This document shows, piece by piece, positions 1 through 53,820 of a stretch of DNA of 53,820 nt. The stretch is from an uncultured Bacilli bacterium (lineage in GTDB: Bacteria > Bacillota_I > Bacilli_A > RF39 > UBA660): NCBI GenBank assembly GCA_947581765.1, contig CANPVU010000008.1:1-53820 (forward strand), given 5' to 3'. Under the pieces are notes generated by a model. It searched no databases, was not told where the DNA came from, and worked only from the letters and a program-made list of their open reading frames with translations. How positions within the stretch are numbered: position 1 is the stretch's first letter; the number at the start of each line of letters is the position of its first letter. The position numbers and the translations under genes were made by a program.

Positions 1-28
1 TAAAAAAGAACTGCTTAAGCAGTCCTAA
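1..28 (-). terminator. Intrinsic terminator after the 25-978 gene
   Basis: On the minus strand a 7-bp stem (GGACTGC/GCAGTTC, one G-U pair) with loop TTAA is followed by a run of T. It lies directly behind the stop codon at 25. Confidence 0.85.
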
Positions 29-978
29 ATATTTTTTACTGGTTCAGAATCTATTTGTTCTTCTTCTGTATTTATTTGTTCTTCTTCTGGATTTTCTAAA
101 GATTCTTCATCTTTATCATCTAAAGAAATGAATTTTGATGTTCCATAAAATGTTGCAACCACTGAAGCAGCATATAAAGTTAAATTTCCTAATTTAGATA
201 AAAATTCTTTTATACTAAAATTATTTTTAAATACTGAAATTAAATTTGTAATTTCTTCTACAATATTATGTTTTTGTACAAAAGTCATAAATAAGAAAGT
301 AATTATACCTGCACCTGCAAGAACACTATATAAAATTGTTTTCTTCTCATTATTTGTAAGTGCTTTTCTATGTCTTAATACTTTATATTTTTCTGAAGTA
401 TCATCTTCTGTTACTGAAATATCTATATCAATATCATTATTTTCTTGTTCACCTGTTTTATCAGATTTAAATAACATTTGTTTTAATTCCAACAAGTCAT
501 CATCTTCCTGAGTTAAATTATCACTGTCACCTACATTTGTATTATTATCATCTACATTTGTATTATTATCATCATAAATAGATAACATTTTTCCTAAATT
601 TAATGATATTCTTAAACTATCTTTATCAATTCTTTTACTATATACTTGATGTATACAATTATATAGTAAATCAACTTCTTCATCTAAATCTAGTAATTCA
701 TCAGAAACAATTTTAGATAATGCTTCGAAATCTAGTGATGGAAAATCATCTTGTAATTGATTATATATTTTCTTATCAATACCAGAACTATCCTTAGCTA
801 AGTTAGCTAAATTATTTTTTATTAATTTAATAATTTTAGAAATTGCACTTACTTTATATGATTGACCTTGTACTAATCCATATCCTTTTACTATTTCATA
901 AATCCTATTTGAAGCCTCAGCATTTAAGTATTCTTCACCATCATGTATTATAATTTCATCTTTAGTCCATAAATTCAT
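25..978 (-). CDS. Membrane protein of unknown function with acidic linkers
   Basis: I do not recognise this 317-residue protein. The N-terminal ~150 residues look helical and soluble. An Asp/Asn/Thr-rich linker around residue 140 contains a direct repeat (DDNNTNV twice). Two hydrophobic segments follow (about 219-235 and 262-280), then a Glu-rich tail with a second short repeat (EEEQI twice). It is probably a membrane-anchored protein with large cytoplasmic acidic parts. The start is supported by GGGATGAGGT just upstream of the ATG. A promoter at 1007-1035 and a terminator at 1-28 suggest a single-gene transcript. The short repeats are candidate slippage sites. Confidence 0.7.
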   Translation of the reverse strand: MNLWTKDEIIIHDGEEYLNAEASNRIYEIVKGYGLVQGQSYKVSAISKIIKLIKNNLANLAKDSSGIDKKIYNQLQDDFPSLDFEALSKIVSDELLDLDEEVDLLYNCIHQVYSKRIDKDSLRISLNLGKMLSIYDDNNTNVDDNNTNVGDSDNLTQEDDDLLELKQMLFKSDKTGEQENNDIDIDISVTEDDTSEKYKVLRHRKALTNNEKKTILYSVLAGAGIITFLFMTFVQKHNIVEEITNLISVFKNNFSIKEFLSKLGNLTLYAASVVATFYGTSKFISLDDKDEESLENPEEEQINTEEEQIDSEPVKNI

Positions 979-1006
979 TTATACCTCATCCCCTCGAATG
1001 AGATAT

Positions 1007-1035
1007 ACTATATCATACTTTTTAAATTTTTTCAA
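1007..1035 (-). promoter_or_regulatory. Sigma-A type promoter for the 25-978 gene
   Basis: TTGAAA (1035-1030), a 17-bp spacer and TATAGT (1012-1007) on the minus strand, about 30 bp upstream of the start codon and just past the T-run of the hup terminator. Confidence 0.7.
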
Positions 1036-1041
1036 TTTCAT

Positions 1042-1071
1042 AAAAAAAAAAGCATTAAATTAGTTTAATGC
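1042..1071 (-). terminator. hup terminator overlapping the stop codon
   Basis: GCATTAAA/TTTAATGC 8-bp stem (1071-1064 with 1059-1052), 4-nt loop, then a T-run on the minus strand. The hup stop codon (1062-1060) lies in the hairpin. Confidence 0.9.
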
Positions 1072-1332
1072 ATCTTTTAATTTAGATCCAGCTTTGATTG
1101 TAACAGCTACTCTTGCAGGAATATTTACAACTTCTCCAGTTCTTGGATTACGTCCTTTTTTAGCTTCTTTATTTTTTGTTGCGAATGTAACAAACCCTGT
1201 TAAAGCTACTTTCCCTTCATCTTTTAATCCTTTAATAACTCCACTCATCATAGCATCTAGAGCACGAGTTGCATCTGCCTTTGTTAAACCTGTTTCTTCA
1301 GCCATATAATTTACTAAATCTGTCTTTGTCAT
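1060..1332 (-). CDS. hup: HU family DNA-binding protein
   Basis: This 90-residue histone-like protein begins MTKTDLVNYMAEETGLTKAD and carries the canonical HU arm (GRNPRTGE, then NIPAR) and a lysine-rich C-terminus. It binds DNA as a dimer, bends it and compacts the nucleoid. A longer in-frame extension to 1389 exists, but the start at 1332 is preceded by GGGAGGT at good spacing and matches the family N-terminus. The promoter at 1380-1408 would begin the transcript about 40 nt upstream, with a small hairpin (GTAAGC/GCTTAC, 1356-1373) in the leader. It appears to be transcribed alone. Confidence 0.96.
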   Translation of the reverse strand: MTKTDLVNYMAEETGLTKADATRALDAMMSGVIKGLKDEGKVALTGFVTFATKNKEAKKGRNPRTGEVVNIPARVAVTIKAGSKLKDALN

Positions 1333-1379
1333 TTCGTTTACCTCCCTATAACTGCGTAAGCTACCATGCTTACATTTTA

Positions 1380-1408
1380 AGAATACCATATATAGTAAAG
1401 AAAAGCAA
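1380..1408 (-). promoter_or_regulatory. Promoter of hup
   Basis: TTGCTT (1408-1403), 17-bp spacer, TATTCT (1385-1380) on the minus strand. It supports the shorter HU start, because the longer frame would start about at the -10 box. Confidence 0.55.
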
Positions 1409-1439
1409 CAATTTTTTCTTTATTTTCTTTATTTTTTTA

Positions 1440-1790
1440 CTATAAGAACATATTAATAATAACTATTACTATAATTATAAATACTACCAAAATTAATATA
1501 GTTCCACCTATATTAACTACAGATGCTTTTACCATATCATTTTGATCTTTATTAATTAAATCTTTATTATTTATTTGTACATTTTGATTTTGGTTAGTAA
1601 CTTTATATTTTTTCTGAGGATTTATCTTAATAATTGAACTTAACGTATTTATATTTAATATTTCATTTCTATTATTACTACTATTATTAATTTGTTCATC
1701 TATATCATTTACGTCATATATTGATGTTGCACACTTTTTACAAAATGTATCATCCGACATAAGTTGGGCACCACATTTCTTACATTCCAT
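1440..1790 (-). CDS. Zinc-ribbon protein with C-terminal membrane anchor
   Basis: The 116-residue protein opens with a zinc-ribbon: CKKCG at residues 3-7 and CKKC at 17-20, giving two CxxC knuckles. An Asn/Ile-rich linker follows, and a single strongly hydrophobic segment ends the protein (about 88-115). This architecture, a small zinc ribbon tethered to the membrane by a tail anchor, is common in low-GC Gram-positives and has no assigned reaction. AGGAGGAG precedes the ATG. It sits between dnaJ and hup, with the dnaJ terminator upstream, so it is probably a separate unit. The function is unknown. Confidence 0.8.
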   Translation of the reverse strand: MECKKCGAQLMSDDTFCKKCATSIYDVNDIDEQINNSSNNRNEILNINTLSSIIKINPQKKYKVTNQNQNVQINNKDLINKDQNDMVKASVVNIGGTILILVVFIIIVIVIINMFL

Positions 1791-1825
1791 AGTATCTCCT
1801 CCTAATAAATATTATCACATTAATA

Positions 1826-1860
1826 GAAAAAAAGAAACTATGAATTTTTCTTTACATAGT
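1826..1860 (-). terminator. Terminator of the heat-shock operon
   Basis: ACTATG/CATAGT 6-bp stem (1860-1855 with 1842-1837) with a long loop, then a T-rich tract. It overlaps the dnaJ stop codon. Confidence 0.65.
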
Positions 1861-2968
1861 CTCTAATCTTTTTAAAGTCACTGCCACTTTCTAATTCTGT
1901 TTCTGATAATTTTTCTAACAATTTTTTCTGTTCTCTAGATAATTTTTTTGGAACAATTATACGTAATATAACATACATATTTCCTTTTGAACCATTTCTT
2001 GGATTTTCTATACCTTTTCCTTTTATTCTATGTTTATCTCCACTTTCACTACCTTCTGGTATTGTAAGTTTGATATTACCATATAATGTTGGAACATCCT
2101 TTTTACAACCTAATATAGCCTCAGTAATAGTTATTGGTAATTCTAAATATATATCATCACCATCACGCATGAATATTTCATGACTATTAACATTAAACTC
2201 TAAGTATAAATCACCATTAGGTCCTCCATTATATCCTGCTTCTCCTTTACCAGGAACACGAAGTTGATTACCAGTATCTACACCTGCTGGTATTTTTACT
2301 TCTATGTCTGTATTTTTACTAACTTTACCTGTTCCATGACACTTATTACATATTCTATCAAAAGAATATCCTTCTCCATTACAAGTAGGACATGTAGTTC
2401 TTGACATAAATGACCCAAACATAGTACGTTGTTCACTTGTAACTACACCAGTACCATGACATGTACTACATTTCTTTTGTCCATGTCCTCCTTTACCATC
2501 ACATTCACTACAATCACTAGAAACAGAAACATTAATAGTTTTCTTTGTACCAAATACAGCTTCTTCAAATGACAAATTAACTTTCATTAATTTATCTGCA
2601 CCTCTGCGTTTTCTAGAAGAAGTTCTAGAACTTCCTCCACCAAATCCGCCAAAGCCACCAAATCCAGAACCAAATATTTCACTAAATATATCTCCAAAAT
2701 CAAAACCTGAGAAGTCATATCCAGCTCCACCATTCATTTGATCAAATGCTGCATGACCAAATTGATCATATTGTTTTCTTTTATCTGGATCACTTAATAC
2801 TGCATACGCCTCTTGAGCTTCCTTGAATTTTTCTGCAGCATCTGGTTCTTTACTAACATCAGGATGGTATTTCTTTGCTAATTTTCTAAATGCACTTTTA
2901 ATAGCCTTATCATCTGCATCTTTAGAAACACCAAGTATGTCATAGTAATCTCTTTTATCTGCTGCCAT
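1838..2968 (-). CDS. dnaJ: Chaperone DnaJ (Hsp40)
   Basis: This is a full-length type I DnaJ of 376 residues. It has a J domain with HPD at 35-37, a Gly/Phe-rich linker, four CxxCxGxG zinc repeats ([32 protein letters not shown]) and the two C-terminal substrate-binding domains. It delivers unfolded clients to DnaK and stimulates its ATPase. It is the last gene of the hrcA operon. Only 4 bp separate it from the pepF stop, and its Shine-Dalgarno (AGAGGTG) lies inside the end of pepF, which suggests translational coupling. Confidence 0.98.
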
Positions 2969-2972
2969 ACAA

Positions 2973-4766
2973 CTACACCTCTTTTTCTATTTGTTCATAT
3001 TTTTCTATTAAACTTTCATAGTACTTAATAGCACCCTCATATACATCTTTACTACTTATATCGACACCTAATACTTTAAAAATATCTACAGGCCATTTAT
3101 CTGAACCAGTTGATAAGAATTTTAAATATTTATTAAGCATATCTTTATTACCTTTTAATATTTCGTTAGCAACATAACTAGCTACAGAAATACTAAATGA
3201 ATATGCATATAAGTAGAAAAATTGATAATAATGAGATCTTCTCATCCATGAAATATTAGAATATGAATCTAACTCTACTTCATCACCATAATATTTTTTT
3301 AGTGATTCAGTAGTTAATTTATCCATATACTCTTTAGTTATAGTTCCACCATCTTCAACATACTTATAAAATTCTTGTTCCATATGTCCTTCTCTTACAG
3401 CACCAAATAAATTAGAATTAATTGTATCTATAATATTTGATATACCAGATAATCTTTCTTCTTTTGTTTTACCATTATCTGCTAGATAAGAAGATAATAG
3501 ACATTCATTTGTTAAAGATGCTACTTCACATACTAAAGAAGGTACTTCTCTATATTGTAATGGATTATTTTTACTTATAAATTGATGATGTACATTATGC
3601 CCACCTTCATGAACTAAAGTAGATACTGAATCTAAATTATAATTAAAACTCATTAATATTCTTGAATCCTTATTTAAAGGTGCAAATGAATATCCGCCTG
3701 AACATTTACCTTTATATTGGGCATAATCTACATATCTATTATCTATAATTTTCTTAAAACAATTTACGTATTCTTCACCTAATGGTTCTACTGCTTGTAA
3801 GCATAAACTTTGTGCATCTTCTATAGAATACTCTTTATCATTTTCAGTTAAGGATAAATTTAAATCATATTGATATAACTTGTCTAATTTTTTTACTTTC
3901 TTTAATAATCTTAAATACTTTCTAAATGACTCTATATTATTTTCTACTGTTGTAACTAATGCTTCATAAGCTTCATTTGGCATATTAAGTGAAAATAATT
4001 TTGATGAAAAACATGATTTATACTTTCTTATTTTAGATACTGCTACTGATGATTGTACATAAGAATTTAAAAATTGTGATGAACTTGTTCCATATTGATC
4101 TACAACTTTACTAAATTTTTCTCTTACTTCACGTCTTATATCACGATTTTTATTCTTCATAAGTTTACTATAATTAGTTGAAGTTATTTCTTCTTCTTTA
4201 CCATCTATTAATACACTACCATAATTATGTTCAGTGTTTAACATAGTAGATGACATATCATCAAAATGATCCATAGCATTTACTAACTCATTTACTATTT
4301 TCTCTTCATTTTCACTCAAAATATGTTCTTTATTACGATAAATTTTATCAAGTAATACTTTATATTCATTTAATTTAGAATTATTATCAAACAACTTACT
4401 ATATTCACTAGTACTTAATTCTAATAATTCTGGTTCAAAAAAACTAGTATTAACAGAGTAATCTGTAAATAATTTTTCAGTTCTAGCTTTTCTTTCCATA
4501 GATTTTGAATTACCTAATTCTTGATCACTTATTAAGTATGAATATATATATAGATCTTCAGTTAACGATAAAGTATGCATATCATTATTTAAATATTCAT
4601 ATAACTTATCTTTATCCTTAGTACAACCTACATAATTTTTTAAATCATCAACTAATTTAACACAATTTTTATATTCTTCTTCAAACATTTCTTCATTTTC
4701 ATAAAAATCAGTTAAATCCCATTTATATTTTTCAGGTACATCAGCTCTTGTGTTATATTTTTCCAT
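2973..4766 (-). CDS. pepF: Oligoendopeptidase F (M3B metallopeptidase)
   Basis: A cytoplasmic zinc oligopeptidase of 597 residues, the normal length for PepF. The active site HEGGH is at 386-390 (HExxH, zinc ligands and catalytic Glu), followed by a conserved EVASLTNE segment supplying the third ligand. It degrades short peptides. Its position between dnaK and dnaJ is unusual and would place peptide turnover under heat-shock control. A 9-bp hairpin with a GAAA loop (4795-4816) lies between dnaK and this gene, so expression of pepF and dnaJ may differ from that of dnaK. Confidence 0.95.
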
Positions 4767-4794
4767 AAATTTATCCTCTCTATATTAAAAGTCA

Positions 4795-4816
4795 AAGTTC
4801 TAGTTTCCTAGAACTT
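4795..4816 (-). promoter_or_regulatory. Perfect hairpin between dnaK and pepF
   Basis: AAGTTCTAG-GAAA-CTAGAACTT: a perfect 9-bp stem with a GNRA tetraloop, followed by TGACTTTT rather than a strong T-run. It could be a partial terminator, a processing site or a 3' stabiliser that lowers pepF-dnaJ relative to dnaK. Confidence 0.7.
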
Positions 4817-4823
4817 AAACTTC

Positions 4824-7161
<2,338 letters not shown>

Positions 7162-7779
7162 TTATTCACTAACCTTTACCATGGCAGCTCTAATTACTTT
7201 ATCTTTTAATAAGTAACCTTTTTGTAATACTTCTATAACCATGCCAGGATTAACTCCTTCACGTTTTTCTACCATAATAGCATTATGATAAACTGGATCA
7301 AATGCTTTATTTGCACCATCTATTGGTTTTACATCAAACTTTTCTAAAACATTAACTAAATGTGTATAAATCATCTTAAAACCTTTAAGATAATTTACTT
7401 CTAATTCGCTTAATTTTGATTCATCTGTTACAATAGCTCTTTCAAAATTATCTATTATTGGCAAAATCTCTTTTATCATATCCTCATGACAATACTTTAA
7501 CATTCTATTTATTTCTTCATCTTTTCTTTTACGATAATTAACAGATTCTGCATCTTTACGAATTAATTTATCTTCAAGCTCACTAATTTTATTTAATGCT
7601 TCATTCAATTTTTCAGTGTTTCTTTTTGATATTTCATCTTCAACACTTCTTTGATTTCCATCTTCTGGTATCTCATCTATTTTTAATTCTTCCTTAATTT
7701 CAGAGTTATTATCGGAAGTCTCCTTTATAACCTCTTCACTATTATCTAACTCTTTATCTTTTTTCTTCTTAGCTTCCAT
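7162..7779 (-). CDS. grpE: Nucleotide exchange factor GrpE
   Basis: A 205-residue GrpE. A long charged N-terminal coiled coil (about 50-110) leads into the conserved YRKR...E region, ILPIIDNFERA, and the C-terminal beta domain containing VYHNAIM and the closing GYLLKDKVIRAAMVKV. It releases ADP from DnaK. It lies 8 bp downstream of hrcA and is joined to the next gene without a gap (TAAATG). The N-terminal 45 residues are an acidic low-complexity extension. Confidence 0.97.
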   Translation of the reverse strand: MEAKKKKDKELDNSEEVIKETSDNNSEIKEELKIDEIPEDGNQRSVEDEISKRNTEKLNEALNKISELEDKLIRKDAESVNYRKRKDEEINRMLKYCHEDMIKEILPIIDNFERAIVTDESKLSELEVNYLKGFKMIYTHLVNVLEKFDVKPIDGANKAFDPVYHNAIMVEKREGVNPGMVIEVLQKGYLLKDKVIRAAMVKVSE

Positions 7780-7787
7780 AATCCCTC

Positions 7788-8780
7788 CTATTTATTTATA
7801 TTATCATTAATGTAGTTTAAAAGTGTGATAACTCTGTCATAATCCATTCTTTTAGGTCCTATTAGTGCTATAGTACCTTCCTCACCATTTATTAAATATT
7901 TAGTTTTTATAACCGTTACATCATCATCAAAATCATTTTCACTACCGATATATATGTTTACTCCACTTTCTTTTTCTTCAATTGAATTAACTAATGATTT
8001 ATCTTCAAATTTACTAATAATTTCTTTTATTTTCTGTGAATCACTAAATTCTGGTTGTTTTAACATATTTACTTTTCCTGTCATATTAACATGATTAACA
8101 TTACTAGCAAAATCACTAAATGCATTATAAAATGCATTATATAATATTTCATGTTGTTGTACATAATTAGATATTATTGGTTTTACCTTGTATTCTAAAA
8201 ATGTACTAACTTCATCTATTGGTGTTCCAATTATTAACTTATTTATAAGTTCAATTGTTTTACTAATATCATTACTAGATACTGTACCTTCTAAATATAA
8301 ATTTTTATGTTCTACATGTCCTTTATCAGTTACTACAATAGCAACTAAGCTATTATCATCAACAGGAATAACTTCAACTTTACTTACTAAATTATCTTTT
8401 GAAGATTTACCAAGTACTATAGTAGTATAATTAGTCATTTCAGCAACTATTTCCATACTCTTAGTAATTACATCACTTATAGCTAAAGATTTATTATTAA
8501 TTACAGTTTGTAATTTAAGCATATCTTCACCAGATAACTTTTGTGGTTGCATTATATTATCAACATAATAGCGATATCCTTTTTCACTTGGTATTCTACC
8601 ACTAGAGATATGTGTTTTTTCTAATAATTCCATATCTTCTAATATACTCATCTCTGCACGTATTGTTGCACTAGAACAATTCATTCTTTCACATATTGAT
8701 TTACTACCTACTGGATGAGCAGTTTGTATATATTCTTCAATAATTAATTTAAGTAATTCTTTTTGTCTACTAGTTAACAA
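7788..8780 (-). CDS. hrcA: Heat-inducible repressor HrcA
   Basis: HrcA binds CIRCE operators and represses the class I heat-shock operon. The N-terminal winged helix (LTSRQKELLKLIIEEYIQ, HPVGSKSI, SATIRAEMSILE, GRIPSEKGYRYYVD) is followed by the GAF-like and C-terminal domains. The frame stays open up to an ATG at 8804, but that ATG lies inside the first CIRCE. A TTG at 8780 is preceded by AGAGGTG with 5-nt spacing and begins exactly where other HrcA proteins begin (LTSRQ), so I choose TTG, giving 330 residues. It is the first gene of the operon and thus autoregulated. Confidence 0.95.
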   Translation of the reverse strand: MLTSRQKELLKLIIEEYIQTAHPVGSKSICERMNCSSATIRAEMSILEDMELLEKTHISSGRIPSEKGYRYYVDNIMQPQKLSGEDMLKLQTVINNKSLAISDVITKSMEIVAEMTNYTTIVLGKSSKDNLVSKVEVIPVDDNSLVAIVVTDKGHVEHKNLYLEGTVSSNDISKTIELINKLIIGTPIDEVSTFLEYKVKPIISNYVQQHEILYNAFYNAFSDFASNVNHVNMTGKVNMLKQPEFSDSQKIKEIISKFEDKSLVNSIEEKESGVNIYIGSENDFDDDVTVIKTKYLINGEEGTIALIGPKRMDYDRVITLLNYINDNINK

Positions 8781-8793
8781 AGTATCACCTCTT

Positions 8794-8820
8794 TTAGCAC
8801 TCATTATTTTTCAGTGCCAA
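8794..8820. promoter_or_regulatory. CIRCE operator 1 (proximal)
   Basis: TTAGCACTC-N9-CAGTGCCAA, matching the CIRCE consensus TTAGCACTC-N9-GAGTGCTAA in 16 of 18 arm positions. It covers the transcription start and 5' leader of hrcA. Confidence 0.93.
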
Positions 8821-8824
8821 ATAC

Positions 8825-8853
8825 ACTATAGCATATTTTTTTAGCACTGTCAA
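8825..8853 (-). promoter_or_regulatory. Promoter of the hrcA-grpE-dnaK-dnaJ operon
   Basis: A perfect TTGACA (8853-8848), 17-bp spacer and TATAGT (8830-8825) on the minus strand. The -35 box lies within the distal CIRCE, and the predicted start (near 8818) lies in the proximal one. Confidence 0.92.
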
Positions 8854-8867
8854 TACATTGGTGCTAA
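8841..8867. promoter_or_regulatory. CIRCE operator 2 (distal)
   Basis: TTAGCACTG-N9-TGGTGCTAA, a somewhat degenerate CIRCE (15 of 18 arm positions) overlapping the -35 element. Its centre is 47 bp from that of the proximal CIRCE. Confidence 0.88.
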
Positions 8868-8921
8868 AAAATTATATTATATCGTTTACTATATTATGAA
8901 TATTATTTTATTTTTTTAAAC

Positions 8922-8942
8922 AAAAAAAGGATAAAAATCCTT
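8922..8942 (-). terminator. Terminator after lipoprotein 1
   Basis: AAGGAT-TTTT-ATCCTT stem followed by a T-run on the minus strand, overlapping the stop codon at 8941 and just upstream of the hrcA promoter region. Confidence 0.8.
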
Positions 8943-9405
8943 ATTCACATGTATAATTTTGTTCAGTATAATATTTATATAATGATATTCTATCCATATC
9001 TAATAAAAACTTCTCTTTTACTTCATCATCCATATTACTGTTATCCATAGATACTTCAAATGAATATTTATTTTTATCTAAATTTTTTTTAACTTTTATT
9101 CCTTTTATATCATTATATTCTTCTACTATATCTAACAATTGTTCTTTATATTTATTTTTTATATAATCAGAGGCATTTTCAAATTCAACTGTCTCTACAT
9201 TAGATGCACCATTTAAAATACCATTATCATTAAATTTAAATAAATAATAGCTAGTATAAATTGCATTTTGATTCTTATAATCAATATTTAATACACACAT
9301 TAACTCTCCCTTTGATGATATTTTTTTATCTTGTTTTATTTCATCTTTATTCTTACACCCACTAATTATTAAAACTAAAATAAATAATAATATATATTTT
9401 TTCAC
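8941..9405 (-). CDS. Small lipoprotein 1, GYTC-tail family
   Basis: A 154-residue predicted lipoprotein. The signal peptide MKKYILLFILVLIISGC ends in a lipobox (IISGC). A second Cys follows close to the mature N-terminus (ELMCVLN) and the chain ends in NYTCE. The frame extends to an ATG at 9417, but that ATG is part of the Shine-Dalgarno ATGGAGG. The GTG at 9405, 5 nt after GGAGG, is the better start. It is the first (lowest-coordinate) of three tandem relatives sharing size, an early Cys and a C-terminal YTC motif; the overall pattern recalls the YehR/DUF1307 lipoproteins, without certainty. Confidence 0.78.
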   Translation of the reverse strand: MKKYILLFILVLIISGCKNKDEIKQDKKISSKGELMCVLNIDYKNQNAIYTSYYLFKFNDNGILNGASNVETVEFENASDYIKNKYKEQLLDIVEEYNDIKGIKVKKNLDKNKYSFEVSMDNSNMDDEVKEKFLLDMDRISLYKYYTEQNYTCE

Positions 9406-9422
9406 TAAAACCTCCATATAAA

Positions 9423-9444
9423 CAAAAATTGGATTAATTCCAAT
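9423..9444 (-). terminator. Terminator after lipoprotein 2
   Basis: ATTGGA/TCCAAT 6-bp stem with 5-nt loop followed by TTTTTG on the minus strand, directly behind the stop at 9447. Confidence 0.75.
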
Positions 9445-9446
9445 CT

Positions 9447-9815
9447 TTATTTACAAGTATATCCTCTTCCTTCTAAAGATTCCTTAGCTTCATCTTTAGT
9501 CATTTGAGTTTTTCCTGATTCGCCATCTTCTTCACTTTTTACTATTACTTTTGTTCCATCAACTTTTACAGTTACTTCTTCATCATCTTTATAATTTTCT
9601 GCAAATGATTCAGCAGTAGCTTCATCTTGGAACTCAACTTCCATAGTTGTTTCTATTTTCTTTACTTTATCATTCTTAAATTTTACAATTGTTTTTGTAT
9701 CTAATACTGTAGCACCAAATGATTGTTGATTTGTACAAACCATTTTTTTCTCACCACATCCTGTTATTAATACAACAATTGCAAACATAAATACTAAACT
9801 AATTTTCTTTTTCAC
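9447..9815 (-). CDS. Small lipoprotein 2, GYTC-tail family (DUF1307-like)
   Basis: A 122-residue predicted lipoprotein with signal MKKKISLVFMFAIVVLITGC (lipobox ITGC). The mature part has an early Cys (MVCTN), alternating beta-strand-like segments (TKTIVKFKNDKVKK, VTVKVDGTKVIVKS) and ends in RGYTCK. This is the clearest member of the local trio and most like the DUF1307/YehR family, whose function is unknown. The two remaining cysteines, one near each end, could form a disulfide. A terminator follows, so it is probably expressed separately from lipoprotein 1. Confidence 0.78.
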   Translation of the reverse strand: MKKKISLVFMFAIVVLITGCGEKKMVCTNQQSFGATVLDTKTIVKFKNDKVKKIETTMEVEFQDEATAESFAENYKDDEEVTVKVDGTKVIVKSEEDGESGKTQMTKDEAKESLEGRGYTCK

Positions 9816-9852
9816 TTTTACCTCTCCATTCTAACTAATTATATCATATATA

Positions 9853-10224
9853 TTACTTACAAGTATACCCTAATTGTTCATAATATGATATTTTTGACTT
9901 TTTATCATATTGCATATTTGTAACATCTTTTTTCCCTTTTACAGTTATATTTTCTTTATTTTGTACTAATTTTAAAGTATCATCTTGTTCAAATGTTTCT
10001 TCTATAGTTTTATAATTTTCAGTTGCACTCTTTTCATCTTTAAATTTATATACTGCATATAACTCTTCTGTTTTTACTATATCATTATCACTTATTAAAG
10101 ATACCCTAATATATGACTTAATATCATCATTTTCTTCATTATTTAATATACATTCTATATTTTTTTGATTACTACATCCACATATCAAAAATACAAAAAA
10201 TAATATTAATAAATTTTTTTTCAT
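9853..10224 (-). CDS. Small lipoprotein 3, GYTC-tail family
   Basis: A 123-residue predicted lipoprotein, signal MKKNLLILFFVFLICGC (lipobox ICGC). It has the same plan as the two downstream genes: early Cys (IECILN), strand-rich middle (YAVYKFKDEKSA) and C-terminal LGYTCK. The ATG at 10224 follows GGGAGG by 4 nt; a TTG further upstream in frame is unlikely because it precedes the Shine-Dalgarno. A TATAAT (10251-10246) on the minus strand overlaps a small dyad (TAACAT/ATGTTA, 10250-10262) and may be its promoter. Confidence 0.78.
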   Translation of the reverse strand: MKKNLLILFFVFLICGCSNQKNIECILNNEENDDIKSYIRVSLISDNDIVKTEELYAVYKFKDEKSATENYKTIEETFEQDDTLKLVQNKENITVKGKKDVTNMQYDKKSKISYYEQLGYTCK

Positions 10225-10300
10225 AATTCCTCCCAAATTAGCGTTATTATAACATAATGTTACAAATTTTCATAATTTAAAAAAAAGTTAAAAAAAGAAC

Positions 10301-10329
10301 TTGACAAAAAAAGAATTTTGGATTAGTAT
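10301..10329 (+). promoter_or_regulatory. Promoter for the plus-strand small RNA
   Basis: Perfect TTGACA (10301-10306), 17-bp spacer and TAGTAT (10324-10329) on the plus strand, in an intergenic space where neighbouring genes are on the minus strand. Confidence 0.65.
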
Positions 10330-10335
10330 ATGAAG

Positions 10336-10431
10336 TACCAATTCGGAAATCCGGATTGGAGCTAGTATCACACTAGCCAACCCCTTTTTATTCTTTTATG
10401 GAAGTTGCTCAGGGGGCAACTTCTTTTTTTT
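10336..10431 (+). ncRNA. Candidate structured small RNA, unclassified
   Basis: About 95 nt between lipoprotein 3 and tex, opposite in strand to both. A promoter (10301-10329) precedes three successive hairpins: CCAATTCGG/CCGGATTGG (10338-10359, one G-U pair), GCTAGT/ACTAGC (10361-10377) and a terminator GAAGTTGC/GCAACTTC (10401-10423) followed by eight or more T. The single-stranded stretch ACCCCTTTTT after hairpin 2 can pair with GGGG in the terminator loop (CCCC 10381-10384 with 10412-10415), a potential pseudoknot, or with Shine-Dalgarno sequences in trans. No open reading frame follows. I could not match it to SRP RNA, 6S RNA, tmRNA or a known riboswitch. Confidence 0.62.
10401..10431 (+). 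terminator. Terminator of the small RNA
   Basis: 8-bp stem GAAGTTGC/GCAACTTC with a 7-nt G-rich loop and a T8 tail. It abuts the tex terminator on the other strand. Confidence 0.9.
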
Positions 10432-10432
10432 A

Positions 10433-10456
10433 TAAAAAAATGAGATTATTCTCATT
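10433..10456 (-). terminator. tex terminator
   Basis: AATGAGA-ATAA-TCTCATT stem then T7 on the minus strand, overlapping the tex stop codon. Confidence 0.88.
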
Positions 10457-12608
10457 TTTGAAGTAGACTAAGTGCTACTTTTTCTTTATCTTTAAATATT
10501 TCATCAACATAACAGTCTACTATATCTCCAACACTTAAAACATCTGATGGATGTTTAATATATTCATTAGAAATTTTAGAAATATGTACAAGTCCATCAT
10601 TATGTAATCCTATGTCTATAAATGCTCCAAAATCAACTACATTTCTAACTGTCCCTTGAAGCTTCATTCCAACAGTTAAATCATCTATAGTAAGTACATT
10701 ACTTTTAAGTAATGGTTGAGGCATTTCATCACGTGGATCTCTATTAGGTTTCTTTAAACAATTAATAACATCTTCTAATGTATATATATCTGTAGATAAC
10801 TTATCTTTATATTCATTTATATCTATATTATTTAATTTTTCTACTAATTCATCTGTTCCAACTTTAGATAAATCACAATCTAAATCTTTAAGTAATTTAA
10901 GTGCTACTTCATAACTTTCAGGATGAATTGCAGTTTCATCTAATATGTTATTGCCTTCTGTAATACGTAAGAAACCTATTGCTTGTTCATATGCTTTATC
11001 AGTTAATAATTTTTTCTTTTTTATTTCTTCTCTTGAATTAATACGACCGTGTTCTTCACGATATGAAATTATTTTATCTATATTTTTCTTATTTATTCCT
11101 GATACATATTTTAATAATGAAGAAGACGCAGTATTTATATTAACACCAACACTATTTACTGCCTTGGATACAACAAAATCTAAACTATCAGATAATTTTT
11201 TACTACTAACATCATGTTGATAAAGACCAACACCTATACCAGATGGTGGAACCTTAACAAGTTCTGATAAAGGGTCTTGAAGTCTTCTACCTATTGATAC
11301 AGCACTTCTTTTTTCTACTGCCAAATTTGGAAATTCTTCTATAGCTATATCTGATGCACTATAAATTGATGCTCCTGCTTCACTTACTATTACATATTTA
11401 CAATTCAATTTATACTCTTTAATCATATCAGCACAAAACTTTTCTGATTCACGAGATGCTGTACCATTACCTATAGCTATTATATCTACATTATATTTAT
11501 TAATTAGATTAACTACAATATCTTTACACTCTTTTAATTTAACATCAGATACATTATTTAAAAAAGGCTTTATTACAGTTGAATCTAAATATTTACCAGT
11601 CTTATCAACTACAGCTAATTTACATCCATTTACAAATCCTGGGTCAAATGCCAAAACTACTTTTTCTTTCATAGGAGGAGTTAAAAGCAGACTCTCTAAA
11701 TTTTTTCCAAAATTATCTATAGCAGCAATTTCACCTTTTTCTGTTAAATCACTTCTTATTTCTCTTTCTACTGATGGAAGTATTAATCTTTTTAAACTAT
11801 CTATAATTGCTTCTTCTATATATTTAGCACAACAACTATCTTTATCTTTAATATTCTTTTCTTTTAAATACTCTAATATATGTTCCTTATCTATATTTAT
11901 TTTTACACTTAATATATCCTCTTTTTCTCCTCTATTAAGTGCTAATATACGATGTGGTTTTATTTTAGATACTGCTTCACTATATTCATAATACATCTCA
12001 TATATCTTTGCATCATCTTTAGCATTTTTCTTAATACTAGATTCTATTACACCATATTTATACATATTATTCCTAATATACTTTCTATAATATGCATTAT
12101 CACTAATCCACTCTGCAATTATATACTTAGCACCTGTAATAGCACTCATAGCATCTTTAACATTATCATTAATAAATTTACTTGCTAATTGTTCTATACT
12201 ACCACTAACCTTACAAGACATAATCATCTTAGCTAAAGGTTCTAATCCATTTTTAATAGCATCCGTAGCTTTTGTTTTCTTTTTCTCTTTATATGGTCTA
12301 TATAAATCTTCTACTTCAACTAATTTTTCACATGACATTATTTTTTCTTTTAATTCATCAGTCATTAATCCTTTTTCATCTATTAATCTAATAACATCTT
12401 CTTTTCTTTTTAATAAATTTATTTGATATTCATAAACCTCAGAAATTGCTTTAATAACTTCTTCAGATAAATTACCCGTTACCTCTTTTCTATAACGTGC
12501 TATAAAAGGTATAGTATTGCCTTCTTCTAGTAATTTTAATGTTGCCTCTACTTGTGCTTGTTTAATATTTAAATCTTTACTTATTTGTAAAATTATATTT
12601 GTATTCAT
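10452..12608 (-). CDS. tex: Tex-family RNA-binding transcription accessory protein
   Basis: A full-length Tex of 718 residues. The order is an N-terminal helical region, a YqgF/RNase H-like domain (AFDPGFVNGCKLAVVD, about 323-338), helix-hairpin-helix motifs (LLKYVSGINKKNIDKIISYR, about 500), and a C-terminal S1 domain (GTVRNVVDFGAFIDIG, LVHIS). Tex binds RNA and acts in transcription and RNA quality control, although its precise cellular role is not settled. It is followed by its own terminator. The gene upstream is only 7 bp away and probably in the same transcript. Confidence 0.96.
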   Translation of the reverse strand: MNTNIILQISKDLNIKQAQVEATLKLLEEGNTIPFIARYRKEVTGNLSEEVIKAISEVYEYQINLLKRKEDVIRLIDEKGLMTDELKEKIMSCEKLVEVEDLYRPYKEKKKTKATDAIKNGLEPLAKMIMSCKVSGSIEQLASKFINDNVKDAMSAITGAKYIIAEWISDNAYYRKYIRNNMYKYGVIESSIKKNAKDDAKIYEMYYEYSEAVSKIKPHRILALNRGEKEDILSVKINIDKEHILEYLKEKNIKDKDSCCAKYIEEAIIDSLKRLILPSVEREIRSDLTEKGEIAAIDNFGKNLESLLLTPPMKEKVVLAFDPGFVNGCKLAVVDKTGKYLDSTVIKPFLNNVSDVKLKECKDIVVNLINKYNVDIIAIGNGTASRESEKFCADMIKEYKLNCKYVIVSEAGASIYSASDIAIEEFPNLAVEKRSAVSIGRRLQDPLSELVKVPPSGIGVGLYQHDVSSKKLSDSLDFVVSKAVNSVGVNINTASSSLLKYVSGINKKNIDKIISYREEHGRINSREEIKKKKLLTDKAYEQAIGFLRITEGNNILDETAIHPESYEVALKLLKDLDCDLSKVGTDELVEKLNNIDINEYKDKLSTDIYTLEDVINCLKKPNRDPRDEMPQPLLKSNVLTIDDLTVGMKLQGTVRNVVDFGAFIDIGLHNDGLVHISKISNEYIKHPSDVLSVGDIVDCYVDEIFKDKEKVALSLLQK

Positions 12609-12615
12609 ATTTCCT

Positions 12616-13113
12616 CTATTCTATTTTATTTTTATCTAAATCTTCTATAAGATCTGTACTATACTTAAGTCCTGCTTGCTTATAAACTATTTTTCCTTTT
12701 TTACTTATTATTAAAGAAGGTATAACTATAGTCGGTTCATCATAAGACATAATTTCTGTAATATCATTTGTTAATCCTGATTGTTCAACTTTAGATAACT
12801 CATTTACATCTATCTCATATACTGTTGTCTTTCGATTTTTAAAACTATATAAAATTTCTCTTTTAAAGTTATTGCTTATTTCATCATCTTTTTTCATAAT
12901 CATAATAGCAAATGTTTCATTTTCATGAACCTCAGATCTCAATTCCTGATACATTTTATAATCTATAACTACTGAATTATCTATTTCTTCTAAGTTATTA
13001 CTTTTTTTACTATTTTTTCCTGATTCTTCTTTTCCTACAAAATTATTTATAATAAGAAAAATTATTGTTCCTACTACTATAGTAACAATAAAAAAAGTTA
13101 AAGCTTTCTTCAT
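12616..13113 (-). CDS. Membrane-anchored thioredoxin-fold-like protein without CxxC
   Basis: A 165-residue protein with one N-terminal membrane segment (about 4-24) and an extracytoplasmic part. The C-terminal region has the strand-helix pattern of a thioredoxin fold and the typical ending PSLIISKKGKIVYKQAG (PTxxxxxxGxxxxxxxG). The usual redox CxxC is missing: where it would be expected the chain reads MIMKKDDEIS. It may be a structural or degenerate member. The ATG at 13113 has AAAGGTG at 6-nt spacing; upstream GTG and ATG codons fall in or next to that site. It lies 7 bp before tex. Confidence 0.72.
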   Translation of the reverse strand: MKKALTFFIVTIVVGTIIFLIINNFVGKEESGKNSKKSNNLEEIDNSVVIDYKMYQELRSEVHENETFAIMIMKKDDEISNNFKREILYSFKNRKTTVYEIDVNELSKVEQSGLTNDITEIMSYDEPTIVIPSLIISKKGKIVYKQAGLKYSTDLIEDLDKNKIE

Positions 13114-13149
13114 AAACATCACCTTTTAATATTATACTTTATTTTTTAT

Positions 13150-13181
13150 AAAAAAAAAAGCTTCATAATTTATTTATGAAG
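13150..13181 (-). terminator. Terminator after the 13170-13754 gene
   Basis: CTTCATAA/TTATGAAG 8-bp stem followed by a T-run on the minus strand; the stop codon lies in the loop. Confidence 0.88.
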
Positions 13182-13754
13182 TTCATTATCAGGATTTAAT
13201 TTAGATGCTTCTATATCTAATATTTCAACAGTACATGTATCTTTAGTACAATAATTAATTTCTACCTTAAAATCTTTTGGAAAAACATTATTGTATTTTA
13301 CAAATGAATCAGCCTTTTTTAAACCAAATAGTTCACCCTTTATACCATACTCACTTATTCTTAAATTATTTAACCATTGTTTTAAAGAGATATCCTCATC
13401 ATCATAATCTTTAACTGCCCATATAGACTCATTAAAGGCTATATTAATTGTTAAACTTTTTATATCTACATCATCTTTTACTTTAAAATTTGAAATATCT
13501 ATATATCTGTTATCTCTTGAAATTATTAATAATCCATTATCAAATGAAAAAATATCTCCCTCACCATGAAAGCTATATATGCTTTCTTGCTCATACTTAT
13601 CAGTATTTAACATTAAAGAAATTAATATCAATATTACTATGAACATAGCAAATAATCCTATTAGTTGAATATTATTAACTCTTTGTAATTTGTAATATTT
13701 AGATGATATCTTACTATCAAATGATAAATTATTTTTTTTATCTAATATTAACAT
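13170..13754 (-). CDS. Single-pass membrane protein of unknown function
   Basis: A 194-residue protein with a cytoplasmic N-terminus of about 29 residues, one strong membrane segment (about 31-49, QLIGLFAMFIVILILISLML) and a strand-rich outer domain that contains a single CTKDTC cysteine pair near the end. I recognise no family. It is 23 bp downstream of the putative metallopeptidase gene and ends in a clear terminator, so the two are likely co-transcribed; a functional link is only inferred. Confidence 0.7.
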   Translation of the reverse strand: MLILDKKNNLSFDSKISSKYYKLQRVNNIQLIGLFAMFIVILILISLMLNTDKYEQESIYSFHGEGDIFSFDNGLLIISRDNRYIDISNFKVKDDVDIKSLTINIAFNESIWAVKDYDDEDISLKQWLNNLRISEYGIKGELFGLKKADSFVKYNNVFPKDFKVEINYCTKDTCTVEILDIEASKLNPDNELHK

Positions 13755-13777
13755 AATATACTCACCTTCTATAATCT

Positions 13778-14572
13778 TTAAAATAAATTATTTGCTTTAT
13801 TAGTTATATATTCTTTTGTAAATTCTTTTTCTTTATTTGATGCATCCATTTCATATACACTCACATCATTACTTACTTCACACCCAAGTAAATTATATAA
13901 ATCATATGCATGTTTAAATTCATGAATATTAACTAAACTTGTTTTTAAATTTATAATGTATGGTACTAATACTAATATATCAGTTAACTTATTATTATCA
14001 TCAAACTTCATTAATGTACTATATAAAATTTCATTTTTCTCATCTAATGGATCTACTTTTCTAATTCTAGTTGATATGTAATTCCAAAATTCTTTTGGAT
14101 AATTAAGAAATTTTTTTATATCTTCAAAAGATATTGTTAATCCAATAGCCAAATTTCTATATTCATCAGTTTCTAATATAGTTTTAAAATCTCTTTTATA
14201 ATGTTGTGCTCTAAATTCAGATTTCATCTGACAAGCTATAATAATATCATCTAGGCAGTCTAAAACATAACTTGTTAATTTATCGTTAACATCAGTTATA
14301 GAATCAAGTAATACCAAACACTCATATAAGTCAACTACAGAACTATTTTTGTAAAAAAAATTACAAAATTTATATTCTTCAGTTAAATTCTTCTTAAATT
14401 CATTCCATATATTTAATACATCTTTCGTAATAGGATTTTTAAATCCAAATACAATTAAACTATATATATATGCATCTATTACAGATGACATTACTACTTT
14501 TTTTGAATCAATATTAATTTCCATTATATCTTTTATTTCATCTTTCAACATTTTTTGATCATTTCTATCCAT
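13778..14572 (-). CDS. Putative gluzincin-like metalloprotein (HEFKH motif)
   Basis: A 264-residue, mostly helical soluble protein without signal peptide. Near the C-terminus it reads LVNIHEFKHAYDLYNLLG, i.e. an HExxH zinc motif at 217-221 preceded by hydrophobic residues as in real metallopeptidases. Twenty residues later YEMDASNKEKEF (Glu at 241) resembles the third-ligand segment of gluzincins (ExxAxxxE). I do not recognise a named family. A single HExxH may occur by chance, but the flanking pattern is good. TATAAT at 14599-14594 is a possible promoter. It probably heads a two-gene unit with the membrane protein downstream. Confidence 0.62.
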   Translation of the reverse strand: MDRNDQKMLKDEIKDIMEINIDSKKVVMSSVIDAYIYSLIVFGFKNPITKDVLNIWNEFKKNLTEEYKFCNFFYKNSSVVDLYECLVLLDSITDVNDKLTSYVLDCLDDIIIACQMKSEFRAQHYKRDFKTILETDEYRNLAIGLTISFEDIKKFLNYPKEFWNYISTRIRKVDPLDEKNEILYSTLMKFDDNNKLTDILVLVPYIINLKTSLVNIHEFKHAYDLYNLLGCEVSNDVSVYEMDASNKEKEFTKEYITNKANNLF

Positions 14573-14668
14573 AATACCACCAAATTGTTAATTATTATAT
14601 CATCGAGTTTAAAAAAAAGAAATATTTTACTTTTAAAAATTTATTTTATATAACAAACTTAATAAAGC

Positions 14669-14693
14669 AAAAAAAGTAATATATACATATTAC
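14669..14693 (-). terminator. Terminator after the carboxypeptidase gene
   Basis: GTAATAT-GTAT-ATATTAC stem followed by TTTTTTT on the minus strand, just beyond the stop at 14696. Confidence 0.88.
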
Positions 14694-14695
14694 CT

Positions 14696-15898
14696 TTATT
14701 TATACACACTATCTATACCTAAATATTCTTCTAAAGTAGACCAATCTCCATCGTTATAAAGTTCTTTAGCTATATTTGTATCACCTATATATCTAAAATG
14801 CCAAGATTCGTAAATATATCCAGTTATTGATTCTTTTCCCTTAGGATATCTTAATATAAATCCATATCTCCAACAATTTTCAGACAACCATTTTCCTGCT
14901 TTAGTTTCACCAAATGTATCTGAAACTTCATTTAAATCTGCTGCTAAACCAGTTTGATGTTCAGAATAACCAGGGCGTGCTGAATACCTATCAGCTTCTG
15001 CTTTTCCATCTCTTGAAACATAATTATTATATAATGTATTTTGTGTTGAATATGATCTAAAACCACTTACTACTTTTAAATCAATACCCTCTTTTTCAGC
15101 AGCTTCTTTCATTTGTGTGAATGCTATATTAAATTCACTTAATAAAGAGCCTGGATTATAATCACTAGGTAATGAATAAGTTTTATTAGCAATCAATATT
15201 CCACCTATATAATATACACCATCTTTTTTCTCTATTTTAAATCCTTTAGGAGTAGTACCTTCTAATTTAGAACCACTACTTGTTGGTGTAACATTAGATT
15301 TAGTATTAGTTGAAGTATTAGTTTTTGACCCACTTGTTGAATTAGATTCTTTTACTTGTAATCTTACTTTTTTTGATGTTCTATTGCCACTTTTATCTAT
15401 AACATTAAATTCTATATCATAAAAACCAGCTTTATTTAAATCATATTTTCCATCTATTTTTTTCTCTAAGTCATCATGACTATCATCTGTTACATTTACT
15501 AATGAAAATAAATCAATTTTACTTCCAACAGGTACAGATATCGTATCTTCACATTCAATAACTGGTTTCTTTTGATCTAAAACAACCAATTTTATATTTT
15601 TAAGTTCACTATCAAGAAGTACTTTACCTTCATATACTCCTGAATGATATATTTTTCCATCTTCTATATCAATATTATCCCATTGTATATTATCTGTAAT
15701 ACTTCCAGGTATATAATCAGATTCTTTAGGTACTTGCTGTCCTATAGTTATAGTTATTTTTTCCTTTACTTCTAATTTTTGCACCTTATGACTGTTAAAT
15801 ATTAAAAATGCAGTACTTGCTACTAATACAGTAAAAATTAAAACAGCTATTAGAATATTTTTCACTTTTAGTCTTCTACGTCTTTTTTTCTTGGCCAT
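14696..15898 (-). CDS. D-alanyl-D-alanine carboxypeptidase (VanY/M15B) with Ig-like module
   Basis: A 400-residue membrane-anchored wall enzyme. It has a basic N-terminus, one membrane segment (about 11-33), an Ig/DUF5011-like module (VIECEDTISVPVGSKIDL ... GFYDIEFNVIDKSGN), a Ser/Thr/Asn-rich linker, then the VanY domain. The zinc and catalytic motifs are SEHQTGLAADL and ESWHFRY, with GFRSY upstream. It trims the terminal D-Ala from peptidoglycan stems. AAAGGTG precedes the ATG at 15898; a longer frame runs back into the neighbour's end but lacks a site. The upstream gene ends 13 bp before, so they are likely one transcript. Confidence 0.92.
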   Translation of the reverse strand: MAKKKRRRRLKVKNILIAVLIFTVLVASTAFLIFNSHKVQKLEVKEKITITIGQQVPKESDYIPGSITDNIQWDNIDIEDGKIYHSGVYEGKVLLDSELKNIKLVVLDQKKPVIECEDTISVPVGSKIDLFSLVNVTDDSHDDLEKKIDGKYDLNKAGFYDIEFNVIDKSGNRTSKKVRLQVKESNSTSGSKTNTSTNTKSNVTPTSSGSKLEGTTPKGFKIEKKDGVYYIGGILIANKTYSLPSDYNPGSLLSEFNIAFTQMKEAAEKEGIDLKVVSGFRSYSTQNTLYNNYVSRDGKAEADRYSARPGYSEHQTGLAADLNEVSDTFGETKAGKWLSENCWRYGFILRYPKGKESITGYIYESWHFRYIGDTNIAKELYNDGDWSTLEEYLGIDSVYK

Positions 15899-15911
15899 AA
15901 CTTCACCTTTA

Positions 15912-16940
15912 TTACTTTGTAGTTCCGCCCCACTCAACTACAGTAAATCCCTTTCTATTAGGCGTAATTAGTTTTTGTTCTTTAACACTAATTTTTTCTT
16001 TTAAAGGTTTGCTTATCATAAGAATTCTTATTATTGTATCAGGTTTTGGATTAATTATAAGTGGCATGCTATCATTAATTTCTTCCATACTTGCAAACCT
16101 AATATAATTATATTCATTATTTTGTAATTTAGGTAACCAATACATAATAAATTCATTACTTTCTCTTTCATTTAAACCTAGTATTTTTAGTTTTTCTTCT
16201 AAAAATTCTATTGTATCTTCACCCTTAACTACAAATCCTTCATCACTATTTTTTATGGAATAACTTATTCCTTCCCAATAAAGTGCATAATAATTTCTAC
16301 CATTTTCATCAGTTAAATTTCCTTGCTTAGTAGCCCTAACTTTCCACTCTTTTTCATATTTAGGATATGTAACTAATAAATTTTCTTCCTTACCTAATTT
16401 AACAGTAACATCAGTATCAACTGTTGGATATAAGTATATAACTGGTTTATATTCAGTATCTGGATCACATTTCACATTATTTATTTGCCTATATTTTATA
16501 TTTGTTTTAATATCACTTTGTAATTTTCCTTTTTCAAATCGTATAAAATAAAGTAATTTTATAGGAGCACATACTCCACAACTTGATTTTATATTTACTA
16601 ACACATCAACAGTATCTTTATTTATATCAGCACTTTCTATTCCTTCAATAGAACCATTACAATAATTATTTTCTATAATTATTGACAAATATTCATATTT
16701 TTCAAAATCGCTTTCATCAATTGTACTTTGAGCTTGATAATGTTCTAACAACTCATTATATTCATCATATGTTTGTATAACTTTATCTTTGTATAATTCA
16801 TCAGACTCATCAATGGTTGCTACAAATAGATAAAAAGGCTTTACTATTTGTTTTTTATTTTGATTATTCTTAACAATAATTACACTACCTATTACTATAA
16901 TAACTATTGCTATAACAATCATAATAATACTCTTCTTCAT
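15912..16940 (-). CDS. Exported protein with KPVIYLYP motif, unknown function
   Basis: A 342-residue protein with an N-terminal membrane anchor (about 4-23). The middle contains a CGVC pair (121-124) within a strand-rich segment. Residues 165-173 read KPVIYLYPT, followed by TDVTVKLG and a WKVRATKQGNL region; this combination recurs in exported proteins of low-GC anaerobes with no assigned role, as far as I recall. The cell-surface location and the directly adjacent carboxypeptidase suggest an envelope function. Start supported by a Shine-Dalgarno (GAGGAG) upstream of the ATG. Confidence 0.72.
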   Translation of the reverse strand: MKKSIIMIVIAIVIIVIGSVIIVKNNQNKKQIVKPFYLFVATIDESDELYKDKVIQTYDEYNELLEHYQAQSTIDESDFEKYEYLSIIIENNYCNGSIEGIESADINKDTVDVLVNIKSSCGVCAPIKLLYFIRFEKGKLQSDIKTNIKYRQINNVKCDPDTEYKPVIYLYPTVDTDVTVKLGKEENLLVTYPKYEKEWKVRATKQGNLTDENGRNYYALYWEGISYSIKNSDEGFVVKGEDTIEFLEEKLKILGLNERESNEFIMYWLPKLQNNEYNYIRFASMEEINDSMPLIINPKPDTIIRILMISKPLKEKISVKEQKLITPNRKGFTVVEWGGTTK

Positions 16941-17000
16941 AATTATATACTCCTCATTATATAGTATATCACAAATTTACACTAAAGCAACAATATGATT

Positions 17001-17402
17001 TTATCTAAAAACATTATTATACAAACTTTTAATCTTATTAAACTCTTCTAATGAAATAATTTTTCTATCATACTTTTCTTCTAAATTATAATAACATTGC
17101 TTTAAATATCTATTATTATGTTCTAGAAATATATCATTATATTTTAAATCGTTATTACAAAAATTAGATATTTCATCATAATACTTTACTTGATACTTTA
17201 TATTTCTTCTATCTAATTCACAAACTATCTTATAAACATAATTTAGAAAATAACTTCTATCATAATCTTTAATATAACTTACTAATCTTCTATTTAATGT
17301 TCCTTTATCCCATTGTCTTTTCATAGCAATGCATTCTCTCCATTGACTAATTAACATAGCCTGTGGTAAAACTGAAATTAATTTATAATGCCATAATCTC
17401 AT
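17001..17402 (-). CDS. Pyrimidine dimer DNA glycosylase family protein (Pyr_excise type)
   Basis: A 133-residue protein whose first 30 residues (MRLWHYKLISVLPQAMLISQ followed by WREC) match the conserved start of the TIGR02328/Pyr_excise-type proteins related to T4 endonuclease V, which excise UV dimers. In that family the N-terminal basic and tryptophan-rich helix binds DNA. The rest (RRLVSYIKDYD, LDRRNIKYQVKYYDEI) is helical and charged, also consistent. Start has AGAGGTG at good spacing. It stands between a thioesterase and the KPVIYLYP gene without evident functional link. Repair activity is inferred from family resemblance only. Confidence 0.7.
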   Translation of the reverse strand: MRLWHYKLISVLPQAMLISQWRECIAMKRQWDKGTLNRRLVSYIKDYDRSYFLNYVYKIVCELDRRNIKYQVKYYDEISNFCNNDLKYNDIFLEHNNRYLKQCYYNLEEKYDRKIISLEEFNKIKSLYNNVFR

Positions 17403-17429
17403 TAAATCACCTCTAGACTTATTTTGTAC

Positions 17430-17450
17430 AAAAAAACTATTTTCATAGTT
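17430..17450 (-). terminator. Terminator after the thioesterase gene
   Basis: AACTAT-GAAA-ATAGTT stem with GNRA loop then T-run on the minus strand, at the stop codon of the 17450 gene. Confidence 0.82.
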
Positions 17451-17815
17451 TAATTTATATAAAAATAAGTAAAAGTAGAATTAACGCATAACCTATCATT
17501 TTCATCAAATATTTCTACATTATATACAGATATTGTTCTTCCTTCTTTAATACAATTTGCAACAGCATATATTTTTTCACCTTTTATAGTATGTAGATAC
17601 TGAATGGAAGAATCTAATGTCACTGCACTAACACCCTTAGTTCTAGCTGCTATACCAGCTGCAGTATCAGCAAGTCCAAATATGAAACCACCATGTGCTA
17701 CATTATATGGATTTAAACTAGTATTAGTAATGCTGGCACTCATTTTACAATAATTACTTCTAGTTTCAACTATTTCATAATTATTATTCTCTATAAATTT
17801 TTTATCTTTCTGCAT
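17450..17815 (-). CDS. PaaI-type hotdog-fold thioesterase
   Basis: A 121-residue single hotdog domain. The signature NPYNVAHGGFIFGLADTAAG (H-G-G followed by an acidic residue in the long helix) and SIQYLHTIKGEKIYA are typical for PaaI/4HBT thioesterases, which hydrolyse acyl-CoA. The natural substrate cannot be read from sequence. The ATG at 17815 is preceded by GAGGAG inside the end of the transglutaminase gene (14-bp overlap), so translation is probably coupled, although a functional link is not obvious. Confidence 0.9.
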   Translation of the reverse strand: MQKDKKFIENNNYEIVETRSNYCKMSASITNTSLNPYNVAHGGFIFGLADTAAGIAARTKGVSAVTLDSSIQYLHTIKGEKIYAVANCIKEGRTISVYNVEIFDENDRLCVNSTFTYFYIN

Positions 17816-19109
17816 ATCGTCTCCTCATATTATTTTGTATATCATTAACTTCCATACTATTAGAATTATCAGAAGAAATACTTGTATCTTCATTTTCATT
17901 TGTATTATCATTACTCATTTCATCTAATGAATTACTGTTATTTATATCACTATTATAATTACTTTCGATATTACTACCCTCATTATCTACTATATTACTT
18001 GTTGTATTATCTTTATTAACATTATTATTAGACAAATTACTATTAGATTTTTCATTACTAATTAAATTACTATTTACAGTTTTATTACTCTTAGGAGCAT
18101 CAGAGCTATAAACAGTATTACTAGTACGAGTATTAATTGTCCTATATTTAGTAGCATTACATTTTGGTAATTTTAATGATAATCCTGTACGTTTATGTGT
18201 AATAGAAAAATCACTATCTGTTTTATTAAAATATTTATACCTATTAGAATCTGTATTATCCCAAGTTAAATCTACATTATAATATCCATCATCTAACTTT
18301 ACTATATTCCATGCATGATTTACACTTGATATACCAACACAATAATATGTAGGTATATGTAAATTAATCATTATATATTGAAATGCTCTAGAATATCCTG
18401 CACATATAGTACTTTTATTAACAAGAGCACTATAAGCACTTTGATTCATAGATGCATTCTTATCATATTTTACTGATTTAACAATAGTATCATGTACATA
18501 TTTTTCCTTTTCATAATTAGTTTTTAACTTATTTGCAGCACTAATTATTTTATTTACTTCTGTATCAAATTTCTTCTTAGCATTAACTATATCATTTATA
18601 GTTTCATTAAAACTAAGTATTATTTGTACACAATTATTATCAGGTGTATATTTATAAGAATAACTAGTATTAAGCCAAAAAAGTTCTGGATGATCATTAT
18701 ACACCGCTTCAAATACTTTTTTTAATTGAGAAATATTTATCTTTACTTTTGGAACAAAGTATTTAGATATTTCTGTAGCATTTGCATATATTTGTTTATA
18801 TATTATTTTTTCATCAGCACTTAAATATGAAAAATATGGATAATATGTAGTATCAAATTCATATTCTTCACCTGTTATTTTAGAATCTTGTAACTCTTGA
18901 ACATCTTGTTCATTTACTAAATCTCCATTAGATTCAACACCAGTATATTCATCATTAAAAGAAGCTATTCCATCACTATTAGCAATCTTTTTTATAGAAT
19001 GATAATAAAAATTTAATGAAATAGGATTAAATAAAACTAATATTAATATAAATGTTATTAATATTTTTAATTTTCTATGTTTTGATTTAAAATGATAAGT
19101 GTTATTCAT
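17802..19109 (-). CDS. Membrane-anchored transglutaminase-like protein with Ser/Asn-rich tail
   Basis: A 435-residue protein with a membrane segment at about 13-33 and an extracytoplasmic transglutaminase-like (papain-fold) domain. The catalytic triad is visible: Cys236 in TICAGYSRAFQ, His265 in NHAWN, Asp280 in YYNVDLTWDN. The last ~100 residues are almost only Ser, Asn, Thr, Asp and Glu (SNSNLSNNN-like), a flexible tail shared in composition with other exported proteins here. Such proteins cleave or crosslink peptides at the cell surface; the substrate is unknown. It overlaps the downstream thioesterase gene. Confidence 0.88.
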   Translation of the reverse strand: MNNTYHFKSKHRKLKILITFILILVLFNPISLNFYYHSIKKIANSDGIASFNDEYTGVESNGDLVNEQDVQELQDSKITGEEYEFDTTYYPYFSYLSADEKIIYKQIYANATEISKYFVPKVKINISQLKKVFEAVYNDHPELFWLNTSYSYKYTPDNNCVQIILSFNETINDIVNAKKKFDTEVNKIISAANKLKTNYEKEKYVHDTIVKSVKYDKNASMNQSAYSALVNKSTICAGYSRAFQYIMINLHIPTYYCVGISSVNHAWNIVKLDDGYYNVDLTWDNTDSNRYKYFNKTDSDFSITHKRTGLSLKLPKCNATKYRTINTRTSNTVYSSDAPKSNKTVNSNLISNEKSNSNLSNNNVNKDNTTSNIVDNEGSNIESNYNSDINNSNSLDEMSNDNTNENEDTSISSDNSNSMEVNDIQNNMRRRYAER

Positions 19110-19137
19110 AAATCAACCTCATTTCAAACACATATTA

Positions 19138-19500
19138 TTAAGCATTATATACAATTAAACATTGTGGATAATCAAGTGAATCCTTACCCCATATATCCTT
19201 TATATAATCCTTATTAAGTATATATTTAGAACATTTCTTTATTATGGCATCCCTTTTTTCTCCAATTTGAGTACTCCATAATTCTATTCTTGGACATATT
19301 TTTAAATGTTCTTTAATGTATTCAATAAGCTTTTCTGCATTTTCATCTGTATAATTCCATTCAAAAGTTGCACAATTTTTCTTATCAGTATACTCTGATA
19401 TCTGACTTAAATCAGTTAAAACACTAATTTTCATAATGTCTTTTTTATCATCAATTTCTTTAAGTTCTCTAGAACTAGCTAAAAATCTATATATTCCCAT
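19138..19500 (-). CDS. Conserved-looking small soluble protein, unknown function
   Basis: A 120-residue protein beginning MGIYRFLASSRELKEI. No signal or membrane segment and no catalytic motif that I recognise; it has a mixed alpha/beta appearance (ISVLTDLSQIS, CPRIELWSTQIG, YPQCLIVYNA). The ATG at 19500 is preceded by GGAGGTAATT; a TTG four codons upstream lies within that site and is rejected. It lies 28 bp upstream of the transglutaminase start and may share its transcript. Confidence 0.7.
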   Translation of the reverse strand: MGIYRFLASSRELKEIDDKKDIMKISVLTDLSQISEYTDKKNCATFEWNYTDENAEKLIEYIKEHLKICPRIELWSTQIGEKRDAIIKKCSKYILNKDYIKDIWGKDSLDYPQCLIVYNA

Positions 19501-19710
19501 AATTACCTCCAAAATAATTATATACTAATCGATATCACATAAAAATTATATCATAGTAAATATTAAATTACAAAACTATTTAAATTTTATACCTAAGTAT
19601 TAACTTAATTTTTTCATTCTATAGTTAATGATTTAAAAAGATAATAGATAATTTAAAGAGTAATATTAATAATAGTATAGCTTACTATAAAGTATACAAT
19701 ATTTAATTGA

Positions 19711-19749
19711 GAAAAAAAAGTCATATAAAGAAAAACTTTAACATGACTT
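19711..19749 (-). terminator. Terminator after the CPWC lipoprotein
   Basis: AAGTCAT/ATGACTT outer stem with an inner AAAG/CTTT pairing, then T8 on the minus strand. The 19513-19710 stretch above it is AT-rich without a recognisable gene. Confidence 0.85.
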
Positions 19750-20487
19750 ATCATCTTTTGAATTGCAAACAGAGCTACTACTTATATATTCTTTTACTAC
19801 CTTTAAAATTTTCTTTTTAGAATCTTTTTTTATTTCATCAGTAAGATCCATATATGCATCATCTTGCTTATCGCTAATACCAGTTGTTATACTTTTTGCT
19901 TTACCATCTTTTACAAATATTATATTAGGTGCAAAAATTCTTTTTTCTTTTGTATCAATTGTCTTATCCTTCCAAGTTAGAGTATAATCACTTAATACTT
20001 TATCTAATTTATCGATAAGTTTATAGTATGCATCACTACCCTCTTTATCAGTAACTACCTTTCCTTTATCATTTACTTTTAATGTATCTCTTATATCATG
20101 TATATCTACATAATATATTTTATCCACATTATTATCATTTAATACATCTGTTAAAATAGTAATAACACTTCTACACCATGGACAAGTTGAATATCCAAAA
20201 TAAACTAAGAAAGTTTGTTTATCATCCATATAATCCACTATATCATCTGCTGTTTTATATACAAAAGGATTACTAGAAGATATATCTACACTACGCATAG
20301 TTTTTCCACTATCATTCTTCTTACCATTTTCTTTTTCATATTCTTCTTTAAATTTAGTAGAGTCATCTATTTTATTTTCATTGCTATTAGAATTGGCATT
20401 CTCACTCTTATCCTGTTTTTTATCATTACATGCTGTTAACGTAATTGTCATTATAAATAACAATAATAAAGTAATTATTTTTTTCAT
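19738..20487 (-). CDS. Thioredoxin-like lipoprotein with CPWC active site
   Basis: A 249-residue lipoprotein: signal peptide with lipobox TLTAC (Cys20), Asn/Ser linker (ANSNSNEN), then a thioredoxin-like domain with YFGYSTCPWCRS (Cys102/Cys105). The CPWC pair and the PNIIFVKDGKA segment resemble the bacteriocin-accessory/PedC-like thioredoxins. It probably performs thiol-disulfide exchange outside the membrane. Two more Cys at the C-terminus (SVCNSKDDKSC) are unusual and may form a second redox pair. The ATG at 20487 has GGCGGT at 6-nt spacing; the ATG six bases upstream is too close to it. Confidence 0.86.
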   Translation of the reverse strand: MKKIITLLLLFIMTITLTACNDKKQDKSENANSNSNENKIDDSTKFKEEYEKENGKKNDSGKTMRSVDISSSNPFVYKTADDIVDYMDDKQTFLVYFGYSTCPWCRSVITILTDVLNDNNVDKIYYVDIHDIRDTLKVNDKGKVVTDKEGSDAYYKLIDKLDKVLSDYTLTWKDKTIDTKEKRIFAPNIIFVKDGKAKSITTGISDKQDDAYMDLTDEIKKDSKKKILKVVKEYISSSSVCNSKDDKSC

Positions 20488-20542
20488 ATTCATACCGCCT
20501 TACAATTCAATTATAAATATTTTTTATTATTTAATCAATAAT

Positions 20543-20571
20543 TTATAAGTTGAATTTATCTCAACTTATAA
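20543..20571 (-). terminator. Long hairpin after the ttcA-like gene
   Basis: TTATAAGTTGA/TCAACTTATAA 11-bp stem right behind the stop at 20573, but without a proper T-run; it may be a 3' end stabiliser or a weak terminator. Confidence 0.5.
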
Positions 20572-20572
20572 G

Positions 20573-21400
20573 TTAGTCATTATATTTATCTAAAAAACTA
20601 GTATACTTACCTTCTTGTTTATATCCTAAAATACAATTAATATTTACATTATCTAAACTTTTAAAAATGTTGTAATCAACATTTTTATTTATCTTTCTTA
20701 AATTTTTAATTAAATCTTTTATTTCTTTTCTTTTACTTATATTTTCATTTTCTAATTTTAAATTTTGAGTAAATTTACAAGCACAATCTATAAATTTTAA
20801 ATTATTAGATTTACTCCACGATATAATATTTTGCTCTTTAACTAAGTAAAGTGGTCTAATAAGTTCTAGACCTTTAAAATTTTCACTGTGTAATTTAGGC
20901 ATCATTGTTTTTATTTCAGAACCATAAAACATTGAAAGTAAAGTAGTTTCAATAACATCATCAAAGTGATGTCCAAGTGCTATTTTATTACATCCTAATT
21001 CTTGTGCCCTACTATATAAATAACCTCTTCTCATTCTTGCACACATATAGCATGGACTCTTAGGACACATACTATCAACTGATGAAAATATATTACTTTC
21101 AAATATTTCTATTGGTACATTTAATTTTTTAGCATTCTCTACTATATAATTTCTATTATATTCTGTATATCCTGGGTCCATAACAACATAATGAGCATCA
21201 AAATGAATTTTACCATGCCTTTTTAATTCTTGAATACATTTTGCAAGTAAAAATGAATCTTTTCCTCCACTCATACACACCATTATATTATCATTTTCTT
21301 CTATTAATTTATAATCATTAATAGCTCTTATAAATTTACTCCATATATCTTTACGATACTTCTTAATTATACTGCGTTCTATTTCTTTATATTCTTCCAT
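20573..21400 (-). CDS. ttcA: TtcA-like PP-loop tRNA thiolation protein
   Basis: A 275-residue PP-loop ATPase. Motifs: SGGKDS (ATP-binding), CYMCARMRRG (CxxC), GHHFDDVIETTLLSMFYG, and a third cysteine region FIDCACKF, in the order of TtcA, which makes 2-thiocytidine at tRNA position 32 using an iron-sulfur cluster held by three cysteines. The ATG at 21400 lies 4 nt behind the copZ stop, with an AAAGGTG in the end of copZ. An upstream TTG would overlap copZ and is less likely. Its location at the end of the copper operon is notable, since copper damages Fe-S enzymes. Confidence 0.85.
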   Translation of the reverse strand: MEEYKEIERSIIKKYRKDIWSKFIRAINDYKLIEENDNIMVCMSGGKDSFLLAKCIQELKRHGKIHFDAHYVVMDPGYTEYNRNYIVENAKKLNVPIEIFESNIFSSVDSMCPKSPCYMCARMRRGYLYSRAQELGCNKIALGHHFDDVIETTLLSMFYGSEIKTMMPKLHSENFKGLELIRPLYLVKEQNIISWSKSNNLKFIDCACKFTQNLKLENENISKRKEIKDLIKNLRKINKNVDYNIFKSLDNVNINCILGYKQEGKYTSFLDKYND

Positions 21401-21404
21401 ATTT

Positions 21405-21623
21405 TTATACTTCACCTTTATATACAAAACCTAATTCTGTTATTACATCTTTTACTAAATTTTCATCTATTTTTTCTTTTGATTGTACAATTACTTCACC
21501 TTTAGATAAATTAACTTTTACTTTATCCATATTTACATTTAATAATCCTTCTTCTATTTTTTTAGCACAATGATTACAGTGCATTCCATCAACTTTAAAT
21601 ACTTTCTTATTTTTACTAAACAT
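21405..21623 (-). CDS. copZ: CopZ-like copper chaperone (HMA domain)
   Basis: A 72-residue single heavy-metal-associated domain with the metal site GMHCNHC and the usual beta-alpha-beta-beta-alpha-beta pattern (VKVNLSKGEVIV, VITELGF). It likely passes Cu(I) to CopA. The gene begins just after copA (one base between the copA start-side neighbour stop and this ATG region) with a GGAGAG site and runs into ttcA. It forms part of csoR-copA-copZ. Confidence 0.93.
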   Translation of the reverse strand: MFSKNKKVFKVDGMHCNHCAKKIEEGLLNVNMDKVKVNLSKGEVIVQSKEKIDENLVKDVITELGFVYKGEV

Positions 21624-21624
21624 A

Positions 21625-23838
21625 TTATCTCTCCTTTTTACATATTAATTTTAATCTTAATGCATTTAGTGTAACAGTAATACTACTTAACATCATAGCC
21701 ATACTTCCTATCATAGGATTCATACTAATACCAAATGGTCGTAATATACCTAGTGCTATAGGTATCATACATATATTATAAAAAAATGCCCAAAATAAAT
21801 TTTCCTTTATATTATAAATAGTTTTTTTACTTATATTTATTAAATCTATAATCTGTAATAAGTTATCATTCATTAATATAATATCAGATGAATTTGCTGC
21901 TATATCAGTTCCATGATTAATACTAATACCAATAGTAGCACTAGCTAAACTAATAGCATCATTTACTCCATCTCCTACCATAATTACATTTTTATTATCT
22001 TCAATTAATTTTAATATTACATCATTTTTATTTTTTGGTAAAACATTTGCTATTACATTATCTATTTTTAATTGTTTTGCAATAATATTTGCAGTTATCT
22101 TATTATCACCAGTTAACATAATAATATCTTTTCCCATACTCTTTAGTTTATTTATACATTCTAAAGCATCTAGTTTTAATGTATCTTTTAGTCCTAATAA
22201 TCCTATTATAGTATCATTTTGTATAACATATACTATACTACAACCCACACTAGTTAAATATTTTTCATCTTCTAAATATTTATTGTTAATATTTAAAGTA
22301 TCAAATATTTTACTATTACATAAATATATATTTTTATTATCTAAAACACCTTTTACACCAATACCATCTATATTTGAAAAATTATCTACATTTTTTAAAC
22401 TTATATTATTTATTTTAGAATAATTTAGTAATGATACTCCTATTGGATGTGATGAGTTTAATTCTATACTAGATACTATAGACATTAATTCTTCTTCAGT
22501 ATAATTACTATAATTATATATTTTAAATATCTCTAAACTACCATGTGTAAGTGTTCCTGTTTTATCAAATACTACAGTATCTATTTTTTTTGCATTTTCA
22601 AGTATCGAACTATCTTTTACTAGTATTCCTCTTTTAGCACACATACCAACACTTATTACCATAGCAAGTGGTGTTGCAAGTCCTAGCGAACAAGGACAAG
22701 CTACAACTAATACAGTAACAAATGTATTTATAGCCTCACTAATACTAAATCCCAATATAATATAAGTTATAAAAGATAAAATAGCAAGTATTATTACTAC
22801 TGGTACAAAAATACTACTAACTTTATCTGCTAATCTAGATATAGGTGCCTTAGTATTTGTTGCTTCTACTACTAATTTTACTATTTCTGATATAGTTGAA
22901 TCTTTACCTATTTTAACAGCTTCATATTCTATATAACCTTCATTATTAATAGAACCAGCTATTACTTTAGACCCAATACTTTTTTTAACTGGTATTGATT
23001 CACCTGTAATAAATGATTCATCTATATGTGTACTTCCACTAACTATATTTCCATCTACTGCTATTTTCATACCAGGTTTAGCAATCAATATATCTCCTTT
23101 TTTTACTTCATCTATGGATATTTCTCTTTGTGTATCATTATCTTTAATTAAAGCCTTACTAGGTGTAATAGTTACTAAGTCTTTTATCGAACTTTTAGTA
23201 CTATCTTTACACTTTGAATCAATATATCTTCCTAATTTAATAAAGAAAATTATTATACAACAAGATTCAAAATATAAATTATTAACATAACTACTATCAC
23301 ATTTTATAATCATTATAGTACTATAAATACTATATAATAAACTTGATATTACTCCTATAGACACTAAAGTATCCATATTTGGTGTTCTATGTATTAAATT
23401 TTTTATTCCACTTTTAAATATATCCATTCCATAAAATATGAATGCTACAGCAAAAATAAATAAAACTAATGCATAATTTAATGGATAAATACTAGGATTA
23501 ATATAAGATATAATAGGTAAACTAAACATACTATGCATAGATATATACATTACTATAACTGCTAAAACACAATATATAATTAATTTTATCTTATCATTTT
23601 TCTTCTTCTTTTGAATTAAAACTTCATCATATATTCCTAAACTTTCAAATCCTGCTTCATGTATATATCTGTTTATATCATCTATTGTTACCTCATCACT
23701 ATAACTTATTGATGCTTGTGCCATTACTAAATTTACAGTGGCATCTATTATTCCTTTTTGTTTATTTAAGTACTTTTGTAAACCACTAGAACATGCACTA
23801 CAACTCATACCACCTATATTTAAAATAACTTTATTCAT
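21625..23838 (-). CDS. copA: Copper-exporting P1B-type ATPase CopA
   Basis: A 737-residue Cu(I)-transporting P-type ATPase. One N-terminal HMA domain (GGMSCSAC, 9-16) is followed by membrane helices, the actuator TGES (278-281), CPC in the transport helix (381-383), phosphorylation site DKTGT (425-429), HP locus (SSHPIG), MVGDGVND hinge, and the last helices with YN and MxxSS typical for Cu(I) selectivity. It pumps copper out of the cytoplasm. It lies 15 bp after csoR and is probably derepressed by copper. Confidence 0.97.
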   Translation of the reverse strand: MNKVILNIGGMSCSACSSGLQKYLNKQKGIIDATVNLVMAQASISYSDEVTIDDINRYIHEAGFESLGIYDEVLIQKKKKNDKIKLIIYCVLAVIVMYISMHSMFSLPIISYINPSIYPLNYALVLFIFAVAFIFYGMDIFKSGIKNLIHRTPNMDTLVSIGVISSLLYSIYSTIMIIKCDSSYVNNLYFESCCIIIFFIKLGRYIDSKCKDSTKSSIKDLVTITPSKALIKDNDTQREISIDEVKKGDILIAKPGMKIAVDGNIVSGSTHIDESFITGESIPVKKSIGSKVIAGSINNEGYIEYEAVKIGKDSTISEIVKLVVEATNTKAPISRLADKVSSIFVPVVIILAILSFITYIILGFSISEAINTFVTVLVVACPCSLGLATPLAMVISVGMCAKRGILVKDSSILENAKKIDTVVFDKTGTLTHGSLEIFKIYNYSNYTEEELMSIVSSIELNSSHPIGVSLLNYSKINNISLKNVDNFSNIDGIGVKGVLDNKNIYLCNSKIFDTLNINNKYLEDEKYLTSVGCSIVYVIQNDTIIGLLGLKDTLKLDALECINKLKSMGKDIIMLTGDNKITANIIAKQLKIDNVIANVLPKNKNDVILKLIEDNKNVIMVGDGVNDAISLASATIGISINHGTDIAANSSDIILMNDNLLQIIDLINISKKTIYNIKENLFWAFFYNICMIPIALGILRPFGISMNPMIGSMAMMLSSITVTLNALRLKLICKKER

Positions 23839-23853
23839 ATTATCTCTCCTATA

Positions 23854-24150
23854 TTATTGTTGTAATCTTTTTATCAATTCTACTACATCATCTATAACAC
23901 TTAAATTATCTTTTTTTATATCTTCAACTACACAAGTAGATAAATGATTTTTTAATATTTCGTTTCCTAAACTTTTTAATGATTTATTTATAGCAGATAT
24001 TTGAATTAAAACTTCATCACAATATCTATCACTATCTATCATTTGTTTTACACCTTTTACTTGTCCTTCTATTATATTTAGTCTCTTAATTAATTTTTGT
24101 TTCTCATCTAAGCCTCTATGTTTTTTTCTAGTAAAGCATTCCTTTTTCAT
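23854..24150 (-). CDS. csoR: CsoR-family copper-sensing repressor
   Basis: A 98-residue all-helical repressor. The Cu(I) ligand triad is present: Cys44 (RYCDEVLIQ), His69 and Cys73 (KNHLSTCV). The helix-rich core (RLNIIEGQVKGVKQMI) matches DUF156/CsoR. Without copper it should bind the palindrome at 24170-24188 that fills its own promoter spacer, repressing csoR-copA-copZ-ttcA. The start is at 24150, with only a weak site (TTTTGGTG) before the ATG. Confidence 0.95.
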   Translation of the reverse strand: MKKECFTRKKHRGLDEKQKLIKRLNIIEGQVKGVKQMIDSDRYCDEVLIQISAINKSLKSLGNEILKNHLSTCVVEDIKKDNLSVIDDVVELIKRLQQ

Positions 24151-24165
24151 AATTTCACCAAAATA

Positions 24166-24194
24166 ATTATATACCCCTATAGGGTATATGTCAA
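24166..24194 (-). promoter_or_regulatory. Promoter of the copper operon
   Basis: Perfect TTGACA (24194-24189), 17-bp spacer and perfect TATAAT (24171-24166) on the minus strand. Such a consensus promoter needs repression, which the operator in its spacer supplies. Confidence 0.93.
24170..24188. promoter_or_regulatory. CsoR operator
   Basis: Palindrome TATACCC-CTATA-GGGTATA, the classical CsoR box (TACCCN-rich arms around an AT centre), lying between the -35 and -10 boxes. Confidence 0.9.
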
Positions 24195-24199
24195 TATAA

Positions 24200-24221
24200 T
24201 AAAAAACGTCTATAATAGACG
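24200..24221 (-). terminator. mraY terminator
   Basis: CGTCTA-TTA-TAGACG stem followed by T6 on the minus strand, between the mraY stop and the csoR promoter. Confidence 0.88.
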
Positions 24222-24222
24222 C

Positions 24223-25215
24223 TTAAATCCATACTCCAAATATAATAGCACTCATACTAAGTATTAAACCTATAAACCATAAGAACTTAACTATATCCCT
24301 TTCTTCCCAACCTAATTTTTCTAAATGGTGATGAAAAGGAGTCATTAAGAAGACTTTTCTTCTAAAGCATATCATACTAAATGTTTGAATAATACTAGTT
24401 AGTGTTTCAAATATAAATACACCCATTATAACTATAAAAGTTAATTCATGCTTAGTTATAATTGCAACACTTGCTAAGGATGCCCCAAGTGCAAGTGAAC
24501 CTGTATCTCCCATTATAACCTTTGCAGGATATGTATTGTAAAATAAAAATCCTAATAAAGTTCCTACTAATATAAAACAGAATATTGCTATTTCCTCGGT
24601 ACCTGTAATTGATGATGCATTCCAACTAATAAGGCCAAGTGCTAAAAAAGCCATTAACGATAATCCACCAGATAATCCATCAAGTCCATCTGTTAAATTA
24701 ACAGCATTACTACTAGCAACTAGCATAAACAATATGAAAATTCCATACATCCAACCCATATTAATTTTAATACCTAATGTAGCAATATTAAGTGATGGAT
24801 CTGCACCTGATTTCATAAAGAGATAAAAAAATACAAGTGATATAACTATTTGTCCAAACAATTTCTGGAATTCTGTAAGTCCAATATTATTTCCTCTTTT
24901 GATAATTAAATAATCATCTATAAAACCTAAAAATGCATGTGCGAGAAAAACAAATAATACAATTTCCAAATTTCTAGATAATTCAATTTTACCAAATGCT
25001 AAAAGTATAATAACAGTAAGTATTGTTGGAATTATAAATATTAATCCTCCAAGAGTTGGTACTCCCTCTTTTTTCTTATGTTTTTTTTCAAGATAAGTAC
25101 TTAACTTTTGTCCAAAATTTAATTTCTTTAGTAATGGTATTAAAAAATGTCCTAGTATAACCGATAATACAAAGCCTATCATAAGCGATAATATGGCCTT
25201 TGCTAAAATTAACAT
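24223..25215 (-). CDS. mraY: Phospho-N-acetylmuramoyl-pentapeptide transferase MraY
   Basis: A 330-residue polytopic membrane enzyme that moves phospho-MurNAc-pentapeptide to undecaprenyl phosphate (lipid I). Conserved sites are FIDDYLIIKRGN (DDxxK), NLTDGLDGLSGG, GDTGSLALG and PFHHHLEKLGWEE. Length is normal. It is the last gene of a group with two murE genes (11 bp after murE1) and ends in a clear terminator. Unlike many genomes it is not beside murD/ftsW/murG here. Confidence 0.97.
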   Translation of the reverse strand: MLILAKAILSLMIGFVLSVILGHFLIPLLKKLNFGQKLSTYLEKKHKKKEGVPTLGGLIFIIPTILTVIILLAFGKIELSRNLEIVLFVFLAHAFLGFIDDYLIIKRGNNIGLTEFQKLFGQIVISLVFFYLFMKSGADPSLNIATLGIKINMGWMYGIFILFMLVASSNAVNLTDGLDGLSGGLSLMAFLALGLISWNASSITGTEEIAIFCFILVGTLLGFLFYNTYPAKVIMGDTGSLALGASLASVAIITKHELTFIVIMGVFIFETLTSIIQTFSMICFRRKVFLMTPFHHHLEKLGWEERDIVKFLWFIGLILSMSAIIFGVWI

Positions 25216-25226
25216 ATAAATCTCTC

Positions 25227-26522
25227 CTATATATTTTTCAAAACAATTTCTTTATCATCAAAAGGAATTTTAGTATCATTTATTATTTGATACTTCTCAT
25301 GTCCTTTTCCTAGCAACAATAGTATATCATTATTATCTAATAATTGTATACCCTTTTTTATTGCATTTTCTCTATTTGACTCTATTTCATAGTTATTTTT
25401 GTCAAGAGAATTTGTCATTTCATCTAATATGTCAAGTGGATTTTCGAATCTAGGATTATCACTTGTAAATATAACGTAACTTGACATATCGGTTGCTATT
25501 TCAGCCATCATTTTTCTCTTTCCTTTATCCCTATTTCCACCACATCCTATTATTGTAATTATACGACCCACTGTAAATTTTTGTGCAGTTTTAATTACAT
25601 TTTCCATAGCATCTGGTGTATGTGCATAATCTATTATTATTCTATTAGTACCATAATTAACTGTCTCCATTCTACCACTAGGTTCTTTTAATTGATTTAC
25701 TAATTTATATAAATTATCATAATTATATCCCATTTCATATAATACACTTATAGCGCCCAATAAATTATATTTATTAAAATCTCCTAAAAGTGGTATATCA
25801 TATTTATTACCATTTATATATCCATCATCATTTATTACATAATCACTTTCATGAAAACCATATGTTTTATATTTTCCTATTTTAAATTTATTAGAATACT
25901 CATCATCATTATTTATAAGTGATATTCCATCTTCTTTTAATAAATAAAACATTTTTTGTTTAGCTTCAATATATTTATCAATTGTTTTATGATAGTCTAA
26001 ATGATCCCTAGTTAAATTAGTAAATATTGCATAATCTAGTTCTATATTACTTACTCTATTTTGATCTAATGCTTGACTACTTATTTCCATTACAACATAT
26101 TCACATCCATACTCTAAACTTCTTTTAAATAAATAATATAATTCTAATTTTCCTGGAGTAGTATTTTCTAATTGCTCTACTTTATCATCTACTATATATC
26201 CTAATGTACCAATATATGCGCATTTTATTCCTAATTTATTTAACAATTGATACAAAATATAACAAGTAGTAGTCTTACCATTTGTACCTGTTACACCTAT
26301 AACTTTAATATCAACACTATTTATTTTCAAATATTTATCTAAATACTCTGTTGTATTATCCACAATTAGTGTAGGAATACTATAATTACCATATTCAGCT
26401 ACTATATTCTTAGCGCCTCTTTTAATAGCATCCTCTATATATTTATGTCCATCTTCTGTACTTCCTTTAACTGCGATAAAAGTATCACCAACATTAATTT
26501 TTCTAGAATCTGTTTGTAACAT
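25227..26522 (-). CDS. murE: UDP-MurNAc-tripeptide synthetase MurE, copy 1 (DNPR, mDAP-type)
   Basis: A 431-residue Mur ligase adding the third amino acid of the peptidoglycan stem. ATP site GTNGKTT (79-85), carbamylated-Lys region EAKQKMF, and the specificity motif DNPR (355-358), the signature of meso-diaminopimelate-adding MurE, followed by GKGHE. It starts almost at the DSRKINVGD strand, so it lacks the ~25-35 residues that usually precede it. The ATG at 26522 follows GAGGTG by 6 nt; a GTG three codons upstream is inside that site. A second, diverged murE lies 67 bp upstream. Confidence 0.93.
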   Translation of the reverse strand: MLQTDSRKINVGDTFIAVKGSTEDGHKYIEDAIKRGAKNIVAEYGNYSIPTLIVDNTTEYLDKYLKINSVDIKVIGVTGTNGKTTTCYILYQLLNKLGIKCAYIGTLGYIVDDKVEQLENTTPGKLELYYLFKRSLEYGCEYVVMEISSQALDQNRVSNIELDYAIFTNLTRDHLDYHKTIDKYIEAKQKMFYLLKEDGISLINNDDEYSNKFKIGKYKTYGFHESDYVINDDGYINGNKYDIPLLGDFNKYNLLGAISVLYEMGYNYDNLYKLVNQLKEPSGRMETVNYGTNRIIIDYAHTPDAMENVIKTAQKFTVGRIITIIGCGGNRDKGKRKMMAEIATDMSSYVIFTSDNPRFENPLDILDEMTNSLDKNNYEIESNRENAIKKGIQLLDNNDILLLLGKGHEKYQIINDTKIPFDDKEIVLKNI

Positions 26523-26589
26523 AAAAAACACCTCAGTATATCTTATGTCAAATATACCGAAGTGTATATCATTTTATATAATAAAATTA

Positions 26590-27951
26590 TTAAATTGTTA
26601 CACTTTCCTTTGATTTTATTATACTATTTACTGCTTTTCTATCATTGTATGGAATTTTATCATTACCTACAATAATATATTCTTCATGTCCTTTACCAAG
26701 CAGTAATAATATATCATTACTTCCTAACTTATTTATTGCCTCTTCTACAGCTTTATATCTATCCTTTATTATTACATAATTATTATATACATTATTTTCT
26801 AACATATCATCTATTATTTGATTAAAATCTTCATTATGTAAATCATCACTAGTTATATATACAAAATCACTTGTTTTAAGTGCTAAAGAAGTCATAATAG
26901 GTCTTTTTTTTCTATCTCTATCTCCAGTACAACCGAATACAACATATAAATGATTATACTTAATATCTTTAATTGTATTAAATATATTTTCCATTGCATC
27001 CGGTGTATGTGCATAATCAATAATAATAGTATTATTATTATATTTTACAATATCCATTCTACCACTAGGTGGATTAAGATTTAAAAATACCTTCTTAATT
27101 GATTCGTATGATACTCCTATTTTATCTAAAATTATATATGCTACTAAAGAATTATATATATTATATTTTCCTATTAAATTACATTTAATAGAAAACTCAT
27201 TATTAATTGTAAACTTACTTTCTTTATCTGTCATATTATACTGTGTTATTTGATAATCACTTTCATTAAATCCATAAGTTATGTAATTACCAATCTTAAA
27301 ATATGAACTATAGTTATCATCTATATTAATAATTCCAAGTCCATTTTCTTTTAATTGATGAAATAATTGTTGCTTTGCCTTACAATAATTTTCCATAGTT
27401 TTATGATAATCTAAGTGATCTCTAGTTAAATTAGTAAATATTGCATAATCAAATTTTAATGTTTTAATTCTTCCGTATGCTATACCTTGGCTACTAGCTT
27501 CTAATACAATATACTTAAAACCATTTTCATATGCCTTTATAATCATATCATACATTTCACATATATCTGGACAAGTATTTGGTAAATCATTTACTTTCTT
27601 TTCTAAAAAAAATCCTACTGTACCAATATATGCACATTTATATCCTAGCATATTTAATGCTTCATATATAAGATATGAACTTGTTGTTTTACCATTAGTA
27701 CCAGTAATACCTATTAATGTCATATCATCTATAATATGATTATAATTATCAATTAAATACTGATTTAAATACTCTCTAGTATCATCTACTATTTTAGTTT
27801 CTACACTATAACTTCCTTCTTCTGCAACTATTAAACTAGCACCATTTTCAATAGCTTTTTCTATATAATTATGTCCATCACCATCTATTCCTCTTAATGC
27901 AACAAATATATCACCTGGTCGAACTTTTCTAGAATCAGATTTAATGTTCAT
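26590..27951 (-). CDS. Second MurE-like ligase with altered specificity motif (DDLH)
   Basis: A 453-residue Mur ligase closely resembling copy 1 throughout: GTNGKTT (84-90), TNLTRDHLDYHKT, KAKQQLF, IIDYAHTPDAMEN, GKGHE. The motif corresponding to DNPR reads SDDLHNED (DDLH at 369-372), losing Asn, Pro and Arg. The catalytic residues look intact, so it could be active toward a different amino acid or acceptor. It has the same shortened N-terminus (DSRKVRPGD at residue 6). The start has AGGTGAG and is 2 nt past the stop of the upstream gene. The pair probably arose by duplication. Confidence 0.88.
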   Translation of the reverse strand: MNIKSDSRKVRPGDIFVALRGIDGDGHNYIEKAIENGASLIVAEEGSYSVETKIVDDTREYLNQYLIDNYNHIIDDMTLIGITGTNGKTTSSYLIYEALNMLGYKCAYIGTVGFFLEKKVNDLPNTCPDICEMYDMIIKAYENGFKYIVLEASSQGIAYGRIKTLKFDYAIFTNLTRDHLDYHKTMENYCKAKQQLFHQLKENGLGIINIDDNYSSYFKIGNYITYGFNESDYQITQYNMTDKESKFTINNEFSIKCNLIGKYNIYNSLVAYIILDKIGVSYESIKKVFLNLNPPSGRMDIVKYNNNTIIIDYAHTPDAMENIFNTIKDIKYNHLYVVFGCTGDRDRKKRPIMTSLALKTSDFVYITSDDLHNEDFNQIIDDMLENNVYNNYVIIKDRYKAVEEAINKLGSNDILLLLGKGHEEYIIVGNDKIPYNDRKAVNSIIKSKESVTI

Positions 27952-27953
27952 AA

Positions 27954-28658
27954 TTACTCACCTACTCCTTTAATTGTATAATCATCATAACTTTTTTCAA
28001 ACTCAGTTATATTATCTATATTCTTATATGTAATAGATACTTTATATTCATAAAAATAATAATTAGTAAAATCTAATTCAATACTATTTATAATATTATT
28101 ATATTCATTAACAGAAATTAAAATAGTTTTTCCATCCGAAGTACTATATTTATAATTAGTAGTTTTAGTACCATCTTTATAATTAGTTTTAGACTCTTCC
28201 TCACTAGATGTAATTATAGTATATAGATTATCTTTAAGTAATATCTGTAAATCTACTCTATAAAAATCATTTAATGTATTAGTATATGGTGTAATTTCCT
28301 TTAAATTATCATCTACTACATATACATTTCCTTCTTTTGAATACAAGTTAATTTCTTGATTAGTTAAATAATATTTATCATTAAAATAAGTACCAGTTAT
28401 AGTATAAGTATCTATTTTATTATTTTGATTAATTTCAACTTTATAATTTACTTCAAAACTTTTCATATTTTTATAGTTTTTTAAAGCAATATTCCCTACA
28501 CTTTCTTTTTCATAATATGTTATAGGTACTTCTTTTGGTGGTTTTCCAATTAAAGCAAATACAATAACGAAGAAAAGAAACCATACTACCAAACTAAATA
28601 TTGCTCTTTTTTGCTTATTATGATATATTCCACGAACTATTTCAAAAAAATTTTTCAT
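27954..28658 (-). CDS. Membrane-anchored extracellular protein, unknown function
   Basis: A 234-residue protein with one N-terminal membrane segment (about 20-38) and a strand-rich outer domain of repeated Tyr/Thr-rich hairpins (TYTITGTYFNDKYYLT, TTNYKYSTSDGKTIL). The pattern resembles LolA-like or other lipid-binding beta sheets but I cannot assign it. It lies in an operon between fmt (4 bp before) and murE2 (2 bp after), so an envelope-linked role is plausible. Confidence 0.72.
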   Translation of the reverse strand: MKNFFEIVRGIYHNKQKRAIFSLVVWFLFFVIVFALIGKPPKEVPITYYEKESVGNIALKNYKNMKSFEVNYKVEINQNNKIDTYTITGTYFNDKYYLTNQEINLYSKEGNVYVVDDNLKEITPYTNTLNDFYRVDLQILLKDNLYTIITSSEEESKTNYKDGTKTTNYKYSTSDGKTILISVNEYNNIINSIELDFTNYYFYEYKVSITYKNIDNITEFEKSYDDYTIKGVGE

Positions 28659-28662
28659 ACTA

Positions 28663-29598
28663 TTATCCTAACCTTTTATTCTTTAATTCATCTTTTTTAC
28701 ATCCATTTAAATAATCTTTTACATTCATTTTTTTCTTTCCTTCTGGCTGTATTACAGTAAATATTATTTCTCCATCACTAACTTGTACACCTATTCCATC
28801 ATTATATATATTAGTAATAGTACCTATATTAGAATTTACCTTACAATCTCCAATTTTTGATTCCCATACTTTTAGTCTTTTACCATCTAAATAAGTATGT
28901 GCAACAGGCCAACTATTTAAACCTCTTATCTGGTTATATACTTCTATTCTAGTTTTATTAAAATCTATTATTTCATCTTCTGGTTTTATACTATATGAAT
29001 ATGTTGCAATAGTTTCATCTTGTTTAATTCTATTATTAGTACCATCAATAATACTTGGTAAAGTATCATACAACAACTCACTACCTAGTATAGATAACTT
29101 ATCAAATAAGCTTTCAGCAGTGTCTGTATCAAGTATATCAATAGTTTTCTGAGATATTATATCACCACTATCCATATTAACATCCATATACATAATAGAT
29201 ACACCTGTTTGTTTATCACCATCTATTATAGCTCGATGTATAGGTGCTCCTCCTCTATGATATGGTAAAAGAGAAGCATGAACATTTATACAACCTAATT
29301 TAGGATAATCTAGTATTTCTTTTGGTATTATTTGTCCATATGCACATGTAATAATTATATCTGGATTTAAATCAAGTATTTCCTTGTACTCTGTTTTTAT
29401 TTTTACTGGTTGAAAAATTTTTATATCATGTTTAAGTGCTACTTCCTTTACTGGAGACATAGATACTATTCCTTTTCTTCCTACAGGTTTATCTGGTTGT
29501 GTAACAACACCTATTACATTAGTTTTATTTATAAGCATTTTTAATACAGGGACACTAAAATCAGGAGTTCCCATAAATACTACCTTTATCTCGTTCAT
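28663..29598 (-). CDS. fmt: Methionyl-tRNA formyltransferase
   Basis: A 311-residue Fmt, which formylates initiator Met-tRNA. Motifs are VVFMGTPDFSVPVL at the N-terminus, NVHASLLPYHRGGAPIHRAI (catalytic Asn and His), and MDVNMDSGDI (catalytic Asp). The C-terminal OB-like domain is present. Six codons upstream another ATG is in frame, but the ATG at 29598 has AGGTGA at proper spacing. It begins the transcript that continues into the wall genes. Confidence 0.96.
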   Translation of the reverse strand: MNEIKVVFMGTPDFSVPVLKMLINKTNVIGVVTQPDKPVGRKGIVSMSPVKEVALKHDIKIFQPVKIKTEYKEILDLNPDIIITCAYGQIIPKEILDYPKLGCINVHASLLPYHRGGAPIHRAIIDGDKQTGVSIMYMDVNMDSGDIISQKTIDILDTDTAESLFDKLSILGSELLYDTLPSIIDGTNNRIKQDETIATYSYSIKPEDEIIDFNKTRIEVYNQIRGLNSWPVAHTYLDGKRLKVWESKIGDCKVNSNIGTITNIYNDGIGVQVSDGEIIFTVIQPEGKKKMNVKDYLNGCKKDELKNKRLG

Positions 29599-29642
29599 TA
29601 TATCACCTAAAAACATTATAATATATTTTACATATTTTTTCT

Positions 29643-29666
29643 ATAAAAAAAACTGTTTAACAGTTT
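29643..29666 (-). terminator. tspO terminator
   Basis: AAACTGT-TAA-ACAGTTT stem followed by a T-run on the minus strand at the tspO stop. Confidence 0.9.
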
Positions 29667-30124
29667 TAATTTAATATATATATTCCAATATTTAAATATG
29701 TAGCAAACATAGTCCATAGTATATATAAAATTAATAAGTATGCAGACACTTTAACTTTATCAATTATAGATTTATATAATGTAATTATTAATATAAGTAA
29801 TAATAAAATCCATATTATAGATAAAAATCTCAATTTAAATACAAAAAATATAATAGACCATAAAGCATTTACAAATAATTGAATATAATATAATTTTGAT
29901 ATACCTTTAGAACTAAAATTATAATTCTTTTTAAATAAATAATATGATACTCCCATTAGTAAATATATTATTGACCACATTATAGGAAATAATATCTTTG
30001 GAGGACTAAGTGGCGGTTTATTTAATTTAGAATAATCAATATAATCCTTAATAATAAATCCAACTATACTTCCTATTATAATAGGAAAAAAAATATAAAA
30101 TAAACTCTTTAATTTCTTTTTCAT
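29666..30124 (-). CDS. tspO: TspO/MBR family membrane protein
   Basis: A 152-residue protein with five hydrophobic helices. Hallmarks of the translocator protein family are PPLSPPKILFPIMWSIIYLL (the WxxxxxP-type first loop), NALWSIIFF and LWTMFATYLN. TspO proteins bind porphyrins or sterols and affect stress physiology; the ligand here is unknown. It lies alone between fmt and nrdG, each separated by a terminator. Confidence 0.92.
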   Translation of the reverse strand: MKKKLKSLFYIFFPIIIGSIVGFIIKDYIDYSKLNKPPLSPPKILFPIMWSIIYLLMGVSYYLFKKNYNFSSKGISKLYYIQLFVNALWSIIFFVFKLRFLSIIWILLLLILIITLYKSIIDKVKVSAYLLILYILWTMFATYLNIGIYILN

Positions 30125-30181
30125 ATTAATATTATATGTTATTGTTTTTTTGCTATACTAAATTATTTATAAATTTTTTAC

Positions 30182-30214
30182 TAAAAAAACTATTAACCAA
30201 TAACTGTTAATAGT
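30182..30214 (-). terminator. nrdDG terminator
   Basis: ACTATTAAC/GTTAATAGT 9-bp stem, 8-nt loop, T-run on the minus strand, 15 bp behind the nrdG stop. Confidence 0.92.
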
Positions 30215-30229
30215 CTTTACTATTCATAA

Positions 30230-30790
30230 TTATACAAATAGCATTTCTTTATTTCTTCCAAAGCTAGATTCTATAGCACCATCATCAATTTTTAATAAAA
30301 CCACTTCATTAATAGCAAGTGATTTTTTTACATCTATAATTCTTTGATTTGAAGACCCTTTAAATGCTAAATCATAACTATGTAATTTTTGAATAAAAGG
30401 TCCATCAACTAAAACATCTATGTTTTTTAAAAAATCCATAATAGCGCCATTATCTTTACTCATTTTTAATAATTGTTCAAAAGTAAAACCTGTATAACAC
30501 CAAATGTCCATTTTTGTATTTTTTATTGCTTTTGCTATTTCTGCACAAGCTTCTGGTTGATAAAAAGGATCTCCACCACTAAATGTAATTCCATCTTGAC
30601 ACTCTAAAGCAAGAATTCTATCTATTACATCTTGTACTTCTACTAATTCTCCACCATTAAAATCCCAAGTATGTGGATTATGACAATTAGGGCAGCAATG
30701 TCCACATCCTTGTGTCCATAAAACTGTCCTAACTCCCTTTCCATCAACTATACTATCTTCTTGTAAATCACAAGCTACACGTATTTTCAT
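30230..30790 (-). CDS. nrdG: Class III RNR activating enzyme NrdG (radical SAM)
   Basis: A 186-residue radical SAM activase that installs the glycyl radical in the reductase. Iron-sulfur site Cys29-x3-Cys33-x2-Cys36 (CGHCCPNC), GNPHTWDFNGG-type segment (NPHTWDFNGGE) and FSGGDPF for SAM binding. The ATG shares one base with the stop codon of the glycyl-domain gene (TAATG), so the two are translationally coupled. A strong terminator follows. Confidence 0.96.
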   Translation of the reverse strand: MKIRVACDLQEDSIVDGKGVRTVLWTQGCGHCCPNCHNPHTWDFNGGELVEVQDVIDRILALECQDGITFSGGDPFYQPEACAEIAKAIKNTKMDIWCYTGFTFEQLLKMSKDNGAIMDFLKNIDVLVDGPFIQKLHSYDLAFKGSSNQRIIDVKKSLAINEVVLLKIDDGAIESSFGRNKEMLFV

Positions 30791-30954
30791 TATTTTTTAA
30801 ATTCACATTTGATATCTTTAATACCAGTATGCTTTACTCTATCTTTTTCCTCTGCTCTTTTACCGTTATTAAATCTACTAACATCTCCACTTAAATATCC
30901 TGTAACTCTTCTTATTCTTTCAAAACCTACACCTTCACCAACAACTTTTTCCAT
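30790..30954 (-). CDS. Separate glycyl-radical domain of class III ribonucleotide reductase
   Basis: A 54-residue protein reading FERIRRVTGYLSGDVSRFNN then GKRAEEKDRVKH. This matches the C-terminal tail of full-length NrdD proteins (E. coli RRVCGYLGS...NAGKQEEVKRRVKH), where the Gly of GY carries the radical; here that is Gly19. It has its own ATG and Shine-Dalgarno (GAAGAGGAG), 26 nt past the nrdD stop and in another frame, so it is a real separate gene and not a simple sequencing error. It is coupled by TAATG to nrdG. The reductase is thus apparently assembled from two polypeptides. Confidence 0.85.
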   Translation of the reverse strand: MEKVVGEGVGFERIRRVTGYLSGDVSRFNNGKRAEEKDRVKHTGIKDIKCEFKK

Positions 30955-30980
30955 ATTAACTCCTCTTCTTTCTATATATA

Positions 30981-33302
30981 TTAACAATCACAATTCAATG
31001 ATTTAATTGTTTCAAGTGGTACACTATCAAATTCTTTACGACCACATCCTGGACATACATCTCCAATTACCCCAACATATCCACATACTGGGTCTCTATC
31101 AACTGGATGATTAATAGCACCATATCCTATTCCAGATTCTTTCATTAATCTAATTACACTTTCAAATGCATCAACATTTGTAACAGTATCTCCATCTAAT
31201 TCTATATATGAGATATGTCCTCCATTAGTTAAATTATGATATGGGGCTTCTAATGTTATTTTATCTTTTATACTGATATTATAGTAAACTGGTATATGGA
31301 ATGAATTAGTGTAATATTTTCTATCTGTTACACCTTTTATATTTCCATATATAGCTCTATCTATATTAACAAATCTTCCAGACAAACCTTCTGCTGGAGT
31401 TGCTATTAAAGTAAAATTCAAATTATACTTTTTAGAATACTCATCAGTCTTATTTCTCATAAATTTGATAATTTCTAATCCCAATTTTTGAGCTTCTTTA
31501 CTCTCTCCATGATGTTTACCAATTAATGCTTTAAGTGTTTCTGCTAATCCTATAAATCCAATTGTTAAACTACCATGTTTTAATATTTTTCTTAATCTAT
31601 CATTTGGTTTTAATTTTTCTGCATCTGTCCAAACACCTGAGCCTAATAAAAATGGGAAATTATAAACATGTTTATTACATTGTATTTCAAATCTTTCAAG
31701 TAATTGATCTTTTACTAAATCCATCATTTCCTCTAGATTTGCATAAAATCCTTTCATATCTGCCTTATCTCTTTCTTTTAGGGCTATCCCATGTTTTATA
31801 CCAAGTCTAGGTAAATTAATTGATGTAAATGATAAATTACCTCTTCCACCAGTTGTTTGATTATTTAAATCTGTAACATCACTCATAACACGTGTACGAC
31901 ATCCCATATAACCAACTTCTGTTTTAAAATCTCCTGGTTTATAGAATGCTTTATTAAATGGTGCATCTATAAATGAGAAATTTGGAAATAATCTTTTAGC
32001 ACTTACTTTACAAGCTAATTTAAATAAATCATAATTTTTATCTTCTGGATTATAGTTGACACCTTCTTTTACTTTAAATATAGATACTGGAAATATTGGT
32101 GTCTCTCCTTTTCCTAATCCAGCATAAGTTGCCTCTAAGAAATTTTTAATTACCATTCTTCCTTCAGCTGATGTATCAGTTCCAAAATTTATTGAAGAAA
32201 ATGGAACTTGAGCTCCTGCACGTGAATGCATTGTATTTAAATTATGTATAAATGCTTCCATAGCTTGATATGTTTGTCTATTAGTTTTTGCAATAGCTTT
32301 TTCATATGACTTTTCAAATAATCTTTTCATTTCATTTGAATCACTATAACTACTTTTAAACATTTCTATATCTAAATCGATACTATTTAATTTATCAATT
32401 TCTTTACTTATTTTTTCCATATTTATAAATGGTAATAAATCTTCATAATCTAACAAATCATATATTTGTTGCTTAAATTCTTTTTTAAACGTTTTAAGTA
32501 CTCCTGGCGCCATATAATAGTCAAATGCTGGAATAGATTGTCCTCCATGTTGATCATTTTGATTTGATTGAATTGCTATTGCAGCAAGTGCACTATATGA
32601 ACTAATACTTGCAGGTGTTCTAAGATGTCCATGACCAGTTGAAAAACCTTTTTTAAATAATTTGTCTAATTCTATTTGCATACAAGTTGTAGTACCCATA
32701 GCAAGGAAATCCATATCATGAATATGTATATCTCCCTCATCATGTGCCATTGAAAATTTCTTTTTCATTAAGTATGCCTTAGCAAATTCTTTTGAAACTG
32801 TACTACCATATTGAAGCATAGTACCCATAGCACTATCTCCATCTATATTTGCATTTTCTCTTTTTGTATCATCTTCGTTAGCACTCTTTAATCCTAATCC
32901 CTCAAGTGTTTTTAAAAATTTATGGATTTTTTTATCATTTGAAAATGCTTCCCTAGATTGTGCTCTTCTTTCTCTATAATCTGAAAAAGATTTTTCTACA
33001 TCTTCATATCCCTGTTTTTCTAATTCTAATTCTATTAAATCTTGTATTTCTTCTATTTTTATTCTTGTTTCATTTTTATATTTTTTTTCTATATTTTTAA
33101 GTACACCTAAGTATACTTTATTAACATCTTTACTGGTATAAGCCATTTTAGAATCTGGTTGTTCTTCTGTTGATTCTAATAACTTATTTACATCGTCGAA
33201 ACCTTTTTTTATGGCAAGTGCTATTTTACTAGCATCAAAGTCTACTTTTCTACCATTACGTTTTATAACATCTAAAGTTATCTTTTTACTTGTTTCAGAC
33301 AT
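30981..33302 (-). CDS. nrdD: Anaerobic ribonucleoside-triphosphate reductase NrdD, large part without glycyl tail
   Basis: A 773-residue class III reductase that makes dNTPs anaerobically. The N-terminal ATP-cone (about 8-110) senses ATP/dATP. Active-site cysteines appear as TTTCMQIELDKL (Cys207) and GYMGCRTRV (Cys468). The zinc-ribbon remnant CGYVGVIGD...CPGCGRKE is present, but after it the chain ends in KSLNCDC and lacks the usual RVCGY glycyl-radical tail, which is encoded next door. A GGAGGT site precedes the ATG, and a promoter with TTGAAA-N18-TATAAT is at 33330-33359. Confidence 0.96.
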   Translation of the reverse strand: MSETSKKITLDVIKRNGRKVDFDASKIALAIKKGFDDVNKLLESTEEQPDSKMAYTSKDVNKVYLGVLKNIEKKYKNETRIKIEEIQDLIELELEKQGYEDVEKSFSDYRERRAQSREAFSNDKKIHKFLKTLEGLGLKSANEDDTKRENANIDGDSAMGTMLQYGSTVSKEFAKAYLMKKKFSMAHDEGDIHIHDMDFLAMGTTTCMQIELDKLFKKGFSTGHGHLRTPASISSYSALAAIAIQSNQNDQHGGQSIPAFDYYMAPGVLKTFKKEFKQQIYDLLDYEDLLPFINMEKISKEIDKLNSIDLDIEMFKSSYSDSNEMKRLFEKSYEKAIAKTNRQTYQAMEAFIHNLNTMHSRAGAQVPFSSINFGTDTSAEGRMVIKNFLEATYAGLGKGETPIFPVSIFKVKEGVNYNPEDKNYDLFKLACKVSAKRLFPNFSFIDAPFNKAFYKPGDFKTEVGYMGCRTRVMSDVTDLNNQTTGGRGNLSFTSINLPRLGIKHGIALKERDKADMKGFYANLEEMMDLVKDQLLERFEIQCNKHVYNFPFLLGSGVWTDAEKLKPNDRLRKILKHGSLTIGFIGLAETLKALIGKHHGESKEAQKLGLEIIKFMRNKTDEYSKKYNLNFTLIATPAEGLSGRFVNIDRAIYGNIKGVTDRKYYTNSFHIPVYYNISIKDKITLEAPYHNLTNGGHISYIELDGDTVTNVDAFESVIRLMKESGIGYGAINHPVDRDPVCGYVGVIGDVCPGCGRKEFDSVPLETIKSLNCDC

Positions 33303-33329
33303 ACTCTATACCTCCTACTTCTGTCTCAA

Positions 33330-33359
33330 ATTATACTATCAATATATGGTAAATTTCAA
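33330..33359 (-). promoter_or_regulatory. nrdD promoter
   Basis: TTGAAA (33359-33354), 18-bp spacer, TATAAT (33335-33330) on the minus strand. The spacer contains ACTATCAATATATGGT, weakly dyad and somewhat like an NrdR box; a CAATATATTG palindrome occurs further up at 33418-33427. NrdR control is possible but unproven. Confidence 0.6.
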
Positions 33360-33613
33360 TAGTTTTTTTAAAATTTTTTATGCTTTTTTGAAAGTATTAC
33401 CTTATAGTATTATTTTTCAATATATTGTTTTTTGTAAATTTTACTTTTTTTATTTTTTTAAATTTTTTATAAAAGTATTTTTGACACTTAATAATTGTTT
33501 TCGCTTTATTTTGTAAGGGATTGTCAATGCTTTTTGATTATTTTCTTAAATTTATTTTATTCCTGTTTTTTTATTTTTTTTAAAATTACTTTAAATAAAA
33601 AAGTTATTTTTTC
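33360..33613. other. AT-rich spacer upstream of nrdD
   Basis: About 250 bp of A/T homopolymer tracts. Apart from the CAATATATTG palindrome I see no gene or RNA structure in it. Confidence 0.6.
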
Positions 33614-33639
33614 TAAAAAAATCTAGAACAATTTCTAGA
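33614..33639 (-). terminator. Terminator after the radical SAM gene
   Basis: TCTAGAA-ATTG-TTCTAGA stem followed by T7 on the minus strand, right behind the stop at 33643. Confidence 0.9.
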
Positions 33640-33642
33640 CTT

Positions 33643-35037
33643 TTAATCGAAAAAATTCTTATGAATAACAACATCATCTTTAAAAATTTTATCGGATAAA
33701 ATTTTCTTAATTTCTTCCTTTGGTTTATCATCTGATGTGAACATAGAAATATTTTCAAATTCCTCATCAGTAAATGTACTCCAATTTTGAATTTTTGAAA
33801 AATCAGCATGGTCAAAACCTAATCTTTTTACAAGTTTAACATAATCTACCATTTCTTTATAATTTGCTCTTTGTATAACAAACAATAAATTAACCTTCTT
33901 TACTCTTCCTTCCTTACGAGCAATTGATAGATTTTCTAAATTCTTCATTAATTGTTTAAAATTACCACCACATCTTATCTTTTTATATGTTTCTTCACAA
34001 GTAGCATCTACACTAATCATTATTTCAATATTTTTATACTTAGAACATAATTTATCCAAATTACTCTTAGTAAGAAGTGTTCCATTAGTATGAATTATTA
34101 TAGAATCTCTTCTTGTAACTTTAGATGAAAATAACATTTTCCTATAAACATTACTAAAGAAAGTTTCACCTTGACTAGCTATTATAAATTCTTTTGAATC
34201 CATAGCCCAATTAGACTTAGTAATTTTATTTGCTAACATATTAAGGAATTTTAAATGATAACCAGGTTTAACATTTTGAAAATTCTTTCTACAGCTTGGA
34301 CATTTAAGATTACATGAAGTATCAATAGCAACACATACCTCATCTGGAGATTTCCTTTCAACCAAATCAGTAAATCTACTATTTGTTTTTTTAGTACTAC
34401 TAGTCATATACGGACAATCTTTAGTACTACAAAATAAATAAGTTTTATTAATAATAGATAATCTATGTAATCTAGCTAGATTACTATTCCAAACTTGTTT
34501 TGGACTCTTATAAGTTATATTACCAATTTCCTTAGTTGTCCAACCACTACAACATCCATATACATATCCTTTTGGCTGTATTTGTACATACTTAAATGGA
34601 TAATCACATTTAATATTATCTATAGAATCAGTATAAATCATATCACGAAAATACTCTCCATTAGATTTATATACATCATCATGTCTCCATTTTTTTACTT
34701 TTTCATAATAATATTTATATGTATAAAAAGTTAATTTATCTATCTTATCATCTAATAAATAAGCTATGTCCTCTAAATAATAATAATTCTTTTTATATTT
34801 AAGTCCATACTTATTAAATTTATTTGTTATTTTATCACTTTTTCTATCACAAATAATAATAGTATGGCGTTTTAACTTAGAACTGCTTAATTCACTTTCT
34901 TTATAACACTTTTTACCCTTATATTCTTTCTTATTATTTGTAATATAACCTAGTACTTTAAAAGTAGGAAATAAATATTCAAAATCTTCTTGAAATCTCC
35001 CTATTCCATATACTATTACACTTTGATGCTTTCTCAT
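33643..35037 (-). CDS. Radical SAM protein with N-terminal SPASM-like domain
   Basis: A 464-residue protein. Residues 1-90 look like a Rossmann-type domain (VIVYGIGRFQEDFEY, VLGYITNNK). Residues 144-208 contain cysteines in a SPASM-like arrangement (C144, CC162-163 in GYVYGCCSGW, GNITYKSPKQVWNS, C203, C208). Only then comes the radical SAM core, Cys242-x3-Cys246-x2-Cys249 (CNLKCPSC), with FIIASQGE and IMISVDA strands. In the usual order SPASM follows the core, so this is permuted. Substrate unknown. It lies 38 bp after the giant repeat gene, without an intervening terminator, and is likely co-transcribed. Confidence 0.85.
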   Translation of the reverse strand: MRKHQSVIVYGIGRFQEDFEYLFPTFKVLGYITNNKKEYKGKKCYKESELSSSKLKRHTIIICDRKSDKITNKFNKYGLKYKKNYYYLEDIAYLLDDKIDKLTFYTYKYYYEKVKKWRHDDVYKSNGEYFRDMIYTDSIDNIKCDYPFKYVQIQPKGYVYGCCSGWTTKEIGNITYKSPKQVWNSNLARLHRLSIINKTYLFCSTKDCPYMTSSTKKTNSRFTDLVERKSPDEVCVAIDTSCNLKCPSCRKNFQNVKPGYHLKFLNMLANKITKSNWAMDSKEFIIASQGETFFSNVYRKMLFSSKVTRRDSIIIHTNGTLLTKSNLDKLCSKYKNIEIMISVDATCEETYKKIRCGGNFKQLMKNLENLSIARKEGRVKKVNLLFVIQRANYKEMVDYVKLVKRLGFDHADFSKIQNWSTFTDEEFENISMFTSDDKPKEEIKKILSDKIFKDDVVIHKNFFD

Positions 35038-35075
35038 TGAAATACCTCCACATAATATTCTAACATAAATAAATA

Positions 35076-38000
35076 CTATTTTACTATATTATTTAAACTA
35101 TTAATTTTATCTTCTATTAATTGTTGATACTTTGCAACATAATTAAATGCCTCTCTAGTTTTATGATCATTAAATTTTCTATTTTCTTCCATAATTGTAT
35201 AATAAACATTTTCCAATATAACTTTACAATCTTCATAACTAGCATTATCACATAATGATATAACTGAATTAATAAACTCATCTAACTCACTTGTTTTAAA
35301 ATAAATATTTTTACCCATTAAATTATTTATATATCTAGTAATAACTTTATTTATTAGTGTATAGTCATTTTCATTTACTATTTTATAAGTCATATCATTA
35401 ATTTGTTCATGTTCTCTTTTAGCCACCTTAGCTTTATTTATAATAAGTATTGGTACGTTAAAATTTTCTGATGCTTTCTTTGTCATTCTCCATAATTCAC
35501 TACTTTTAATATTATCAATATTTAAACTACAATCTTCATTAATATAATTTCCATCAGCAATAAACAATATATAATTAGGTTGTCTTTTGTATTCAAAATC
35601 ACCACTTAATTTTTTTCTTTCTAAAACCACTTCATTATGATGCCATCTAGTTTCATCCTTTTGTTCTTGAGGAAATAAGAAACGACATGCTTTTGTTTTT
35701 GAAGTATCATACTTTTGATTAAAATTATTAGATACTATATCATCAGGAGATGAAAGTAGTATAGAATTTGGTTCCAACTGTGTAAATACTAAAATCGGAT
35801 AATTTGCTGGTGCTGTTGTTAAATTCTCATTAGTTATATAACTTGTACATATACCATGATTAGTCATAAGTTCTATATTCCATTCCTTTTTAAAATTTTC
35901 AGGCTCTCTATAACTATGATTATAACCACCTAATACATGTATAAGTAAACTTATATCATTTTCTAATTCAAATATATTATCATCTAATTTAACCATAGTA
36001 TTATGTTTAAATACTTCATTATAACTACTTGAAAACTCATTTCTAATTAATCCTTCTAATTGAACAGAATAACTAAAATCAATATTACTTATATCTAAGT
36101 TATTATAAATCTCTACTAAATAATTTATATCATCACATTCAAATAAAAACTTAATATCATATAATTCCTTTTTTAAATTAACATCACTTATTTTATCTAT
36201 AGTCTTTTGTAAATAACAATATCTTTCATATATAAATTTTGCAGTATTAATATTAATATTGTAGTATTTAAGTAATATATTATTTCTTATAAAATCAATA
36301 TCATTAGTTAATTCTAAATTATTAAAATATTCACACTTTTTACTATATATATTTTTTAAATCACTAATAGATGTAATATTATATATATTATTAGATACTA
36401 ATAATACATTTACTAAATTATTAATAAATTCAATATTATTACCTTTTGTTTTTCCTTTTGCAATAACATCTATAAAATTATCAATATTAGTACATTTATC
36501 AATTATATTATTACACATATCATTATATTTATTTTCATATAAACTATCTAATATTCTACTAAGTATATCATTAACATTTATACTTATATCAATACTATAT
36601 AAATAAGTTATACACAATTTAAATATTTTTAGTTTATTATCATTTCTAATTTCAAGTAATTTTCTAACAACTGATTTATCAGGTATTATCCTATTAATAG
36701 TCTCTATACCTAAAAATGAATATTTATCAGATAATATAGCTATATCTAAATTAATAAATACTTCCTTATTCTTACTTTGTAAATAAATTAAATTATCTTT
36801 TAATTTTTTCTTATCACTTATATAACAATCTTTAGATATTTTATCTATTAATGCATCTAATTTTTCACTTTCTATATATTTAGGTATAAATATATCTAAG
36901 GCATTAACAAGTTTAAAGTTAGACGAATTATTTATCATATAGTTAAATAATTCATCATTATTAACTATATTAGCCTTTAAATTATCACTTAAATAATATA
37001 AATTAATTCCCCTTGAAATTACACTTTTAAATAAATTTAAATCTATATCAAAATTTGCTTTATTAATTATATCTGGAATTCCCATTGAAATAGCATTCGA
37101 TATAAACACATAATTATTTAAATTATCTGGAAGTTCAACAAGGTATTTTTTTAAATCTTTTTCAAACTTTATACCTATTTCAATGATATTTTGGTAATCA
37201 ACTTTAAATACTTTTTCAAATTGTTCTTTACTAAAATATTGTATTATATTAGGATTATACCTTACTGCTTTTTCTATTCCACCTAATATATCAACATACT
37301 TAATAAATTTATCTATATCATCTATTATATAATTTTCTTTAAAACTTACTGATATAAGTTCTTTATCCAAGTATTTTTCATCTACAATATCAATAACATT
37401 TGGATAAGTATATATTAAACATAATATATGTTCCTTATCTTGTAAATACTCACTTGGTATAGAATTTATATATTCATCTTTTTTTAAATACATTTTATCA
37501 ATAAATGATAAAAATTCTTTATCTTTTTCACCTTTTTTAAAATAATATTTAAAAACAGAATAATAAAGTGAAATTAAATTATATTTTTCTGCTAATTCTT
37601 CACTAATTTTTACTCTATTTGTTATTAATTTACGAGCTAATTTTTCATCTATTAAAGTTTCATTTATTCTAAGAATACTACTAACTCTTCTAATATCTGC
37701 ACCATATGTTAAATAATCATAATTATTCTTTAAAATATCAAGAGAATAATCATTTATCTCATATCCACAATCTAATATATCATATACTAATGAATCATCT
37801 AGTATATCTCTATCTATATATTTTAAAGCATTATCTAAATATCCTAAATTAACTCTAGCATAATATTTTATATAGTCTGGATTATTTAATATCCTTTTAT
37901 CAGTTGAATCATCAAGAATATACTGACAATCTATTAATTTTTTTATTACTCCATTAGATGAATCATTAATTATATCATCAGGCATATTACTAAAAAATTC

Positions 38001-39839
38001 TTTATCTAAATTATTACCTATATATCCTGTTTGACTTCTAACTTCTATATATTCTTTTAAATAATTAGGTGTATACATTAATTTATTGGTTTCATTTTCA
38101 TAAATATAATCTTTTTTTATAGCTAACATAATAACATCTTCATATGAATATACAATATCATCTGCATTATTTATTAATCTTCCTATATCAAAAGAAGAAC
38201 TTAAATTATTTATTAATTTAATCATATAATTAGGATTATTATATATTACATGATTTATTAATATATTATTAGGATTATATTTCATCCCCATTGAAAGAGC
38301 TAAAGATATAATATTATTAGAATCATTTATAAGTAACTTTTCATCTACTTTATTTAAAATATTTTGTAATAAATAATCATTATCAACCTTTTCTATAGAA
38401 TATTTTATAAATTCTACACATTTAAAAAATAAAGATTCTTTTCTAGCATTACTTAATTTATATCCTTTATCTACTGCTTTATAATATAAGTTCTTATTTT
38501 CAAGTAATACATTTGGATTCATGTTATCTACAATACTACAATTAAACTTATCAAAACTATCAATATATTTTTCTAAGTATATAATATTATCCCTTATTTT
38601 TTCTTTTGCATTAAATATTCTAAATTCTAATCCCATATCTATTAAATCAAAAACAATACCATTTGAAGTATCTAATAATAATTCATCGGATATTTGATTA
38701 AAAAAATAATTTAGAGAAGATGAATTTAAATGTAATAGTGACTCTTTTACATATTCTTTATTTGAAAAAACTGAACTATCAAAGTCACTTAATTGAAATC
38801 CATTACGTAAAGCATTAATTACAAAACCATTACTTGGATCATCAATTATTTTTTTACCTACATATTTTACCCAAAAACGTTTTTCATCATTTATGTGCTT
38901 ATTAAAATAATAATTAACATAATTAATATTATTTTTTATTGCATCGTTACTAGAACTATCTATACTATATCCCATATCTATAAATCTATATACAAGATTA
39001 TTTGACTCATCAGATAAAATACTAGTATCAATAGCATTTACTCTATACATTAGATTAGGATTAGTTTCAAAGATTCTTATATATAAATTAATATCATAAC
39101 TAGCAAGTTTTAAAATGAATTCATTAATATATTTTTCTCTTTTAAAATAAGTATCTACTATATATTCTAATTCTGATTTACTAAAAAAATTAGGATTATT
39201 TTCTAATTCATTTAAAATTAAATTATATAAATAATCATTTTTATTTTCAAATGATTTTAATATGAAATATTTATTATGTGATAAAGGAGTATTATAACCT
39301 AATGGTGTAAAACTATATCCTTTACTTAATATATAATCTATTATTTCATTAGTTAAAACAGATTCATCTAAGTAAGTAGCATTATATATATTTAAATCTA
39401 TTATAGTTTTAGCATACCTAATATCACTTAATATTTTAGGATATTTTAATAATTCATTACCAGTTACTGATGCTGTTTTAAAAATATCTGGTGTAAGGCC
39501 ACCATATTCATATCCTTTATTAATTATTATCTCTTTTTTAGAAATAGAATAGTAAAGTAAATTTTCAATAACTTGTGGACTACTAAATACATAATTAGGA
39601 GTATTCTCATCTACTACATAATATCTATATTTAACATAGTTAGATATTAAATCAAATGAAACTTGTTTTTCACTATTATCAATAATTTGTTTTAATAAAT
39701 CTTTTGAAAACTGATTATTAGAATTATTATATATTAATTCTAATATATACTCTACCTCATTACCTTGTATAAAATCATGTAATTCTTTAGTATTGTATGC
39801 CCTTTTTAATAAATTTATAAACGATTTTTCATCTATCAT
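35076..39839 (-). CDS. Giant helical-repeat protein with distinct C-terminal domain, unknown function
   Basis: A 1587-residue protein, by far the longest here, without signal peptide or membrane segments. Residues about 150-770 hold at least nine divergent copies of a ~40-residue helical unit, pattern 'ILDDSxNxxVxxLIDxGYxIxxxSxxxIxNNPxYIxYYI' (e.g. IINDSSNGVIKKLIDCQYIL; ILDDSLVYDILDCGYEINDY), somewhat like ankyrin-type or DUF4116-like repeats. About 1290-1510 is a different, conserved-looking region (HGICTSYI, ILVFTQLEP, RWHHNEVVLERK, YILFIADGNY, SELWRMTKKA, VPILIINKAKVAKREHEQ) that looks like a catalytic domain of unknown type. A TATAAT at 39868-39863 could be its promoter; the radical SAM gene follows. 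Confidence 0.8.
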   Translation of the reverse strand: MIDEKSFINLLKRAYNTKELHDFIQGNEVEYILELIYNNSNNQFSKDLLKQIIDNSEKQVSFDLISNYVKYRYYVVDENTPNYVFSSPQVIENLLYYSISKKEIIINKGYEYGGLTPDIFKTASVTGNELLKYPKILSDIRYAKTIIDLNIYNATYLDESVLTNEIIDYILSKGYSFTPLGYNTPLSHNKYFILKSFENKNDYLYNLILNELENNPNFFSKSELEYIVDTYFKREKYINEFILKLASYDINLYIRIFETNPNLMYRVNAIDTSILSDESNNLVYRFIDMGYSIDSSSNDAIKNNINYVNYYFNKHINDEKRFWVKYVGKKIIDDPSNGFVINALRNGFQLSDFDSSVFSNKEYVKESLLHLNSSSLNYFFNQISDELLLDTSNGIVFDLIDMGLEFRIFNAKEKIRDNIIYLEKYIDSFDKFNCSIVDNMNPNVLLENKNLYYKAVDKGYKLSNARKESLFFKCVEFIKYSIEKVDNDYLLQNILNKVDEKLLINDSNNIISLALSMGMKYNPNNILINHVIYNNPNYMIKLINNLSSSFDIGRLINNADDIVYSYEDVIMLAIKKDYIYENETNKLMYTPNYLKEYIEVRSQTGYIGNNLDKEFFSNMPDDIINDSSNGVIKKLIDCQYILDDSTDKRILNNPDYIKYYARVNLGYLDNALKYIDRDILDDSLVYDILDCGYEINDYSLDILKNNYDYLTYGADIRRVSSILRINETLIDEKLARKLITNRVKISEELAEKYNLISLYYSVFKYYFKKGEKDKEFLSFIDKMYLKKDEYINSIPSEYLQDKEHILCLIYTYPNVIDIVDEKYLDKELISVSFKENYIIDDIDKFIKYVDILGGIEKAVRYNPNIIQYFSKEQFEKVFKVDYQNIIEIGIKFEKDLKKYLVELPDNLNNYVFISNAISMGIPDIINKANFDIDLNLFKSVISRGINLYYLSDNLKANIVNNDELFNYMINNSSNFKLVNALDIFIPKYIESEKLDALIDKISKDCYISDKKKLKDNLIYLQSKNKEVFINLDIAILSDKYSFLGIETINRIIPDKSVVRKLLEIRNDNKLKIFKLCITYLYSIDISINVNDILSRILDSLYENKYNDMCNNIIDKCTNIDNFIDVIAKGKTKGNNIEFINNLVNVLLVSNNIYNITSISDLKNIYSKKCEYFNNLELTNDIDFIRNNILLKYYNININTAKFIYERYCYLQKTIDKISDVNLKKELYDIKFLFECDDINYLVEIYNNLDISNIDFSYSVQLEGLIRNEFSSSYNEVFKHNTMVKLDDNIFELENDISLLIHVLGGYNHSYREPENFKKEWNIELMTNHGICTSYITNENLTTAPANYPILVFTQLEPNSILLSSPDDIVSNNFNQKYDTSKTKACRFLFPQEQKDETRWHHNEVVLERKKLSGDFEYKRQPNYILFIADGNYINEDCSLNIDNIKSSELWRMTKKASENFNVPILIINKAKVAKREHEQINDMTYKIVNENDYTLINKVITRYINNLMGKNIYFKTSELDEFINSVISLCDNASYEDCKVILENVYYTIMEENRKFNDHKTREAFNYVAKYQQLIEDKINSLNNIVK

Positions 39840-39870
39840 AAAATATCCTACTTTCTAGCAATATTATACC

Positions 39871-39894
39871 AAAAAAAATAGACATAAGTCTATT
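39871..39894 (-). terminator. Terminator of the rplU-prp-rpmA operon
   Basis: AATAGAC-TTAT-GTCTATT stem followed by T-run on the minus strand; overlaps the rpmA stop codon. Confidence 0.9.
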
Positions 39895-40177
39895 TTTCTA
39901 AATAAACGCTAGCTTGTTTTCTATCCTTACCAACACGTTCAAATTTTACATATCCACTAATTTTAGCATACAAAGTATCATCTGATCCAATACCAACATT
40001 TACACCTGGATATATTTTAGTACCTCTTTGACGATATAAAATTGATCCACCTGTTACATATTCTCCATCAGCAGCTTTAGCTCCTAATCTTTTAGATATT
40101 GAATCACGTCCGTTTTTAGTTGAACCTTGACCTTTTTTATGGGCAAATAATTGGATATTTAATGTCATCAATTTCAT
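39890..40177 (-). CDS. rpmA: Ribosomal protein bL27 with Prp-cleavable N-terminus
   Basis: A 95-residue bL27. The mature sequence begins [15 protein letters not shown]; before it stands [11 protein letters not shown], the Firmicutes-type extension removed by the protease Prp (Bacillus/Staphylococcus consensus ...LQFFA). Cleavage would be before the Ala. The N-terminal arm reaches the peptidyl transferase centre, so removal is essential for the ribosome in related species. The prp gene lies directly upstream, as in other Firmicutes. GGAGGTG precedes the ATG. Confidence 0.97.
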
Positions 40178-40195
40178 AGATGAGCACCTCCTACC

Positions 40196-40498
40196 TTAAT
40201 TTATTTTTATATATTCTTTATAATCTAAAGACAAAGTCTCTAGTAATGATAACATATTATCAATTAATTTATCGATAATTTTATCATGTTTTAAAAATCC
40301 CACTTCTAATAATCCATCCGATTCTGTATACAACAAACAGTCCTCATCAATACTAATTAAAGCATTTACTGTAGTAATAGTAATACAAGATACAGATGCA
40401 CATACAATATCAAATCCCTCTTCTGCATAATCTGCATGACCTGATATTTTAATGTAGTTTACTACATCATCTTTTCTTTTAACATCAATTACAATCAT
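40196..40498 (-). CDS. prp: Ribosomal-processing cysteine protease Prp
   Basis: A 100-residue protease (YsxB type) that trims bL27. The catalytic pair is visible in SGHADYAEEGFDIVCASVSC: His21 and Cys33. It lies between rplU (2 bp) and rpmA, the universal Firmicutes order. Confidence 0.95.
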   Translation of the reverse strand: MIVIDVKRKDDVVNYIKISGHADYAEEGFDIVCASVSCITITTVNALISIDEDCLLYTESDGLLEVGFLKHDKIIDKLIDNMLSLLETLSLDYKEYIKIN

Positions 40499-40500
40499 AA

Positions 40501-40803
40501 TTATTTTTCTTTAATTGTTTTAATTTCAATTTTAGTATATGGTTGACGATGTCCCTGAGTTTTATGATAATTCTTCTTAGGGTTATATTTATAAACAATA
40601 ACCTTTTTAGCTTTTCCTTGTTTTACTACTTCAGCAACAACTTTAGCACCCTTAACATATGGATTACCAGCTTTACCATTAACCATTAAAACTTTATCGA
40701 AAGTAATTTCTTTTCCAGCTTCTACATCAAGTTTTTCAACATAAAGAACTGTACCTTCTTCAACATAATATTGTTTTCCACCAGTTTCAATAACAGCTTT
40801 CAT
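40501..40803 (-). CDS. rplU: Ribosomal protein bL21
   Basis: A 100-residue bL21 ([51 protein letters not shown]). It is the first gene of rplU-prp-rpmA. An 88-nt structured leader (40804-40892) and a strong promoter (40899-40927) precede it, consistent with autogenous control by L21. AGGAGG site before the ATG. Confidence 0.98.
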
Positions 40804-40892
40804 AATTTCCTCCTTTATAATCTAAGACTCGCCATTAAGGTCTAAATAGTTAATACCTTTTCTGTGCGGTTGTAGAATGAGGTTCTACACAG
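40804..40892 (-). promoter_or_regulatory. L21 leader-type structured 5' UTR
   Basis: From the predicted start near 40892 to the rplU ribosome site. It contains TGTAGAA/TTCTACA (7-bp hairpin, 40889-40871), then AACCGCACAGAAAAGGT and a second pairing AAGGT/ACCTT. Position, size and the CCGCAC segment fit the L21 leader family of Firmicutes, which binds L21 for feedback; the fit is by eye. Confidence 0.72.
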
Positions 40893-40898
40893 TTATAG

Positions 40899-40927
40899 AT
40901 TTTAACACATTCCCCTTTATTTGTCAA
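40899..40927 (-). promoter_or_regulatory. rplU promoter
   Basis: Perfect TTGACA (40927-40922), 17-bp spacer, TAAAAT (40904-40899) on the minus strand. It begins only a few bases past the upstream gene's stop at 40933. Confidence 0.92.
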
Positions 40928-40932
40928 ACATT

Positions 40933-41481
40933 TTAAGCATTAGAGTATGAAAATTTAAATTCTTGATTTGGTCTACCTAAAGTTAATACATATTCCTTAT
41001 CACCTAATGCATGTTCCTGAACTATATATGATTCTTTTATATCACCATTATAATCATATGTAGGAACTACTATATACTTAGATTCTAAAATATATGGTAT
41101 TTTATTTTCATCAAGATGTATACTATATTTTTTTTCATATTCATATGACTCTAATAATAATTCATAATTAGTTTTTAAATTTAAATCTTGAAGTTGTACA
41201 GATAATTTTCTTAAATCTTTCTCAGCACGTAATTTATCAAAATCTTCACCTACAATCCTATAAGGCATAACTTCTAATAATATACCAAGCGGCACATTAA
41301 GTCCTAAAGAGCAATATATGGCTTGTTCTACTGAATTAAATAGTGCTAAATTTATTAAAAAATAAAATGGAATTAATTTTAAAATTCTTGGTCCTTTAGT
41401 CCTAATTAATTTAAAACCACTAAAAGGTTCTTTAACATCTTTAATTTTTTTTATCAAATCATAATTTACAATAATCTTCAT
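40933..41481 (-). CDS. Membrane-associated protein of unknown function in the spoIVF-rplU cluster
   Basis: A 182-residue protein with a basic N-terminus, one or two hydrophobic helices at about 32-70 (LIPFYFLINLALF; AIYCSLGLNVPLGILLEV) and a soluble C-terminal domain (KYIVVPTYDYNGDIKE, VLTLGRP). I recognise no family. Between SpoIVFB and L21, Bacillus has no such gene. It ends 6 bp before the -35 box of rplU. AAGGGGGAC precedes the ATG. Confidence 0.72.
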   Translation of the reverse strand: MKIIVNYDLIKKIKDVKEPFSGFKLIRTKGPRILKLIPFYFLINLALFNSVEQAIYCSLGLNVPLGILLEVMPYRIVGEDFDKLRAEKDLRKLSVQLQDLNLKTNYELLLESYEYEKKYSIHLDENKIPYILESKYIVVPTYDYNGDIKESYIVQEHALGDKEYVLTLGRPNQEFKFSYSNA

Positions 41482-41529
41482 ATAGTCCCCCTTTAAGTAC
41501 GTTTATTCTATCATACACAAATATCTATG

Positions 41530-42246
41530 TCAAAAATTAAAATACCATCTTAATATTTCTTTTTCACTATAATATTTATTATTAATAAAGAAATAATTAT
41601 TTTTATCTTTAAACATCTTATGTTTATTATTACCTAATATAATATGATTACTACTATATACATAATTGTATTTATATCTCTCATAATAAAATTTATACAT
41701 AATACTATTTAATTTACTTGCATATCTAGATACATCATATAATATATATAAAAGAATAATAATACTAATTAAACTTATATTAGTTATTAATAATATAAAT
41801 ATTACTATATAAGATATTATATATATCATTATATATGAATTATAATAACTAGTAATCTTATTAAAAATTAAAAACAATATCTTAGAACCATCTAATGGAT
41901 ATATAGGTAATAAATTAAATATTAATATTATATTGTGATAACTAGTTGGATATATCATATTAAATAATATTTGAAATAATGGACCATATATTAATATTAA
42001 AAATTCTTCATATACTGAAGAATTTAATTTATTATCAAATGTAGTCATACATCCAAATGGATATATTGTAACTCTAGATATTTTCCATTTTAAAACTATA
42101 CCAGCAAAAATATGACCTAATTCATGAATTAATATAACTAATGTATAAATACTAAATGCCTTAAAATATCCCATAAAAAAAGAAATAATAGCAATCACAT
42201 AATATAAAGGATGAATATATATTTTAGATTTTATCTTCATAATCAA
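41530..42246 (-). CDS. spoIVFB: SpoIVFB-like site-2 protease (M50)
   Basis: A 238-residue intramembrane zinc protease with several helices. HELGH at 41-45 and NLLPIYPLDG (111-120, the NPDG-like third ligand) match the SpoIVFB group, which in Bacillus cleaves pro-sigma-K. Here sporulation is uncertain, so the substrate is unknown. The start could be TTG 42246 (GGAGAG at 6 nt) or ATG 42240. It overlaps spoIVFA by 23 bp and stands upstream of the rplU operon, the Bacillus order. Confidence 0.92.
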   Translation of the reverse strand: MIMKIKSKIYIHPLYYVIAIISFFMGYFKAFSIYTLVILIHELGHIFAGIVLKWKISRVTIYPFGCMTTFDNKLNSSVYEEFLILIYGPLFQILFNMIYPTSYHNIILIFNLLPIYPLDGSKILFLIFNKITSYYNSYIMIYIISYIVIFILLITNISLISIIILLYILYDVSRYASKLNSIMYKFYYERYKYNYVYSSNHIILGNNKHKMFKDKNNYFFINNKYYSEKEILRWYFNF

Positions 42247-42745
42247 GTAACTCTCCGTCTTTTTTATGAATTAAATACAAAGTATTATTACAATTACCTA
42301 TTAATGCACCTTTATCTATATAATCATATAATTTAACATTAATATTACTTAAATTTCCATACCATACATCTACTCCATCTATTTGTTGTACAATAACTAC
42401 ATTACCATAATTTTCTTTTGTTCCTGTAAAAATAACTAATCCAGAATCTAAACTAGGTACTAAGTAATTATCATCTACAGAAAGTTTTAATCCTTCTTCT
42501 ATTTTTTCCTTCTTACTATATAGTAGTTGCTCATTAAAAGTAGGTTTAATATTTATCTTTTCTTCTAATAATGGATTATCACCAAAATATTTTTTATATA
42601 ATTTATTTATTTTAGCAAACGATATATAATCACTATATACATAGTCATATACTTTATTTTTTATTTTACTATTACGTTTTATTAGAATAAGTAATGATAA
42701 AGTAATTAATATAACTATACAAAGTTTAGATAACCATTTAAACAT
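42224..42745 (-). CDS. spoIVFA: SpoIVFA-like membrane-anchored M23-domain protein
   Basis: A 173-residue protein with one N-terminal membrane segment (about 6-22), a linker, and a LytM/M23-like domain (SGLVIFTGTKENYGNVVIVQ, YGNLSNINVKLYDYIDKGALIG). The normal M23 zinc residues (HxxxD, HxH) are not seen, as in SpoIVFA, where the domain is a non-catalytic partner that inhibits and stabilises SpoIVFB. The overlap with the following protease gene supports a SpoIVFA/SpoIVFB pair. Confidence 0.82.
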   Translation of the reverse strand: MFKWLSKLCIVILITLSLLILIKRNSKIKNKVYDYVYSDYISFAKINKLYKKYFGDNPLLEEKINIKPTFNEQLLYSKKEKIEEGLKLSVDDNYLVPSLDSGLVIFTGTKENYGNVVIVQQIDGVDVWYGNLSNINVKLYDYIDKGALIGNCNNTLYLIHKKDGELLDYEDKI

Positions 42746-42789
42746 ATTATCACCTATTTAAATATAAGAAAAAAATGTTTAGAATATTC

Positions 42790-42818
42790 AAAAAAACTAT
42801 ATGTATTTTTACATATAG
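42790..42818 (-). terminator. Terminator after the rhodanese-fusion gene
   Basis: CTATATGTA-AAAA-TACATATAG perfect 9-bp stem followed by T7 on the minus strand. Confidence 0.93.
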
Positions 42819-42819
42819 C

Positions 42820-44148
42820 TTATTTAACAATTATATATTGTGTAATCCAATTTTCAAATTCATTATAATCTTTTATAAGCTTTGTATCATTATTAGGATC
42901 TGTATATGCCATTAATTGTCCTTTATTAATAATAACAACTGATGGTGCATATTTTACTTGACTTGATAATTTAGTATATTTAAATACTCCTAAACCAATT
43001 TGGTATGAGTAAATTTTATACTTATCAACAAAAGTACCAAAATTATCAAATATATTGTTTCCTAAAGAACCTGAATAACAAGTACTTCCTGGATAAAGTT
43101 TTATAATAAAGGATGCTTTTTTATCTAGTAAGGCATCAACATATTGAGCTTTTTTCTTTAATAAATTTTCAACATCTAAGAAACATTTATCATACTTTTC
43201 TTTTTCTTTATCACTATCAATTCCAAGACATTCGTCATTTTTGTCATTAGCTTCTTTATCTAAACGATCATATTCTTTATCAACATAACCATTATAATAA
43301 ACTGAATCTAATTTTATCTTATTACTATTTACTGTACTATTAGAATTAGAATTTACATTACTTATTTTATTAGATGTAACATTTGAAGTAGTATTACTTA
43401 CTTTATTAGAAGTAATATTTGATGTAGTACTAATAGGTGTTAATGTATCAAATTTTATTTCTATATATGGTACTTTATCAAAATCATATGTTATCTTATC
43501 ATCTTCTACTTTTTTTACTACTATATTGTGTTTTCCATTATAATACCAATATCCACCTACATTATATATCATATTTTCATCCCATCCTAATGAGACTAAA
43601 AATTTTTTCATAGAGCCAGCATATCCGCCACCTCCACACATCAAAAAGATATATTTATCCTTTGGAAAATATTTTTCTATAAAATCCATTGATTCTTTAT
43701 AATTAGCTACATATTTTCCATCACTTGTTATACTAAATAGTGTTTTTCCTTTATATGTATCTCCTACTTCTTGAGGTAAATCATTTACAGGAATAATATA
43801 TGGAAGTGGTATTACTTCAAATCCATCTACATATCCAGATAATTTTGAATCACCACCTATAGCTTCATAATTACCTGGATCATCTAACATTCTCATATCA
43901 CGATAAACAGAATCACTTCTATTTAAATAATTATCTATAGTTTCTTCATTTATATTTTTATCTATTCCAAGTTCTCCTCTACTTCCTCCTGTTACTTCTG
44001 GTAAAGGTAAATTTGGTAATTTACTAACACTAGTTTTTTTATCACCATTATTTTCTGAACTTTTAACAGCTACAAAAACACAACCTGTTATAATACCAAT
44101 AACTATAAGTACAGATATACCAATAATTAATATATTCTTCTTACTCAC
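42820..44148 (-). CDS. Membrane-anchored rhodanese-thioredoxin-like fusion with Thr/Ser/Asn linker
   Basis: A 442-residue protein. Residues 5-28 form a membrane anchor. A rhodanese-like domain (about 65-235) has its candidate active-site Cys171 in FLMCGGGGYAGSMKKFLVSLGW, with the closing VGGYWYYNGK. A linker of TSN/VSN repeats (about 241-276) leads to a C-terminal domain with a thioredoxin-like ending (APSVVIINKGQLMAYTDP) but without CxxC; a CYSGS cysteine precedes it. This suggests an extracytoplasmic sulfur or redox function; the exact reaction cannot be stated. The GTG at 44148 follows GGAGAG by about 8 nt. Confidence 0.8.
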   Translation of the reverse strand: MSKKNILIIGISVLIVIGIITGCVFVAVKSSENNGDKKTSVSKLPNLPLPEVTGGSRGELGIDKNINEETIDNYLNRSDSVYRDMRMLDDPGNYEAIGGDSKLSGYVDGFEVIPLPYIIPVNDLPQEVGDTYKGKTLFSITSDGKYVANYKESMDFIEKYFPKDKYIFLMCGGGGYAGSMKKFLVSLGWDENMIYNVGGYWYYNGKHNIVVKKVEDDKITYDFDKVPYIEIKFDTLTPISTTSNITSNKVSNTTSNVTSNKISNVNSNSNSTVNSNKIKLDSVYYNGYVDKEYDRLDKEANDKNDECLGIDSDKEKEKYDKCFLDVENLLKKKAQYVDALLDKKASFIIKLYPGSTCYSGSLGNNIFDNFGTFVDKYKIYSYQIGLGVFKYTKLSSQVKYAPSVVIINKGQLMAYTDPNNDTKLIKDYNEFENWITQYIIVK

Positions 44149-44214
44149 AACACACTCTCCTATCTAAAAAAAGAATACATCATTATATAAAAAAAATCAA
44201 ACTATATTGACTCC

Positions 44215-45102
44215 TTAAATTCCATTTATTATCTGATTTACTTCATCTATAGATAATTCAGTAATTTTTGATATATCTTCGATACTCATATTACTATCTA
44301 ACATATTTTTTACTATAGTTTCTTTTTCTTTTTTTGCCTTTTTTATTGTTTCATTTTTCTCTTTTAAAGATTCATCTAATAATTTGAATGCATCATCTCT
44401 TTCTTTGAATGCATCATCTCTTTCTTTACGAAAAGTATTATATATCTTTCTTTGATCTTCTTCTAGGCTCATGTACTCTCTAAATTCTGGCTCTTCATTT
44501 ACTTTATTCAACTCTTCCATATACTTTAATACCATCCCATCTTTTCTAGATAAATTTAGTAATTCTTCTTTTTCTAATCCTAACATTACTATTACTAAAT
44601 TATTATCTATTTCTCTCTTGTTTTTAGTATACCATAAGTTCATATAATAATCCATATTTACAACATATACAAAGAAATTATCTACAAGATTTTTTCCCTT
44701 ATTATTTTTAATTTCATATATATCTATTGGATCATTATTTTTACCTAGTTTATATGAAAGATTTATTTGAATATATTTTGTGTTAATATCATATTCTTCT
44801 CCTACTAAAGTAGAATGTGAATATATATCAAATAAATATGCCAAATTTCTAACTTTGACATACTCATAATTAGTAGAATTAACTTCTACATTTATTCTTC
44901 CTACATTAGTTTTTAAATTTAAATCTAGTCTTTGAGATTTTACATGTACATTGCCTAATAAGTTTTCAACATTTAATATTTGTAATTCATCTATAGTTAC
45001 ATTTAGTATCTTCTCTAATAGAGCTTTTAATATATCTTTATTATTTTCTTTTAACATTACTTCTTTAAATGCCCTATCATATTTACCTGAATACCATTTC
45101 AA
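44215..45102 (-). CDS. Rpn/PD-(D/E)XK nuclease family protein (transposase-like)
   Basis: A 295-residue protein of the Rpn/PDDEXK_2 family. Conserved segments: YDRAFKEVML near the N-terminus, RLDLNLKTNVGRINVEVN (acidic residue and E-x-N instead of E-x-K), and YVKVRNLAYLFDIYSHS...YDINTKYIQINLS. The C-terminal half is a coiled coil with a 7-residue tandem repeat (KERDDAF, 21-bp DNA repeat at about 44379-44430) and ends in an IEDISKITELSIDEVNQI tail. Members are transposon-like nucleases, some with antiphage roles. A TTG at 45102 follows AGGAGGTG by 6 nt and is preferred over the GTG nine bases upstream, which lies in that site. Confidence 0.88.
   Translation of the reverse strand: MKWYSGKYDRAFKEVMLKENNKDILKALLEKILNVTIDELQILNVENLLGNVHVKSQRLDLNLKTNVGRINVEVNSTNYEYVKVRNLAYLFDIYSHSTLVGEEYDINTKYIQINLSYKLGKNNDPIDIYEIKNNKGKNLVDNFFVYVVNMDYYMNLWYTKNKREIDNNLVIVMLGLEKEELLNLSRKDGMVLKYMEELNKVNEEPEFREYMSLEEDQRKIYNTFRKERDDAFKERDDAFKLLDESLKEKNETIKKAKKEKETIVKNMLDSNMSIEDISKITELSIDEVNQIINGI
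44379..44430. repeat. 21-bp tandem repeat in the Rpn-family gene
   Basis: The unit TTTGAATGCATCATCTCTTTC is present twice with a third, partial, diverged copy. It encodes the heptad KERDDAF on the minus strand. Expansion or contraction would keep the frame. Confidence 0.8.
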
Positions 45103-45159
45103 TCTTTTCACCTCCTACTATATTATTATTTATAACTTCTTCATTTCCTTTTTTTACAT

Positions 45160-45183
45160 AAAAAAAAGGAATAATTTTATTCC
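45160..45183 (-). terminator. pgsA terminator
   Basis: GGAATA-AAAT-TATTCC stem followed by T7 on the minus strand, overlapping the pgsA stop codon. Confidence 0.82.
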
Positions 45184-45800
45184 TCAAATACTAAATCTTT
45201 ATTTAATATATAATACTGTATACCTGAATAAAGTGATAATATAGTTGCCACAAAAAGTAAGAAATCAGATACTCTTAAATTTGCAAATTCAAATGGTATA
45301 TTGTAAAACAATGTAAGTGATATTCCAGTCATTAAACATACTGTTTTAAGCTTACCAGATTTAATTGCTGCTACTACTTTTCCTTTGCTTGCAGCTATCA
45401 TTTTAATAGAATTTACAACACTATCTCTTACAACTACTATAACTGGAATAATAGGATGAATATCTCCTGATGCAGCAAGAATTATTAATACTGAATTAAC
45501 TAATACTTTATCTGCAATAGCATCTATTAATTTTCCAAAATCAGTTACTAAATTACGTCTTCTAGCTATTTGTCCATCTACAAAATCAGTTACAGATGCT
45601 ATTATAAATAAAACACCTGCAATAATATATCTTAAATCAACTACCAATTTTTCATTAATAAAAAATTGAGGAACTTCTATTCCTAACATATCAAATGGTA
45701 CAATAAGAATTACAATAACTATAATTGCTATAATAATTCTTGCAATTGTTATTTTATTAGGTAAATTCATTACATTTGATTTATTTTTTTTCTTTGTCAC
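45177..45800 (-). CDS. pgsA: CDP-diacylglycerol-glycerol-3-phosphate 3-phosphatidyltransferase
   Basis: A 207-residue membrane enzyme making phosphatidylglycerol phosphate. The CDP-alcohol phosphotransferase motif D-x2-DG-x2-AR-x8-G-x3-D-x3-D is complete at 72-96 (TDFVDGQIARRRNLVTDFGK and so on). Five to six hydrophobic segments. The GTG at 45800 has AGAGGTG at 7 nt; an ATG at codon 11 is possible but has no site. It lies 14 bp after rodZ, the same pairing as in Bacillus. Confidence 0.94.
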   Translation of the reverse strand: MTKKKNKSNVMNLPNKITIARIIIAIIVIVILIVPFDMLGIEVPQFFINEKLVVDLRYIIAGVLFIIASVTDFVDGQIARRRNLVTDFGKLIDAIADKVLVNSVLIILAASGDIHPIIPVIVVVRDSVVNSIKMIAASKGKVVAAIKSGKLKTVCLMTGISLTLFYNIPFEFANLRVSDFLLFVATILSLYSGIQYYILNKDLVFEE

Positions 45801-45813
45801 AATATTACACCTC

Positions 45814-46305
45814 TTACTTATATATATAAGCTACATCTTTATTGTTTATATCTTTTACATTATCAGAATTATCATCATGTAAATATAGTAAAATAAAATA
45901 TACAATTAAACATATTAATAAAATTACTATACCAACTTTTATTGATGTTGGTACTTTTTTATTATTTTCTTTATCCAATGTATATGGCGAAGCAATCTTT
46001 TTTACCTTTTTATTTTCTTTATTTTTACTATTAGCTTTTTTTATATCATCTATAGAAATTTTAGAAGTATAATCAAATACAAATTCATTAAAATCTTCAA
46101 CCATAGCTTCATAGTCTAATCCCAAATATTTAGAATAGTCTCTAATAAAATATTTAAGATAAAAAACATCTTTAAATGCTTCTTTATTTCCCTGTTCAAT
46201 ATTTTCAAGTTGTGATGGTTTTATTTTTAAATCTTCTGCAGCTTCTTCAATAGATATCCCCATCTCTTCACGCGTCTGTTTAAGCTTTTCCCCTATCTCT
46301 TTCAT
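45814..46305 (-). CDS. rodZ: RodZ-like cell-shape protein
   Basis: A 163-residue protein: an N-terminal XRE-type helix-turn-helix (LKQTREEMGISIEEAAEDLK, PSQLENIEQG), a basic linker and one membrane helix (about 121-143), then a short outer tail. This is the cytoplasmic HTH plus single-helix plan of RodZ (YmfM), which links MreB to the envelope, here with a much shortened extracellular part. Gene order rodZ-pgsA supports the assignment. Confidence 0.85.
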   Translation of the reverse strand: MKEIGEKLKQTREEMGISIEEAAEDLKIKPSQLENIEQGNKEAFKDVFYLKYFIRDYSKYLGLDYEAMVEDFNEFVFDYTSKISIDDIKKANSKNKENKKVKKIASPYTLDKENNKKVPTSIKVGIVILLICLIVYFILLYLHDDNSDNVKDINNKDVAYIYK

Positions 46306-46333
46306 ATGAAAAACCTCTATTCTAAAAAAAAAT

Positions 46334-46678
46334 AATACTTAATAAGCCATGTTCTGTACCACTAGGGTGACAAACATTTATCTACCATTACGGTCCCTGA
46401 TTCAGTTCATTTACCTATCAGAGCTCCCCTACCAAATTTGGGTTTCTCGCTCGTGGGGTTTACCTCGTTCCACTTTTTTTATTTCTAAAAAAAATCGTCA
46501 CTATGGCACTTTTATACCTAATATAACCATATCAAAAGACTTAGGTTACCTCGGAGCCGTTAGTACAAAGTACTACTAAGAGTTATTTTTTCCTCTTACG
46601 CGATCACTACAATCATCTCAGACTGTGCGAGCATGGACTTTCCTCAACATAACAAGTATGCAGCGTTTGTCTAAAGTA
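46334..46678 (-). ncRNA. rnpB: RNase P RNA, type B
   Basis: About 345 nt on the minus strand. The conserved core near the 5' end reads GAGGAAAGUCCAUGCUCGCA, and the 3' end reads GGUACAGAACAUGGCUUA, both canonical for Bacillus-type (B) RNase P RNA. The ends pair as P1 (AATACTT at the 5' end, AAGTATT at the 3' end) and a T-run (46324-46332) follows. It processes tRNA 5' ends with RnpA. It starts at the gpsB stop codon, as in Bacillus, where rnpB is beside gpsB. Confidence 0.96.
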
Positions 46679-47008
46679 TTATTCCTTTCCGTAAATAATT
46701 TTCTCTAAATTAGATAATCTTCTAAGTAAATCAGCATTTACACCTGTAGCGCCTTGTGCATCATTTTCTGTTGCCAATTCTAACTTAGAACGCAAATTTC
46801 TTAATTCCTTTTTTAATCTTAAATTTTCATCTAATAAGTCTTCTTTTTCACTTTCTAATTCTTTAATAATCTTAACATTCTCATCATAATCTTTTATAAT
46901 TATGTCTAAAAAACGATCTACTTCTTGTGGTCTATAACCTCTTGTATCAATTTTGAAGTCTTTTTCAAGAATATCTTGACTAGTTAAAGCTATACGTTCC
47001 TGATACAC
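46679..47008 (-). CDS. gpsB: GpsB/DivIVA-family cell-division protein
   Basis: A 109-residue coiled-coil protein. The N-terminal lipid-binding domain reads LTSQDILEKDFKIDTRGYRP followed by QEVDRFLD, as in GpsB (RGYKxxDVDxFLD). A long coiled coil (about 40-80) and a short C-terminal helix (LLRRLSNLEKIIYG) follow. GpsB coordinates division and elongation with PBPs. The frame opens at GTG 47017, but the GTG at 47008, just after AAGAGGTGGTAAAT, is the better start. Its stop codon overlaps the first bases of rnpB. Confidence 0.93.
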   Translation of the reverse strand: MYQERIALTSQDILEKDFKIDTRGYRPQEVDRFLDIIIKDYDENVKIIKELESEKEDLLDENLRLKKELRNLRSKLELATENDAQGATGVNADLLRRLSNLEKIIYGKE

Positions 47009-47041
47009 ATTTACCACCTCTTTTTACGTATACATTATCTC

Positions 47042-47074
47042 AAAAAAATAAGCATTTGTCAACGAAATGCTTAT
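47042..47074 (-). terminator. Terminator after the GT-C-like gene
   Basis: ATAAGCATTT/AAATGCTTAT 10-bp stem, 7-nt loop, T-run on the minus strand, at the stop of the 47071 gene. Confidence 0.93.
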
Positions 47075-48663
47075 TTTAGATACTCATCAGATTTAAAAAT
47101 AATTGTAAGCATAAATGGAAGTGCATAACCAAATGAACACATATACCTAAATGCACTAGAATAAGGAGTTGCTAACATAAGGTTAAACCATATTGAAAAG
47201 AAAGGTATAAATAGTAATAAATATCTAGTTTTCTTTTTATATAATAATATTAAACTAAGTAATACATATATCCAAAATAATGAACCATTATTTAAAAAGA
47301 CAGTATTCTTTTTATAAAATTTATCTAATTTATTATAAATTGAACTAGGCAATATTGGTTTATTATACAAATCATTATAATATTGATGTATAGAAGAATC
47401 ATTATAAGAGATAGAAAAAAAATTACTTTCATAGCTATCAAAACTATTAATTGACCATAAACTATATGTTTGTAACAAATATGCCTTAATATATTCTTTA
47501 AAATGAGGTTTCATATTCTTTAACCATATATTAATAAACTCTTTCTTTGTAGTATCTAACTTATACCTATTAAATATTAAAGACCATTTAATATCATCTA
47601 CAAATAAAGGATAATAAGATATATTAACAATTTCTTTAGGCATTAAATCATCTATATATTCTTTACTATCTCCTTCTAATAAATCTAAATAGTCTAAATA
47701 AAATAATTGTTGTAATGGTACTGCTATACTTTCTTGAAATAAAGGTTTCCTATTGTATTCATCAGGTAAAAAAAGTTTAATATTACATACTAATACAATT
47801 ATCACAAAAGAGACGATTAATTCTTTTATATATTTTCTATACAAAACTATAATTAGGAAAAACAATATACTTAAAATCACTATTGCATTATTCCTAATAA
47901 GTAGTAAAAATAAAATTACTATTGTTAATTTAAATTTATATTTATTATTTGTTAAACAATACCCTTTAGTTTCAATTAATTCATATATTAGAGTTATTAA
48001 TAATAAAATAAAAGCTGAAAACAATGTATCTTTTAAATGAGCAATATTTAAGTTAGAAAAAATAGTAAATATATTAAAATATATAATAGTTAGCAATGTT
48101 AATATATTTGTTTTAAACTTATTATGAAACCAAGTTATTACATAACTAATTACTATTGACATAAATATTAATTGTAATAATCCTAGTATAAAAAATGCTA
48201 CATTCTTAGAATTAAATATATATATAAATAAATTAAATAGTTTAGAAAAAAATAAACTATACATCAAAGGATATTGAAAACTGTATCCTTTGGGGTCTAA
48301 TAATAATTGAAGAGAATCAACCATACATACACCAGGATAATATGTTAATAAAAACATTAATCCTGATATAAATACAGATATTAAAGAAATAATAAATATC
48401 TTTTTGCTACTCCAAATTTTTTTACTATCAGGTATATTAATTTTACAAAAAAATTTTATCAGTATTTTTAATAGTATAAATATAACTATAAAAAATACAA
48501 TTAAAATTATAATAAAGACTATATTAAATTTAAAATCAAATATAAAATATTGTAAATAACTTGGTAATTGTGAATGATTGGATAAAATTCCCATATTTAA
48601 TGTCAATAAAATAGAAATTGATAGCATAAAACTAACTATACATATTATTATATTTTTTTTCAT
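47071..48663 (-). CDS. Polytopic membrane protein resembling GT-C glycosyltransferases
   Basis: A 530-residue protein with about ten or more hydrophobic helices. After the second or third helix there is YYPGVCMVDSLQLLLDPKGY, then SFQYPLMYSLFFSKLF; acidic residues in an outer loop after an early helix are typical of GT-C enzymes and of the DUF6020-type proteins. Such enzymes transfer sugars from lipid carriers. The acceptor is unknown. It overlaps the gene 48660-49667 by 4 bp (ATGA), so the two form an operon and may act together. Confidence 0.78.
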   Translation of the reverse strand: MKKNIIICIVSFMLSISILLTLNMGILSNHSQLPSYLQYFIFDFKFNIVFIIILIVFFIVIFILLKILIKFFCKINIPDSKKIWSSKKIFIISLISVFISGLMFLLTYYPGVCMVDSLQLLLDPKGYSFQYPLMYSLFFSKLFNLFIYIFNSKNVAFFILGLLQLIFMSIVISYVITWFHNKFKTNILTLLTIIYFNIFTIFSNLNIAHLKDTLFSAFILLLITLIYELIETKGYCLTNNKYKFKLTIVILFLLLIRNNAIVILSILFFLIIVLYRKYIKELIVSFVIIVLVCNIKLFLPDEYNRKPLFQESIAVPLQQLFYLDYLDLLEGDSKEYIDDLMPKEIVNISYYPLFVDDIKWSLIFNRYKLDTTKKEFINIWLKNMKPHFKEYIKAYLLQTYSLWSINSFDSYESNFFSISYNDSSIHQYYNDLYNKPILPSSIYNKLDKFYKKNTVFLNNGSLFWIYVLLSLILLYKKKTRYLLLFIPFFSIWFNLMLATPYSSAFRYMCSFGYALPFMLTIIFKSDEYLK

Positions 48664-49667
48664 ATTTCATCTATACTTCCTACTAATATATCATCACCAC
48701 AATTAACATAATAATATTCTGCATCTTCTTTATTATTTACCGGTCTTAATATTTTTAAATCTTTTATATAAGTATAATTATAATAAAATTTATTATAATT
48801 ATTTTTCGTGAAATTCTCCTCAAATTTTAAAATATATTCATCTTCATTATCTAAAACTATACTTTTACTTGAAAATAATAAATAATTATTAAATTGTTCA
48901 TTTTCATTATATATACTTATTTTTCTATTTATATTTATGTCATTTAAATATACATTTAATGTATTAGTATTATTTTTTAAATCAAAAAAAACTATATCCC
49001 CTTTTTTACCTTTAAATTTAAAACTTAATATATTTTTTGAAGTATCTTCATATGAATAAATAGAATTTTTCTTTTTCCATCCATCATCAATACTATCTAC
49101 AGTATAATTTAAACTTTTAGTGAATATAATATTATCTTTATCATAAAGGCATTCATTTTTTTCAGACTTAGTTGGTACTAATACTAAATTATAATACATA
49201 CCTAAATAATTAATTTCATGTATTGTAGAATAGACAGGCCCTTTTAAATATACCTTCCATCCAGTATACTCTTTATTATTTTTTTTAAATACCTCATTAT
49301 AACTTAAGACATCATATGAAAAAGAAACTGTATCTCCTAGATTTAACAACGAATCCATTTTATAATAATCATTATTTTCTAAACACTTCGTAGATTCACA
49401 ATAACTAACACTTAAAAAACTTTTATATGTACCATCTGATACATAATAATACTTAGCATTATCACCATTAAATTTTATATGTAAATATGAGTTTCCTTCT
49501 ATTTTAGAATTAAAAGGTATTACATCACCATTATGTAATGTTTCATATTCTATAGATATTCTATCTTTTTTATTACTGTAATATACAACATTAAAAATTA
49601 TAATGAAGATTAAAATTATAAGTAAGAGTATTAAACATGATTTATTCTTACTAATAAAACTCTTCAA
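48660..49667 (-). CDS. Exported beta-rich protein, unknown function
   Basis: A 335-residue protein with one N-terminal membrane segment (about 10-30) and a large extracytoplasmic domain rich in Tyr, Asn and Ser with strand-like spacing (LHIKFNGDNAKYYYVS; ILSFKFKGKKGDIVFFDLKN). I recognise no family. It is translationally coupled to the GT-C-like gene and may be its partner. Site AGGGC(T) before the ATG is weak. Confidence 0.7.
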   Translation of the reverse strand: MKSFISKNKSCLILLLIILIFIIIFNVVYYSNKKDRISIEYETLHNGDVIPFNSKIEGNSYLHIKFNGDNAKYYYVSDGTYKSFLSVSYCESTKCLENNDYYKMDSLLNLGDTVSFSYDVLSYNEVFKKNNKEYTGWKVYLKGPVYSTIHEINYLGMYYNLVLVPTKSEKNECLYDKDNIIFTKSLNYTVDSIDDGWKKKNSIYSYEDTSKNILSFKFKGKKGDIVFFDLKNNTNTLNVYLNDININRKISIYNENEQFNNYLLFSSKSIVLDNEDEYILKFEENFTKNNYNKFYYNYTYIKDLKILRPVNNKEDAEYYYVNCGDDILVGSIDEI

Positions 49668-49723
49668 TTTAAGCCCTCCATTTTAATCACATTATAACAT
49701 AGCACTCTTTTTTTATCAATTAA

Positions 49724-49825
49724 CTATTTATTTGATTTATTATTAGTATAAAGACTTAATTTAATATAATTTATATCCTCTAACATATTATTAATTGTAG
49801 ACTCTATATGATGTCTTTCTAGCAT
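49724..49825 (-). CDS. Possible small protein of 33 residues
   Basis: A short frame MLERHHIESTINNMLEDINY then IKLSLYTNNKSNK, opening with a good AGAGGTGATTAT-ATG ribosome site in an otherwise empty divergent intergenic region. A TAAAAT with TTAACA 16 bp further upstream lies at a 20-bp dyad (49848-49867), which could be its promoter. It is amphipathic-helix-like and has no family that I recognise. It is short enough to be chance; the ribosome site is its best support. Confidence 0.5.
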   Translation of the reverse strand: MLERHHIESTINNMLEDINYIKLSLYTNNKSNK

Positions 49826-49847
49826 ATAATCACCTCTATATTTTAGA

Positions 49848-49867
49848 TTAACACTTTATTGTGTTAA
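49848..49867. promoter_or_regulatory. Operator-like dyad in the divergent region
   Basis: TTAACAC-TTTATT-GTGTTAA, perfect 7-bp arms, between the leftward small ORF and rightward recU. It could bind a dimeric regulator of one or both. Confidence 0.6.
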
Positions 49868-49940
49868 CTAATGTCGAATTTCAAGTACATATACTAGAAT
49901 AAATAGACAATTTATAGTATAATTATATAAGGTGACTATT

Positions 49941-50501
49941 ATGAATTACCCTAATGGGTTAAGAAAAAATATCAACAATACCATTAATTATGGTAATAGA
50001 GGAATGAATTTAGAAGAAGACTTAAATATTACTAATAAATATTATTTAGATAACGATATAGCTGTAATATATAAAAAGCCTACTCCTATAACTATAAATC
50101 ATGTTGATTACCCTAATAGGAAAGATGCTGTAATTACTAATGCAAAATTTAAAATTCCATCAACAACTGATTATAATGGCATATATAAAGGAAAATATAT
50201 TGATTTTGAAGCAAAAGAAACAGCTAATAAAACAAGTTTTCCTTTAGCAAATATTCATATGCACCAAATTGAACATCTAAGAAAGATTGTAAAACATGGA
50301 GGTATAGGATTTATAATAGTAAGTTTCTCATCTTTAAATAGAATATTTTTACTAGATGCAGAAAAACTATTTGAATTTATTGATAACAATAATAGAAAAT
50401 CTATACCACTTGAATATTTCATTTCAAATGCTAAAGAAATGAAAATATCATTAAGGCCAAGAATTGATTATTTAAAATATATAGATTGGAGATTTTTATG
50501 A
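49941..50501 (+). CDS. recU: Holliday junction resolvase RecU
   Basis: A 186-residue resolvase. The nuclease core is readable: NRKDAVITNAKFKIPSTTDY and KYIDFEAKETANKTSFPLAN (Asp-Glu-x-Lys metal site). It cuts four-way junctions. The frame opens three codons earlier at GTG, but AAGGTG with the ATG at 49941 is the natural start. Its stop TGA overlaps the PBP1A start (ATGA), the recU-ponA arrangement of Bacillus. Confidence 0.94.
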   Translation: MNYPNGLRKNINNTINYGNRGMNLEEDLNITNKYYLDNDIAVIYKKPTPITINHVDYPNRKDAVITNAKFKIPSTTDYNGIYKGKYIDFEAKETANKTSFPLANIHMHQIEHLRKIVKHGGIGFIIVSFSSLNRIFLLDAEKLFEFIDNNNRKSIPLEYFISNAKEMKISLRPRIDYLKYIDWRFL

Positions 50502-53206
50502 AAAGTATAGAAAAAAGTACCAAAGTTGAATCTGAAAAAAAAGTTCCAAAGAAAAAGAAGAAACATTCTGTATTAAAAGGTATACTATATACATTTTTAC
50601 TAATAATCTTCTTTGGAATTATTAGTGTATGTGTTGTATCTACAGTATTCTTCATATATATAGCAGCTGATGCACCTCCTTTTGATGAATCAAAACTTTA
50701 TACTAGTGAACCTAGCGTTATATATGCAAATAATGAAGCTATTGCTACTATAGGTACACAAGATCGTGTATTACTTACATATGACGAACTTCCAGAAGTT
50801 TTAGTAAATGCTATTATAGCAACTGAAGATTCTAGATTCTTTCAACATAATGGAGTCGATTTACCACGTTTCTTGGTAGCATCCGTTAAACAATTACTAG
50901 GTAATTCTGATGCTGGTGGTGCTTCTACTTTAACAATGCAACTTTCAAAAAATACTTATACAGATACAAATGCAAAAGGTTTTGAAGGAATTAAACGTAA
51001 ATTTACAGACGTATATCTTGCCGTATTTAAAATTGAACCGGCATATTCTAAAGAAGAAATAATTGAATTTTATGTTAACTCAAATTTTCTTGGAAGTGGT
51101 TATGGAGTTGAAGTAACTTCTAAAAACTACTTTGGTAAAAGTGCTAAAGACTTAAACGTTGCAGAAGCTGCAATGATAGCAGGTTTATTCCAAGCACCTG
51201 GTGCATATAATCCATATACTAATCCAGAAGGAACAGAAGCTAGAAGAGAAAAAGTATTAGATTATATGAAAAGACATGGATACATTGATGATGAAGAATA
51301 TGAAATAGCAAAAGCAATGACTGTTGAAAAAATTGTTAAAGAAGCTAAAACAACAGATATAGCTAGTGGTATGGTAAAAGATCGTGATTATCAATTATTT
51401 GTAGACATGGTTATACAAGATGTTATAGAAAAAACTGGAGAAAGTCCTTATACAAAATCAATGACAATATATACTACTATGAACCCTGAAATGCAAAAAC
51501 ACATCTCTAATATAATGAGTGGTAAAACATACAAATGGGAAAATGATAAAGTTCAAGCTGGTATTGCTGTTGTAGATATACATACTGGAGCTATTGTTGC
51601 TGTTGGTGGTTCACGTAATATAAATGCAGCTAACACATTAAATAGAGCTGTTAATCTTAAAAATCAAATAGGTTCTACAGCAAAACCATTATATGATTAT
51701 GGTCCTGCAATTGAATATTTAAATTGGAATACTGGTACAATGTTATTGGACTCTAGTTACTCTTATAGCGATGGAACAAAAATAACTAATGCCGATGGTG
51801 GTTATAGAGGATGGCAAACAATAACAACGCATTTAAAACTTTCAAGAAACATTCCTGCACTTAAAGCATTCCAATCAACATCAAATGATGATAAAATTAA
51901 ATTTGTTACAAGTCTAGGTTTAACTCCAGAAATTTATTCTTGTCCAAACGGATATGATTTAAATAAAAATAAGTGTACAAATCATGAAAATCCAAATGAT
52001 GTAATAGATGCTAAAATAACTAAAAAATTACATGAAGCACATGCCATAGGTGGATATAATGGTGAAAGTCCACTTACAATGGCAAATGCATATGCAGCAT
52101 TTGGTAATGGTGGTTACTACAATGAACCATCAAGTTTCACTAAAATAGTTTACAATGATACTGGAGATACTTATATTAATCAAACAACTACTAAACAAGT
52201 AATGAGTGATTCAACAGCATACATGATAACAAACATGTTACAAGAAACAGCTTCTTATGGAATTGACTCTGGAAGTTATAAAGATGTAAATGGAGTTAAA
52301 TATGCTGCTAAAACTGGTACAACAAACTTCGATGAAAAAACTTTTAAAGAACGTAAATTGCCATACGGTGCTGTAAGAGATTTATGGGTTATTGGTTATA
52401 ATACTCAATACTCTATTGGAGTATGGTATGGATATGATAAAATACAAGATGGAACAAATAGACTAAGTACACAACATCAAAGATTATTCCAAGCAGTTGC
52501 TAAAGGAGTATTTACAGATAAATCTGATTTTAAAAAGCCAGATTCTGTAGTTAAAATTACAACTGAAGCAAATTCGGGTACTTCCCTATTACCAAGTAAA
52601 TATACACCAAGTAATTATAAAACTACTTCATTATTTGTTTCAGGTACAGAACCAAATAAAGTATCAAATAAATTTGATCCACTTGATGATGTAGCAAATA
52701 TAGATGCATATAATAATGGTGATGGTACAGCTACAATTTCATGGTCAAAGATTAGTACTCCTGATGCACTTAATAAAACTGAAATTGAAAATTATTTACG
52801 GAAAGGATATTTTCCTGAAAAAAGTTTAACTTCATATGCAAGTATAATATTATCAAATAATAAAAGTACATTAGGTACTGTTGGATATAATGTATATGTA
52901 CAAAAAGATGGCGAGTTAATACTTCAAGGATGGACAGATAAAGATTCATACCAAGTAAAAGGTGTAAATGGCGAAAATAAAATAGTTGTTAAAACTTGTT
53001 ATTCAAAATATAAAAATAATATGAGTAGTGGTAAAAGTATTACAGTAGATATATCGGGTGCTGTAGAACAGCCTGAACCAGATATAGACGATGATATCGA
53101 TACTGATGATGATACAAATACAGATGAAGAAAATAGTAATTCTAATAGTAATTCTAATCAACAAAGTAACAGTAATTTGATTAATAGTAATTCAAATAAT
53201 AATTAA
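50498..53206 (+). CDS. ponA: Class A penicillin-binding protein (bifunctional transglycosylase/transpeptidase)
   Basis: A 902-residue PBP1A-type enzyme. A Lys-rich cytoplasmic tail and membrane helix (about 26-54) are followed by a GT51 domain (catalytic Glu110 in ATEDSRFFQHNG; GGASTLTMQLSKN at 140-152), a transpeptidase domain with STAK (393-396), SRN (449-451) and KTGT (605-608), and a C-terminal FN3-like part. The tail ends in acidic residues and NSNSNSN repeats. It polymerises glycan strands and crosslinks stem peptides. The ATG at 50498 shares four bases with recU's stop (ATGA); an in-frame TTG at 50486 is part of the ribosome site. Confidence 0.97.
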   Translation: MKSIEKSTKVESEKKVPKKKKKHSVLKGILYTFLLIIFFGIISVCVVSTVFFIYIAADAPPFDESKLYTSEPSVIYANNEAIATIGTQDRVLLTYDELPEVLVNAIIATEDSRFFQHNGVDLPRFLVASVKQLLGNSDAGGASTLTMQLSKNTYTDTNAKGFEGIKRKFTDVYLAVFKIEPAYSKEEIIEFYVNSNFLGSGYGVEVTSKNYFGKSAKDLNVAEAAMIAGLFQAPGAYNPYTNPEGTEARREKVLDYMKRHGYIDDEEYEIAKAMTVEKIVKEAKTTDIASGMVKDRDYQLFVDMVIQDVIEKTGESPYTKSMTIYTTMNPEMQKHISNIMSGKTYKWENDKVQAGIAVVDIHTGAIVAVGGSRNINAANTLNRAVNLKNQIGSTAKPLYDYGPAIEYLNWNTGTMLLDSSYSYSDGTKITNADGGYRGWQTITTHLKLSRNIPALKAFQSTSNDDKIKFVTSLGLTPEIYSCPNGYDLNKNKCTNHENPNDVIDAKITKKLHEAHAIGGYNGESPLTMANAYAAFGNGGYYNEPSSFTKIVYNDTGDTYINQTTTKQVMSDSTAYMITNMLQETASYGIDSGSYKDVNGVKYAAKTGTTNFDEKTFKERKLPYGAVRDLWVIGYNTQYSIGVWYGYDKIQDGTNRLSTQHQRLFQAVAKGVFTDKSDFKKPDSVVKITTEANSGTSLLPSKYTPSNYKTTSLFVSGTEPNKVSNKFDPLDDVANIDAYNNGDGTATISWSKISTPDALNKTEIENYLRKGYFPEKSLTSYASIILSNNKSTLGTVGYNVYVQKDGELILQGWTDKDSYQVKGVNGENKIVVKTCYSKYKNNMSSGKSITVDISGAVEQPEPDIDDDIDTDDDTNTDEENSNSNSNSNQQSNSNLINSNSNNN

Positions 53207-53231
53207 ACGTTTCTATAATGAAACGTTTTTT
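53205..53231 (+). terminator. recU-ponA terminator
   Basis: AAACGTTTC-TATAAT-GAAACGTTT stem followed by T-run on the plus strand, overlapping the stop codon of ponA. Confidence 0.93.
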
Positions 53232-53251
53232 ATTTACCTATTTTTTAGCAC

Positions 53252-53283
53252 AAAAAAATAATCATCCCTGATAAAGATGATTA
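53252..53283 (-). terminator. Terminator of the degraded minus-strand locus
   Basis: TAATCATC/GATGATTA 8-bp stem (53283-53276 with 53266-53259) followed by T7 on the minus strand, directly at the stop codon of the gene remnant. Confidence 0.85.
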
Positions 53284-53505
53284 CCCTAGTTTTTTGAAAG
53301 AATTGCTATAACCGTTCATGTTATTACTAACATAAACTTTGTAATAAGCATTATCAGTACTTATCGCAACTTCTTATATTTGGGTTTTCTTTCCCAAAAA
53401 CAATTGTCTTACTTAGTGGATATAAGAATTTAACTTTCTCCAAATAATCACATGTATGCTCATATATAAAATTAATTATATATAGTTCTTCAATTATAAT
53501 ATTAT
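53281..53505 (-). pseudogene. Frameshifted C-terminal gene remnant
   Basis: Two overlapping short frames look like successive parts of one protein's C-terminus. Frame A (53505-53354) reads HTCDYLEKVKFLYPLSKTIV and FGKENPNI before stopping; frame B (53373-53281) reads EVAISTDNAYYKVYVSNNMN and GYSNSFKKLG, then the stop and a terminator right behind it. The residue composition and the natural 3' end suggest a decayed gene with a frameshift near 53373. No start or intact body is found upstream. I do not recognise the family. Alternatively the frames are chance. Confidence 0.5.
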
Positions 53506-53705
53506 ATTATTACACTCTTCATATAATAATATATCTATAAAATATAGATAAATATAAATTATTTTTAATAAACTAACTTAATAATTTATTAATAATATTT
53601 TTTCGACACATATTAATTATATTTCAAATTATATATTCGATTTATATTTAATATAATTGATGAATTGTAAACATAGGTATGTGGTTACCTTACCTAAGCA
53701 ATTAT
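53506..53705. other. AT-rich stretch of the degraded locus
   Basis: About 200 bp, nearly only A and T, lying between the promoter at 53706-53734 and the pseudogene. It has only very short frames (the longest about 12 codons). A hairpin (TAGGT/ACCTA) with GGTAACC lies at its upstream end (about 53673-53696). No intact gene. Confidence 0.55.
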
Positions 53706-53734
53706 ATAATATCATATATTTTTGAAAATGTAAA
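53706..53734 (-). promoter_or_regulatory. Promoter-like element upstream of the degraded locus
   Basis: TTTACA (53734-53729), 17-bp spacer, TATTAT (53711-53706) on the minus strand. Its transcript would run about 450 nt to the terminator at 53252-53283. Confidence 0.55.
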
Positions 53735-53775
53735 TACTTTTTAAAAAAATTTTTTAATTTTTTGTAATTTGTAAT

Positions 53776-53804
53776 AAAAAAAGAAGGTTTTATTTTACCT
53801 TCTT
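53776..53804 (-). terminator. Terminator of a gene outside the window
   Basis: AAGAAGGT/ACCTTCTT 8-bp stem followed by T-run on the minus strand; its gene lies to the right of the window end. Confidence 0.9.
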
Positions 53805-53820
53805 ACTAATAATTGAAACA

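What the first reader, a model, noticed from the sequence alone, without database searches (positions are those of the whole stretch)
33643..39839. Giant 1587-residue repeat protein co-encoded with a radical SAM protein
A signal-less giant protein with at least nine ~40-residue helical repeats and a separate C-terminal domain of unknown kind (HGICTSYI, RWHHNEVVLERK, YILFIADGNY) lies 38 bp upstream of a radical SAM gene without terminator between. Large repeat proteins with enzymatic ends often act in conflict or regulation, and a modifying enzyme next to it could be a partner. This is a possible undescribed two-gene system.
Basis: partly seen in the sequence, partly recalled or inferred. Interest (0 to 1): 0.62.

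Follow-up and report, generated by a model that had tools for sequence, protein, structure and literature searches.

The report
Giant repeat protein with ADP-ribosyltransferase-like end
An uncultured, probably gut-living bacterium carries a giant repeat protein whose tail folds like enzymes that tag proteins with ADP-ribose; the same tail is found on large proteins, some of them apparent secreted toxins, in many related bacteria, while the neighbouring radical SAM gene looks like an accidental companion.

Summary
The two genes are real: 1587 aa (35076-39839, -) and a 464-aa SPASM/radical SAM protein (33643-35037, -), 38 bp apart with no terminator-like site between. The repeats are real, but they are eight units of ~57 aa (aa 268-722), not nine of ~40. 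The C-terminal domain has no Pfam, NCBIfam, PHROG or PADLOC match, yet it belongs to a family in 70 of 386 genomes of the same taxonomic family. AlphaFold2 models it well (pLDDT 88, pTM 0.87). Its only structural neighbours in the PDB are the ubiquitin ADP-ribosyltransferase CteC structures (Z 8.3, 3.8 A over 147 residues). Ser1333, Asp1367 and Glu1403 are conserved in >=41 of 46 relatives, with spacing like CteC's S97/D134/E220. In two other genera the same module ends LXG-like proteins inside complete type VII secretion loci. The pairing with the radical SAM gene is not conserved: that protein is in 5 of 386 genomes, not beside such a giant in any other locus examined, and congeners hold other genes at this site. 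The recurrent partner is instead a tiny downstream gene, absent here. Best reading: a diverged ART-fold effector; target and export route unknown.

The parts
35076..39839 (-). giant protein, 1587 aa
   Evidence: ORF; no library match (6, 7, 17, 18); GC 19.6% against 24.5% for the window (74)
37677..39038 (-). eight ~57-aa repeats (aa 268-721)
   Evidence: leave-one-out models, 0 of 200 shuffles reach any unit
36021..36815 (-). conserved module before the ART core (aa 1009-1273)
   Evidence: profile of 10 relatives, window excluded, matches at E 7.6e-17 over 250 of 258 positions
35424..36017 (-). ADP-ribosyltransferase-like core (aa 1275-1472)
   Evidence: AF2 pLDDT 88.4, pTM 0.87 (61); Foldseek ranks 1-4 all CteC (66); VIA-align Z 8.2-8.3 over 147-149 residues (67)
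35841..35843 (-). Ser1333, proposed counterpart of CteC S97
   Evidence: Ser in 41 of 46 relatives; 32 residues after H1301, as S97 after R65 (CteC residues from PMC10810742)
35739..35741 (-). Asp1367, proposed counterpart of CteC D134
   Evidence: Asp in 45 of 46 relatives
35631..35633 (-). Glu1403, proposed catalytic Glu (CteC E220), first residue of a strand in the model
   Evidence: Glu in 45 of 46 relatives; strand at core residues 132-136
35937..35939 (-). His1301, at the place of CteC R65
   Evidence: H 25, T 9, N 4, S 3, R 2, Y 2 among 46 relatives
35082..35435 (-). C-terminal helical bundle (aa 1469-1586)
   Evidence: AF2 model
33643..35037 (-). radical SAM protein, 464 aa: N-terminal ~95 aa of uncertain kind, SPASM aa 144-208, Radical_SAM aa 241-402
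39863..39895 (-). hairpin with T-run overlapping the rpmA stop codon, then TGGTATAAT (extended -10): the giant gene probably has its own promoter
   Evidence: read from sequence
33615..33639 (-). hairpin with T-run after the radical SAM gene
   Evidence: read from sequence

Best explanation
The giant protein is an NAD-using ART-fold effector. Its last ~580 residues are a conserved unit (lead-in module, ADP-ribosyltransferase-like core, C-terminal helices) that is mounted on very different N-terminal parts in different bacteria; here on eight ~57-aa repeats. The repeats most likely bind the target or a trigger, and the core binds NAD+ with H1301/S1333/D1367 and uses E1403 to transfer ADP-ribose to that target. 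Relatives inside T7SS loci indicate that the module is used as a toxin in bacterial conflict. This copy has no export signal and no small partner gene; it is either a cell-resident enzyme (defence or regulation) or exported by an unrecognised route. The radical SAM gene is a lineage-specific neighbour. Shown: the family, its conservation, the modelled fold and its nearest solved structure, the T7SS context of two relatives. Inferred: NAD use, catalysis, toxicity, role of the repeats.
For: Core model pLDDT 88.4, pTM 0.87. Foldseek against all PDB: ranks 1-4 are CteC chains. VIA-align: of 157 chains only 7 reach Z 2, and all 5 listed entries are CteC, Z 7.0-8.3, 140-149 residues. The longer model gives CteC Z 7.5 among helical-bundle matches. 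S1333, D1367, N1402, E1403 and R1408 conserved in 41-45 of 46 relatives, with spacing like CteC's R65/S97/D134/E220 (PMC10810742; 54, 69): 32 against 32, 34 against 37, 36 against 48 once CteC's 38-residue insertion is removed. L035 and L112 carry the domain at the C-terminus of LXG-like proteins (shared N-terminus E 5e-19) between WXG100 (39.7 bits, cut-off 27.3), DUF4176 (96.6, cut-off 25) and an FtsK/SpoIIIE EssC-type ATPase (146.9, cut-off 24) (81, 86, 88, 90; Pfam run on the L035 genes). The host genome has its own T7SS-like locus. ART and WXG100 genes co-occur in the family: odds ratio 2.6, P 6e-4, without correction for phylogeny.
Against: Foldseek E-values are weak (0.16 at best). No sequence-profile link to any solved ART. 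Catalytic residues were matched by spacing and conservation, not by superposition, since coordinates were not at hand. The R65 position is His here and Thr, Asn or Ser in 16 of 46 relatives, unlike a canonical R-S-E enzyme. W1399 replaces the usual His of TRHxHNE and V1351 a near-invariant Gly, so this copy could be diverged or weak. The T7SS-located members form one nested clade away from the window's clade (101).
Confidence: 0.55

Rival explanations
1. The core is an ART-fold NAD glycohydrolase: it destroys NAD+ instead of modifying a target.
For: ART-fold toxins that are NAD(P) glycohydrolases are known (PMC13285283, found); the NAD-binding arginine is not conserved in this family (73).
Against: Large N-terminal parts that look like binding scaffolds suggest a specific target; the nearest fold is a protein-modifying transferase (67).
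Confidence: 0.2
2. A degenerate or catalytically dead ART-like domain used as a binding module, the protein being a scaffold.
For: Variable residue at the R65 position (73); window-specific W1399 and V1351; degraded copies exist in this family (G043:C17, and G000:C9 with stops).
Against: S1333, D1367, N1402, E1403 and R1408 are kept in this copy and in nearly all relatives; open 1587-codon frame.
Confidence: 0.15
3. The giant protein and the radical SAM protein form a two-gene modification system.
For: 38-bp spacing, GGAGGT ribosome site, no terminator between, hairpin with T-run after the second gene (99, 100).
Against: The radical SAM protein is in 5 of 386 genomes; loci fetched around its relatives hold tandem copies, GT2 glycosyltransferases or unrelated genes and no ART giant; the ART family has no other radical SAM neighbour.
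Confidence: 0.05
4. Not an ART: another alpha/beta enzyme that resembles CteC by chance.
For: Foldseek E 0.16 (66); Z near 8 is close to what unmatched models reach by chance (note).
Against: Only CteC chains among 157 reach Z 2, independent crystal forms agree (67), and the conserved residues fall at matching spacing (73, 54).
Confidence: 0.2

Closest known systems
CteC, ubiquitin Thr66 mono-ADP-ribosyltransferase effector of Chromobacterium violaceum (PDB 8ux2, 8htc-8htf; PMC10810742)
   Same: core fold (Z up to 8.3 over 147 residues); Ser, Asp and Glu at like spacing
   Different: no detectable sequence similarity; His in place of R65; shorter D-to-E stretch, with no four-helix ubiquitin-binding insertion in the model; C-terminal part of a 1587-aa repeat protein
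LXG-type polymorphic toxins of Bacillota type VII secretion
   Same: relatives L035 and L112 place this domain at the C-terminus of an LXG-like protein in a T7SS locus
   Different: the window protein has no LXG-like N-terminus, no hydrophobic segment and no T7SS gene beside it
SPASM/radical SAM maturases (NCBIfam TIGR04317 73.6 bits against cut-off 380; TIGR04311 65.7 against 400)
   Same: Radical_SAM and SPASM domains; CNLKCPSC (CX3CX2C) motif
   Different: SPASM lies before the radical SAM domain; far below every equivalog cut-off; some homologues in glycosyltransferase clusters

Membership tests
ADP-ribosyltransferase fold (cholera-toxin-like, R-S-E) | mono-ART fold | tested here: met
   VIA-align Z 8.2-8.3, 3.8 A, 147-149 residues to CteC, alone among 157 chains; predicted model, Foldseek E only 0.16
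ADP-ribosyltransferase fold (cholera-toxin-like, R-S-E) | catalytic Glu on beta 5 | tested here: inconclusive
   E1403 is the first residue of a strand and is kept in 45 of 46 relatives, but it was matched to E220 by spacing, not by superposition
ADP-ribosyltransferase fold (cholera-toxin-like, R-S-E) | Arg on beta 1 | tested here: not met
   His1301 here; only 2 of 46 relatives have Arg. So it is not filed as a canonical R-S-E enzyme
ADP-ribosyltransferase fold (cholera-toxin-like, R-S-E) | NAD+ binding and ADP-ribose transfer | not testable with these tools
   needs an assay
CteC family proper | sequence similarity to CteC | tested here: not met
   profiles A1, A3 and A4 do not match any CteC chain at E 10
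[quoted passage not shown]
   D1367 to E1403 is 36 residues with only two short helices in the model
T7SS LXG effector | LXG/WXG-like N-terminal domain | tested here: not met
   no Pfam match; N-termini of L035/L112 match each other but no other ORF of the loci searched
T7SS LXG effector | encoded at a T7SS locus | tested here: not met
   window neighbours are rplU-prp-rpmA and nrdD-nrdG; the genome has a T7SS-like locus on another contig
radical SAM/SPASM RiPP maturase | equivalog score and SPASM after the radical SAM domain | tested here: not met
   all NCBIfam scores below cut-off; SPASM aa 144-208 precedes Radical_SAM aa 241-402
PADLOC defence systems | match to a defence model | tested here: not met
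   no match for either protein at E 10

The most novel reading that the evidence does not exclude
A previously uncatalogued superfamily of giant ART-fold enzymes in uncultured small-genome Bacilli and Clostridia, with swappable N-terminal parts (LXG-like T7SS export domains, diverse repeats) and in places an added C-terminal HD domain, often followed by a tiny, closely coupled partner gene. The window protein would be a non-secreted branch that acts on the cell's own or an invader's molecules.
Probability: 0.35. Interest if true: 0.75.

Novelty: new variant of a known kind. Interest (0 to 1): 0.55.

Why it matters
If right, it assigns an enzyme fold and likely active-site residues to a large, unannotated family of giant proteins in uncultured, largely gut-derived bacteria, and links part of it to type VII secretion. 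It makes a concrete test possible (NAD use, target, immunity partner) for proteins that none of the libraries searched recognises. It also shows that the eye-catching radical SAM neighbour is not the recurrent partner.

Tried and rejected
Library searches of both proteins (Pfam, NCBIfam, PHROGs, PADLOC: 6, 7, 17, 18) gave nothing for the giant. Pfam on twelve members of the domain: only chance matches. PDB sequence profiles: nothing. The search for related loci with the broad alignment failed; a narrower one worked. No relatives in IMG/VR (34) and no convincing match in the viral structure library, so a phage origin is not supported. Papain-like C-H-N protease reading of HGIC/HxHNE: dropped, since Cys1331 is not invariant (36 of 46) and the fold points to ART. 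Radical SAM partner idea: rejected. HD domain: in some relatives only (L054, 29.5 bits over cut-off 22), not in the window protein. First-reader repeat period of 40: rejected in favour of ~57. Repeat model finds no other family member at E 1e-3. A small overlapping ORF after the giant gene, as in relatives: none in the window. MutM of congeners not found in this genome, but the genome is 87% complete. The CteC sequence was not fetched; its residue numbers are from the paper.

Full report
Observation. Upstream lie rplU-prp-rpmA; beyond the pair lie nrdD and nrdG. A hairpin with T-run overlaps the rpmA stop codon and is followed by TGGTATAAT; another hairpin with T-run follows the radical SAM gene; none lies between the two genes. 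So they may be one transcript with its own promoter.

Repeats. Unit starts at aa 268, 325, 381, 438, 496, 556, 616 and 670 give eight repeats of 52-60 aa. Each left-out unit scores 13.2-42.4 bits against a profile of the other seven; the best of 200 shuffles is 9.1 bits or less, so none reaches it. The period is ~57, not ~40. That they are helical was not tested.

The C-terminal domain is a family. No library recognises it. A search of genomes of the same taxonomic family with a 12-sequence profile finds it in 70 of 386 genomes, with a second intact copy and a broken third copy in the host genome. In a phylum-wide sample of 392 genomes only two hits appear, the window genome and one of the same family, but individual relatives occur in MAGs labelled Clostridia and Lachnospiraceae. 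Relatives were not found in IMG/VR at the sensitivity used. Among 46 relatives under 90% identical, S1333 (41), D1367 (45), N1402 (45), E1403 (45), R1408 (44), P1421 (45) and P1463 (43 of 45) are conserved; H1301 is not (H 25, T 9, N 4, S 3, R 2, Y 2).

Fold. AlphaFold2 on the 352-residue tail gave pLDDT 84, pTM 0.84; on the 222-residue core pLDDT 88.4, pTM 0.87. Foldseek with the core finds CteC chains at ranks 1-4, E 0.16-0.62. VIA-align on 157 chains gives Z >= 2 for only 7, and all five listed entries are CteC: 8hte Z 8.3 (3.8 A, 147 residues), 8ux2 Z 8.2 (3.8 A, 149), 8htd 7.3, 8htf 7.1, 8htc 7.0. CteC is a mono-ADP-ribosyltransferase with R65, S97, D134 and E220 at the NAD+ site and a ubiquitin-binding insertion at F157-R194 (PMC10810742). 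Spacing in the window protein is H1301-32-S1333-34-D1367-36-E1403, against R65-32-S97-37-D134-86 (48 without the insertion)-E220. This is agreement by spacing and conservation; a residue-level superposition could not be made. No sequence profile links the families, and the R65 position is His here, so it is not a canonical R-S-E enzyme.

Architectures. The conserved unit is longer than the core: a profile of the ~260 residues before the core, made without the window protein, matches aa 1009-1273 at E 7.6e-17. Around this unit everything varies: total length 296-1771 aa, some members with a C-terminal HD domain (Pfam HD 29.5 bits over cut-off 22 in L054). In G149 (L035) and G372 (L112) the unit ends a protein with a shared LXG-like N-terminus (E 5e-19) and a hydrophobic stretch, encoded between a YukD-like gene, four WXG100-like genes, a DUF4176 gene and an EssC-type ATPase (Pfam was run on the L035 genes, those of L112 were read by likeness). 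These are T7SS loci by the two shared components named in PMC11217815 (EssC and WXG100). The window genome has its own T7SS-like locus on another contig. ART and WXG100 genes co-occur in the family, 32 of 70 against 77 of 316 genomes (odds ratio 2.6, P 6e-4; not corrected for phylogeny). In the tree the T7SS form is one nested clade (support 100/99). The host's second copy falls near it; the window protein falls in another clade with L041, L042, L003, L004, L005 and L016 (fork support 81/90).

Partners. The radical SAM protein is present (E <= 1e-40) in 5 of 386 genomes. Around its relatives are tandem copies (G214), GT2 glycosyltransferases and flippase-like genes (G292, G073; one is an ORF that also holds a GT2 domain) or unrelated genes (G377); no ART giant is among them. 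In congeners G382 and G249 the rpmA-nrdD slot holds a 216-aa gene and mutM. The pair is therefore specific to this genome as far as could be seen. In contrast, 23 of 41 ART genes are followed on the same strand within 60 bp by an ORF under 140 aa, against 29 of 205 other large genes in the same loci (odds ratio 7.8, P 5e-8; related sequences are not independent). Several of these tiny genes are homologous between genomes whose further neighbours differ. The window copy lacks one; the radical SAM gene stands in that place.

Mechanism. Most likely (0.55) an NAD-using ART-fold effector: the repeats select the target or sense a trigger, the core binds NAD+ and E1403 promotes transfer. Shown: family, conservation, modelled fold, nearest structure, T7SS context of two relatives. 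Inferred: NAD use, catalysis, toxicity and the role of the repeats. Main rivals: NAD glycohydrolase, dead ART-like module, chance fold likeness.

Verdict. Novelty: a new variant of a known kind (ART-fold effectors) in new architectures.

Noticed in passing
L041, L042, L044, L028, L052, L053, L104, L106, L036, L099, L046, L102, L049, L051, L035, L112: Tiny genes (49-132 aa), at -60 to +15 bp after the ART gene and homologous within clades, co-travel with it: possible immunity or adaptor proteins.
   Followed up: partly
L035:2681-14406 and L112:1664-13994: Complete-looking T7SS loci with an LXG-like giant carrying the ART-like C-terminus.
   Followed up: yes
L112:4023-9197, near aa 750-870: Second ART-like stretch (LLHFTDLASAEKIM...) resembling DarT-type domains by eye.
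   Followed up: no
L113:3609-4555: Gene before an ART giant contains ILYHGSTKDIDVL, ART-like by eye; no Pfam match.
   Followed up: no
L040:5312-8387 (G043:C17): Tandem ~1.1-kb partial duplications of the ART 3' end, with stops.
   Followed up: no
L124 (G000:C9:3438-3641): Degraded third ART copy with stop codons in the window's own genome.
   Followed up: no
L095:1589-3913: 774-aa ORF that holds a GT2 domain and a relative of the window's radical SAM protein: a fusion in a glycan cluster.
   Followed up: partly
window 33643-35037: SPASM domain placed before the radical SAM domain, the reverse of the usual order.
   Followed up: no
L109 and L110, gene after the ART gene: A 280-295 aa kinase-like gene stands in place of the tiny partner; kinase likeness judged by eye.
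   Followed up: no
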